Shown here one piece after another: positions 1 to 40,383 of a DNA stretch of 40,383 nucleotides (the stretch's first letter is position 1; every line of letters begins with the position of its first letter). Source of the DNA: a virus; the IMG/VR virus record IMGVR_UViG_3300048836_000217, positions 1 through 40,383 of that record. One strand, given 5' to 3'. The position numbers and the translations under genes are program-made. Below the pieces are notes generated by a model. It saw only the letters and a list, made by a program, of their open reading frames with translations, had not been told where the DNA came from and did no database searches.

Positions 1-127
1 CTGTCTTCCTTAGCTGACCGCTAACATGTGTATAAACGCAACCACAACCAAAACAGTTTCGTTTATACCTCTAAATGTCGTGTAAAACGAATTAACCAAT
101 CCACCCCAAAGGATTAAGCGTTTTTCT
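1..127. repeat. Terminal direct repeat, left copy (assembly overlap)
   Basis: Identical over all 127 bases to the last 127 bases of the window. The plus-strand gene that ends in the right-hand copy continues smoothly into the sequence that precedes the lysis genes here. An overlap of exactly 127 bases is what a de Bruijn assembler with k=127 leaves on a circular contig, so I read it as closure of a circular or circularly permuted genome of 40,256 unique bases, not as a physical terminal repeat. Confidence 0.93.
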
Positions 128-667
128 GAAATAGGAAATTGCGAGGTAAAGTACTAAAGCAATCACTATCCACCACCAATGGAATTTTCCTTGTTTCTCT
201 TTGGAAACGGACTTATTCTTGCTGGTGGTCTTTTCTTTCAGATCTGTTTCGGAATTTTTGGTGGTTTTGGACTTGTCAATATTGGACAAAATTTGTCCAA
301 AAGTATCTTTTTTCGTTATCGTTTCCTTTCGGCTTGAAATAACGGCATTTGCGCCCTTAATTTTCGTTACCGAACCATCTGGAGCAATAAGTGTAATTTC
401 TTTTTCCGGGTCTGCCTGTGTGAGCGTAACGTCTGAATTTTCGGTTATGGAGTGTGTTTCGGTTTTTTGAGTTGTGGAAATATTCGTCTTTACATTTTTT
501 TCCGCCAATTCATTTACCCGCTCAACTTTCGCAATCTCGGTAGAAAACTCCGATTTTTGCACCAACTTCTTCTTGCCCCCGCAACTGGTTGCCCACATCA
601 CAAGCCAGACCATCAGCAGCAGGAAGGCTACGCGCAACAATCTACGGGCTATCAGTTCTTTGGTCAT
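92..667 (-). CDS. Candidate unimolecular spanin (lipoprotein with C-terminal membrane anchor)
   Basis: 191 residues. The N-terminus is basic then hydrophobic (residues 5-25) and is followed by ATSC at 26-29, an imperfect lipobox (the -3 residue is Ala rather than Leu). The middle is Lys/Ser/Thr/Glu-rich and predicted extended. A strong membrane segment with a Trp cluster (about 164-182, HWWWIVIALVLYLAISYF) lies near the C-terminus. An outer-membrane lipoprotein signal plus a C-terminal inner-membrane segment is the layout of u-spanins, which fuse the two membranes in the last step of lysis. It is the last gene of the lysis group, after holin and endolysin, and overlaps the next gene upstream by 4 nt. 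Function is inferred from topology and position; a plain membrane protein remains possible. Confidence 0.6.
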   Translation of the reverse strand: MTKELIARRLLRVAFLLLMVWLVMWATSCGGKKKLVQKSEFSTEIAKVERVNELAEKNVKTNISTTQKTETHSITENSDVTLTQADPEKEITLIAPDGSVTKIKGANAVISSRKETITKKDTFGQILSNIDKSKTTKNSETDLKEKTTSKNKSVSKEKQGKFHWWWIVIALVLYLAISYFRKTLNPLGWIG

Positions 668-897
668 TGCTCGAAGTAGTTTAATATTTCGTTTATTGCC
701 TTGGTGATGGTGGTTGGGTGGAGTTGTGCGTCAACTTTGCCCTGTCGCCATTCTTGGTATTTCCGTAGCGTTTCGATGGCTTTTTTCGGGGCTACTTTCA
801 TCGTTTCCTTTACGGTGGTATCGGGGTTTGCTTTGGCATATTTGGCCGTTACGATCTCGCCAGTGATGGCGTTGCGGTAGATTGTTTTTGTTTTCAT
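664..897 (-). CDS. Small phage protein, paralogue of the gene at 23730-23942
   Basis: 77 residues. The first 33 residues (MKTKTIYRNAITGEIVT, then AKANPDTTVKET) closely match the start of the protein at 23730-23942; the C-terminal halves differ. This N-terminal module resembles one I associate with short phage proteins of unknown function. It overlaps the endolysin gene by 4 nt and the spanin candidate by 4 nt, so it is translated with the lysis genes. No enzymatic motif is visible. Confidence 0.75.
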   Translation of the reverse strand: MKTKTIYRNAITGEIVTAKYAKANPDTTVKETMKVAPKKAIETLRKYQEWRQGKVDAQLHPTTITKAINEILNYFEQ

Positions 898-1352
898 ATT
901 CTGGTATAAGTTGTTTTTCCATTTCTGCGTGAAGCCCTTAGTTGTGTTCGCCTATTTCTATTCGGCGAAACATAGCTCACGTGAACCCAATCGGGGTTAT
1001 TGTCGTTTCCAAATTCCCAGATTATCTGGTCAAAATCCAAATTGTTGACGATGTAGTCAAAAATCTGCTTATTGGTAACGCCCCCAAGCGTGTCGTCAAT
1101 ATCTATTGCCTCGCCCCTTACGTGCTGTGAGGTGGCCGCCCCTCCCACTCTTTTGTTGAGGGTTTTGCTTCGGAAAAAGGAATTGATTTTAATCGGCACT
1201 CCGAAGTGGTTCCGTAGGGGTTCAAAAACCTTTTCCGCTACCACCATCATTGCCTTTAGTTCGCAATCGCCGGGCGTATTGTCTATTCCGTATCTCTTTG
1301 CCGTTGCGCTGAATGTAGCCTCGGCATAACTAATGTGGTCGCTTATTTTCAT
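894..1352 (-). CDS. Endolysin, M15A-type zinc peptidase
   Basis: 152 residues from the chosen start (MKISDHISYAEA, typical of the family; an in-frame ATG 18 bases upstream would add six residues). It has the hallmarks of peptidase M15A: SQHVRGEAIDID, with the zinc-binding His and Asp, and a late WVHVS with the second metal-ligand His. These enzymes cleave peptide cross-links in peptidoglycan. It carries no signal peptide, so it should depend on the holin for release. It overlaps the upstream membrane-protein gene and lies between holin and spanin candidates, a standard lysis arrangement. Confidence 0.88.
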   Translation of the reverse strand: MKISDHISYAEATFSATAKRYGIDNTPGDCELKAMMVVAEKVFEPLRNHFGVPIKINSFFRSKTLNKRVGGAATSQHVRGEAIDIDDTLGGVTNKQIFDYIVNNLDFDQIIWEFGNDNNPDWVHVSYVSPNRNRRTQLRASRRNGKTTYTRI

Positions 1353-1596
1353 AGTTTTCAATATTTTCAATTATTACTTCACGGTGCATAGTGTTGATGC
1401 GCCTTTCCAGTTTTAGCTGTATGCGCAGGCTGTCAATCACCTGTTCTGTTTTTTTCCGATACTCGGTGTTCTTATGTATCTCGTTGCTGTTAACTACGAT
1501 GAAATAAGTGCCTACAATGGTGCAGGGGATCATAACCACCAGAAATACGGTGGAAAGGACGTTACTGAGGTTCGCTAAAATCTTCGGTGCCTTCAT
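1330..1596 (-). CDS. Small single-pass membrane protein of the lysis module
   Basis: 88 residues: a hydrophobic segment at about residues 8-34, followed by a charged helix (35-85) that looks like a coiled coil. The topology would suit an inner-membrane spanin subunit or a holin accessory or antiholin. It overlaps the holin gene upstream by 35 nt and the endolysin gene downstream by 23 nt, so it belongs to the lysis operon. Its exact role is unknown. Confidence 0.7.
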   Translation of the reverse strand: MKAPKILANLSNVLSTVFLVVMIPCTIVGTYFIVVNSNEIHKNTEYRKKTEQVIDSLRIQLKLERRINTMHREVIIENIENYENKRPH

Positions 1597-2128
1597 CTTT
1601 TTTTTCTTTGAATTCGTTGATGTCCAAATTTGAATTGAATTTCTCTACCTTTTTTATCCATCCCAAGGGCGGGAACTTCCCATTGGTCAATATTGAAGCG
1701 TTCACAAAGGCACTTCCTGCTGGGTATAGGAAAACCATTATGCGCGTAATAGTCAACAAATAATCCATCGCGGCATCGATGAAGGGTGTTTTGTCTGGAT
1801 ACAGGAATTGAAACCCCTCAAACAGAATGCCTACCGATAGCACCAATGACAACTTAACGGCAAGTCCGATAATGTTTTTTTTTGGCGAGAAATCCCGCTT
1901 AACGAAGGCGTGAACGGCACTTCCCAGTAGGTGGTCGATGGCTATGGCTATTAATACAAAACCAATGTAGGCGATGTTGGCGTCTATCCAATGGGCTATT
2001 GGGTTGACCGACGCCAATGCAGATAGGGGCAGGGATAGCATTAGCAGTGATTTTAGTTTGACCACCGCGCTTCCGTTGTGGATGGCCAATAGGTTCTTTA
2101 ATATGTAGGCGGCTATTGCTTTCAGCAT
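1562..2128 (-). CDS. Holin-like multi-spanning membrane protein
   Basis: 188 residues with several hydrophobic segments (about 25-42, 50-70, 85-105 and 120-145) and a charged, Glu/Lys-rich C-terminal tail. The motif around HLLGSAVHAFVKRDF resembles the larger holin-like proteins of Bacteroidota phages. It would form the membrane lesion that lets the endolysin reach the wall. The next gene downstream overlaps it. Assignment rests on topology and operon position. Confidence 0.7.
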   Translation of the reverse strand: MLKAIAAYILKNLLAIHNGSAVVKLKSLLMLSLPLSALASVNPIAHWIDANIAYIGFVLIAIAIDHLLGSAVHAFVKRDFSPKKNIIGLAVKLSLVLSVGILFEGFQFLYPDKTPFIDAAMDYLLTITRIMVFLYPAGSAFVNASILTNGKFPPLGWIKKVEKFNSNLDINEFKEKKDEGTEDFSEPQ

Positions 2129-2135
2129 TTTTCGC

Positions 2136-2357
2136 TTATTTCCTTAACCCACGGTTCAGCTCCCGCAGGGCTTCATTGTCTTCTTTCAGGGATTGGATTT
2201 CGGCGTCCTTTTCCTTTACCTTTTCGGTACTGTTGAACTGCTCGTATATGCCGTACACAATGCCGACAAATGCCAGTGCAAGTGCTTCCTTGTCCAACAG
2301 ATAGAGGGCGAGCGCGCCAATAGCTCCTATTACTCCGAATATCAATTCATTTTTCAT
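2136..2357 (-). CDS. Small membrane protein with coiled-coil tail
   Basis: 73 residues. Residues 5-40 are hydrophobic (one or two short membrane helices) and 45-73 are charged and helical (KVKEKDAEIQSLKEDNEALRE). It lies 7 nt upstream of the holin gene. It could be a second holin or antiholin, or a tail-associated membrane protein; nothing in the sequence decides between these. Confidence 0.6.
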   Translation of the reverse strand: MKNELIFGVIGAIGALALYLLDKEALALAFVGIVYGIYEQFNSTEKVKEKDAEIQSLKEDNEALRELNRGLRK

Positions 2358-2375
2358 ATTTTCTTTGGTTTTTCG

Positions 2376-2771
2376 TTAAATCGAAGTATAAGCAGTTCTT
2401 TCTGCGGCGGTTATGCCCGCCACATCGTCAAAGACTTCGGGGATGTTGTTTCCAAACAGCGTTTCCCATTGCGCATCGGTATTGGTGCGCAAATCTGCGA
2501 AATTAGTAGTGTTCCCAAGTTTTAAAATCATTCTTGTAAGAAGCGATTGAAGTGTTCCCGAATTGCTGCTGAAAATATTCATTGTGAGGCCGTTCTGCTT
2601 ATTAAGACAGTTGGTCGCCTCTGTATTTTCAGGCGGTACTACCTTTTCCGTGTCTTTTAGGTACTGTGCGTGCCTTAACGCCGTGAACTTCATCAAGTCC
2701 AATAGTGAGATTCCAAGTGGTCTTACAACGCCTTGCTGCAAGTAGTTCATTTCTGTGATTGATAGTGCCAT
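2376..2771 (-). CDS. Hypothetical protein between fibre and lysis genes
   Basis: 131 residues, soluble, with no membrane segment and no recognisable motif. It starts MALSITEMNYLQQGVV. Its place directly after the fibre genes suggests a virion or tail-tip component, but this is inferred from context only. Confidence 0.65.
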   Translation of the reverse strand: MALSITEMNYLQQGVVRPLGISLLDLMKFTALRHAQYLKDTEKVVPPENTEATNCLNKQNGLTMNIFSSNSGTLQSLLTRMILKLGNTTNFADLRTNTDAQWETLFGNNIPEVFDDVAGITAAERTAYTSI

Positions 2772-2849
2772 TTTGTTTAGGTTTTAAAAATTAATATTAG
2801 GTTCGGGCTTGGGCTATTGTTACTTTTTGTTTTGTTTTTAGTTTCATAG

Positions 2850-3818
2850 TTATAAAGTTGATACGTAATTTCCTGAATCGTCATAAAACTCCACCGTACA
2901 CCCTCTTGTAGTTTTTGCGTAAGTTAAATCTGCGTCAGCCCCTCCCGCATTATTAGTGGCTAAAAATATATTTGTTTTTATTAAACATCCTATTTTTATA
3001 CCTGTAAAAACACTGTCACCTGTCGGATTTCCCCCAAGATTTTTACACATTTTTATTGAAACTAAGGTTATGGAACTCGTATCCCTAATAGAGTTATTAC
3101 CTACTGTAGTAGCACTATCGGCTATAAGTTCAGTAAGTTTAGATGCGCCCCTAAAACTTGAATTTCCAATATTTCCAAGAGTGGTCAGTTTTTTGATACC
3201 TGAACTCCTGAATGCCTCACCGGGTATATTTCCATTATTAGTCAATTCCATCTCGAACATTGGGGTGTTCATAAAACCTCCATTCTGATTAAGTAAGGTA
3301 GTCGGTACTATGCCCAAAATCGACGCTAATACTGGATTATCTTTAAAACAACCATTGCCTATGGATGATAACTCCCCAAATTCAGCATTCTGCAATTTTA
3401 GATTGCCTCCAAAAGTTCGTCCAGCACCACCATTGGACCCTAACCTATTAACGGATGGAAATTTAACCCAAAGAAGTTCATCACAATTTCTGAAAGTATT
3501 ATGATCTATTATATTGGCATCTATATCTATGCATTTCCCATTCAAACTATCATCATAATAAGTAATTGAATTGTTGTTATAAAAAGCGCCCACTATAAAT
3601 CTATAATCCTCAAGTATCTCGCAACTTATATCACTTCCTGTAATAATAAAGTTTTTTATAGATGAAGACGGAAAAGCACTACCATTTGGTTTTAGGAGAA
3701 GTGACGCCAAATTTGTGGCAGAAACTATTGTCAAACCTACTCCCCCTATAAAAGTATTGGGCTCATAATTTACCTTCCTCCCAAACACCTGCAACTGCAA
3801 TTTATTCAATCCCGCCAT
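2850..3818 (-). CDS. BspA-type leucine-rich-repeat tail fibre or adhesin
   Basis: 322 residues from the internal start MAGLNKLQLQVFGRK; an in-frame ATG at 3845 would add nine residues and lengthen the overlap with the upstream gene. Residues about 120-290 contain BspA-like leucine-rich repeats of irregular period (for example SSFRGASKLTELIA and NGCFKDNPVL). Phages of gut and aquatic Bacteroidota often use such repeats at fibre tips for host contact. It follows the large fibre gene and slightly overlaps it, so it is probably the distal receptor-binding part. Confidence 0.7.
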   Translation of the reverse strand: MAGLNKLQLQVFGRKVNYEPNTFIGGVGLTIVSATNLASLLLKPNGSAFPSSSIKNFIITGSDISCEILEDYRFIVGAFYNNNSITYYDDSLNGKCIDIDANIIDHNTFRNCDELLWVKFPSVNRLGSNGGAGRTFGGNLKLQNAEFGELSSIGNGCFKDNPVLASILGIVPTTLLNQNGGFMNTPMFEMELTNNGNIPGEAFRSSGIKKLTTLGNIGNSSFRGASKLTELIADSATTVGNNSIRDTSSITLVSIKMCKNLGGNPTGDSVFTGIKIGCLIKTNIFLATNNAGGADADLTYAKTTRGCTVEFYDDSGNYVSTL

Positions 3819-5640
3819 CGATATAGATTTTATTCGTTCCTTCAAATTTTATAATCGTACAGGTTGCGCCTGCCGGAAAGGTAAAGGTGCCATCTGTTAC
3901 CGTTGCCGCATCGTTAACTTTATACGTCCATCCAGTTGCCGCCGTACAAACGATGCTTCCGTCTGTACTATCGGTTATATTCTTCATTGCTACAACGTAG
4001 GCATCTTGATAGGTCTGTGTGTTTGGATTTATGGTGCAAATGCCACCATCCATCGAGATTGTATTATCGTTGTCCGTTGGCGCAAGCGTGAAGTTTCCTG
4101 TTTTAATGGCCTGTTTTTGGGCAACATCATCCATAGTAGCAAACGGATTTGTTTCGCTTGGCGTGTTTGCGTTCTGGATTGCTTCGAGTTCGTCTGTTGT
4201 TAATTGCCCTGCTGTATGATTCCCATAAGGCGCACTAATAAGCTTATAATCCGCCATAGTGCCGTTGGTAGTGCCAAGATAGCGGTAATAGGCTTGCAGC
4301 CTTGTTTCTCCCACAGGGAAGGTTAGGTTTGTGTCTGCGGAGGCGTCGTCCACGTAAATAAGCCCTTGCATTACCTGTTCTTCTTGGTGCGAAAGCAAGG
4401 CGGCAATATCTTCATAATCGAGTATTGCGAAAGTAGCGGGTGGCGTGGTAGGCTGTTCGGTTAGGTTAAAAAAGTCATCCGCACCTGCTACTAAAGCACC
4501 GCCAGCACCATATTCCCCTTCTTCACCTACAAAAGCCCAAAGCGTAACCTCACCGTCATATATAGCACGAACAAACCTTTTTACAGTCATATCCCACGGC
4601 TCAAATACCGAGGGTGAAACCTCCTCTCCTAAATTAAATACATCTTCTACGTCATCGGTTCCAATATCCCCCAATTCTGCTATCAATGTTTCGTCATCTT
4701 CTTCAAAAGTGGTTATGCCTTGACCGTCAGGCATAAAATAAGATGGATAAACAGGGGCGTTCAATAAGCCCCCTATCGTGGTTACATTTGGAATAACCCT
4801 GTAATATCTTGTGTAAACATTGTAAACGGGAAGTCCGCCACCGTTCGTATCGCCTATTACAGTAGTGGTCTTAAACACTATTTGCTGTTGTGGAAGGCAA
4901 GTAAACGGGCCATAATTTGCAACGGCCGCGGCTATGTAGTTAAGTTCCGGCTGCGCGGTGTTAATTCCATAAAGCGAAAGTTGAAATATCTTTGTAAAAG
5001 GATAGTTTATGCCCTGTGATGAAATATCTATAAAATTAAATGCGGTTGTCTGCGCTTGCCCCAATCCGTATGTACCGTTTTCGCCCGAAAACACCCATAA
5101 TTTATTGGTGCTGTTCTGAACGGCTTTAAAAAAGGTAACACCCGCAATTATATAGTTTCCATTGTTGTTCACAAAATTTGAAACGGTGTCGCTTCCAATA
5201 TCGCCCAAATCATAAATGCTGCTTGCGTCTGGGGCTTCGTTGTAAACCGCTACCTTTATAATGTCGCTTGCGGTTAATGCGGTTCCGCCACTTCCGTAAG
5301 TTCCATTTCCGTTTTTTATCCTATAAAGTCTTTTTTCGTAGTTGAAGTTGGCGCCCCCCCCCCCTGCATAATTTGAATAAGGAAAAAGGATGGAAATATA
5401 TTGGTCTGTTCCGACTGGAACGACTATTTGCGGTGCTGCGTTTATAGAGTTTGCTACCTTTGCCTTTTCATCCGCACCAGTATCTACCCAATTAACGGTT
5501 CGTTCGGCTGCCTTTCCGCTTGCCAATGTACGGTTGTAAAGTTCGGTAAAGTTATCGTTTGTCTTTTCAAAAGCCAATCTAATCTTTTCCGCCGTTGGGT
5601 CGTTATCAAAACTTCCGTTATCTATTATTTGCTGTGCCAT
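3802..5640 (-). CDS. Large tail fibre or collar protein
   Basis: 612 residues. The N-terminus (DNDPTAEKIRLAFEKTNDNFTELY) is like the start of many phage fibre or tail-appendage proteins. Two sections near residues 95-190 and 270-380 resemble each other (YGSGGTALTASD / YGAGGALVAGADD; DLGDIGSDTV / ELGDIGTDDV), suggesting an internal duplication. The C-terminal part is rich in Thr and Asn with beta-structure character. Codons 93-96 are a run of Gly encoded by an uninterrupted G11 tract, which could slip. It lies between tail-tip genes and the leucine-rich-repeat fibre gene. Confidence 0.7.
   Translation of the reverse strand: MAQQIIDNGSFDNDPTAEKIRLAFEKTNDNFTELYNRTLASGKAAERTVNWVDTGADEKAKVANSINAAPQIVVPVGTDQYISILFPYSNYAGGGGANFNYEKRLYRIKNGNGTYGSGGTALTASDIIKVAVYNEAPDASSIYDLGDIGSDTVSNFVNNNGNYIIAGVTFFKAVQNSTNKLWVFSGENGTYGLGQAQTTAFNFIDISSQGINYPFTKIFQLSLYGINTAQPELNYIAAAVANYGPFTCLPQQQIVFKTTTVIGDTNGGGLPVYNVYTRYYRVIPNVTTIGGLLNAPVYPSYFMPDGQGITTFEEDDETLIAELGDIGTDDVEDVFNLGEEVSPSVFEPWDMTVKRFVRAIYDGEVTLWAFVGEEGEYGAGGALVAGADDFFNLTEQPTTPPATFAILDYEDIAALLSHQEEQVMQGLIYVDDASADTNLTFPVGETRLQAYYRYLGTTNGTMADYKLISAPYGNHTAGQLTTDELEAIQNANTPSETNPFATMDDVAQKQAIKTGNFTLAPTDNDNTISMDGGICTINPNTQTYQDAYVVAMKNITDSTDGSIVCTAATGWTYKVNDAATVTDGTFTFPAGATCTIIKFEGTNKIYIDGGIE
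5354..5364 (-). repeat. G11 homopolymer inside the fibre gene
   Basis: Eleven C on the plus strand, so eleven G in the coding strand, at codons 93-96 of the large fibre gene. The tract encodes Gly-Gly-Gly-Gly between SNYA and ANFN. A gain or loss of one base would truncate a 612-residue protein after fewer than about 120 residues. Long G tracts in surface-structure genes are classic sites of slipped-strand phase variation. Confidence 0.9.
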
Positions 5641-5642
5641 TT

Positions 5643-6527
5643 TTAAGGTGTTTCTATTTCACTTACCAACTGTGAAGTACTTGCAACTACGTCAGTACTC
5701 GCTAACATTGGCACTGGTTCTGGTTCTATGTCGATTATAATATTAGGTATGTTTATTACATCCTTTTCGTTTGGATCTGTTATAAACCTATTCTCACTTA
5801 CGCCCGTGTCGCCCCTTCTGGGTTCATATTTAAGTGCTTCGGCAGGATAGTTTCTTATAAAATCAAAATAACACTTGCTGTTATACAAAGCTTCTTCAAG
5901 CCTTATAAAGTGCCACGGGTCGAAATCTTCTGCCACCCATTCCAGTCGCCTATCCTTGTTTACCTTTGATATTACGTTCTGCGAAGTTGACAATTGGTAA
6001 TAAACCTCCATTTCAGTAGCGGCTACATAATCATTTTTATAAAATGACAATCTCGCTGAATTATAGATAGGATTAAGGGTGAAATTACGTGTCTCTACGT
6101 AATCTATTCTTGTGGTCTTATATGAGTTGTATCCCGTTAGCAAAAAAGGATTTGAATAATACCAACGTGTCTTATAGTTGAAATGCCCTCTTATCTTTAG
6201 ACATACCAGATTCGTTCCATAATCCAATGGAAGGTATTTTAGGCGTATGTATGCCTGTTTTATTCCAAATTCATCGGTGTAGATTACAATATCTACGTGG
6301 TCGTTTATTTCGTATTGCTCGTTATTGCAGTCCAATAAATAAACATCGTAGTCATTCTCATCAATCGTTATAGATTCCTTTGAACGTGTTATCTGAACGT
6401 ATGGCTTGGGGTCTTTAGGCAAAAAATGAAGCTGACACCTATAATTAAGTTGAACGGTAGGGAAAAGTGTCTGCGCCCAAGCCGCTTCCTTTGATGTTTT
6501 TAGCCATAAAAATGAAAAATCGTCCAT
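5643..6527 (-). CDS. Tail-tip or baseplate-associated structural protein
   Basis: 294 residues, rich in Tyr and Trp and mostly beta-like, with no catalytic motif. It begins 9 nt downstream of the large tail-tip gene and ends 2 nt before the large fibre gene. The acidic and Pro/Ser/Thr-rich C-terminus (about 255-294) looks flexible. In Bacteroidota siphoviruses this position holds tail-tip proteins; no family is recognised. Confidence 0.65.
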   Translation of the reverse strand: MDDFSFLWLKTSKEAAWAQTLFPTVQLNYRCQLHFLPKDPKPYVQITRSKESITIDENDYDVYLLDCNNEQYEINDHVDIVIYTDEFGIKQAYIRLKYLPLDYGTNLVCLKIRGHFNYKTRWYYSNPFLLTGYNSYKTTRIDYVETRNFTLNPIYNSARLSFYKNDYVAATEMEVYYQLSTSQNVISKVNKDRRLEWVAEDFDPWHFIRLEEALYNSKCYFDFIRNYPAEALKYEPRRGDTGVSENRFITDPNEKDVINIPNIIIDIEPEPVPMLASTDVVASTSQLVSEIETP

Positions 6528-6536
6528 TGTTCAAAT

Positions 6537-8837
6537 TTAATATATTATTCGCTTTTCAGCCGTCAAAGTGAGAATATTTTCTTTGTAATCATAAACCATT
6601 GCCGTGGGGTGTCCTTTTTTAATGTTTCCCTCGGTGTCTATTATGGATATATAACCGCGCCTGTCAGTCATTAAATCTTCGATTATAGCCATATAATCCT
6701 TAAATCCGCATATCAAAACAGCCTCAAATATAACGGGTTCAAGATATGGAACTGCTAAGATTGACGTATCTAAATCCTTGTCCTGCCTTCCATCCGAACT
6801 GAATAGTCCAAAATTGGCAATCACGCCGCCACCGTTGATATATTTTTTGTTCCTTAGTAATTTGTCATCGCTGTAATAAAAAGCACTCCTAATGTAAGGG
6901 GAATAATATTTTATAAGATTGTTTCTTGGCGTAAACCTTAGATTTGAGAATGGGTTTTCTAAATTAGTCAATCCAATCCCTTCATCGGTTCTATTTTTTC
7001 TTTCGAGATTATCGAGTTCCCAACGGATCGTGATATTAAAAACGCCACTTTCGCAATTAGGCAGAATATAATTTCTGAAAAGGTTCAATTTTGTAGCTGT
7101 TATTCCTGCAATCTGCCAAGACCCGATATTTGGCGTTGATTCAATTGCTATAAAATCGAATATCTCCATTCCAAGCAAAAGCCAATTTATATTTCCGTCC
7201 GATATTAATTGAAGGTAAGAATTGCCATTCCTTTCTTCATAAATCCCCTGAATGTAAAAGGTGTCAACTTGGTAAATAGGACTGTCAACAACCGTATCTA
7301 AAATAAATTTATTGTCGTCGTCTTCTGTTGCGGCATCTTCAACATCTGTAAAAGCATCTTTTCGTGTCTTTTCCAACAAGAAAGCATCACGGGCAAAACC
7401 CACTTGTATCTCTTTTGTTTCCTCGACCATCTTATTTGAGGTTACATATTCAACATCGGTATTAACCCCTAACAACGAATCTTTTTGCAGTTCGTTTTTG
7501 CCCTGCTCATAATCGGCATAGGTGTAGGTAATTCTGTTTATTGCAAATCGATTGTTTGGGTATTCCTTATAACCCTTTAATGCTTCTTGGTCGAAAGCAA
7601 AAAGTTCGTCGTCCTCATAAAAATCTTCCTCAATACCAAAAAACACATCCCCGTTTGGTTTAATTTGGTAGTCTATATTGCACTCTGGAAAGTATTCCAA
7701 AAGTTCCTTAAAAGATATATTAAAAGGCTTGTCGAGGTTTCTTAAATCATTTCCAGTAAAAACATATTGGTCGTAAAATTCCTGCCCTATATCAAATCTC
7801 GGTGCGTCAATGGATTTTCCTGAAATAGACTTGACCACTTGTGCCATTAAATCCCTTAACCTAACGCCCAATGTAACAGAATCCCTTGCTACCGCATTTA
7901 CTTTTAGGCTTACGTCAAATCTTTCTATTAAAAGGTACGCATCACTTACAGCCTGTGCGTTAACGTACACGTATAAAAACTCCGAACGCCCTATTGTTGG
8001 GATATTAAGCGTAAGCGTATAATCTTCCTCAACAACGTTTAGGTCTTCTAAATGAAGATATTGTGAACTTTCAAAGTTAACCCCTTTTTTAATCCTCAAT
8101 ACCCACGCTGCCCTATTTACAAAAGACCACTTTCCGTTAACAGTAAGGGTACAACCTTTTAATAAATCTCGTGATTGTATGCAGGCGAAAGCCTGTAAAA
8201 CTGGGTTTTCCACATCTGAAAGCGTGTAATACCCCACATCGGGAGGTATCGTGTCCTCAATTTCATTTTTATCAATCAAATAAGCTGGCGCAAAGAATTG
8301 GGCAAAACTACCCTGTCTTACTATCGGGTCTGGCATTGTCCAACTACTTTCCTTATAAAGCACCTGCGATTGTAAAAGTATCTTTTCCCTTGCAACGGGG
8401 TCAATATCATTTCCGTTTATATCTTTATCGGAATAGGCATCTATTGTGGTATCGGTGTGCCTTTTCAATATTGCTTCGTGCGTGTCCTGTATTACCTTGC
8501 ATTTAATGAATTTTATCAGATCCGTTTCCATTCCCGAAGGACTGAAATCCAACTGTCCCAATACATACTGAACACCGTCTATTTCTATTGAAATGCGTAT
8601 GTCCGTTTCAAATCCACGCTGTTTGTATTTTGAAATAATCAAATCAAATTGATGGCTAAGACCGTTTACTTGAACGGTTGGCGAAAATTCATAATCGGTT
8701 TCGCTAAAAAATACATCGCGCCCATAACCGCCCTCACGCTGCCTTAACTCGAATTTGGCAGCATCGAAACCGATAGGCTCTGCAATCTCAATCCAATCGC
8801 CATGTTCAACCGATATGTAAAATTTTAGTACCTCCAT
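6537..8837 (-). CDS. Large tail-tip / tail hub structural protein
   Basis: 766 residues, the first gene after the tape measure, which it meets with a 1-nt overlap. Composition is mixed beta with many aromatics. The N-terminal 130 residues contain a section (QLDFSPSGMETDLIKFIKCK) like those in distal-tail or hub proteins of Bacteroidota phages. Gene order points to a distal tail or tail-associated hub protein. The lack of a clear peptidase motif leaves any enzymatic activity open. Confidence 0.68.
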   Translation of the reverse strand: MEVLKFYISVEHGDWIEIAEPIGFDAAKFELRQREGGYGRDVFFSETDYEFSPTVQVNGLSHQFDLIISKYKQRGFETDIRISIEIDGVQYVLGQLDFSPSGMETDLIKFIKCKVIQDTHEAILKRHTDTTIDAYSDKDINGNDIDPVAREKILLQSQVLYKESSWTMPDPIVRQGSFAQFFAPAYLIDKNEIEDTIPPDVGYYTLSDVENPVLQAFACIQSRDLLKGCTLTVNGKWSFVNRAAWVLRIKKGVNFESSQYLHLEDLNVVEEDYTLTLNIPTIGRSEFLYVYVNAQAVSDAYLLIERFDVSLKVNAVARDSVTLGVRLRDLMAQVVKSISGKSIDAPRFDIGQEFYDQYVFTGNDLRNLDKPFNISFKELLEYFPECNIDYQIKPNGDVFFGIEEDFYEDDELFAFDQEALKGYKEYPNNRFAINRITYTYADYEQGKNELQKDSLLGVNTDVEYVTSNKMVEETKEIQVGFARDAFLLEKTRKDAFTDVEDAATEDDDNKFILDTVVDSPIYQVDTFYIQGIYEERNGNSYLQLISDGNINWLLLGMEIFDFIAIESTPNIGSWQIAGITATKLNLFRNYILPNCESGVFNITIRWELDNLERKNRTDEGIGLTNLENPFSNLRFTPRNNLIKYYSPYIRSAFYYSDDKLLRNKKYINGGGVIANFGLFSSDGRQDKDLDTSILAVPYLEPVIFEAVLICGFKDYMAIIEDLMTDRRGYISIIDTEGNIKKGHPTAMVYDYKENILTLTAEKRIIY

Positions 8838-11800
8838 TACACCTTACCTCCTTTGAAGTTAACACGGTTATTTCTGATGTTTGTTTTTGTCATTCCCTTA
8901 ACCATCCATTTTTTAACCCCACTTTCGTTGAAGTCTATTATAAATTGTGGCTTGTCGCCTATTGCGTTACGCATTGCCATTTCCATATCAAGAGCCGAAA
9001 GAGATTGACCTCCCGAAACACTAACAGGCTGTATTCCATTGACTCCTAACATTCCATTTAGTTCACGTTGGAAATCTGCCTCGCTTTTGTAAACGTCCGA
9101 ACCTTTTGGAAGATTAACCATAAGATTTTTACCTTGTGGTCTGTAAAACTTACCATCTGGAGTACCAACAATTTCTTGCCTTTTTTCGTTTATAATAGCA
9201 GTCCCTCCCTCAAAGTTTCTAACCCCTGTTTCAAATTGTGGTATCGGTTGTGATGCTATAATCGCTATTTGGGCAGCACCCAAAGCGGCTACTATACCCG
9301 CGGCAACAGCACCCGCAGGGAAACCAAGTTCCGCAAAAGTCTTGACAACAGCGGTAGCCGTGTTAATTACAGCCGATATGATTGCCGCTTCTTTTTCGTT
9401 TCTTGCCTGTTCTTCCCTTAATTTTGCTATTTGGTATGCGTATCTTGATTCGATTGCTTCACGGGCTGCGGCATTATCCCCTGCCATTGATAGTTCGTAT
9501 TCCTTTTGTTTTTCTAAATCGCTAATTTCGCGGTCAATACGTCTATTTTGTGCGGCTGCCTGTGCCATTATTAGTTCGGTGAACAAAGCCCCGAATTGTT
9601 CGGCTGCTTCTCCCGCATCAGCAAAACCAAATCTAATGGAGTCAAATAAATCTGAAATAGTGTCGCCAGATATTCCCAAAACAGCACCCAAATCAATAAA
9701 AGCACCTTTTATGGCTCTTGCCTCCGCTTCAATTTGTCTTGCATTCTTTTCCCTTTCTGCGGCTTGTTTTTGAAGTTTTTCGTTTTGTTTTTCTAATTCC
9801 TCTGTATTCGCTTTGGTATTTTTAAGTTCCTTTTTTGCATTATCCTTTAAGCGTTTATCAATAGTATCGTTTATGCGCTCTTTTTCTTTTTGAAGGTCGA
9901 GCCATTCTTTTAAAACAGAAATAACTTTTTCTGTTTCTTTTCGGTATTCCTTTGTTTCCTTTTTAACGCCCAATATCCTATCACGTTCTTCTTCAAGTTG
10001 CTTAATTTTCTTTTGCCTTAGTCTAATACCTTCAATATCGGTAGTGTTAAGACCTTGTATTTCTTCATTTAATGCGCTTATTTCTTCACCGATAACCGTT
10101 AACGTTCTACGTGTTTTTTCGCTTCCGCTATCGGTATAAAGGTATTCCGTCCAATTCTTATTAGCATCGGTAGCTTTTGTCATTTCCTCCGTTAAAGCGG
10201 TAACAGCTGTCTTTAACCTGCCAACGACTGAATACTGCTCCCGAAGCGCATCAATATTGGCTTCCGCTGCCTGTGTATCTTGTCTTAATGCTTCCGCCCT
10301 GTCCCTAAATGGGTGGTGTATCTTGCTCAAAAATGGCGCAGCCGCCTTTATTGTCCTAAATAGGGAGTCTGTTGTTATAACAAACTTTTCCCCTATTGTC
10401 CTGTTGTTATCCATTGCATCACCAAGCCCATCAATAGCCTTGGTGATATTTTCAAGATACCTTGCGCCAACACTTGAAAGCCAGCCAAAAAACTTGGAAA
10501 ATACGCCCTCGCCATCTTCAATAGTAAGTATAAGGTTATCCCAAGCAACACCAAACGTCTTTATTTGGTTTGTCATTTTTTTGTTGGCAGCCTCAAATTC
10601 AGCCGAAGCAGCACCCGCACTTTCGCCCACTTCGTCAAGCGAACCCCTTAATACATCAAAACCAGAAGTAGCTAAAGAAGCTATAACTCTTTGGTCACGT
10701 ATTCCCGTTATTCCTATTAATTCAAGTTGCTCGTTAACGGATTGACCGCTTTCGGCTGTCCTGTTAAGACCCTCAACAAGCCTTGTAAATACACCCGCGG
10801 CATCTTCCCTAAACTGTGATTTTAATTGTTCGATACTTAATCCTGTCAGCCTTGCAATATCCTCAATCCCTTGACCCGTTCTAATGGCTTTTTCCATTTC
10901 GCCAAGGGTACGACCCAAAGTAGAACCCGTTAATTCGGCTTCAATACCCAATGCTTTGGTAGCTGTGGCATAAGCTAAAACCTGTTGTCTGCCAAATTTA
11001 TATTGACCCGTGTTTTGGGCTATTGCCGTGGCATTTCCTAATATTTCATTTTCGGTTGCGGCAAAGTTGTTTCCTAAGTTTACTATTTCGTCTGCAAAGT
11101 CGGCAACGTTCTGAACACCTCCATCCGTTAAGGTTAACAACCTCGCTACATTTGTAGCCCCTTCCTCCCCTCTGATATTGGATGCTGTTTCAAGTTTTGC
11201 GAGTGCTTCGGCAAAAGCAAGTAAATCCTTTGTGCCTTTTACGCCCAATTGACCCGCAACGGTTGCATATTCCAATAAAACAGGCGTTCCAACTGTTTTT
11301 AAATCACGTGAAAGCTCAATTATCTTGTCGCCAAAATCGGAAAGTTCTTCATCTGCCATTCCCGTGGTCTTTCCAACGTTCTTTAAACCGTTGTCAAAAT
11401 CCAAAACGGTTTGCTTATTTGAGCGTATAAGCATATACAACGCTCCTAAAGCAGTTATTACAAGCCCGATAGGCGAAAGCACAAAGGTAATAGCGGCACT
11501 TCCAAAAGTCTTTAATTGTGTTAATAGCCCTTTAAATCCACCTCCCGAAGTGAGTTCGTCCAAAGAAGTACCCATCATCATTAATTGGGAGTTTACACGC
11601 CCTAAAATAGGATGTAGGTTTTCGGTTGCTATTCCGTAGTTACCTACGTTTCTTTGATGTAGCCCTAAAGATTTATCAATGTCCTTAATTCCCTTGTCTA
11701 ATATATTGGTCTGCCTTGCAAGTTTACGGCTCTCCGCTTCAAGCCTTTTATATTCGGCAGTTGTCTTTTTGCCCTCACGTTCAAGTCTGAACATTGCGGC

Positions 11801-12220
11801 TGCCACATCCTTTGCCTCATTCCTTACATTACCTAAAGCCTTGTTGAGTTTTACGTATTCCCTATTTTCCTGCTTTAGCTTTTCCGCTGCCCTTGCTTTT
11901 GCTTTTTGCTCACGTTCTAATTGCTTTTCGTATTTATCAAAAGCCTGCTCACGTTGCTTTGCAAGTCTTAATTCTGCTAATCGGGCGTTCTGTATCTGTT
12001 TTTCGGTCTTTGCCAACTTAGTGGAGGAAGCGTTTATTTCATCTTGCTTTTTACGGATGGTTTCCAAAGATTTTGAATAATCGGAAGGCAATTTACCATA
12101 CTCTTTATTCAATATCGCAAGTTTCTGCGCGCTCGATGAAAGGGCTTTTTCGTGTTCGTAAAAGGCAGCCGTCAATTTATCAACCAGCCCCTGTGCGTTA
12201 ATAAAATTATCTTGTGCCAT
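8837..12220 (-). CDS. Tail tape measure protein (TP901-like)
   Basis: 1127 residues, the longest gene. Residues 10-190 are charged coiled coil. A hydrophobic stretch (about 240-265, FVLSPIGLVITALGALYMLI) precedes a TP901-type core at about 270-560 (for example VLLEYATVAGQLGVKGTKDL). A further long coiled coil and a second hydrophobic stretch (about 960-1010) follow. It sets tail length and is threaded through the tail tube; at the usual 0.15 nm per residue the tail would be about 170 nm (inference). It overlaps the chaperone-like gene upstream by 14 nt. Confidence 0.93.
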   Translation of the reverse strand: MAQDNFINAQGLVDKLTAAFYEHEKALSSSAQKLAILNKEYGKLPSDYSKSLETIRKKQDEINASSTKLAKTEKQIQNARLAELRLAKQREQAFDKYEKQLEREQKAKARAAEKLKQENREYVKLNKALGNVRNEAKDVAAAMFRLEREGKKTTAEYKRLEAESRKLARQTNILDKGIKDIDKSLGLHQRNVGNYGIATENLHPILGRVNSQLMMMGTSLDELTSGGGFKGLLTQLKTFGSAAITFVLSPIGLVITALGALYMLIRSNKQTVLDFDNGLKNVGKTTGMADEELSDFGDKIIELSRDLKTVGTPVLLEYATVAGQLGVKGTKDLLAFAEALAKLETASNIRGEEGATNVARLLTLTDGGVQNVADFADEIVNLGNNFAATENEILGNATAIAQNTGQYKFGRQQVLAYATATKALGIEAELTGSTLGRTLGEMEKAIRTGQGIEDIARLTGLSIEQLKSQFREDAAGVFTRLVEGLNRTAESGQSVNEQLELIGITGIRDQRVIASLATSGFDVLRGSLDEVGESAGAASAEFEAANKKMTNQIKTFGVAWDNLILTIEDGEGVFSKFFGWLSSVGARYLENITKAIDGLGDAMDNNRTIGEKFVITTDSLFRTIKAAAPFLSKIHHPFRDRAEALRQDTQAAEANIDALREQYSVVGRLKTAVTALTEEMTKATDANKNWTEYLYTDSGSEKTRRTLTVIGEEISALNEEIQGLNTTDIEGIRLRQKKIKQLEEERDRILGVKKETKEYRKETEKVISVLKEWLDLQKEKERINDTIDKRLKDNAKKELKNTKANTEELEKQNEKLQKQAAEREKNARQIEAEARAIKGAFIDLGAVLGISGDTISDLFDSIRFGFADAGEAAEQFGALFTELIMAQAAAQNRRIDREISDLEKQKEYELSMAGDNAAAREAIESRYAYQIAKLREEQARNEKEAAIISAVINTATAVVKTFAELGFPAGAVAAGIVAALGAAQIAIIASQPIPQFETGVRNFEGGTAIINEKRQEIVGTPDGKFYRPQGKNLMVNLPKGSDVYKSEADFQRELNGMLGVNGIQPVSVSGGQSLSALDMEMAMRNAIGDKPQFIIDFNESGVKKWMVKGMTKTNIRNNRVNFKGGKV

Positions 12221-12839
12221 TTTTCTTTTGAGATTTTGATTTCTTTATTGCCATTTGTTCGTACGCGAGCCATTCAGTTACCGTCATAACCGCAGCGTTA
12301 AGTTGCATATTAAGAGCGTTGCTAACGACAGCAACCACTTCATAAACATTCTGAACCGCTTCGCCTGTCTTTTTATCCACCGATTCAGATAACCTATTGT
12401 ATTGCGATATAAACGCCCCTATCGCCCTATTAAGGAATTTAACCGTTCCTTTGTCCGGTATTGTCATTCCATCGTGAAGCATCTCCAAAGATTGCTTTGT
12501 GCTTTTTAATAGCTTTTGGTAATCTTCTTCTTTTATAAATTGTACGTTGTCAATCAATTTTTGTATAAGTTCCTGCCCGCTAACAAACATTTCGATCTTA
12601 GCGGCAAGCCTTAACTGTTCGTTTATTTCGTTTAGATATTTTTGGCTCTTGCCGTCCTTTTTAATTTCAAAGTAGTTATCGTACAAATCATTCCAAACGT
12701 CCTTTAAATAGGCTTTTTGTTCTTCTGTATAGACGGTATCACGCTTTCTTTCAAAATCCAAAAGGGTATGGTCGCCAGTCTTTAGGATTTCCCAAAAAAC
12801 AAGTATTCTTAAATCGTCTAATCTTTCTTGTACGTCCAT
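12207..12839 (-). CDS. Tail assembly chaperone-like protein
   Basis: 210 residues, largely alpha-helical and charged, with a Lys-rich end (KKSKSQKKNGTR). It lies just upstream of the tape measure, where siphoviruses keep the chaperone that coats it. It overlaps the small Cys-containing gene upstream by 22 nt; no slippery heptamer is visible there, so I treat it as a separate gene and not a frameshift product. The function is inferred from synteny. Confidence 0.6.
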   Translation of the reverse strand: MDVQERLDDLRILVFWEILKTGDHTLLDFERKRDTVYTEEQKAYLKDVWNDLYDNYFEIKKDGKSQKYLNEINEQLRLAAKIEMFVSGQELIQKLIDNVQFIKEEDYQKLLKSTKQSLEMLHDGMTIPDKGTVKFLNRAIGAFISQYNRLSESVDKKTGEAVQNVYEVVAVVSNALNMQLNAAVMTVTEWLAYEQMAIKKSKSQKKNGTR

Positions 12840-13057
12840 TCCTGTATGTGAAAATATTCCGCTCCTTTGCTAAAGTTAGCTTTTATCGTTGGGAATAAAG
12901 CCTTAAAACCTTTTTTTCTTACCACTTGGAAAGGCTCTTTTTCGCCCATCCTGTAAACATATCTTTCAATTCCGCGCGTATCAAAGTCCTCTTTGTACAT
13001 ACGCATCAATTCCTTTTGGCTACCGTCGAAAAGTCGCCCACAAGTTATGCAGCCCAT
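12818..13057 (-). CDS. Small protein with an N-terminal CxxC, upstream of the tape-measure genes
   Basis: 79 residues. It starts MGCITCGRLFDGSQKELMRMY; the CITC pair could bind metal but only one CxxC is present. The rest is basic and aromatic. It overlaps both neighbours (13 nt upstream, 22 nt downstream), so it is translationally coupled within the tail operon. No family is recognised. Confidence 0.65.
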   Translation of the reverse strand: MGCITCGRLFDGSQKELMRMYKEDFDTRGIERYVYRMGEKEPFQVVRKKGFKALFPTIKANFSKGAEYFHIQEWTYKKD

Positions 13058-13491
13058 AACCTATCCAATACCTTGTTAATTATTTGATTGCCTATCATTT
13101 CAAATAGCAATTCCTTTTTTTCTTCCGAAAGATTAAAGTTGTATTCACCGTACTTTTCGACTATTTTAGAATATTTGCTATCGGTAGAAATAATCTTGAA
13201 TATGTTTTTTTGTGTTGGTATCATTTCAATTTTATCCCCAAGACTTTCGGTCAGGGTCAAATCTACATCCCCGCCCGCCTTTGGATTCATTCTTTGTTTG
13301 AACATTGCATAGTCTGGATTCCTATAAACCCCTATTATACTTCCATCGGGTCTTTCACCCAATAACCAACGCTCTTTTATCCATTTCCTAACTTCATCTT
13401 CATATTCCATAACCTCAAAGGAAACCATACCAGCCATATTTTTAATAGACTGTTTTAGCGTACTTTGATATTCTGTTAGGTATTCTATCAT
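13045..13491 (-). CDS. Neck or tail-completion type protein
   Basis: 148 residues, helical and charged. It includes WLLGERPDGSIIGVYRNPDYA, recalling proteins in which a short loop is followed by a conserved tail-completion fold, but I cannot name the family firmly. It comes just after the major tail protein and a strong terminator, so it needs read-through or its own promoter. Confidence 0.6.
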   Translation of the reverse strand: MIEYLTEYQSTLKQSIKNMAGMVSFEVMEYEDEVRKWIKERWLLGERPDGSIIGVYRNPDYAMFKQRMNPKAGGDVDLTLTESLGDKIEMIPTQKNIFKIISTDSKYSKIVEKYGEYNFNLSEEKKELLFEMIGNQIINKVLDRLWAA

Positions 13492-13494
13492 TTT

Positions 13495-13522
13495 AAAAAA
13501 AGGGCGGGTATTACTCCGCCCC
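13495..13522 (-). terminator. Intrinsic terminator after the major tail protein
   Basis: On the minus strand GGGGCGG, a 7-nt loop, CCGCCC and seven T: a textbook rho-independent terminator. It lies about 28 nt after the stop of the major tail protein gene and just before the start of the next gene. Its job is probably to make transcript level fall after the highly expressed capsid and tail-tube genes. Confidence 0.85.
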
Positions 13523-13549
13523 TCTTACACCAAATTAAACACTCAATTT

Positions 13550-14488
13550 TTATGATTCCTCTGCGGTAACGGTTGCAGGGGCAGCAACGCCACCCTTATA
13601 CATAGTTCCCGCAACATCTTCCACAACGTCATACGTTCCATCGGTTAGGAAAGGCGCAACGGTAGTGCCTACCACCAACGGCCCAGAAAGGGTAAAAACG
13701 TAATTGTTTGTTGAAGTGTTGAACGCAACCGAAGTAATGGTAACGGCAGAAGTGCCGCCCAAATCCCATAGCGCTTCGTCATCAAGTCCAAATACGGGGT
13801 CATCGGTATTACAAGAAGAAACAACCCTAACAGTTAATGTGGCAACATCTTCCGCAGCACCAACGATGCTAACATTGGTATCTACTACTCCGTTAACTTT
13901 AGAGAAGTTAGCCCCCAATGATTCCCAAGTAAAGAACTCGTGATATTGGTTAAATTCTACGGCATCAAGTAATTGTACCATTGCGCTCGATTGCTGCGGG
14001 TCAGTTCCCGAAAGAAGTTTAAACGTTTCCACGCTAAACATTCCCATATCGAAACCGCCTACCTTTCCATCAAGTTTATTTGCCAAAAGCAATCCCTTGT
14101 CAAATAGGATTCCCAAATCCCAACGCCCACTACCATCTTTATTGTAAAGAGATTTGTGGAAGCAACCGCCCTTGTCAAATGAAAAAGTAAACTGTGGCTT
14201 ACCTTTTCTAATGTCCGACATAACACCAGTATTGGATGTCGAGCGGTCATTTTCTGGGGTGCTTTGCTCAAAGTTGTATATTCCCAAATAAGGAAACAAG
14301 GTAAGTGCCTTAATCCTGTTTTTCCAATCCTGCAAAGAGGTGGTTAATTCGCTGTCAAGTAGTATTTTACTACCTTTAGCGAAAAGTGCTATCCCTATAA
14401 CATCGCCGTAAGAGCCGAGGTCGCAGGTTCGAGTACCGCTACCCTTTAGGTCGGTGGTACAGTTTCCGTAACTATTTAATACGTACAT
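13550..14488 (-). CDS. Major tail (tube) protein
   Basis: 312 residues starting MYVLNSYGNCTTDLKGSG. Residues 1-210 look like a compact tail-tube fold. Residues about 215-310 are Val/Thr-rich beta and resemble an added Ig-like or decoration domain (DVATLTVRVVSS, AVTITSVAFNTSTNNYVFTL). Evidence is position (between neck genes and the tape measure), size and the terminator directly after it. No direct family motif was seen. Confidence 0.75.
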   Translation of the reverse strand: MYVLNSYGNCTTDLKGSGTRTCDLGSYGDVIGIALFAKGSKILLDSELTTSLQDWKNRIKALTLFPYLGIYNFEQSTPENDRSTSNTGVMSDIRKGKPQFTFSFDKGGCFHKSLYNKDGSGRWDLGILFDKGLLLANKLDGKVGGFDMGMFSVETFKLLSGTDPQQSSAMVQLLDAVEFNQYHEFFTWESLGANFSKVNGVVDTNVSIVGAAEDVATLTVRVVSSCNTDDPVFGLDDEALWDLGGTSAVTITSVAFNTSTNNYVFTLSGPLVVGTTVAPFLTDGTYDVVEDVAGTMYKGGVAAPATVTAEES

Positions 14489-14500
14489 TTTTATATTTTT

Positions 14501-15016
14501 TTAAATTAAACATTCTGCCTTAATCCTTAAATCAAATCTTATTACACGTGCATCCACTATGTCTGTTGATATTCCCCTGTCTGAACTTGGGGCTTCCAAA
14601 TCTCCATTCGGTGATACACCGTAATTAGGCTCGTCCTTAAAAGAAAATCCAAATCTCGGAATTGTAACAAATACATTGGTTTCCAAACGCTCTTGGAAAG
14701 CCTTTGCAACGGGATTGATTATTCCTACATAGCTGTTGGATTGTCGCCAAGTGTTCAACGGGTCGCCTTTGGTGTGCTGCATTATCACAACCTTTGCATC
14801 AACGACATACCAGTCATTTTCTTTGGTATAATCGTTAAGTACGTACCAAATAAGCGGGTATTTCCCTAAATTGCCCCTTGTCTTTATCCATAACAATAGT
14901 TCCTTTTGGTCTCCGAAATGATAGTATGTCGGGTGGTCTGCTATGGGCTGTCCCATATTGACCACGTCAACCGTCATCCCCTCGACTATTTTACCTATTG
15001 CCGTTGCTATAATCAT
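14501..15016 (-). CDS. Neck / tail terminator-like protein
   Basis: 171 residues. Gene order (connector, this gene, major tail protein) is where head-tail joining or tail-terminator proteins lie in HK97-like phages. The body has NVFVTIPRFGFSF and a late DARVIRFDLRIKAECLI typical of a beta-rich closure protein, but I do not recognise a named family. It overlaps the connector gene by 4 nt. Confidence 0.6.
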   Translation of the reverse strand: MIIATAIGKIVEGMTVDVVNMGQPIADHPTYYHFGDQKELLLWIKTRGNLGKYPLIWYVLNDYTKENDWYVVDAKVVIMQHTKGDPLNTWRQSNSYVGIINPVAKAFQERLETNVFVTIPRFGFSFKDEPNYGVSPNGDLEAPSSDRGISTDIVDARVIRFDLRIKAECLI

Positions 15017-15648
15017 AATCCGTAACGGTTTGCCATTGGATAGGTCTGTCTTGATACGTTTTCGTAAACGTCCGAATGGTCGGAAAGAAACCTCAATAGA
15101 CTTCTTTCGCCCGTGTCAACCTGTGTACCGTTATTAAGAAAATCGACATACGTCAATCCATCCCGATATTGTACTTTCGGTAAACGTCCGTCCGAAAACC
15201 CTTGATAGCCTTCCAAAAATGTATTCCAAGCCTTTACAAGCCTTGGCACGTTGCTTACAATCTGGGTGTTTTTACCTTGTTGCTTTGCAACTCCTATTCC
15301 CGTGTAACTTGTGGTGTCCTCTGACATATAGAAGTAAAAAACGTAATTTGCCAATAGGGATTTCTTAACGCCCCCCATTGTGTATAAAAGTCCGTTCCAT
15401 TTCTTGCCGTCATAGGTCTTGCCGTTCACAAGGTCTTTCCATTTTTGGTCCGCATCATTTTTCAAGACACCATTATCTATTTGGCTGTCCAAATCCGTAA
15501 ACTCTGTTATTCCCAACGCACCTATCAAAACGGCACGTACTTTTTCATCAATAAGACTATCGAGAATAGCCGAGGCTTCCGATTGCATTTCGTTGATGTT
15601 CGGGATGCTTAAATCCCTTGTGAAGTACGTGCTGTCTATTAGGTACAT
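15013..15648 (-). CDS. Head-tail connector / adaptor protein
   Basis: 211 residues, mainly helical, starting MYLIDSTYFTRDLSIPNI. It follows the capsid genes in the place of gp6-like adaptors and has a helix-rich pattern of that kind (ASAILDSLIDEKVRAVLIGAL). In Bacteroidota phages such proteins join the portal ring to the neck. The assignment comes from order and secondary-structure character. Confidence 0.65.
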   Translation of the reverse strand: MYLIDSTYFTRDLSIPNINEMQSEASAILDSLIDEKVRAVLIGALGITEFTDLDSQIDNGVLKNDADQKWKDLVNGKTYDGKKWNGLLYTMGGVKKSLLANYVFYFYMSEDTTSYTGIGVAKQQGKNTQIVSNVPRLVKAWNTFLEGYQGFSDGRLPKVQYRDGLTYVDFLNNGTQVDTGERSLLRFLSDHSDVYENVSRQTYPMANRYGL

Positions 15649-15660
15649 AATCTGTTACTT

Positions 15661-15891
15661 TTAAATGTCAACGGTGGTACGGTCTGCGCTTTTCAGCTTT
15701 TCAATATCCACGTTTGATTTCTTTGCTTTTTTTGCCTTGATTAACTTTTCAGCCTGTATGCGATGTAACGCTACAACCTTTCCATTTCCAAACTTTCCAA
15801 GCAATTCAACCGCTACGTGGTCATTTGCATCCATTCCGACCTTTTCGCCTTTGACTTCCTCGTTCTTTTTCTTTTTGACTTTGACTGCCAT
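15661..15891 (-). CDS. Small basic capsid-operon protein
   Basis: 76 residues, about one quarter Lys, starting MAVKVKKKKNEEVKGEKVG. It lies between the major capsid and connector genes. The central part (HVAVELLGKFGNGKVVALHRIQ) is hydrophobic enough to fold. It may be a head-associated or decoration protein. No family recognised. Confidence 0.65.
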   Translation of the reverse strand: MAVKVKKKKNEEVKGEKVGMDANDHVAVELLGKFGNGKVVALHRIQAEKLIKAKKAKKSNVDIEKLKSADRTTVDI

Positions 15892-15919
15892 AATATTTGA
15901 TTTAAAAATTAATACTTAT

Positions 15920-17185
15920 TTACGATGCGACAGGAACTTCAAGGGCTGTTTTAACCGCATCCAAGTCCACTTCTACCCATCCTGTCAAATCACGTTCCGC
16001 AATTCTAAGGATTGAGAATACCTCGCCAATGGCTGTGTATTCGTTTTCGATTAACTGGTCTGCATATTGTCCAGTTCTCATAATGAAGTCCGAGTGGATT
16101 TCACGGTAAAGATTGGATTGTCCTACAAGCGCAGTTCCAACTTCAATAAAATTGGATTGGTACAAACGCATCCCGTTTATAGTTCCAGCAGTTGTGTTGA
16201 TGTAAGGGCTAACCTTTAAATCCCCGTCCGCATTCTGAACAAACAAAGTAGCCACCAAGTCCGCAGGGTTCATAATAACCGTATCGGGCGTGTAGTTCAA
16301 TGCCTGTAACTGGCTCTGAACGGCTACAACAGCAAGTCCGTTATCAGGTGCTATCAAAGTACCGTCCAAAGTAGAAGATACATAAGAAGTAGCGTTTGTG
16401 ATAATCTGCGCCAAGATACCTTCTTGCCATTCACGGATAACATCCGCTTCAAACATCATTACGATTTCTCTGAACAATGCCTCAAAGTCCATTTCAAACT
16501 CCTCTGTCCATTCGATACGACCAGCGTATTTTTTACGGCTTGTAGTGGTTCTTACGAACTTGTATTGAAGCAAAGGCTTAACAGCACCTTCGGCAACTAC
16601 CGCAACAGCACCCTCGGTAGCGGCTTGCTCCTTACGGATAATCTGCGCAGGAACTTTGCTTTCCTGCCTGTTAGGGATTACGTTGAGAATAAAATTCTCT
16701 GGGTAACGAATCTTTGCGATGTCATTTTCAACAAGGAAGTTATCTGTTGCAGGAAAGTCAAGACCTTCTGCGTTTGTAACCGTTCCGTTGTTTGTCATAT
16801 GCATTGCTGCTACCTTGAAAGTAATCTCAAACGGCTGTTTGTTCTTTATAGCCGAAACGATTTCGGTATGCTTCTCCTTAACCATTCTTTTCAATTGGTA
16901 TTTTTCAACCTCTGAAAGTTTGGAAAGTTTGGTAACGGAAAGTTTCTCCACTTGCTCTGCAACGTTTTTTAGTTGCGTCATTAAGTTGATAACGTTTCCT
17001 TTATCGTCTTTTTCGGCGGTTCCTACCACTTCGGTAAGTGCCGTTTGGATAGACTTTTGGAAGGCTTCGTCTTGCGCTTCCATAGTCTTGTTGATTGAAG
17101 CGGAAAGCTCATTAAGCACTTTCTCCTGTCCTTCCTCAACCTCGATACCCTTGTCTTTAAGGGATTTTAAAATGTTGATTTCCAT
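15920..17185 (-). CDS. Major capsid protein, HK97 fold
   Basis: 421 residues. The N-terminal 110 residues are helical and charged, like the delta (scaffold) domain that the protease removes in HK97-type phages. The rest has the usual pattern: a late P-domain-like helix (WTEEFEMDFEALFREIVMMFEADVIREW), an A-domain section with IMNPADLVATLF, and a final IGEVFSILRIAERDLTGWVEVDL. It lies directly after the protease and portal genes. Confidence 0.92.
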   Translation of the reverse strand: MEINILKSLKDKGIEVEEGQEKVLNELSASINKTMEAQDEAFQKSIQTALTEVVGTAEKDDKGNVINLMTQLKNVAEQVEKLSVTKLSKLSEVEKYQLKRMVKEKHTEIVSAIKNKQPFEITFKVAAMHMTNNGTVTNAEGLDFPATDNFLVENDIAKIRYPENFILNVIPNRQESKVPAQIIRKEQAATEGAVAVVAEGAVKPLLQYKFVRTTTSRKKYAGRIEWTEEFEMDFEALFREIVMMFEADVIREWQEGILAQIITNATSYVSSTLDGTLIAPDNGLAVVAVQSQLQALNYTPDTVIMNPADLVATLFVQNADGDLKVSPYINTTAGTINGMRLYQSNFIEVGTALVGQSNLYREIHSDFIMRTGQYADQLIENEYTAIGEVFSILRIAERDLTGWVEVDLDAVKTALEVPVAS

Positions 17186-17187
17186 TT

Positions 17188-17994
17188 CTAATTTTTTAGA
17201 TTAATAAATTTTACTTTGTTCGTTTGAGTGCCTCGTGGCGGCTCGGTTTTAGAAGTGTCGGAGACGGCTTCTGTTGATATAGTGGGGGTCGCCCAATTTG
17301 AACCGATCGGAACGGCTGACCCTTCTATTATTTTTGCCTCGGTTACAGCCCAGAAATATCCTTTTTCTTCGGCTTCTTCCCTGTTTGCTACGCGGTCAAT
17401 ATATTTATCCCATACAGCTTTTTCTTCTTTGTCGTGTTCTACATCGCTATTTAGAGCAAGTTCCATTGATACGTATCGCATACCTACGCTGTGGTTCTTT
17501 ACGAAACCTTTGGCGTATTGGTCGAACATAAAAGCGTTGCGGTTCTTTTGTATCGTAGTTTCAAAAACCAACGCTTCCGTTGAGCCTTTTAAACCTACCT
17601 TTAACGCATCGAAAGTAGTCTTTTCAACACTTGCCTTAACATCATCTGAAATGATATTAGTGAACTTCATTTGGTGTTCCTGAATAAGATAAAGGTTTTT
17701 CTTTTCCTTTACTGACTTATTCCAAATACCGTCAATATGTACGTCAGAATGGCTATCAATTAAGTTAGTGGTGTTTATTACTACTTTTACTTTGATATTA
17801 TCCACTTCATCAGGGTTTATAGCCTTAATGGTTTCGCCCCTTACAATCACCTGTGGACTGAAATAAATGGCATCGGTAAACTTTGTCTGCATTTTCTTTG
17901 CGGCTATAAGAGCCTGTTTGTTCTCTTTGATTGCCGTAAACATTTCATTCTTGTCGGCAAAGGCTTTATCTGGAAACTCCTTAATCGTTATCAT
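17188..17994 (-). CDS. Prohead serine protease (HK97-type)
   Basis: 268 residues. It shows the herpes/HK97 protease order: INTTNLIDSHSDVHIDGIW, then FVKNHSVGMRYVS with the probable catalytic His, then EAKIIEGSAVPIGSNWATP carrying the probable catalytic Ser. It processes the capsid scaffold domain during maturation. It lies between the portal and major capsid genes, 2 nt from the latter. The Lys/Thr/Pro tail after about residue 235 may be the self-cleaved linker. Confidence 0.88.
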   Translation of the reverse strand: MITIKEFPDKAFADKNEMFTAIKENKQALIAAKKMQTKFTDAIYFSPQVIVRGETIKAINPDEVDNIKVKVVINTTNLIDSHSDVHIDGIWNKSVKEKKNLYLIQEHQMKFTNIISDDVKASVEKTTFDALKVGLKGSTEALVFETTIQKNRNAFMFDQYAKGFVKNHSVGMRYVSMELALNSDVEHDKEEKAVWDKYIDRVANREEAEEKGYFWAVTEAKIIEGSAVPIGSNWATPTISTEAVSDTSKTEPPRGTQTNKVKFINLKN

Positions 17995-18109
17995 AACGTT
18001 TCTTTTTTAATAAAATATCTATTTTCATTTGGATATTGTGCCTTACCGCATCTGTCTTTGCGTTGGCTTTCATTTCCTTTAGTTTTTCTATTGTCCTATC
18101 TACCTTCAT
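17981..18109 (-). CDS. Small coupled protein between portal and protease
   Basis: 42 residues (MKVDRTIEKLKEMKANAK..., ending KKKRYDND), highly charged and helical. Its ATG overlaps the portal stop as ATGA, and its end runs 14 nt into the protease gene, a tight coupling that supports real translation. Perhaps a small assembly factor; no family recognised. Confidence 0.6.
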   Translation of the reverse strand: MKVDRTIEKLKEMKANAKTDAVRHNIQMKIDILLKKKRYDND

Positions 18110-19365
18110 AATGAAATGCTTTCGTATTTGTCTTTAATCTTTTGGAAGGCGTTAGGCACGTCCTGACCCGCTCCCTGCATCTTGATTAGGTTGTCAATCA
18201 ATATGCTGTCCGCTTCAAAACTTGTCTTTTTATCTTCCTGCAATATTTCTACATTGCTAAAGTTAGGGTATAAAACAAGGTTATCGGGCAAGTAAAAAGC
18301 CTTTGACAATTCAACACCTCTTTCTATTGCAGTTGATTTGATTACCGTCTGCCATAACTTCCTTTCCCCATCAATCTTATTGGCAAACTTTGAAGGTGTT
18401 CTTTTTGGTACTAAATCCGCGTCCAATCCAAATATAGAAGCAATAGCAACCGCATCCGCTTCTGTTTCGTCAAATGGTTGTAATTCGGCAATAGTGCCTA
18501 TTGTTTTTTGAAACTTTAACGGTATTGAGGAAACCCCTAAGAAATTCCTTGCTCCTGTAAGTCCATTACGCTCCTGTAAATCCTTCATTATTTCATCACG
18601 TGTCTTTGGGTTTACTACCTCTTCCATATTATTTGAAGATTTAGGGTCGTAACTCAATATACCCGCATTCATATTCTTTTCGTAAACATTGTACCTTGCC
18701 GAATATACAGCCAATAGATTGTTGATGTTCTTTTCAACGGATTTTAAAGGGCTTTCGCCTTTTCCGTTCTGCTTAATATCGAACATCGTATTTTGGCGTA
18801 TGTACTTTGGGTCGATTGAATGGTCGTACATAAATTTAGTTACGTACCTTTCTATAAGTTCGTTAGGCTGTTTAAAAGCAAACGGATTGCCTATTTCTTT
18901 TTTTACTACGGGTCTGGTTAGACTTGGGTTTAACGTGAATACGTTGGTTATAATATCAGGAGTAGGGTTTTTGTAGCTGTCTGGTATCTTTGTATAATCG
19001 TAACAGTTACCATCACTAAATTTATTGAATACGCCTTGATAAACCAAATCACTAAACTTATTCCACGGGTTAGGTTGCTCCAACAAGCGCATTATATTTG
19101 CGTTCTTAAACTCTACTTCTTTAAGGGTTTCCCTATCTACAATGTTATATTCAAGTGAAGCGCATCCATCGGCAATCATATCAATAGGAAAGAATATTTC
19201 AGCAATGCCCCCAGCTAATTGGAAAGAGTTTGCTTCGCTGAATTTTTCGAGTTCCTTAATACCGCCGTATTGATTGAACCACACCATCCATTCGCCAGAA
19301 TTATCACGCTCCGCAAATCTTTGCGTGTTCTTTGTCTTTGAACGATTGAAGAAATTCCAAGCCAT
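18106..19365 (-). CDS. Portal protein (HK97-type)
   Basis: 419 residues. It has the family layout: an N-terminal section with FFPIDMIADGCASLEYNIVD, the wing and stem region, and a C-terminal NAFQKIKDKYESISL. The dodecameric ring is the DNA gateway of the head and docks the terminase. It is the first gene of the capsid operon, preceded by a 134-bp gap with a hairpin. Confidence 0.92.
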   Translation of the reverse strand: MAWNFFNRSKTKNTQRFAERDNSGEWMVWFNQYGGIKELEKFSEANSFQLAGGIAEIFFPIDMIADGCASLEYNIVDRETLKEVEFKNANIMRLLEQPNPWNKFSDLVYQGVFNKFSDGNCYDYTKIPDSYKNPTPDIITNVFTLNPSLTRPVVKKEIGNPFAFKQPNELIERYVTKFMYDHSIDPKYIRQNTMFDIKQNGKGESPLKSVEKNINNLLAVYSARYNVYEKNMNAGILSYDPKSSNNMEEVVNPKTRDEIMKDLQERNGLTGARNFLGVSSIPLKFQKTIGTIAELQPFDETEADAVAIASIFGLDADLVPKRTPSKFANKIDGERKLWQTVIKSTAIERGVELSKAFYLPDNLVLYPNFSNVEILQEDKKTSFEADSILIDNLIKMQGAGQDVPNAFQKIKDKYESISL

Positions 19366-19377
19366 ATTAAAAGTAAA

Positions 19378-19410
19378 GACATCCTACCCGAACTTATTCA
19401 GGTGGATGTC
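19378..19410 (-). other. Leader hairpin upstream of the portal gene
   Basis: GACATCC and ACC on one side pair with GGT and GGATGTC on the other, with a one-base bulge and an 11-nt loop. It ends 13 nt before the portal ATG. On the minus strand it has no T tract. It may control translation of the capsid operon or mark an RNA end. A weak promoter-like pair (TTTG and TATTTTTA) lies further upstream at about 19449-19485. Confidence 0.45.
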
Positions 19411-19499
19411 CATTAAGTTTTATCGAAGCAATCAACTGCTTTAATATTAGTTTGCTGTAAAAATAGTTATTTTATTTTAATATAAGCAAAACTAAGGAA

Positions 19500-20045
19500 T
19501 TATTTTAAATAAATCGCCCAAGATGTATCACGGTATGTTTTTATTTCTTCTGGTTTAAATCTTTCGTTTACAGCCTGCATTACGCCTTTGAACTTTTGGG
19601 AGTAGTCGTGTCCCGATATTATCCTTGGGTTGAACTGCATCCAAAAATCAATATCCTTTGATACGTCTGCGTAATCGTGTGAGGCATCGATGTAAACAAT
19701 GTCGGGGTTTTTAATTAGTTCCTTTAACTTTTCATCCCTGCTATGCCTTTTATAAACTCCAATAAGTCCTTCATCAATTTTTTCGTTATGCAATACGTGG
19801 AATATTTTTTCAGCGTATTCTATTTCTTCTTTGTTGTACTTGTTGGTTATATCCCACTTGTCCACGCAATGTATAGTATACGGCATAAGGTGTTCCCAGA
19901 ATATTTGAGTACTTTCTCCCGCATAACTACCAACTTCTACTAAGTCACAACATATACCCAAATACTCCCTTGCATCATTACAAAAATCAACAAGCCCAAA
20001 GACCATATCAGGGCTGTTCAATCGCATTATGTTTAGTTTGCTCAT
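19500..20045 (-). CDS. Class I SAM-dependent methyltransferase (Methyltransf_24-like)
   Basis: 181 residues. Motif I is LVEVGSYAGESTQIFW (residues 36-51); a late DIVYIDASHDYADVSKDIDFW and IISGHDY match the Methyltransf_24 / cephalosporin-hydroxylase-like group, which often works on sugars or capsules. It lies next to a Stealth-like gene on the other strand, so modification of a glycan on the host or virion is plausible. Substrate is unknown. Confidence 0.75.
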   Translation of the reverse strand: MSKLNIMRLNSPDMVFGLVDFCNDAREYLGICCDLVEVGSYAGESTQIFWEHLMPYTIHCVDKWDITNKYNKEEIEYAEKIFHVLHNEKIDEGLIGVYKRHSRDEKLKELIKNPDIVYIDASHDYADVSKDIDFWMQFNPRIISGHDYSQKFKGVMQAVNERFKPEEIKTYRDTSWAIYLK

Positions 20046-20048
20046 AGG

Positions 20049-20285
20049 TTAAAGATTTTCATTTAAAACATAAATTCCATCTTCATCAACTGAATAATAA
20101 TCGCCTTGCAATATTACGTCTCCTGATACTTCACAAAATCCAATTACTTCATCATCATTGATATAATCAATTTTATAATCAGGATGTAGTTGTTTAAATG
20201 TTTGAGCTGCATCGGTTGCGTTATCGCATTCAATATCTACTTCAATACTTACAGTCTTTTCTGCGTAAATTTTAAATTTTTTCAT
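20049..20285 (-). CDS. Small hypothetical protein
   Basis: 78 residues from the internal ATG (MKKFKIYAEKTVSIEVDIEC). The pattern, a short beta strand, then DATDAAQTFKQLHPDYKID-like helix, then acidic beta strands, resembles small phage proteins with a single alpha-beta fold. The longer frame starting at 20327 would run into the hairpin region, so the internal start is preferred. Function unknown. Confidence 0.65.
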   Translation of the reverse strand: MKKFKIYAEKTVSIEVDIECDNATDAAQTFKQLHPDYKIDYINDDEVIGFCEVSGDVILQGDYYSVDEDGIYVLNENL

Positions 20286-20327
20286 AATCTTATTTTTTAA
20301 TATAAACAATAAACCCTCTTTTATCAA

Positions 20328-20398
20328 TTACCGCACGACTGGCAATATCAAAAAAAGGGCTATGTTAAGTTTTTAAATGTTACTATTGTCGTGCGTAA
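20328..20398. repeat. Inverted repeat in the divergent intergenic region
   Basis: An exact 8-bp inverted repeat (CGCACGAC at 20332-20339 and GTCGTGCG at 20388-20395), flanked by TTAC and GTAA, encloses about 48 nt. It lies between the leftward small gene and the rightward Stealth-like gene. The size and layout recall the palindromes of the cassette array, but the outer boxes lack the GTT/AAC ends, so it may simply be an operator or border. Confidence 0.5.
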
Positions 20399-20436
20399 CA
20401 CTTCGCTAATATACAAAAATATTTTACTTTAGCAAT

Positions 20437-21132
20437 ATGGACGTACTCTATATTTTAGGTAAGGGAAGCAAAAACAATAATGACGAAATTCGATACTCGT
20501 TAAGAAGCCTTGAAAGATACCTAAAGAACTACAACCGTGTTATAGTTGTTGGGGAAGATACAGGATTCTTTTCCGATAAAATAGAGTTCCATCACTTGCC
20601 CGAATACGGTGGCAACAAACAGTACCGCATTGCCAAAAAGATTGAGTGGGCTTGCAATAATGTACTAAAAGGTGATTTCTTCTTTATGAACGATGACTTT
20701 TTCTTTAACCGTTCCGTTAGCACTTTGACCTATCCTTTCTACTACAAAGGCAGTCTTTTTGACTTTGCGCCAGATCCAAACTATTCGAGGGCCTTGAGAA
20801 ACACGGGGCGTTTCCTTAGGGATAACAGGATGACCTATAAACACTTTGACGTACATACGCCTATAATCTACAATACGGAAAATTATTTAAAACTGACCCA
20901 AATATGGAGAAAGAGCGGGCTTACAACCCACGGGTACGTTGTTAAATCTATTTACTCTAATTGGTATGGTGTTAAGGGAAATAAATATACCGATGTTAAA
21001 CTTGGCGAAATGGATATGAAAAAGATTAAATCAACTAACTGCTTTAGCTGTTCCGATACTGGGTGGGATAATGGTGTTGGGGATTATGTAAAGAAACGGT
21101 TTAATACTCCTTCCTGCTTCGAGATACAATAA
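20437..21132 (+). CDS. Stealth-like sugar-phosphotransferase family protein
   Basis: 231 residues. It opens with NNNDEIRYSLRSLERYLKNY, then VIVVGEDTGFF, then FFMNDDFFF, the order of conserved regions 1 and 2 of Stealth proteins, which transfer sugar phosphates into capsule-like polymers. It is the only recognisable phage-block gene on the plus strand, and a glycan-type methyltransferase lies beside it. It looks like an accessory gene that alters the host surface, perhaps blocking superinfection. Activity is inferred. Confidence 0.75.
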   Translation: MDVLYILGKGSKNNNDEIRYSLRSLERYLKNYNRVIVVGEDTGFFSDKIEFHHLPEYGGNKQYRIAKKIEWACNNVLKGDFFFMNDDFFFNRSVSTLTYPFYYKGSLFDFAPDPNYSRALRNTGRFLRDNRMTYKHFDVHTPIIYNTENYLKLTQIWRKSGLTTHGYVVKSIYSNWYGVKGNKYTDVKLGEMDMKKIKSTNCFSCSDTGWDNGVGDYVKKRFNTPSCFEIQ

Positions 21133-21153
21133 CCTCTGGTCTTTTATTGTTGC

Positions 21154-21321
21154 CTACAATTGAAATTTAGATAGTTTATTGCTCCTGTAAATATTTTTAA
21201 TAACCTCCACTCCTGTAATAGCACTATCAATACAAAGTGCTATCGCTTGCATCGGGTCTTTACTATATTTTGCCCTAAGCATATTTAACTTAATCCTGTA
21301 TTCTAATTCTTCTAATGTCAT
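21154..21321 (-). CDS. Small hypothetical protein next to the large terminase
   Basis: 55 residues (MTLEELEYRIKLNMLRAKYS..., ending SNKLSKFQL), helical. It is convergent with the Stealth-like gene, 21 nt from its stop, and starts 76 nt past the terminase stop. Coding potential is fair; function unknown. Confidence 0.5.
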   Translation of the reverse strand: MTLEELEYRIKLNMLRAKYSKDPMQAIALCIDSAITGVEVIKNIYRSNKLSKFQL

Positions 21322-21397
21322 TTTATTTGAATTTATCCGACTAAACGCAAAGATTTACGGGGGTTATAATTTTTGGTATCGACAAACGGTGTTAAAA

Positions 21398-22696
21398 TTA
21401 TCCATACAAAACACTTTTGTATTTAGCTTTTGCAACCTTAGCACCCATACTCAAACAATCTATTGCATCCATCTTGTGTTTGTTCTGCAAAGGTTCGTCT
21501 TTCATATACCCCGTTAAATGGTCTATAAACTTGTTATACTCGGGAAACTCTTTATAGTCGCTTCTAAACGTGAAATTCTTTTGTATAAACTCATAATTGC
21601 TCAATATCTTTACTTCTTTGTTTTCTGTTGTTTGGAAACCTTTAATTGATATATGGTTCTCTATCTTGCTTTTTAGCAATAGGAACGCAGCCAATCCAAG
21701 TCCGTTTACTTCAAGATAGCACTCCTCACAAGCGTTATGCCTTAACTTATCCAAAATAGGCTCGCTCAAAGATTCTATTCCATTCCCAGAATAAACTACA
21801 TCACTAACAAAGAACTGCAATTTGCCTTCATAAGACATAACTTTTATAAACGCCATAGCGTATGAATCTCCCCCCGTATTGGCAGGGTCGCCAACGGCAA
21901 ATGAAAACTCCACAAATTCAGGTTTAACTGTTTTGGGGTGAATAAATTTCAATCTTGAAATAGGCAACAGTACGCCATCTGGTTCGGTTATCCAACCCCC
22001 CGCAACGATATTATCATATTCCTTTGGGTTATCTTCCTCGAGCCTTTCGTAGTCGGCTATAATGTTATCGGGTATAAAGTCAGGGTTTACGTCCTTGAAT
22101 GAAGTGTGTATATAACATACATTGTCCTTTATTCCGTTCCATCCTGCGGTTACGTTCCTGCCCTCGAAAAACTCTCTGTATATCCAATGGTTCTTTGTAG
22201 TAGGGTTAAGTATCAAAATAGTCAGATTGCGCCTGTGTGGGCTTCTAATTGAATAGAAAACCTTTTTAAAGGTCTTTAGGTCTGGCAGTTCTTCTGCTTC
22301 GTCCACGACAAAGCAATTAAAGCCAGATAACGATTTTAGGTTTGCCGTTTGTTGTTGGCTTCCTGTCTTTATTCCTTTGAACGCTATTCTATTTTTACCG
22401 CACTCAATATGTGTCTTTGTATCGTTTACTAAGTACTGTTTTCCGAGTAGTTCCAGTTTATCTGAAACCTCTGGCTTAACGGAATCAACTATTGAAAGTG
22501 AAGTGTAACGGGTGTATAGGATATCCCATTGGTAATCTGTAAGGGCTATTGTAGAGAATATTGATGCAACGTAAGACTTTGAGGAGAAACGCCCCCCTGT
22601 CATTATTACCGTGTCTATTTCGGGATGGAAGTCTTTGTTTAGTAAGTTGAATAACGGCTCAAACTTATATGAAAACTCAATTTCATTCGTTGTCAT
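21398..22696 (-). CDS. terL: Terminase large subunit
   Basis: 432 residues. Walker A variant MTGGRFSSKSY (31-41), Walker B CFVVDEAEELP (about 125-135), coupling motif LNPTT, then the RNase H-like nuclease with VGDPANTGGDSYAMAF (about 268-283) carrying the first catalytic Asp. It packages DNA into the prohead through the portal. It overlaps the small-subunit gene by 14 nt. The ATPase class resembles the Terminase_3/XtmB type. Confidence 0.93.
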   Translation of the reverse strand: MTTNEIEFSYKFEPLFNLLNKDFHPEIDTVIMTGGRFSSKSYVASIFSTIALTDYQWDILYTRYTSLSIVDSVKPEVSDKLELLGKQYLVNDTKTHIECGKNRIAFKGIKTGSQQQTANLKSLSGFNCFVVDEAEELPDLKTFKKVFYSIRSPHRRNLTILILNPTTKNHWIYREFFEGRNVTAGWNGIKDNVCYIHTSFKDVNPDFIPDNIIADYERLEEDNPKEYDNIVAGGWITEPDGVLLPISRLKFIHPKTVKPEFVEFSFAVGDPANTGGDSYAMAFIKVMSYEGKLQFFVSDVVYSGNGIESLSEPILDKLRHNACEECYLEVNGLGLAAFLLLKSKIENHISIKGFQTTENKEVKILSNYEFIQKNFTFRSDYKEFPEYNKFIDHLTGYMKDEPLQNKHKMDAIDCLSMGAKVAKAKYKSVLYG

Positions 22697-23081
22697 ATTT
22701 TTTGAATACTACTGTTGTTGTTGTTGATGGAAGTGGATTGCCACCTGTGGTGTTATCGGTGCGGTCTGTCCAATTAAATCTGTTCTTCATTTGCATATAC
22801 CATCCTGTATAACTAAAGTCCTTATCCCTTAATGAAGTACGACCTTCTTTATGCCACCAAGACTCTGAAAGCATTTTACCCTTTTTTATGGTTTCCGAAA
22901 ACTCAGGTTCATCATTCATCCATCTTTCCCATAAATCATTAGAGAACGACCCCCTCCAATGGTAAATTAATGCTTTTACTTCCACATCAGAAGCCCCTTG
23001 ACTATAAAGTTCGAGTACATCATTATACCAATTTTCTGGCAATGATTTTAAATCTTCTAATGGTCTTCCTTCTTTATTCAA
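22683..23081 (-). CDS. terS: Terminase small subunit
   Basis: 132 residues. It has the usual features: an N-terminal DNA-binding-like helical section, then GRTSLRDKDFSYTGWYMQMKN, a hallmark of small terminase subunits of this kind, and a Thr-rich tail that overlaps the large subunit. It would recognise the packaging site and regulate TerL. Confidence 0.85.
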   Translation of the reverse strand: MNKEGRPLEDLKSLPENWYNDVLELYSQGASDVEVKALIYHWRGSFSNDLWERWMNDEPEFSETIKKGKMLSESWWHKEGRTSLRDKDFSYTGWYMQMKNRFNWTDRTDNTTGGNPLPSTTTTVVFKKYDNE

Positions 23082-23569
23082 TTTAAAACTATTTTAGAGT
23101 TATAATCCCTTGTTAAATAATATAATTCAATGAAAGGAGCAAACTTTTTAAAAGTAGAAAATAATTTAATTTTGTGTACTGGAGAAACTAAACATAGCTT
23201 ATCATATTCTAATCCATTTTCTTCAGCTAATACTGAATAGCATAATAATTGAGATAGTGCATTTCTTATTTCTGCAAAACCATTTTTAGGATATTTCAAC
23301 TCAACTAATGCCGTTTTTTTAGTGCCTACAATATATAAATCTGGTCTTTGTGAATTGGCACCAAATAATTTCTTCTTTTCTATGTAGAACTTTGATTTAT
23401 GCGATACATAGTCTCCAAGATTTAGAACATCCTTACAGAACAACTCTATATTATTTTCTATATAGGATTGATATTCATCTTCGTTTTTAAATTCTTTTAT
23501 ATTGGAATAGTTATCTTTCCAAACAGTATTTGAATTTAATGGTGGTATGTTTTTATTTTGAGATGGCAT
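23078..23569 (-). CDS. PD-(D/E)XK-fold nuclease-like protein
   Basis: 163 residues. The core RPDLYIVGTKKTALVELKYP (roughly 82-101) gives the Asp and Glu-X-Lys of the PD-(D/E)XK nuclease fold. YQSYIENNIELFCKD at the N-terminus resembles the lead helix of NucS/EndoMS-like domains. It overlaps the small terminase gene by 4 nt, so it is co-translated; it could act in packaging, DNA repair or host DNA breakdown. Confidence 0.7.
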   Translation of the reverse strand: MPSQNKNIPPLNSNTVWKDNYSNIKEFKNEDEYQSYIENNIELFCKDVLNLGDYVSHKSKFYIEKKKLFGANSQRPDLYIVGTKKTALVELKYPKNGFAEIRNALSQLLCYSVLAEENGLEYDKLCLVSPVHKIKLFSTFKKFAPFIELYYLTRDYNSKIVLN

Positions 23570-23730
23570 TACTTCTTCTTTTTTGCTTTACGCTTTGAAA
23601 CTAATTCGATGCACTTTCCCTTTTCGATTAGTTCCTTTCCCCTTTCATCGCTTTCGGTTATGGTGCTTCCCTCGTTTACTAATTGCTTGGTGTATTTATC
23701 GGTGTAGGTTTTTATTACTTTTAGTTTCAT
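23569..23730 (-). CDS. Small Lys-rich protein upstream of the nuclease gene
   Basis: 53 residues (MKLKVIKTYTDKYTKQLVNEGS...). A beta strand then helix then basic tail (KRKAKKKK). Its stop overlaps the nuclease start as TAATG, and its start meets the stop of the next gene, so the three are coupled. It resembles short phage head-associated proteins of the form KVIKTYTDKYT...G, function unknown. Confidence 0.65.
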   Translation of the reverse strand: MKLKVIKTYTDKYTKQLVNEGSTITESDERGKELIEKGKCIELVSKRKAKKKK

Positions 23731-23942
23731 TATTGTTGCTTTAGGTATTCATCAATCAAAGAATAGTCTATTGGTCGTCCATTTTCTTCAAGGAAGTCGC
23801 AGAACTTAACCAATTCATTTCTTTCAATTCCTTTAGGGTTCAAAATTGTTTCCTTTTGGGTAGTGTCTGGATTTGCTTTTGCGAAATCTTCGGTAACTAT
23901 CTGTCCTGTTATTGATGAACGGTGTATTGTTTTGGTTTTCAT
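23730..23942 (-). CDS. Small phage protein, paralogue of the gene at 664-897
   Basis: 70 residues. The N-terminus (MKTKTIHRSSITGQIVT, then AKANPDTTQKET) matches the lysis-module protein over about 33 residues, while the C-terminal part is unrelated. Such a fixed start with a variable end suggests a module reused by the phage. Function unknown. Confidence 0.72.
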   Translation of the reverse strand: MKTKTIHRSSITGQIVTEDFAKANPDTTQKETILNPKGIERNELVKFCDFLEENGRPIDYSLIDEYLKQQ

Positions 23943-24027
23943 TTGTGATACTTTGATGGCATATTTCCGTATATGATCGGTTCAAAATAATATATTGCTC
24001 CAAGTATGGGGCAGTAGTTGATTTTAA

Positions 24028-24327
24028 TCACTTCCCTCTGTATGTTAGGTTCGCAAATGTCTTTCCATCACTTGACATAACGTAATATGTTTCTTTTTTG
24101 CTCAAGTAAATTAAAGTGCCTTTTTCGTTTATAAGAAACCCCATACAGACTTTGGATGAATCTGTTGAGTTTTCATCAAGGTCTGCAACGTGATCTGTTC
24201 CAAAAGCATCTTTATAGCACCTTCTGAATGGCTCTGGGTTTACTTCCCTATCAATGTATTCATAGTTGTTGCCTAAATATTGGTTTCTTTGGATGCCGTC
24301 TGAATTAAATGTTCTTAATGTGTACAT
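24028..24327 (-). CDS. Hypothetical protein
   Basis: 99 residues, starting MYTLRTFNSDGIQRNQYLGN. Aromatic, beta-like, with a possible ordered core; no motif. It resembles proteins I associate with Bacteroidota phages (GIQRNQYLGNNYEYI-like), but I cannot assign a role. A -7-like TATATTTG lies on the minus strand about 25-45 nt upstream without a clear -33 box. Confidence 0.7.
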   Translation of the reverse strand: MYTLRTFNSDGIQRNQYLGNNYEYIDREVNPEPFRRCYKDAFGTDHVADLDENSTDSSKVCMGFLINEKGTLIYLSKKETYYVMSSDGKTFANLTYRGK

Positions 24328-24436
24328 GGTGTTTATTTATAGGTATTTACAAATATATAGAATTATTTTTTAATATTGTCGATAGTTGTGGTTTTTTCTT
24401 TTAGCTTTTTCATCGTTTGTTCTTTGGAATCGTGTT

Positions 24437-24964
24437 TTAAAACCGTGTCTGCTTACCGTTCCATCCCGTGTTGATGTCAAACCTCAATCCTGTGCTTACA
24501 TTGTATCTCCAAGGGGCATCTTTAAGGTCGTGCCGTTGGTTTACGTTCACAAGGCTTATAATGCTCAAATTCTTTGTTAAAGGTATCTTTATTTCGGTTG
24601 AAAACTCCCAACTAACGGAACGGCTCTCGTGCCGGAACATATAACCGTAACCTATACTTGGCGCAATGTCTATTTTTAAGATATAGGTATGGAAGGCATA
24701 GCCCAACTCAGCCCCGAACCTTGAATAGTCGCCACCGGATAATCGGGCGTATTCATACTTGGGCGAAACCATAAGATAACCAGTATTGCTGTCGTTGCCC
24801 TGTAGTACGACCTTGAAATTTAGATCTGGCGTTAATGGATCGTTCCCGTGGTCGTCTCCCAGAACCATTAAACGGTTGTCGGCTGTTACTTGGAAGCCTA
24901 TTGCTTCCTGTGCAAATCCCGCTATTGTGAATAACAGGAAAATAATAGTTAACTTTGTTTTCAT
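24437..24964 (-). CDS. Outer-membrane beta-barrel protein with signal peptide
   Basis: 175 residues. Signal peptide MKTKLTIIFLLFTIAGFAQ with a typical Ala-Gln cleavage region. The mature part alternates hydrophobic and polar strands (YLMVSPKYEYARL, GAELGYAFHTYILKIDIAPS, LSIISLVNVNQRHDL) and ends on an aromatic residue (QTRF), as small outer-membrane barrels do. A phage-encoded barrel could alter the host surface or block superinfection. Function is inferred. Confidence 0.75.
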   Translation of the reverse strand: MKTKLTIIFLLFTIAGFAQEAIGFQVTADNRLMVLGDDHGNDPLTPDLNFKVVLQGNDSNTGYLMVSPKYEYARLSGGDYSRFGAELGYAFHTYILKIDIAPSIGYGYMFRHESRSVSWEFSTEIKIPLTKNLSIISLVNVNQRHDLKDAPWRYNVSTGLRFDINTGWNGKQTRF

Positions 24965-24996
24965 AATTGCTTTTTTAAGTGATTATTGTTTGAATG

Positions 24997-25028
24997 GGGG
25001 CGTTGCTATCTTGCCGGATGTGCGCCCC
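24997..25028. terminator. GC-rich hairpin in the gap before the barrel gene
   Basis: GGGGCG at 24997-25002 pairs with CGCCCC at 25023-25028 across a 20-nt loop. No T tract follows on the minus strand, and a short one (TTATTTT) follows on the plus. It may weakly stop transcription of the 25 kb genes or protect an RNA end. Confidence 0.4.
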
Positions 25029-25033
25029 TTATT

Positions 25034-25261
25034 TTAGTCATCTGAATATTGGCATTCTTTTTTTGAGCATTTGGAGTATGCGCCATAATTTCGGCTTCTT
25101 GTTTCTTCAATGGTTTCTAATTTCACAATAAAGCCCTCATTGGTGAGTTCTGTAAATTCCTTTTCAGTTTCTTTTGTCAAGCTATCTACGTGGCAAGCCA
25201 ATGTAAATCCTTTACAATTCGGGCAAATAGCCACTTTTGATACATTCCCTTCTGTTCTCAT
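25034..25261 (-). CDS. Small zinc-ribbon protein
   Basis: 75 residues. Two Cys pairs, CPNC near residue 13 and CSKKEC near residue 65, could hold one zinc. Between them is a charged helix. Many phages encode such ribbons as small regulators or nuclease partners; no specific family recognised. Confidence 0.65.
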   Translation of the reverse strand: MRTEGNVSKVAICPNCKGFTLACHVDSLTKETEKEFTELTNEGFIVKLETIEETRSRNYGAYSKCSKKECQYSDD

Positions 25262-25306
25262 ATCTTACTTTATTTTAGCCGAACTAAAGTATAATAGTGG
25301 GGGTTG

Positions 25307-25687
25307 TTAGTTTTCTGTTTTAGGATTAAGGGCGTTGTTTACTTTTCCCCAAAAATTAATTAATGTGCTTAAATCGGCTAAAGGTTCTCCGCTTTCAATA
25401 TCTATTTCGTAAAGGAAATGGTTTCGTGATTCTGTTAATAGTTCTTCCAACTCCTTTATCCTTTCTTTCATTTGCCTTGGAGATAGCCCTATTTCGTTGG
25501 CTACGTTAAAGGCTTCGCATATTAGTTCTGCATCAGCAAGTGTTTTATCATTTTCATCTTGTAACATTTCACAAATCAATGTATGTTTATATACGCCTTG
25601 TGGTTTGTTTTCAATGCCAACACATAATCCAACACCATTCCATTTTAATATACTAACTTTTCCTTTTGTAATATCTTTTGCTTCCAT
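25307..25687 (-). CDS. Hypothetical protein
   Basis: 126 residues. The first half is beta-rich (KVSILKWNGVGLCVGIENK), followed by DAELICEAFNVANEIGLSPRQMKERIKELEEL, which looks like a helical coiled-coil region typical of phage proteins of the DUF-type that list ages of eaten transcripts; no role can be assigned. Next gene upstream lies 11 nt away. Confidence 0.65.
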   Translation of the reverse strand: MEAKDITKGKVSILKWNGVGLCVGIENKPQGVYKHTLICEMLQDENDKTLADAELICEAFNVANEIGLSPRQMKERIKELEELLTESRNHFLYEIDIESGEPLADLSTLINFWGKVNNALNPKTEN

Positions 25688-25698
25688 AGTTAAGAGTT

Positions 25699-25914
25699 TT
25701 AAATTATTCTTTGGTTTTTAGGCGTTCTGTTAACTCTATAAACCCATTCAAGAGTAACTTTTAAAACTTCTTCAATAGTTTCATAACCGCCTGTGCTATG
25801 TAAATCTACGTGGTCTTTTGATATGAAAACATTATTATTGTCCTCGCCCCAAAATTGAAATGAGAAATCATATTTTTCACTCCATTTTTCAATTTCTGTT
25901 ATTAGTGTTTCCAT
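25699..25914 (-). CDS. Hypothetical protein
   Basis: 71 residues, starting METLITEIEKWSEKYDFSFQ. Alpha-beta-beta-alpha pattern with aromatic residues; no motif seen. Part of the small-gene cluster on the minus strand. Confidence 0.6.
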   Translation of the reverse strand: METLITEIEKWSEKYDFSFQFWGEDNNNVFISKDHVDLHSTGGYETIEEVLKVTLEWVYRVNRTPKNQRII

Positions 25915-25954
25915 ATTGATTTTATAGTTTGGTTAAAGGTTCGTTTGAAAGGCA

Positions 25955-26068
25955 TTATTCAAGAGAAATTTTTGGGTCGCACAAATAGCAATAACCCTTT
26001 GTTCTTAATTGATAACTTTCAGGAAGTTCACATTCACATCCTATGCATTCAAAAGTTTTTGTTTTCAT
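25955..26068 (-). CDS. Very small Cys-rich protein, likely zinc-binding
   Basis: 37 residues: MKTKTFECIGCECELPES..., with CIGC and CYLC about 19 residues apart, forming a likely single zinc ribbon. A palindrome (26088-26190) lies 20 nt upstream. Short, but the paired CxxC motifs favour a real gene. Confidence 0.6.
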   Translation of the reverse strand: MKTKTFECIGCECELPESYQLRTKGYCYLCDPKISLE

Positions 26069-26087
26069 TTTTTATGTTTTTAAAAAA

Positions 26088-26190
26088 ATATGAAACATCG
26101 GGGAAATTAATCAGGCTTTAACGGTTTCGCCTTATTTGCCGTTCAGGTTAGAGAAAATTTTTCCCCCCTCAAATACCCGACATTTCATAT
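26088..26190 (-). repeat. Array-like palindrome M4 in the minus-strand small-gene cluster
   Basis: A 15-bp stem (26088-26102 with 26176-26190; 13 of 15 match and both differences are G-T wobbles) closes a 73-nt loop. Stem and loop sizes are like those of the palindromes at 36.3-39.9 kb, but a clear outer GTT box is missing, so this may be a decayed copy. It separates two tiny genes. Confidence 0.6.
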
Positions 26191-26208
26191 AGTTTGGTTA
26201 TATGTTGA

Positions 26209-26421
26209 TTAATCCAAATCAATTCTTTCAAATTTGAATATGTATTTTGCTCCGTTGTCTAAACTTATTACTGTTTCAATCTCTGGATTATTCAAATTAT
26301 ATTCATTTGTAGCTGAAAGAAGTAATCTAATAGAAGCATCAATAGCATCCGTTATTTTAGGATAATCTTTTGAATTACTATTCTCTACAAGTTCATTAGC
26401 TTTTGTTTCGTGTGGTGTCAT
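26209..26421 (-). CDS. Hypothetical protein
   Basis: 70 residues, starting MTPHETKANELVENSNSKDYP, with an amphipathic helix (IDASIRLLLSATNEYNL) and a beta-like end (AKYIFKFERIDLD). No family recognised. It lies between palindrome M4 and the 49-residue gene upstream (5-nt gap). Confidence 0.6.
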   Translation of the reverse strand: MTPHETKANELVENSNSKDYPKITDAIDASIRLLLSATNEYNLNNPEIETVISLDNGAKYIFKFERIDLD

Positions 26422-26426
26422 AGGGA

Positions 26427-26576
26427 TTAGGTATTAACGGTTTTTGCTCCAGATAAAAAATCTTCAAGAGATTCGTGTTTTATGGGGTTATAAGTAAAAG
26501 TATCTCCATTTCCGTTTGTTAAAACAACCTCAAAAGGGCTAATATTTTCAATTTGTAATTCTATTGTTTTTTTCAT
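26427..26576 (-). CDS. Small hypothetical protein
   Basis: 49 residues (MKKTIELQIENISPFEVVLT...FLSGAKTVNT), a mixed alpha-beta sequence with a sensible composition. It lies 5 nt upstream of the next minus-strand gene. No family recognised. Confidence 0.6.
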   Translation of the reverse strand: MKKTIELQIENISPFEVVLTNGNGDTFTYNPIKHESLEDFLSGAKTVNT

Positions 26577-26592
26577 AATATCTTTATTTAAT

Positions 26593-26711
26593 AGTTAGTG
26601 CTAAATTTTAAATGGAGCGGAACGACTTTAACGATTGGTTTTGGTCTTATTGTAATTGCCTCAATTCATCAGTTTGATTTTCACTTTTTGCTCCAAATTA
26701 TTATTTAAAGG
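26593..26711. repeat. Array-like palindrome M1
   Basis: TGGAGCGGAA (26613-26622) pairs with TTTTGCTCCA (26686-26695) around a 63-nt loop; the two differences are G-T wobbles if read on the plus strand. GTTAGTGC stands at its left (26594-26601). It is in the 324-nt gene-free stretch 26577-26900, beside M2 and M3. Confidence 0.5.
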
Positions 26712-26717
26712 TTAAAC

Positions 26718-26851
26718 GTTTTATAACATAAAATATAAGAAATTGGGGAATCGATGTTTTAACCGTCATTTTCGGCATCTGCTCCGTGGGGTAGGGTGCT
26801 TGACCAACTGCTCACGACAGTCCCCAACTTTTTATATTTGCGTTACGTTGT
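26718..26851 (-). repeat. Array-like palindrome M2
   Basis: On the minus strand an outer AAC box (CAACGTAAC) is followed by an arm (plus 26821-26839), a 71-nt loop, the matching arm (plus 26731-26749; 17 of 19 match) and an outer GTTATAAAACG box (plus 26718-26728). This is the same build as the palindromes of the plus-strand array, oriented with the local minus-strand genes. Confidence 0.65.
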
Positions 26852-26875
26852 AGTGCATTAGAACGACACCACAAC
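26847..26875 (-). repeat. Short palindrome M3 with the conserved 11-nt loop
   Basis: GTTGTAGTG and CACCACAAC (one difference) close an 11-nt loop that reads TCGTTCTAATG on the minus strand. That differs by one base from the loop TCGTTTTAATG of the two short palindromes at 36284-36294 and 37700-37710, so the elements are related although they lie 10 kb apart on opposite strands. Confidence 0.65.
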
Positions 26876-26900
26876 AACGGGTATAAGTAATAAAATAATA

Positions 26901-27098
26901 CTACCATCCGTACACTTCCCAATCTTGCTTCCAATATTTAGTTCGTCTAACATCCCAAAACTCTTTTTCGTTAAGTGGTAGTTCGCTTTCATCCATTAGC
27001 ACACCATCTACTTTTTTTATGTATTCGTGTGGTTCAAAAAATCTATGAGTTAAGTACTCACCTTTTTCTAATAATTCCTTTGCTTGTTCTATTAACAT
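26901..27098 (-). CDS. Small hypothetical protein, WxxDWE-type
   Basis: 65 residues: LLEKGEYLTHRFFEPHEYIKK, then DGVLMDES, then an aromatic end KYWKQDWEVYGW. The build (gated helix, short strand, DG turn, late W..DWE) is reminiscent of small phage proteins of the DUF2829/Tad2 kind, which counter Thoeris defence by binding a signal molecule, but the similarity is only in layout and I would not assign it. Confidence 0.6.
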   Translation of the reverse strand: MLIEQAKELLEKGEYLTHRFFEPHEYIKKVDGVLMDESELPLNEKEFWDVRRTKYWKQDWEVYGW

Positions 27099-27159
27099 AA
27101 TTTCGTTTTTTATTTACCGTATTATTTTACTACTCATACCTAAAACGTTATAACCCATT

Positions 27160-27294
27160 TCAAAGTTTATCCCTTTCTATTCTTTCGAGTAGTATGGTTT
27201 CTACCATATTTGAAAAGTTTCGGTTTTCTTTCTTTGCCTGTGCTTCTACCCATTCACATACTTTATCGGATAGTGTCATCGTCTTTTGTGCCAT
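27160..27294 (-). CDS. Ribbon-helix-helix (Arc/CopG-like) DNA-binding protein
   Basis: 44 residues: MAQKTMTLSDKVCEWVEAQ..., then NRNFSNMVETILLERIERDKL. A short strand, a helix with alternating charge, a turn (NRNFSN) and a second helix are the ribbon-helix-helix pattern. It would act as a dimer, perhaps as the early-gene regulator or an antitoxin-like factor. It ends 2 nt before the next gene upstream. Confidence 0.75.
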   Translation of the reverse strand: MAQKTMTLSDKVCEWVEAQAKKENRNFSNMVETILLERIERDKL

Positions 27295-27296
27295 TT

Positions 27297-27659
27297 TTAA
27301 AAATCTATTTTGTTTGTTATCTCGGTTAAAATTACATTCATTAAATAAGAATCCCTTTCCAATTCAGTATCAAACTCAACTTCATCAGAAGAAATGTCGC
27401 CATCCTCATCTATTGAGATTTTACTTTCGAATTTTCCCGCGTACTCATCTTTCAAATCTGAAATCACATAAGACAAATCAGCGCAAGCAGAGCGACCGGT
27501 CATTGCATCGTGGTCTGAAAATCTAATTACTAATTTCATTCCATATTTGTTGTCATTAGTGATGGTAACATAATCAGAAGTTTTAGAGGCATCTAATGTT
27601 ACTGTAAATCCCAATTCTTGGAAGTGATTTTGCACGGTGTATGATTCGTTGTAGTTCAT
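27297..27659 (-). CDS. Hypothetical acidic protein
   Basis: 120 residues, starting MNYNESYTVQNHFQELGFTV, acidic in the second half (SIDEDGDISSDEVEFDTELERD). Beta-rich start followed by helix; no motif. It has its own Bacteroidota-type promoter (27679-27708). Confidence 0.65.
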   Translation of the reverse strand: MNYNESYTVQNHFQELGFTVTLDASKTSDYVTITNDNKYGMKLVIRFSDHDAMTGRSACADLSYVISDLKDEYAGKFESKISIDEDGDISSDEVEFDTELERDSYLMNVILTEITNKIDF

Positions 27660-27678
27660 CTTAGTTATTTTTATAGTT

Positions 27679-27708
27679 CAAATATAAAAAATTATTTTCA
27701 CTTACAAC
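27679..27708 (-). promoter_or_regulatory. Bacteroidota-type promoter
   Basis: On the minus strand TATATTTG (plus 27679-27686) is an exact TAnnTTTG -7 element. GTTG (plus 27705-27708) stands 18 bases upstream in the place of the TTTG -33 box. It is 20 nt upstream of the start of the 120-residue gene and would drive the small-gene cluster at 27.7-25 kb. Confidence 0.65.
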
Positions 27709-27833
27709 TAATTATTTAAAACTTTAACATTTACATCCAATCTCTCACACGCTCTTTCCATTTGTTCATCGTCGCAATAGTATATGTTTCCTATCTTTGC
27801 CATCCATTTTCTAAATTCTAATTGTTCTTTCAT
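27708..27833 (-). CDS. Small hypothetical protein coupled to the DnaA-like gene
   Basis: 41 residues (MKEQLEFRKWMAKIGNIYYC...LDVNVKVLNN). Its ATG overlaps the stop of the DnaA-like gene as ATGA. It is a helical, aromatic peptide with no recognised family; the tight coupling supports translation. Confidence 0.58.
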   Translation of the reverse strand: MKEQLEFRKWMAKIGNIYYCDDEQMERACERLDVNVKVLNN

Positions 27834-28321
27834 ATTGAGTTCATTTTTAAGTAAGGCTTTAACCTTGTTTCTTTGAAGTCTATTAGTTTTTCTTTTGGCA
27901 ATTGATTGAACATATCCAATATTTCTTGCTCCACTTCTGTATTTGCTATTCGTTTGTTCAATATCTCAACTTGCTTTTCAAGTCTTTTTTTGTTTGAGTA
28001 TAGATATTTAAGCTCAAGGTCTCTCCCGCTTAGGTTTGGATCAAATACCTCCAATTGTTCTTCAATTGCTTTTTTTATCGACTCAAATTCAAAATCCCCT
28101 TTAAGCTCTCCATATCTCTTTATTCCGTGCGTAACTGTTGCGCTATCCCTGCCACCTGCGAGGCTTCCTATTTTAGCATTTGAAATTGTGGGGAACATTT
28201 TTTTTGCGTTATAGAAGTAAACGAACCTTCCGAAAGCTATAATGTCATCTCTTTTTCTTGATGACAAATCTATTTTTACAGCCTTACAGCAATATTCAAA
28301 AAATAGTTCAAGTTCTTTCAT
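27830..28321 (-). CDS. DnaA domain IV-like replication protein
   Basis: 163 residues. Residues about 20-72 (SRKRDDIIAFGRFVYFYNAK, then ISNAKIGSLAGGRDSATVTH) match the C-terminal DNA-binding domain of DnaA, including the GxRDxxTVxHxI signature helix. There is no AAA+ ATPase domain. The rest is a charged coiled coil. It could bind a DnaA-box-like origin, act as an initiator or interfere with host DnaA. It overlaps the membrane-protein gene by 1 nt. Confidence 0.8.
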   Translation of the reverse strand: MKELELFFEYCCKAVKIDLSSRKRDDIIAFGRFVYFYNAKKMFPTISNAKIGSLAGGRDSATVTHGIKRYGELKGDFEFESIKKAIEEQLEVFDPNLSGRDLELKYLYSNKKRLEKQVEILNKRIANTEVEQEILDMFNQLPKEKLIDFKETRLKPYLKMNSI

Positions 28322-28536
28322 TATCTGTATTTGTTTAAATTATTGAAAAACCTCCTAAGTAGATAGCCCCTCAAAAAAGAAGCAATGAAAAAAACCATTG
28401 TGATTATTAGATTTTGATTAAGGCTTACGGGTATATCCAAAACTGGGTATATTATTAATTGTATAAGAAAACTTGTTATAAGCCCTACTATGATGTTAGT
28501 AAGGCTTTCAATTACCGATTGTGTTTTTGTTTGCAT
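28321..28536 (-). CDS. Two-helix membrane protein (DUF7220-like)
   Basis: 71 residues: SVIESLTNIIVGLITSFLIQ (first membrane helix), then a Pro-containing turn and SLNQNLIITMVFFIASFLRGYLLRR (second helix) ending in RRFFNNLNKYR. The NxxVG start and the R-x-Y-x-x-R-R end match the small phage membrane family I know as DUF7220. It might be a lysis or superinfection factor; role unknown. Confidence 0.68.
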   Translation of the reverse strand: MQTKTQSVIESLTNIIVGLITSFLIQLIIYPVLDIPVSLNQNLIITMVFFIASFLRGYLLRRFFNNLNKYR

Positions 28537-28537
28537 T

Positions 28538-29431
28538 TTAGAAGAGTTTATATTCGTTTACCAATCCCTTTCCGTTCCAAAATAGGCGTTCTTTTACCTT
28601 TCTTTTGTTGTTTGTGGCACTTAAAGTACTTAGGTGGGAGTGTTGGCTTATTATCTTGAAAGGGGCGTTATATTCGCTTAAATAGGCTGGATTTTCAATT
28701 TCTGAAAACCATTTGTAAAATTCAGCGTGGTTAAAACCGCCCTCTTTGTATTCTCCAGTTCCTATGTAAGGGATGTCGCAATAAATAATTGCTCCTTTAG
28801 GAATTTTTACATCTTGATAGGATAGGTTCGTCATTTCCAACTCTTGTAGTCTTTCCAACTCTTGTAGTCTTTCCAACTCTTGAACACGCTCTAAGTGCTG
28901 AATATCAAATCGATTACCATTCTTTTTATAAAATTTACAAAAAACCTTTCTCCTTGTGTGCAGGTCTTGTATATCGAACAACGAAAGTTCTTTAAAACCT
29001 AATTTTTCAGCACTTTCATTACATCGGTTAACGACTATCTCGTGTGCAAGGCGTTTTTGTTCTTCAATATCTTTTCCGTATAAATAGGTATTTTGTTTAT
29101 TTCCAAAACTCCAGCAGCTCATTACATAGCCTGAGTACCAATCGTTTCTTCCTAATTGCCTAAAAAATTCATCACGGCTTACCCAATCATAAAACCGATC
29201 ATCCATTTCATCACTATCCCTTAAATATTTTATAAGTGAATAAATAGAAGTATTCAATTCATTATAATGCACTTTTAGATGTGGATATTTAAGGGCTTCA
29301 AAAGATATTGCACCACCGCCACCAAACAAATCAAAGAACATTGTTGCTTCGGGATGCCTGTTAACAATTTCCGAAACAATCGCTCCAGCAAGTTTTCTTT
29401 TACTTCCCATATATGGTATTCCTATACTCAT
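28538..29431 (-). CDS. Dam-type N6-adenine DNA methyltransferase (D12 class)
   Basis: 297 residues from the internal start MSIGIPYMGSKRKLAG. Motif I FFDLFGGGGAI (about 32-42) binds SAM; the catalytic motif is IIYCDIPYIGTG, so DIPY instead of the usual DPPY. The family methylates adenine in short sites and could protect phage DNA from host restriction. Inside the target-recognition region an 18-bp in-frame tandem repeat encodes LQELER copies. It starts 14 nt after the previous gene. Confidence 0.85.
   Translation of the reverse strand: MSIGIPYMGSKRKLAGAIVSEIVNRHPEATMFFDLFGGGGAISFEALKYPHLKVHYNELNTSIYSLIKYLRDSDEMDDRFYDWVSRDEFFRQLGRNDWYSGYVMSCWSFGNKQNTYLYGKDIEEQKRLAHEIVVNRCNESAEKLGFKELSLFDIQDLHTRRKVFCKFYKKNGNRFDIQHLERVQELERLQELERLQELEMTNLSYQDVKIPKGAIIYCDIPYIGTGEYKEGGFNHAEFYKWFSEIENPAYLSEYNAPFKIISQHSHLSTLSATNNKRKVKERLFWNGKGLVNEYKLF
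28835..28882. repeat. In-frame 18-bp tandem repeat in the methylase gene
   Basis: Two full copies and 12 bases of a third of an 18-bp unit (plus-strand TTCCAACTCTTGTAGTCT). It encodes repeats of LQELER in the target-recognition part of the methyltransferase. Because the unit is a multiple of three, copy-number changes would keep the frame while lengthening the domain. Confidence 0.85.
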
Positions 29432-29444
29432 TCCCTGTATTTGT

Positions 29445-29657
29445 TTATAGCGTTGTTTTATAATGATTATCTTGGTGGTCAAAATACAATCTTCCAAAAT
29501 TATTATCGTCCAAAAAACGAATGGTAACTATCCAATGATGTTTTTCAACCTTTCCTATCCACTTGGAAGTTTCGGGAATCTTCTCTATTCCTGATACTCG
29601 GAATGTCCGTCCTTTTGGGCTGGTGTAAATTATTGCGGGGTCTAAGGGCATTTTCAT
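29445..29657 (-). CDS. Hypothetical protein of the replication operon
   Basis: 70 residues, starting MKMPLDPAIIYTSPKGRTFRV, beta-rich with many aromatic residues. It overlaps the VRR-NUC gene by 4 nt and precedes the methylase by 13 nt. No family recognised. Confidence 0.6.
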   Translation of the reverse strand: MKMPLDPAIIYTSPKGRTFRVSGIEKIPETSKWIGKVEKHHWIVTIRFLDDNNFGRLYFDHQDNHYKTTL

Positions 29658-30001
29658 ATCTCATTTTTAAATTGTTCCAAACTCCTTACCAACAGATAAC
29701 GAAATCCCAATGCCTCAACAATGGATTGGAATATCTTCTGGGATGGCGACTGGGTCCCGGTAGGTGTCTTTACTTCCACAAATATCACTTCCCCCGGTCT
29801 TAAGATTATCAAATCCGAAACTCCAGACATCATTCCTATTGCCTTTTTCTGTAATGTTTCTATCTTTGAACGACCCTCATTTGGCACGCTGAAAATACAA
29901 TGCTGCGGGGTGTGGTGGTTAAGGCAGTAGGAATTTTTATAGAAAATTACTATGGATTGCTGTATTTTCCCCTCACTAAAATTTTTATTTTCTAAAGACA
30001 T
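29654..30001 (-). CDS. VRR-NUC domain nuclease
   Basis: 115 residues. NEGRSKIETL, then GMMSGVSDLIIL and VIFVEVKTPTGTQSPSQKIF give the Asp and Glu-X-Lys of the VRR-NUC branch of the PD-(D/E)XK nucleases, which cut Holliday junctions and related branched DNA. It overlaps the SF2 helicase gene by 17 nt, and the pair fits phage recombination and replication-fork processing. Confidence 0.85.
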   Translation of the reverse strand: MSLENKNFSEGKIQQSIVIFYKNSYCLNHHTPQHCIFSVPNEGRSKIETLQKKAIGMMSGVSDLIILRPGEVIFVEVKTPTGTQSPSQKIFQSIVEALGFRYLLVRSLEQFKNEI

Positions 30002-31415
30002 CGAACCTATTTTTATTCATATATTCAAATCCGGGCATTTTATATCCCATTAACCTGCAAAAATCCCTTGCATCTTCAATATCAGTTTTATTGTGCAATA
30101 CCCAAAACGGAGAAATTAATTTTTCCTTCGACATTTCGGACAGTACTTTATTATTTTGATGCCTCGCAGTTTTTAAAACTTCGCCTCTTGATAATAATTT
30201 TAACTCGGCAACTTTTTCTTTAATCCCATCTTCCTCAGACTTTTTAAATATATGTCCGCAAAAATCACATTCCATTTTTTGTATTGGCATTAACGCACTA
30301 CATTCCGGACATTCTTTTATAGGGGCTTCCGATTCTTTTGATGTTTTCTTTTTATCATTGAACAAGCTCCAAGTACGCGAATCTTCCCAAAACTTCATTC
30401 TCGGAATGTTGTTTCCAAAATCTAAAATATTGAAATGTTTTTTAACCGGAGTAGTCCTCGATCCCCTTCCGCACATTTGAAGAAACAAGGGAAGTGAAGT
30501 TGTTGCACGGTATAAAATTACAGTTTCAATATCCGGCTGGTCAAATCCTGCATTTAATATTCCACAATTGCAAACTATCGCATCCGGTGTTTTATCGAAC
30601 CATTCCAAAACCTCTTCCCTTTCTTTTTTAGGTGTTTTACCGTCAATATGCCGGGCTTCAAATCCGTTATCATTAAATTCCTGAGTAACCCTTTTAGAGT
30701 TTTCCACGTTGGAAGAAAAAAGAATAGTCTTTGTTCCGGGTGTCAAACGCTCCCAGTTTTGAACAACTCCATGCCACATCTTATTTTCTTCATAATATTC
30801 GGAAAGGTCGTAATCATCGCCTTTTAATTTTGCCTTGCTTAAATCAACTTTGACCCCATAAGTTTTTGCCTTTGAAAGAAAACCTAATTCTATTAATTCC
30901 GGAGTGTCGATTTCCTGTACCAAATCCGTATAAAATTCTGCAAGTTCTGGAACTGCTTTTCCTTTCCGGTACGGTGTGGCAGTCGCGCCAATTACAATTG
31001 TATTTTTGTTAATATATTCAAATATTTTGGTAAAGGAATTTAAGTGTGCCTCATCAATAATTATTAAAGATTTAGAAGCCAAAAAAATAGAGTAGGAATC
31101 TTTCCTTCTATCAAATGTTTCAATCATTGAAACGTGCAAAGGTCTTGAAAGATCTGGTTTTGAATTAGCGGTTATCAATTCTGCTCTCAATCCAAATTTT
31201 TCAAAAGAACTCCCCGCTTGTTTTAATAATTCTTTCCTATGGGTAAAAACCAAAACTCTACCGCCCTTTTCAATATGGTTTTTTGCCATATAAGTAAACA
31301 TTATAGTCTTTCCGCTTCCGGTAGGAGCGCATAGAACAATCCTTTTATTACCACTTTTTAAAGAAGCCCTAAGACTTTGGATTATTTTGTTTTGATATGG
31401 TCTGAGTTTTATCAT
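29985..31415 (-). CDS. SF2 DEAH-box helicase with C-terminal zinc finger
   Basis: 476 residues. Walker A APTGSGKT (30-37), Walker B LIIIDEAH (about 118-125), motif III ATATPYR (about 145), motif VI QMCGRGSRT (about 335). A late CPECSALMPIQKMECDFCGH (about 378-398) is a zinc finger. Such phage enzymes (UvsW-like) remodel forks and recombination intermediates. It lies between the primase-helicase and VRR-NUC genes with 3-nt and 17-nt junctions. Confidence 0.87.
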   Translation of the reverse strand: MIKLRPYQNKIIQSLRASLKSGNKRIVLCAPTGSGKTIMFTYMAKNHIEKGGRVLVFTHRKELLKQAGSSFEKFGLRAELITANSKPDLSRPLHVSMIETFDRRKDSYSIFLASKSLIIIDEAHLNSFTKIFEYINKNTIVIGATATPYRKGKAVPELAEFYTDLVQEIDTPELIELGFLSKAKTYGVKVDLSKAKLKGDDYDLSEYYEENKMWHGVVQNWERLTPGTKTILFSSNVENSKRVTQEFNDNGFEARHIDGKTPKKEREEVLEWFDKTPDAIVCNCGILNAGFDQPDIETVILYRATTSLPLFLQMCGRGSRTTPVKKHFNILDFGNNIPRMKFWEDSRTWSLFNDKKKTSKESEAPIKECPECSALMPIQKMECDFCGHIFKKSEEDGIKEKVAELKLLSRGEVLKTARHQNNKVLSEMSKEKLISPFWVLHNKTDIEDARDFCRLMGYKMPGFEYMNKNRFDVFRK

Positions 31416-31418
31416 ATC

Positions 31419-33821
31419 CTAAAAATCTATTCCGTTATCATCTTCTTCTTCAACTTCCGAAACCTCATCTTTATAAATCTCGCACCATCTGCCTTGATGG
31501 TCTTTTCCGTCAATATACTTAAATCCTATAAATTCTGCATATTCTTTTAAGTACATCTGGAATCGCTTTTGTGAAAGTTTATATTTTCCATTTGCATAAT
31601 CGGGATAATCCTGAAGGAATGCAGAATAAAGATCGGCTTTATAAATTCTTATATTTTTACCGATATTTCCGGATTCTTTACTCCATTCATAAAATTCCAT
31701 GTTGGTATTTTTAATGAATTTCCTTACATCCAAGTTTTTAAATTCGTGCGCAACTAATCCGTTTTCAAAATAATATTGAAGACAATTAATCATATAATTG
31801 TCAAATCTTGACCATTCATCATCTTCCCAATCATCGAAAAGCATATGACCAAATTCATCTTCCGGGGTATGGTGCGCCCCAAAAAAACTACTCATTTCAA
31901 CTTCAAACTTCCTACGGTCAAAAGAACCACCTACCCCACCAATAGTATAATTTGTAGTTATCAATATCTTTGGGGATTTTTCAACCGGGATTTTAATAGC
32001 ATCCTGCCCTTTATATTCCAATGTTATACCTTCGGTAATTACCGAGAATAGGCTTTCAAAAGAGAAGTTCTTTTTGACATCATCAAATACCAATATTTGG
32101 CAATCTGTTGAAACCGTTTGGTAGGGGAAAGATTTATTAAATTCAAAAGTCTTTCCGTCTATCATTGATATTTTTTTCATCTTCCCAAGGGCATTCCAAA
32201 TCAATCCTTTTCCACTTCCCCCATTGGGGTTTTCTGAAATGGTTTCATCATTGAATATTATAGCTTTATTCCGGGAAGATGTTTTGTAAGAATGTAGAAG
32301 ATACCCTATTACCGATTTGAATGAATTATAACGCTCGACATCCTTTCCGGAAACATACCAAAGAAATGTTCTAAACTCCGACTCGTGGTGGTCAAAATAT
32401 TTAAAATCCCTATCAATTATTTGGTTCTTCCAAACATATCCGTCAAGATCTAAATAATCAATTTCCTCAATTGAATCCTTTTTTATTCGTACCGCACAAT
32501 TTTTATAATATAAAAAGCATTCATCTTTGGTATCTTCTTTTAAATTGATGTCCGCAGACTTCAACATGGATAAGTAATTTATATTGAAATAACCCGGATT
32601 TCCTGCCATAAAATCATACGCCCCATATCCAATATCCGGACGGTTCAATAAATCATCCAGAACATAGTCCTTTATTCTTTTTTCGTTGGTTTCCTCAATA
32701 AGATTTTGCTCTTTTTTGATAAATGTAAAAGTCTGGCTTTCGGTTGGGAAATACTTTAAGAAATTGTTTTGCTCCAAATAAAACTTAAATTTATGGGGGC
32801 TTAATTTTATTTTGTTTTTGTCATCATAATACCAAAATTCACTTACTTCAAGATTGTTTTTTATACTTTCAACAATATCCCCAACGTCATCTATTTTAAT
32901 ATTATCCTTTTCAAGTCTTTTTTTAATCTCATTATTATTTTTACCACTTCGGACTTCTTTTTCAATCTGCCTTTGAAGTGTATGATCTTCAAAAAATTTA
33001 GTACCAAAATTTGATGCCCCACGTTTATAGGCTGAGGTTATTATTTTTTCAATTTCCTTTTCATTAAAATCCTTAACAGCATATTGTTTTAAATGTTGGT
33101 CTGCCGTATGTTGTGGTATTCCAAAATCATTTAATGCAGCGGCAAATTTGAAAATATTGTTATTCCTTTCGCCAGAGCTTATTTTATACTTTTTGTCGAA
33201 CCAACTTTGAAGCCTTTGTATTATTTGATTTTCAGATTTTAACGGAACTACAATATTTGAAGAATCAAAACCTATGTTTTCAGCTTCCTCTTCTTCTTTT
33301 TCAAGCCACGTTTCGCATTCCGGATTAATGTATATTTCCGGATCATAACTTTCAAAACAGAACCTACTAACATCACTTCCGGAAGTATCTAAATTATCAT
33401 TGTTAAAAAACTCTACTAATGCGTTGTAGTATAACTTGTGGTCTTTTTCTATCGGGGGTATCTTAACCAACACTTTTACCCCTTTTCCTCCGGGACTAAT
33501 GAATGCGGAAAAAACGAATGGAAGATCACAAACCGAATCTTTAAAATCTTCGGCATCTTTAGTAGTTGCATATTTATCAAAGTCTAATACAATTAATCCG
33601 GAATGTTTTTTTAACCCTATTGCTGAACGGTTTGAAAAAGTACCAGAAAAACAATAACCGGGCAATAAAAACTTAATAGCCGGATCTTCTTTTGCTTTAT
33701 ATTCATCAATCAATTTTTTAGATGCTCCAGTCCTTATCCTTTCAAGTGCCTTAAATACACTTCTATTGTAAGGGTTGTTTGGCTCTGAAACTTTTTTGAA
33801 TGCTGATATAGTTATGTCCAT
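31419..33821 (-). CDS. Primase-helicase (VirE/BT4734-like primase, SF3 helicase)
   Basis: 800 residues from MDITISAFKKV, preferred over the in-frame ATG at 33872 that lies inside a leader hairpin. The N-terminal part (SGLIVLDFDKY, then FISPGGKGVKVLVKI) is the VirE/BT4734-type primase-like domain of Bacteroidota elements. The SF3-type ATPase has NPNGGSGKGL (about 530-539), Walker B ILVFDDV (about 578) and a sensor LITTNYTIGGVGG. It would prime and unwind phage DNA and leads the replication operon. A promoter and attenuator-like leader lie just upstream. Confidence 0.88.
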   Translation of the reverse strand: MDITISAFKKVSEPNNPYNRSVFKALERIRTGASKKLIDEYKAKEDPAIKFLLPGYCFSGTFSNRSAIGLKKHSGLIVLDFDKYATTKDAEDFKDSVCDLPFVFSAFISPGGKGVKVLVKIPPIEKDHKLYYNALVEFFNNDNLDTSGSDVSRFCFESYDPEIYINPECETWLEKEEEEAENIGFDSSNIVVPLKSENQIIQRLQSWFDKKYKISSGERNNNIFKFAAALNDFGIPQHTADQHLKQYAVKDFNEKEIEKIITSAYKRGASNFGTKFFEDHTLQRQIEKEVRSGKNNNEIKKRLEKDNIKIDDVGDIVESIKNNLEVSEFWYYDDKNKIKLSPHKFKFYLEQNNFLKYFPTESQTFTFIKKEQNLIEETNEKRIKDYVLDDLLNRPDIGYGAYDFMAGNPGYFNINYLSMLKSADINLKEDTKDECFLYYKNCAVRIKKDSIEEIDYLDLDGYVWKNQIIDRDFKYFDHHESEFRTFLWYVSGKDVERYNSFKSVIGYLLHSYKTSSRNKAIIFNDETISENPNGGSGKGLIWNALGKMKKISMIDGKTFEFNKSFPYQTVSTDCQILVFDDVKKNFSFESLFSVITEGITLEYKGQDAIKIPVEKSPKILITTNYTIGGVGGSFDRRKFEVEMSSFFGAHHTPEDEFGHMLFDDWEDDEWSRFDNYMINCLQYYFENGLVAHEFKNLDVRKFIKNTNMEFYEWSKESGNIGKNIRIYKADLYSAFLQDYPDYANGKYKLSQKRFQMYLKEYAEFIGFKYIDGKDHQGRWCEIYKDEVSEVEEEDDNGIDF

Positions 33822-33837
33822 ATTTAAAAAATAAAAA

Positions 33838-33909
33838 CCCCTTAAATTCACCGCTCTCGACTTCGGTTTCATTAAGGGGTTTTACACTTAATTTTTTAAT
33901 TGTCGAGAG
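33838..33909 (-). promoter_or_regulatory. Attenuator- or pseudoknot-like leader of the primase operon
   Basis: On the minus strand CCCCTTAA (plus 33872-33879) pairs with TTAAGGGG (plus 33838-33845), followed by a T-rich run, as in an intrinsic terminator. Its 26-nt loop holds GTCGAGAG (plus 33853-33861 region), which is the exact complement of CTCTCGAC (plus 33902-33909) at the very start of the transcript. This second pairing would form a pseudoknot or compete with the terminator. It sits between the promoter and the primase start. Confidence 0.65.
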
Positions 33910-33916
33910 TGTATTG

Positions 33917-33947
33917 CAAATATAGAAAAAAAAACAATATGACCAAA
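33917..33947 (-). promoter_or_regulatory. Consensus Bacteroidota promoter of the replication operon
   Basis: On the minus strand TTTG (plus 33944-33947), a 19-base spacer, then TATATTTG (plus 33917-33924), an exact match to the TTTG-N19-TAnnTTTG promoter of Bacteroidota. Transcription would start a few bases after 33917 and reach the attenuator-like leader at once. Confidence 0.85.
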
Positions 33948-33948
33948 A

Positions 33949-34208
33949 TTCCACATCAATATTCCATTATTCCACATTAAAAAAAATAAAGTGGGATGCC
34001 ATGAGGCCAATGAAAATGCATGTTTAAGTGTTCAGTTCCACATTTCCACTTTAAAACTGACAAAATTGTTAGAAAGTTAAAAAATGAAAAATACGTTTTA
34101 CTATTATAGTATATGAAAACAAAAAACTGGAATGTGGCATAGCCCCTATTTTCTAAGCAATCGCCAATGGTCACTTTAAAAATTCATTCCGGAACACAAG
34201 TGGAATCA
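33949..34208. repeat. Cluster of TTCCACAT-like repeats, candidate origin or regulator site
   Basis: Six copies of TTCCAC(A)T or its complement in 260 bp: plus-strand copies at about 33949-33956, 33970-33977, 34036-34043 and 34044-34050, and minus-strand copies at about 34129-34136 and 34200-34206. The stretch is AT-rich, non-coding, and next to the replication genes. It could be iterons of a phage origin bound by the primase-helicase, or an operator for the promoter at 33917-33947. Confidence 0.55.
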
Positions 34209-34245
34209 AACAAAAAACCACCCCATAAAGAGGTGGCTTATTTAA
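34207..34245 (-). terminator. Intrinsic terminator of the SSB operon
   Basis: On the minus strand CCACCTC, a 4-5 nt loop, GGGGTGG and six T. It lies about 18-50 nt past the stop of the SSB-partner gene and ends the early transcript before the repeat-rich gap. Confidence 0.85.
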
Positions 34246-34262
34246 AACAATTGGGGATAAAA

Positions 34263-34694
34263 TTACTTCTTGGCCTTCACAATCACACTGGGCGCACCGT
34301 ATGACACTTCCGGTAATGGAAGTTCTTCACCGTCCTCTGAAATATTTGCGTGTGGGTTACCTTTTAATTTTGCCTCAAACATAGATTTGTATTTTCCCTC
34401 CACGTCTTTAACTGTTTTTGAAGCATCTTCCCATTCTGGGATGCCCTTGTAAGAAAATCTTCTCGCACCGTTTCGGACTTCAAAAGTAAATCCTTTATAG
34501 CCTTCTTTATATTCATTTGCAAGGTCTGCAATTTCACCGCTATATTCCTGTTTGAATATTTTGATCCTTTCCAAAACCGCTTCTAAAACATTCCTTTCGG
34601 TTTCAAGAGAAATTAATGTATCTTCCAAAGACAGGTTTCCTTCTTTATATTCACTCATTACTCCCATTGCGGAGCTTTGTATTACTGTTTCCAT
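34263..34694 (-). CDS. SSB-partner hypothetical protein
   Basis: 143 residues from METVIQSSAMGVMSEYKEGN. A longer frame from 34772 runs through an 8-bp GC-rich hairpin (34739-34760), so the shorter start is preferred. A helical middle (ETERNVLEAVLERIKIFKQEY) precedes a part with GFTFEVRNGARRFSYKGIPEW. In phages of this group it follows the SSB gene and may load or assist SSB; no named family. Confidence 0.65.
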   Translation of the reverse strand: METVIQSSAMGVMSEYKEGNLSLEDTLISLETERNVLEAVLERIKIFKQEYSGEIADLANEYKEGYKGFTFEVRNGARRFSYKGIPEWEDASKTVKDVEGKYKSMFEAKLKGNPHANISEDGEELPLPEVSYGAPSVIVKAKK

Positions 34695-34738
34695 AATTAA
34701 AATGTAGTTCGTTAATAATGTGGTTCCCTTCGGTATTT

Positions 34739-34760
34739 GGCAGGGGTGTGTTCCCCTGCC
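34739..34760 (-). other. Perfect GC-rich hairpin between SSB and its partner gene
   Basis: GGCAGGGG and CCCCTGCC form a perfect 8-bp stem with a 6-nt loop. It lies in the 101-bp gap, with no T tract on either side. It could stabilise the SSB message or reduce downstream translation. It also argues against the longer start of the next gene. Confidence 0.6.
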
Positions 34761-34795
34761 TGTACCTTTCAAATAATTGTTTAGACGCTCCCATT

Positions 34796-35479
34796 TTAAA
34801 AAGCTAAGTCGTCCTCTTCTTCTTCATTCGCCTCAAAATGCTTATCGACTGCGGAATTTTCCCTTGTCGGTTTATCATTTGAAGTATAGGCTATCATATA
34901 TTCCTGTAGTTCCTGCGCAAAAGGTGCAAGTTTTGATTTGTCCTTTATTTCAGCACCTTTTTCAAATACCGGGATTGAATAAGTTACTTTCCCTTTTTTA
35001 AGTTGCTCTGCCCCTTTTACCGTTACCCAGTTCTTGTCAAAATTATTGTCGCCAATAAGCTTAATAAAATCGGAATAAGCGGAAACTCCAGATCCCTTTA
35101 ATGAAATGTTCACAATTTCAAGGTCATTGGTAACGGCATAAATGGAACGGCTATAATGTCCACCCGCATTTTTTACGTTTTCCTTAATGTCCTTATAAAA
35201 TCCAGATGCGATTGCACCACCTTTAAAAGATTTTACATCCATCTTTTCGCTTCCAATGGAGAAAACTTCATTAGAATAGATACCGCTTTCGGATTTATCG
35301 TTCCATCCTTTAACGGTGTGGTAATGTTCTAAGATAACAAATGATAATGGAAGCTCCACTTTTACGTTTTCCTTTTTCTCTTTGTCGTAGTAAGAGAAAC
35401 ATTTTTCATCGCTCTTCCATTCAAGGAATTTTTTTGCGGGATTGGCACTTCTTTTTTCGGGTCTGTCTAACCAGCTCAT
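34796..35479 (-). CDS. Phage single-stranded DNA-binding protein (SSB-like)
   Basis: 227 residues. A beta-rich core (KVELPLSFVILEHYHTVKGW) is followed by a strongly acidic, short tail EANEEEEDDLAF. The acidic tip ending in hydrophobic residues is like the protein-interaction tail of bacterial and phage SSBs. It would coat ssDNA during replication. It heads the early gene pair 34.3-35.5 kb. Confidence 0.7.
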   Translation of the reverse strand: MSWLDRPEKRSANPAKKFLEWKSDEKCFSYYDKEKKENVKVELPLSFVILEHYHTVKGWNDKSESGIYSNEVFSIGSEKMDVKSFKGGAIASGFYKDIKENVKNAGGHYSRSIYAVTNDLEIVNISLKGSGVSAYSDFIKLIGDNNFDKNWVTVKGAEQLKKGKVTYSIPVFEKGAEIKDKSKLAPFAQELQEYMIAYTSNDKPTRENSAVDKHFEANEEEEDDLAF

Positions 35480-35528
35480 AATAAAATAGTTTTAAATTAC
35501 GCTTAAAGTTGCCGTAAGCGCTCCGGCT

Positions 35529-35645
35529 CTATTTGTATATAAATATACGTTTTTTTAATTCATTATCATAATTTATTGATGCTATTGCATCGTTTAACAT
35601 TTGGGCAAGTGAGCCCTCTTGGATTGCGTTTTGTAGGTTTTCCAT
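35529..35645 (-). CDS. Very small hypothetical protein
   Basis: 38 residues (MENLQNAIQEGSLAQMLNDA...RIFIYK), helical and acidic then basic. It lies in the 260-bp gap between the SSB gene and the 65-residue gene. Small size makes it uncertain, but the sequence composition is protein-like. Confidence 0.45.
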   Translation of the reverse strand: MENLQNAIQEGSLAQMLNDAIASINYDNELKKRIFIYK

Positions 35646-35659
35646 AAGATTTGGGGTTT

Positions 35660-35721
35660 AAAAAAAAGGAGCGGGATTATTAACCAAATAACTATGAAAA
35701 AAATTACTTTTCCCGCCCCTT
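35660..35721 (-). terminator. Intrinsic terminator with a long loop
   Basis: On the minus strand GAAGGGGCGGGA, a loop of about 38 nt, then TCCCGCTCC and a run of eight T. One difference in the stem is a G-T wobble. It lies just after the stop of the 65-residue gene and would end the first early transcript. Confidence 0.75.
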
Positions 35722-35738
35722 CGTCATTGTGGGGATAA

Positions 35739-35936
35739 TTATAAATTGTTAATTTCAAATTCGTAAATCTCGTTCAGTTCGTTTGCCAGTTCCCAAAGAC
35801 CGAAGTCCATACAAGCCTTTATTAGCATCTGGGCCTTATGATCGATGTAATCCCATTGAAAGTCTATTGCGTGAAACTCTTTTTTTATAAGGCTCGTAAC
35901 CAATTCCTTGCTGTTATCTGATATAGTGATAGCCAT
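35739..35936 (-). CDS. Small hypothetical early protein
   Basis: 65 residues: MAITISDNSKELVTSLIKKE, then helix AQMLIKACMDFGLWELANELN. All-helical, soluble. It ends just before an intrinsic terminator and begins 3 nt after the stop of the gene upstream. Function unknown. Confidence 0.6.
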   Translation of the reverse strand: MAITISDNSKELVTSLIKKEFHAIDFQWDYIDHKAQMLIKACMDFGLWELANELNEIYEFEINNL

Positions 35937-35939
35937 AGC

Positions 35940-36152
35940 TTATTCGTTTATTTCGATTAGTCTTTCCTCTATTTTTTCGATAACGCTATCGTGCAAAAGG
36001 TCGTAGATGTCTGCTTCACTCCCAGCGTGTACGCTTTGTATTTCTACCTCTGGGCTTGACCCCGGATAATCCCTTGTGGGTGGTTCGCCATTATAGAAGT
36101 CATAGTTGACCTCTACTTCAATTCCGTAAACTGTAACCGTGTCTGTTTTCAT
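35940..36152 (-). CDS. Small hypothetical early protein
   Basis: 70 residues from MKTDTVTVYGIEVEVNYDFY; a frame from 36176 would add eight residues. It holds the motif RDYPGSSPEVEIQSV seen in short proteins of other phages, and an acidic helix at the end. It is the first gene of the leftward early block and has a Bacteroidota-type promoter 22 nt upstream. Confidence 0.65.
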   Translation of the reverse strand: MKTDTVTVYGIEVEVNYDFYNGEPPTRDYPGSSPEVEIQSVHAGSEADIYDLLHDSVIEKIEERLIEINE

Positions 36153-36173
36153 ATTTTTATGTTTTGGTTTAGG

Positions 36174-36205
36174 CAAATGTAAACATAAAATATTTACTAC
36201 GCAAA
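36174..36205 (-). promoter_or_regulatory. Leftward Bacteroidota promoter of the early block
   Basis: On the minus strand TTTG (plus 36202-36205), a 20-base spacer and TACATTTG (plus 36174-36181), matching TTTG-N19-TAnnTTTG except for one extra spacer base. It drives the early genes at 36.15-34.2 kb and is back to back with the rightward promoter of the cassette array. Confidence 0.75.
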
Positions 36206-36214
36206 TAAATTTTA

Positions 36215-36246
36215 TTTGTTTGTTATTATTTTTTGGTTTATCTTTG
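36215..36246 (+). promoter_or_regulatory. Rightward promoter immediately upstream of the cassette array
   Basis: TTTG (36215-36218), a 20-base spacer and TATCTTTG (36239-36246), a good Bacteroidota promoter. It points into the array, 15 bases before the first palindrome. Its place is like the Pc promoter that drives integron cassettes. It shares the 72-bp control region with the leftward early promoter. Confidence 0.7.
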
Positions 36247-36260
36247 TGGTAAGGTTATTC

Positions 36261-36303
36261 CCGATAACGGCAAGTATAACACATCGTTTTAATGTGCTAC
36301 AAC
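36261..36303 (+). repeat. Short palindrome A0 at the array entry
   Basis: Opening box CCGATAAC, arm TAACACAT (36277-36284), loop and arm ATGTGCTA (36292-36299), then CTACAAC that also opens element A. The loop reads TCGTTTTAATG (36284-36294), exactly the loop of element E. No GTT box follows, so this looks like half of a first site fused to element A. Confidence 0.6.
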
Positions 36304-36430
36304 GGACGAACGCTATACGAAGGCAGGGTTAAGATGCACTCCCTTTCAGCCTTGCATAAATGACAAATAGATGCACGAACGCTCACTTTAGCAGTACGCC
36401 CTGCTTTTGTATAGCGTATGTTATAGGGCG
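36296..36430 (+). repeat. attC-like palindrome A
   Basis: Opening box GCTACAAC; arm 36311-36328 pairs with 36399-36416 (16 of 18, both differences G-T wobbles); 70-nt loop; closing box GTTATAGGGC at 36420-36429, which opens cassette 1. This and the next genes lie inside the 293-bp gap between the first early gene and the first cassette gene. Confidence 0.75.
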
Positions 36431-36445
36431 TTTATTTTAATTGAA

Positions 36446-36718
36446 ATGCAAAAAACATTCAAAGTAGCGCAAGTAAGAGATTTATTAAACCAAGTCCACA
36501 ATGAGAAAATCACCTTTAGTCGTTTTGTTGAAATCCTCAACGAACACGCAGAAAGGAAAAGGAAGTTTGATATTAAACAGCTTGATGATTCGTTGAGTTG
36601 GGTAAAATGGCTTGAAGAATCAAAATCACACGGATTAAACGAAGCAAGTCAATCTGATGCTATTCGTGATATATGCACTAAAATCAATGAGGTTGTCAGG
36701 TCTTTAAATGCCCTATAA
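36446..36718 (+). CDS. Cassette 1 protein, hypothetical
   Basis: 90 residues: MQKTFKVAQVRDLLNQVHNE, then ITFSRFVEILNEHAERK, mainly helical. It resembles short helical proteins of Bacteroidota that begin FKVxDVRDLLN and contain ITFSRxVEILNE, all uncharacterised. Start chosen at the first ATG after the opening GTT box; an in-frame ATG at 36407 lies in the palindrome. The TAA stop belongs to the closing box CCCTATAAC, as in integron cassettes. Confidence 0.72.
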   Translation: MQKTFKVAQVRDLLNQVHNEKITFSRFVEILNEHAERKRKFDIKQLDDSLSWVKWLEESKSHGLNEASQSDAIRDICTKINEVVRSLNAL

Positions 36719-36846
36719 CGTATCGGTGCTATACGATGTGGCGGATTTTCAGCAGAAAGCCCAATGCGAAGCACCACAGTTTGAATTAGTAAAAATGTTT
36801 AATCGAAGCACGTCAGCCGCCATATTGTATAGCACTTGTTAGCGGC
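36711..36846 (+). repeat. attC-like palindrome B
   Basis: Opening box CCCTATAAC; arm 36726-36744 pairs with 36817-36835 (17 of 19, both differences G-T wobbles); 72-nt loop; closing box GTTAGCGGC at 36838-36846, which opens cassette 2 and is matched by GCCGCTAAC at 37123-37131. Confidence 0.78.
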
Positions 36847-36872
36847 TGCCCTTCTTCACAAATCAAAATAAA

Positions 36873-37118
36873 ATGCAAATACACATCCCAAGCGAACAAA
36901 GATTAAGAGTAAGCACAAATAAAGAAAGAGTGTTTGTTGATGCAAGTTCAGCACCACATCAAGAATGTTTAACTATTGAATTTTACTCGTTTCAAAAACA
37001 ACAAATCAGGTCAAAGTCAGGCACATTTAAAATGTTTGTCTTTCAAAAAGACCAAGACATTACCGATTTTGATTTTGGCTTTTGGTCAGATGCTGAAACT
37101 GTGTGGCAGTCTTTTTAG
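36873..37118 (+). CDS. Cassette 2 protein, hypothetical
   Basis: 81 residues: MQIHIPSEQRLRVSTNKERV, then TIEFYSFQKQQIRSKSGTFK, ending SDAETVWQSF. Beta-rich with aromatic residues. No family recognised. It lies between the GTT box at 36838 and the AAC box at 37123, with the stop just before the closing box. Confidence 0.68.
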   Translation: MQIHIPSEQRLRVSTNKERVFVDASSAPHQECLTIEFYSFQKQQIRSKSGTFKMFVFQKDQDITDFDFGFWSDAETVWQSF

Positions 37119-37122
37119 GGTT

Positions 37123-37148
37123 GCCGCTAACATGTGTATAAACGCAAC
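37123..37148 (+). repeat. Truncated palindrome C, identical to the end of the array
   Basis: Closing box of cassette 2 plus the left arm only. Its 25 bases at 37124-37148 are identical to 40274-40298 at the end of the array (and so to 18-42). After 37148 the two copies diverge and no GTT box follows. It marks a break in the array where the next stretch was joined. Confidence 0.75.
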
Positions 37149-37208
37149 TAAAGTGGTAATAAAAACTATTAAAAATTTAATTTATGAAATCAATTAAAAC
37201 CTAAAACT

Positions 37209-37361
37209 ATGAACAAAACAAAACAAGGATCGATAAAATACACGATTGAGGAAGCGAAAAAAGCTGACAGAATAGCACGGCACTACACAGGGCGCGGAGG
37301 TCTAACGTCTTTCGTAAAGTTCGCCATTGCGCACCTTTGGAAAGATGAGTTTAATGAGTAG
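37209..37361 (+). CDS. Small hypothetical protein (possible DNA-binding)
   Basis: 50 residues: MNKTKQGSIKYTIEEAKKAD, then RHYTGRGGLTSFVKFAIAHL and a short acidic end. Strand then helix, turn, helix recalls ribbon-helix-helix proteins, but this is weak. It lies after the truncated palindrome C, without a matched cassette border on its left. Its stop lies 2 nt before the AAC box of element D. Confidence 0.55.
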   Translation: MNKTKQGSIKYTIEEAKKADRIARHYTGRGGLTSFVKFAIAHLWKDEFNE

Positions 37362-37458
37362 ATAACGTCTCAGGGCTAAAATATCGTGCGATATGAGTGA
37401 AGTACAATATATGGAATTAACCAAAAGCCAAGCATGGATTTTAGCCCATGTTAGTGGC
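37361..37458 (+). repeat. attC-like palindrome D
   Basis: Opening box GATAAC; arm GGGCTAAAAT (37373-37382) pairs perfectly with ATTTTAGCCC (37438-37447); 55-nt loop; closing box GTTAGTGGC (37450-37458), matched by GCCACTAAC at 37676-37684. The loop contains the ATG that starts the next gene. Confidence 0.8.
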
Positions 37459-37683
37459 TCTTTGGCTGTGCGGATAGCCGAACTCAAAAAGGGAATGCAA
37501 ATCCTGACAATAGAGAAAGTTGATTACAAAGGGGAAAGAGGGGTTGAGATTGAAATAAAGAAAACAACAGTCAAACAGCTACGTGGCACATCCCTTCAAC
37601 TTGAACGATTCCCCTTCCCTTTGTATTGGAAGAAAGATATTGATTTGAATAGCGTGGTGGTGGTTAAGCCAAATTGCCACTAA
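37393..37683 (+). CDS. Cassette 3 protein with a palindrome-encoded leader
   Basis: 96 residues if translation begins at the ATG in the loop of palindrome D; the leader runs through the right arm and the GTT box, which codes Val-Ser-Gly-Ser, then LAVRIAELKKGMQILTIEKV. An internal ATG at 37495 would give 62 residues. The core (MQILTIEKVDYKGERGVEIE) is beta-rich, soluble, of unknown family. The stop is the TAA of the closing box CACTAAC. Confidence 0.65.
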   Translation: MSEVQYMELTKSQAWILAHVSGSLAVRIAELKKGMQILTIEKVDYKGERGVEIEIKKTTVKQLRGTSLQLERFPFPLYWKKDIDLNSVVVVKPNCH

Positions 37684-37733
37684 CGGTTTGGCTAAACTGT
37701 CGTTTTAATGCAGTTTTAGCCGTTGTTGTAGGT
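37676..37733 (+). repeat. Short attC-like palindrome E
   Basis: Opening box GCCACTAAC; arm GGCTAAACTG (37690-37699) pairs with CAGTTTTAGCC (37711-37721) with one bulged base; the 11-nt loop is TCGTTTTAATG; closing box GTTGTAGGT (37725-37733), matched by ACCTACAAC at 37967-37975. It is the shortest complete site, 58 bp. Confidence 0.78.
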
Positions 37734-37773
37734 ACGTAAGCCTACGGATTTTAAAACAAAAAACTTAAATACA

Positions 37774-37956
37774 ATGGAAGAAAATAAATTAGATGCAAAT
37801 GATTACGCCAAACTTGCCAAAGAGCAATTGAGAGAAGCGTACAAATCACTTTTAAAAGCTGCCGAAATTGATGGCAAATATGAATACAAAGACTCTATAA
37901 AATGTAGAATGCTGGACAGAGCTTCAAAAGTAATTGAGATAACAGAAGGGCTTTAG
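37774..37956 (+). CDS. Cassette 4 protein, hypothetical
   Basis: 60 residues: MEENKLDANDYAKLAKEQLR, then EAYKSLLKAAEIDGKYEYKDS, helical and charged. It sits cleanly between the GTT box at 37725 and the AAC box at 37967. No family recognised. Confidence 0.65.
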   Translation: MEENKLDANDYAKLAKEQLREAYKSLLKAAEIDGKYEYKDSIKCRMLDRASKVIEITEGL

Positions 37957-37966
37957 TAGGCTTATT

Positions 37967-38177
37967 ACCTACAACGCTTCGGGTATAACAAAAGTTAATG
38001 ATATGAAAATGACAGACCAATGGGGAGTTCCCTTAACATCTTTAGAATTACAAAGGTTTCTAAAATATTTGGAAAATAATAGAATAGCCCCAAATACAAT
38101 GACAAATAATGAAAGAATACAATTAGTTTGGGATTGGAAGGAGTTGAATTAATTTTTGTTATACCGTGTTGTGCAAC
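37967..38177 (+). repeat. attC-like palindrome F with a gene in its loop
   Basis: Opening box ACCTACAAC; arm 37982-37999 pairs with 38148-38165 (17 of 18, the one difference a G-T wobble); the loop of about 148 nt holds a 49-codon gene; closing box GTTGTGCAAC (38168-38177). The stem is the longest of the array, and the loop is twice the usual size. Confidence 0.68.
38003..38152 (+). CDS. Small gene inside the loop of palindrome F
   Basis: 49 residues: MKMTDQWGVPLTSLELQRFL, then KYLENNRIAPNTMTNNERIQ, ending DWKELN. Helical, soluble; no family. Start and stop fall almost exactly at the two arms of palindrome F, so the gene is flanked by an 18-bp inverted repeat. It may be a cassette gene trapped in the site. 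Confidence 0.58.
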   Translation: MKMTDQWGVPLTSLELQRFLKYLENNRIAPNTMTNNERIQLVWDWKELN

Positions 38178-38255
38178 GTTTTTTAATGCAATAAATGACT
38201 AAAAATTACAATAATGATTTTTATTAATGCAATTTCTTTCTAAATGTTGCACAAC
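38168..38255 (+). repeat. Orphan cassette without an ORF
   Basis: Opened by GTTGTGCAAC (38168-38177) and closed by the exact complement GTTGCACAAC (38246-38255), 88 bp in all. It contains no reading frame of note. A pair TTAATGCAATAA / TTATTAATGCA inside it can also pair. It shows that the ends, not a gene, define a cassette. Confidence 0.65.
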
Positions 38256-38379
38256 GTTGGGTATTTCTGCTGTGGCGACAACTAAAACAAAAACTACAAA
38301 GAATTACAAATCTAAATATTATTAAAAAAAGTGAAACAAAAAACATTCAGAGCCATAGCAGAAATACTGGGTTATCTGC
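38250..38379 (+). repeat. attC-like palindrome G
   Basis: Opening box CACAAC; arm 38261-38276 pairs with 38352-38367 (15 of 16, the difference a G-T wobble); 75-nt loop; closing box GTTATCTGC (38371-38379), matched exactly by GCAGATAAC at 38586-38594. Confidence 0.75.
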
Positions 38380-38383
38380 TGGC

Positions 38384-38593
38384 TGGATTTCCATTAAATA
38401 AAAACTTCCCGAATTTGATTTGCCTGTACTCGTTTGTAAAGAAGGTAGTGAAGACACAATTGAAATTTGCCGTCTCGAAAGCAAAATAATAAGAAAAGAT
38501 AGCGTTTCTCTCGAATGGCTGCAAGGTAAATCAAGTTATGATTATTGGTATCACGAAGTTACACATTGGCAATTTCTACCAGCTTGCAGATAA
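38384..38593 (+). pseudogene. DUF551-like gene with an in-frame stop
   Basis: The frame reads WISIK, stop, then KLPEFDLPVLVCKEGS and later SSYDYWYHEVTHWQFLP before the TAA of the closing box. This is the DUF551 pattern (WI...LP...VLV......VTHW.PLP), common in phages and mobile DNA. The TAA at 38399-38401 replaces what should be a Glu/Lys/Gln codon, and no ATG lies upstream in frame. It is either a broken gene or one read with an unusual start or stop. The stop codon is again supplied by the closing TAAC. Confidence 0.62.
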
Positions 38594-38922
38594 CGTTAAG
38601 TATATGCACCGTTAAAACTAAAACATAACAAATGAGAACATACATTTATAAAGAACTGATAGCAGAAGCCTTTACATCTATAGGCAAGAACAATATAAAC
38701 CATCCCGACATCATAAAAGCGTTTGGGATAGATAAAACTGGACATTATTGCGAAATTTATAAAGAGGATTGGGGTTTTTCTATACACCTCTACGGTAAAG
38801 GTTTTATGAACGGTTATTACCCGACCATAGTTGATATTACTGAACAAAAAGATGTAAAGGCTTTGCGTACAAAGATAAAAACTGTCTTTAGTTCAAATGG
38901 TGTATATACAGTGTTAGCAAAT
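38586..38922 (+). repeat. attC-like palindrome H (uncertain), spanning a gene
   Basis: Opening box GCAGATAAC; arm GTATATGCACC (38600-38610) pairs with GGTGTATATAC (38899-38909; the one difference a G-T wobble); followed by GTTAGCAAAT (38913-38922), which resembles the complement of TTTGCTAA near 39019. The loop of 288 nt holds most of the next gene. It is weaker than the other sites and might be chance. Confidence 0.4.
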
Positions 38923-39012
38923 CCGTTGCCTACCAAAGCACAAGAGATTGAAAAAATACTAAAACCATTAAAAGGCAGAGATATTGGTAAACCATTAAAT
39001 GGCGAATGGTAG
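38632..39012 (+). CDS. Array protein, hypothetical
   Basis: 126 residues: MRTYIYKELIAEAFTSIGKN, then DKTGHYCEIYKEDWGFSIHL, a Lys-rich helix and GRDIGKPLNGEW at the end. An alpha-beta protein of unknown family. It starts in the presumed loop of palindrome H and passes through the presumed GTT box, so either the gene or that palindrome call is misplaced. It has no matched cassette border of its own. Confidence 0.65.
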   Translation: MRTYIYKELIAEAFTSIGKNNINHPDIIKAFGIDKTGHYCEIYKEDWGFSIHLYGKGFMNGYYPTIVDITEQKDVKALRTKIKTVFSSNGVYTVLANPLPTKAQEIEKILKPLKGRDIGKPLNGEW

Positions 39013-39017
39013 GAAAT

Positions 39018-39120
39018 GTTTGCTAAAGTCGAGGCTAAGAAACGTAGCCTATAATCACGTTTCATTAATCAGCACAATGTTAATTGGCTATGTTTTTTAG
39101 CCTTTGTTAGCACCAGTACT
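39018..39120 (+). repeat. attC-like palindrome I
   Basis: Opening box TTTGCTAAAG; arm 39032-39049 pairs with 39086-39103 (16 of 18, both differences G-T wobbles); 36-nt loop; closing box GTTAGCACCAGTACT (39106-39120), matched over 14 of 15 bases by AGTATTGGTGCTAAC at 39727-39741. Confidence 0.8.
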
Positions 39121-39151
39121 TTCACTCACAATTTAATTTAAAAACAATAAT

Positions 39152-39475
39152 ATGGAATTTTCATTTGAAGCAAAAGTAGTTCTCACTTTAGAACACAAAA
39201 AAGAAATGACAACCTCGAAACACGTAGCAACGGATTTCAATCTGGGGGTTAGTGATAACTTAGTAAGACACCAATATTTAGATAAAGAAGATTTGCCCAC
39301 CGAAGCAGGTTCTAAGGTTTTATCTAACGTTCTTGTGCAGGGATTGGTAGGAAACATACACTTAGCACACGAAAAAGGATTTAGGGATAGTGCCGAGCAT
39401 TTACGCTGGATTATTTCTGAATTAGAACGTGGATTTATTACAGTAGCAAACGTTGAACAATCTAATTTTAAATAA
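39152..39475 (+). CDS. Cassette 8 first protein, hypothetical
   Basis: 107 residues: MEFSFEAKVVLTLEHKKEMT, then LSNVLVQGLVGNIHLAHEKG and FRDSAEHLRWIISELERGF. A beta start and helical end; no family recognised. It shares a cassette with the next gene; its stop and the next ATG are one base apart, so this is a two-gene cassette. Confidence 0.68.
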   Translation: MEFSFEAKVVLTLEHKKEMTTSKHVATDFNLGVSDNLVRHQYLDKEDLPTEAGSKVLSNVLVQGLVGNIHLAHEKGFRDSAEHLRWIISELERGFITVANVEQSNFK

Positions 39476-39476
39476 T

Positions 39477-39728
39477 ATGAAACCAACAAAATTTAAAGAA
39501 TGCAATGTAACATTTGCAAAAGACCAACCAGAATATAATCAATTACCAGCGTTTAGGGATGAAAAAGGCGAGGTAGTAACGTGCTGGAAATTGACATTTA
39601 GGGAACGGCTAAGGATTTTATTGAAAGGTGAAGTTTGGCTTTGCTTACTGACTTTTAACCAGCCATTAACGCCAAGTTTTATGAGTACCAAGAAAAGTGA
39701 TGTTCTTGAAACGAACGATGTTTCTTAG
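39477..39728 (+). CDS. Cassette 8 second protein, conserved hypothetical
   Basis: 83 residues from MKPTKFKECNVTFAKDQPEY. The pattern NVTFAKDQPEYNQLPAFRDE, then VVTCWKLTFRERLRILLKGE, then WLCLLTFNQPLTPS matches a family of short proteins that I recall from many bacteria and phages (CNVTFAxDQPEYxPLPA / CWxLTxxERLRLLxxG). Function unknown. It ends next to the closing box. Confidence 0.7.
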   Translation: MKPTKFKECNVTFAKDQPEYNQLPAFRDEKGEVVTCWKLTFRERLRILLKGEVWLCLLTFNQPLTPSFMSTKKSDVLETNDVS

Positions 39729-39870
39729 TATTGGTGCTAACGTTCCGCAGCTTGGCGAGGTGCGGGACTTTCAGCACTAAAGCCGATTAGAATTACTTAA
39801 CTTAAAATTTAGCACAATATGTCAAACGAAGTACAAAACCCCGCATCTTGCCAAACTGCTGTTAGCGGTT
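39727..39870 (+). repeat. attC-like palindrome J
   Basis: Opening box GGTGCTAAC (part of the 15-base border at 39727-39741); arm 39747-39766 pairs with 39840-39859 (17 of 20; two differences are G-T wobbles, one C-A); 73-nt loop that contains the ATG of the next gene; closing box GTTAGCGGTT (39861-39870), matched by GACCGCTAAC at 40272-40281. Confidence 0.78.
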
Positions 39871-40280
39871 CGGCTTTTTCAATCCACGATTTGAAGTGCG
39901 GAAACATTTTAAATTACGATACAGCAGAAGGAGAAATTTTGCCTACCGTAATAGACTGGCAAGACCTTAAATGGCTTACCGAAGACCCGAAAGGATTTAA
40001 TCTTGTTCATTCGCCTATTCCATTAACCGAAGAGTGGCTTTTGAAGTTTGGATTTTCCGACAAAGACTATAAAAATGGATACATAGGTAAGGACTTTAAG
40101 AGTGGTGGAATGATACTTGATTTTGTGTTATCAAAACCATTTTCAAAAGGCGAATGGAACAACACCTATACTTTCGATTTTGAGGGTCATAGATTTAGCA
40201 AAATGGAGTTTGTCCACGAATTGCAAAATTTCTACTACTGTCTTACTGGCGTGATGCTGTCTTCCTTAGCTGACCGCTAA
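39819..40280 (+). CDS. Cassette 9 protein with a palindrome-encoded leader
   Basis: 153 residues, the longest of the array. The ATG is in the loop of palindrome J, and the frame reads through the right arm and GTT box as PASCQTAVSGS before SIHDLKCGNILNYD. The body (TEDPKGFNLVHSPIPLTEEW, then KNGYIGKDFKSGGMILDFVL) is a beta-rich protein of unknown family. The stop is the TAA of CCGCTAAC. This leader shares Val-Ser-Gly-Ser with the cassette 3 protein. Confidence 0.72.
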   Translation: MSNEVQNPASCQTAVSGSAFSIHDLKCGNILNYDTAEGEILPTVIDWQDLKWLTEDPKGFNLVHSPIPLTEEWLLKFGFSDKDYKNGYIGKDFKSGGMILDFVLSKPFSKGEWNNTYTFDFEGHRFSKMEFVHELQNFYYCLTGVMLSSLADR

Positions 40281-40383
40281 CATGTGTATAAACGCAACCA
40301 CAACCAAAACAGTTTCGTTTATACCTCTAAATGTCGTGTAAAACGAATTAACCAATCCACCCCAAAGGATTAAGCGTTTTTCT
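40257..40383. repeat. Terminal direct repeat, right copy
   Basis: Exact copy of bases 1-127. The stop of the last cassette gene lies at 40278-40280. The copy then holds the final palindrome remnant K and runs into the end of the spanin candidate gene on the minus strand (shown completely at 92-667). Confidence 0.93.
40272..40324 (+). repeat. Terminal palindrome K of the array
   Basis: Closing box of cassette 9 (GACCGCTAAC), arm GTATAAACG (40286-40294), a 21-nt loop and arm CGTTTATAC (40316-40324), a perfect 9-bp stem. No GTT box follows, so the array ends here, facing the convergent lysis operon. Its first 25 bases from 40274 are identical to the truncated element C at 37124-37148. Confidence 0.75.

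Follow-up and report, generated by a model that had tools for sequence, protein, structure and literature searches.

An integron-like cassette array in a tailed phage, with relatives beside a tyrosine recombinase that lacks the I2 insertion

The DNA analyzed here (40,383 nucleotides, referred to as the window) is a complete tailed Bacteroidota phage with an array of about 10 cassette units, counting two damaged ones, at 36,254-40,324. The array is very probably part of an integron-like cassette-exchange system run by a different recombinase family, and this system is apparently an undescribed relative of bacterial integrons. A preliminary description had proposed an integron-like phage array belonging to a related system that the usual integron definition does not cover, and this view is upheld by shared cassettes, co-varying ends, and a recombinase with attI in relatives. 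The first 127 bp of the window are identical to the last 127 bp (1-127 and 40257..40383), which shows that the contig assembled as a complete circle and that the genome is about 40,256 bp. No integrase was found in the window (zero PF00589 matches), and an Rfam search of the window gave zero matches. With at least six attC-like sites and PF00589 absent, the array can by analogy be regarded as an integrase-less, CALIN-like member of the system. Its features are as follows, with ends given as opening/closing box and matched pairs located by the cassette coordinates.

36254..36268, +, left edge of the array, GTTAT-TCCCG-ATAAC (sequence; backbone alignment with sister phage G001 ends at 36269)
36266..36300, +, remnant of a short attC-like palindrome, AACGGCAAGTATAAC...TCGTTTTAATG... 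(an intact short site in L001 matches it at 82.5%)
36301..36422, +, attC-like site 1, on the 5' side of the gene of cassette 1; its fold has AAC, a 6-nt spacer, a long stem, a 2-nt spacer, and GTT
36420..36719, +, cassette 1, matched ends GTTATAGGGC/GCCCTATAAC, ORF 36449-36718
36717..36840, +, attC-like site 2, spacers 6 (AAC side) and 2 (GTT side), from spacer analysis and fold
36838..37131, +, cassette 2, matched ends GTTAGCGGC/GCCGCTAAC, ORF 36873-37118
37129..37366, +, unit 3, AACATGTGTATAAACGCAAC (possible attI relic) and a 50-aa ORF (37209-37361), AAC at 37366
37364..37452, +, attC-like site 3 (sequence)
37450..37684, +, cassette 4, matched ends GTTAGTGGC/GCCACTAAC, ORF 37393-37683
37682..37727, +, short-form attC-like site 4 with spacers 5/3
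37725..37975, +, cassette 5, matched ends GTTGTAGGTA/TACCTACAAC, ORF 37774-37956
37973..38170, +, long-form attC-like site 5 (198 bp), spacers 6/2, with a 49-aa ORF in its loop (38003-38152)
38168..38255, +, empty unit, matched ends GTTGTGCAAC/GTTGCACAAC (weakest pair), gene absent
38253..38373, +, attC-like site 6, spacers 5/3
38371..38594, +, cassette 7, matched ends GTTATCTGC/GCAGATAAC, with a short open frame running in from the attC
38592..39108, +, damaged unit with a left attC half (from 38592), ORF 38632-39012, and a decayed AAC (AAAG) near 39026, closing with the right arm of attC-like site 8 and GTT at 39108 (sequence)
39106..39741, +, cassette 9, matched ends GTTAGCACCA/TGGTGCTAAC, ORFs 39152-39475 and 39486-39728
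39739..39863, +, attC-like site 9, which encodes the leader of cassette 10
39861..40281, +, cassette 10, matched ends GTTAGCGGT/ACCGCTAAC, ORF 39819-40280 starting within the attC
40279..40324, +, array end, AACATGTGTATAAACGCAAC...CGTTTATAC, possible attI relic

Eight exact GTT...AAC matched ends of at least 9 bp occur in the array, each specific to its cassette, as the preliminary description had claimed. The chance expectation is a mean of 0.87 and a maximum of 5 (200 dinucleotide shuffles). The remaining 36 kb of the window has seven matched pairs, which are AT-rich and unchained. Exact matches in the array are 9-10 bp long; the upper end of the 9-15 bp first described, a 15-bp match, belongs to the sister phage. 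The pair at 38168/38255 is the weakest because it is 88 bp long, has a self-complementary box, and lacks a gene. Among the damaged units, the one ending at 37366 has an opening without a match and the one ending at about 39029 has lost its AAC. Homologs of cassette 9 (L001, L002, L003) have ends that are altered yet matched, with both changing together (GTTAGCACCA, GTTACCACCA, or GTTACCG), and the paired ends of cassette 10 homologs (L017, L018, L019, L020) likewise co-vary (GTTAGCGGT or GTTAGCATT). The GTTRRRY/RYYYAAC consensus is absent from the window boxes, where GTT/AAC alone is retained. This absence, and matches longer than the usual 7 bp, had been put forward as distinguishing marks; both are accurate as descriptions but not diagnostic, since arrays beside canonical IntI in Bacteroidota deviate likewise and also have matched ends (median 10 bp, non-GTTRRRY boxes). 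Long matched ends were dropped as a defining mark of the system for the same reason.

The palindromes between cassettes have the architecture of attC, in the order AAC, spacer (5-6 nt), stem, spacer (1-3 nt), and GTT. Covariation of the stems was tested by direct shuffling of the arms, which covary with z of about 9-11 but not at mirrored offsets. Folding of the sites, suggested earlier as a check, gave strong palindrome folds in which the strand as written is more stable: -20.8 vs -17.4 kcal/mol for the complement at site 1 (36290-36422) and -19.1 vs -13.4 kcal/mol at site 2 (36717-36840). Wobbles are predominantly G.T rather than A.C in phage sites (109 vs 11) and in bacterial sites (136 vs 21), and the G.T wobble zone is limited to the same positions, 15-23, in both.

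In an integron cassette, the attC is located 3' of the gene. The preliminary description had applied this convention to the window, where it has to be reversed: the mobile unit is the palindrome plus the following gene, with the crossover at AAC. In phage arrays, the attC precedes its gene on the 5' side, and genes are oriented toward attI (120:2); chromosomal arrays are the mirror image, with attC 3' of the gene in the bacterial relatives, as in integron cassettes. Spacer polarity separates the two (77:1 in phage vs 2:44 in bacteria). ORF strand relative to the recombinase is +120/-2 in phage, +104/-5 in bacterial relatives, and +5/-25 for canonical IntI. Many ORFs start inside the attC (48/107 phage cassettes vs 1/69; frame 34:10:4). 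In the window, the ORF of cassette 4 starts within site 3 at 37393 and continues in frame across the GTT box (...AWILAH|VSGSL...), and the leader of cassette 10, MSNEVQNPASCQTA, is encoded by site 9 and fused to a different gene in jumbo phage L025. One example of a predicted leader peptide encoded by an attC is MSNEVQNPASCQTAVSG. Promoters were also considered as general content of phage attCs, and this idea was dropped because the Bacteroidota promoter motif TAnnTTTG is not enriched on the gene strand (4/80 vs 4.7 shuffled).

Comparison with relatives revealed extensive reshuffling. The sister phage G001 has a backbone that is 82-93% identical to the window and an array at the same site, with most cassettes different; the backbone alignment likewise stops at the left edge of the array. 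The two share a 100% identical stretch of 1,318 bp with cassettes 9-10, and unit 3 has 94% identity to G001 with diverging sequence beyond AAC. Searches of viral_contigs with cassettes 1 and 3 identified the sister phage only, and the recombinase is absent from its record. Tracing one cassette pool revealed an array in a phage of 256 kb, where it adjoins a tyrosine recombinase. A search from that array yielded about 80 phage and 80 bacterial loci, which place the system in jumbo phages and Bacteroidota chromosomes. Among near-identical phages, identical cassettes are reordered, and the breakpoints fall precisely at AAC. A 960-bp cassette (99.9%) adjoins another attC in L035 but attI in L048/L049, with AAC at both breakpoints. 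The recombinase regions of L078/L079 are 100% identical from TAAC|TATTATATATA onward and are preceded by different cassettes. A 394-bp unit is duplicated within one array. Each mobile block in phages extends from one AAC to another and has the palindrome at one of its sides. The same cassettes thus occur beside different neighbors, as the preliminary description had suggested looking for, with their ends changing in concert; fixed gene order and relatives without matched ends, which it had named as grounds against a cassette system, were not observed.

Reshuffling at AAC in near-identical phages, together with junctions at a conserved attI, indicates a site-specific cassette system related to integrons, and the comparative evidence that its cassettes are mobilized by site-specific recombination is strong at the level of sequence. 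Two junctions, the site 9 leader on another gene in L025 and a chimeric version in L001 of the attC-like site in the damaged unit at 38592..39108, require exchange at GTT or within the palindrome. Either AAC is not the sole crossover point or homologous recombination acts too. Some of the reshuffling could be due to homologous recombination between repeated attCs, which would not account for the attC/attI junctions.

In the jumbo phages, the recombinase adjoins the array, and the last AAC is typically 37-74 bp from the recombinase start. The attI, AAC|TATTATATATA, lies immediately before the recombinase gene, is conserved in 38/59 loci, and is the exact point at which cassettes are exchanged. 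Two candidate attI relics in the window, at the array end (score 24) and in unit 3 (score 26), are weak, at chance level or just above it (null 99th percentile, 24). The recombinase family is sister to IntI and lacks the I2 insertion, as indicated by a tree and by an I2 gap in profile matches. Matches to TIGR02249 reach 161 bits (cut-off 265) and fall in two stretches; in nine bacterial genomes, the matched profile positions are about 2-197 and 237-315, the insertion stays unmatched, and no match exceeds the cut-off. The best NCBIfam match is the XerA-type NF040815 (195 bits, below the cut-off of 220), and in the tree the clade is separate from the host's own XerC/D.

We propose that this tyrosine recombinase would recognize the attC-like hairpin of a circular cassette. 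The hairpin would fold from a single strand, whose identity may be marked by the G.T wobbles, and the recombinase would join the cassette at AAC to the double-stranded attI beside its own gene. The matched ends would be two halves of an outer box, paired again in the circle. The phage unit would be attC + GTT + gene + AAC, read toward attI, with the attC ahead of the gene supplying a 5' leader and often the start codon. A co-infecting phage or the host would have provided, in trans, the recombinase by which the window cassettes were gained and shuffled, and these cassettes may play a role in phage-host conflict.

It is possible, though doubtful, that the host's chromosomal I2-less recombinase (bacterial clade) and not a phage one moves the window cassettes in trans. 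The window itself lacks a recombinase, sites of the bacterial clade share the wobble zone, and this clade's recombinase is present in 120/392 Bacteroidota genomes (about 31%; arrays checked in a subset). Bacterial cassettes, however, have a 3' attC and C|GTT boundaries, as seen in a duplicate at bacterial locus L168, whereas the window units have phage polarity. This alternative is compatible with the main explanation and differs only in the supplier of the enzyme.

We consider it very unlikely that the array is an ordinary CALIN of host-chromosome integron cassettes mobilized by canonical IntI. CALINs are known in phages and work with IntI1 (Qi et al. 2023, PMC9892861), and many Bacteroidota (107/392 genomes) have canonical IntI, whose arrays show matched ends of about 10 bp as well. 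The window genes are nonetheless oriented oppositely relative to attC polarity, and extrahelical bases (non-crossover arm) occur in 16/17 canonical Bacteroidota stems but in only 5/69 phage and 14/83 bacterial stems. Arrays that share the window's cassettes, leaders, and polarity adjoin I2-less phage recombinases, and the protein of cassette 10, the sole window protein searched, had no match in 395 Bacteroidota genomes (search without a positive control). In Polaribacter phage P12002L, a published phage CALIN, the region at 28-48 kb yielded just two matched pairs, and a chained array like that of the window is absent.

Still less probable is an ordinary locus of small phage genes spaced by hairpin terminators and reshuffled by homologous recombination between them. 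Hairpins can serve as terminators, and some short palindromes are near-identical across arrays, so homologous exchange is possible; hairpins alone leave the co-varying, cassette-specific ends unexplained, and exact AAC breakpoints next to non-homologous sequence, cassettes adjoining attI, and the fixed order of recombinase, attI, and array in dozens of phages contradict this reading. That each gene is a small transposon-like element is hardly credible: its gene-specific terminal inverted repeats would account for the matched ends, but mobile blocks run from AAC to AAC with a palindrome on one side, the ends of homologs differ in a coordinated way, and the window cassettes gave only sub-threshold Pfam matches, with no transposase.

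The cassette-exchange system favored here shares with integrons the matched end boxes, imperfect palindromes, an attI beside a tyrosine recombinase, a 3-bp core at which cassettes are reshuffled, a content of small and mostly unknown genes, and one strand that is favored for folding. It differs in that the recombinase lacks I2, a G.T wobble zone takes the place of systematic extrahelical bases, only GTT/AAC remains of the R box, and, in phages, attC is 5' of genes that face attI and often begin in attC. In the "reverse" integrons of Treponema, the integrase is codirectional with the array (PMC4909258), as is the recombinase upstream of the array in the bacterial relatives here; those integrons have an ordinary IntI according to the literature, whereas phage arrays turn the genes, and not the integrase alone, relative to attC/attI. 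The recombinase probably belongs to the "integron-like" tyrosine recombinase subgroup of Smyshlyaev et al. 2021 (PMC8138268). The portion of that paper dealing with the subgroup treats the I2 insertion as essential for integron function and describes no cassette arrays for members without it, whereas insertion-less members here carry attI and arrays. XerA and XerC/D have a similar size and the same fold, but the family here forms a separate clade flanked by attI and cassette arrays. In CTXphi-type XerCD integration (PMC4792948), a recombinase without I2 likewise acts on a phage site that folds from one strand and has no extrahelical bases, but CTXphi has no cassette arrays or dedicated recombinase gene.

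Only one complete integron was reported in Bacteroidetes proper with IntegronFinder 2.0 (PMC9024848), so such arrays have probably been overlooked so far. Judged from sequence, they look functional both in phages and in Bacteroidota. Phages would then have their own platforms for capturing genes, through which unknown small genes are exchanged, and a single recombination site can also serve as the 5' end of a gene. We think it reasonably likely that this is a second cassette-capture platform, sister to the integron, which uses folded single-stranded sites without I2 or extrahelical bases, marks the strand with G.T wobbles, and in phages has an inverted, translated site that fuses genes to interchangeable leaders. 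Escudero et al. 2016 (PMC4792948) saw a chicken-egg paradox in how the I2 domain of IntI and extrahelical bases arose together, and speculated that integrons have a viral origin. A widespread I2-less sister family, whose sites lack extrahelical bases but have a wobble zone, makes this paradox directly testable. If true, the I2-less platform could be an intermediate that clarifies, and might resolve, the evolution of I2 and attC.

In the array (36,254–40,324), eight pairs of GTT…AAC ends match exactly over 9–10 bp, each specific to its cassette, where shuffled sequences would give 0.87. The first and last 127 bases of the window are identical, and it therefore represents a complete phage genome that assembled as a circle. 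The terminase resembles that of the Olleya phage Harreka (62% identity over part of its length), which makes a Flavobacteriaceae-like host probable. No tyrosine recombinase was detectable in the window in a PF00589 search. Comparisons were made with a sister phage:

G001: IMGVR_UViG_3300048930_000277, sister phage of the window

The two phages are colinear, with 82%–93% identity across most matching backbone blocks, and their arrays occupy the same position but carry mostly different cassettes. A 1,318-bp block with 100% identity carries cassettes 9 and 10, and one attC has its left half repeated behind a different cassette. The first array cassette of G001 (30921–31396, reverse strand) carries the gene for a DNA adenine methyltransferase of the Dam type (PF05869, E = 4.7e-13). 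Cassette 9 has the matched ends GTTAGCACCA in the window versus GTTACCACCA and GTTACCG in homologous loci L002 and L003, where both ends are altered in concert; two other loci (L004, L005) have the gene without cassette ends. Three cassette 10 homologs (L017, L018, L020) have the upstream palindrome in common, including the start codon, but not the downstream one, and a fourth (L019) has co-varied ends. A chimeric attC at another locus (L001, 4881–4960) joins a left arm from window site 3 (37364–37395) to a right arm from site 8 (39066–39108), and the arms can still pair.

The cassette 10 leader recurs on L025, a phage contig of 256 kb. There it precedes, as a fusion, a different gene within a longer array that ends immediately before a gene for a 266-aa tyrosine recombinase. 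A viral scan with this single seed protein collected 80 loci, whose phage status is based on IMG/VR and terminase genes (encoded on 8 of 10 large contigs). Where the upstream sequence is long enough, the array in most loci lies upstream of the recombinase gene, its final AAC 37–74 bp from the start of that gene; a conserved AAC-TATTATATATA (attI) follows the array in 38 of 59 loci. Catalytic residues are all invariant, and the predicted fold (mean pLDDT 85.7, pTM 0.63) best matches IntI4 and XerA. The enzyme is presumably active. Among its closest plasmid matches is a TnpF-like tyrosine recombinase of Acinetobacter plasmids (e.g., NZ_CP104336.1, 7630–8301; 49% identity).

Relatives with 41%–54% identity were found by genome scan, chiefly in Bacteroidota; there the recombinase gene comes first and the array lies downstream. 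One (L168) has a 777-bp duplicate cassette bounded between C and GTT, the ordinary integron geometry. The family (E ≤ 1e-60) occurs in 120 of 392 sampled Bacteroidota genomes and canonical IntI (TIGR02249 over cut-off) in 107, although published work lists very few complete Bacteroidetes integrons (PMC9024848); canonical arrays (e.g., L254, L255, L259) also have cassette-specific ends of ~10 bp. Phylogenetically, the family (moderate support, 88) is sister to IntI (100), and the hosts' XerC/D (99) branch separately. The phage enzymes group in a single clade (99) that includes two MAG sequences, L112 and L113 (filed as Methylophaga and Salinivirgaceae), which are probably phage contigs. Bacterial contigs (e.g., L117, L131, L147, L157) often stop a few hundred bases past the recombinase, as if repeated attCs break assemblies, and array counts for MAGs are probably too low.

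In canonical Bacteroidota attCs, the non-crossover arm of 16 of 17 stems (from a few arrays) contains extra bases, whereas phage (5/69) and bacterial (14/83) sites of the family, whose recombinases lack the I2 insertion, mostly lack them and instead have G·T wobbles. On the crossover strand, G·T exceeds A·C in phage (109 vs 11) and bacterial (136 vs 21) sites, nearly always 15–23 positions from AAC. Of 65 phage sites with a clear difference, 62 fold better on the wobble-bearing strand, and the arms covary (z about 9–11), with no covariation at mirrored offsets. Recombination would presumably use one strand.

In 48 of 107 phage cassettes, the main ORF begins within the attC and runs on through the GTT box, and GTT is read as a codon in 34 of the 48 (P = 2e-7); window cassettes 4 and 10 belong to this type; one of 69 bacterial cassettes has an ORF start inside the attC. 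Recurrent leaders (…NLNISDV and MSNEVQNPASCQTAV) are joined to differing downstream proteins, and cassette functions are putative. The system is apparently undescribed in the literature (preprints were outside the search), though a description may have been overlooked.

Traces of exchange were found among phage loci. L035 and L048/L049 have 97% identical recombinase regions and a 960-bp unit (99.9% identical) with different neighbors, both breakpoints exactly at AAC; the unit's right end adjoins attI in L048/L049. L078 and L079 are identical over 1,229 bp starting at TAAC-TATTATATATA and differ in the preceding cassettes, as do L069–L072, and a 394-bp unit is duplicated in L087, one copy at attI. 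The AAC breakpoints, attI junctions, and duplicated unit indicate that the phage mobile unit is attC-GTT-gene-AAC, and we infer circular intermediates.

Phage sites have their longer spacer next to AAC (77:1), bacterial sites next to GTT (44:2; Fisher P about 6e-30). Window sites 36717, 37682, 37973, and 38253, all those scorable automatically, have phage polarity, as does 39739, judged by eye. Relative to the recombinase gene, the side with the longer spacer faces attI in every case, phage and bacterial. Phage ORFs point toward attI (+120/−2), and those of bacterial relatives and canonical IntI arrays point away. This constant site orientation with opposite ORF direction indicates that phage cassettes are the mirror image of bacterial and canonical ones.
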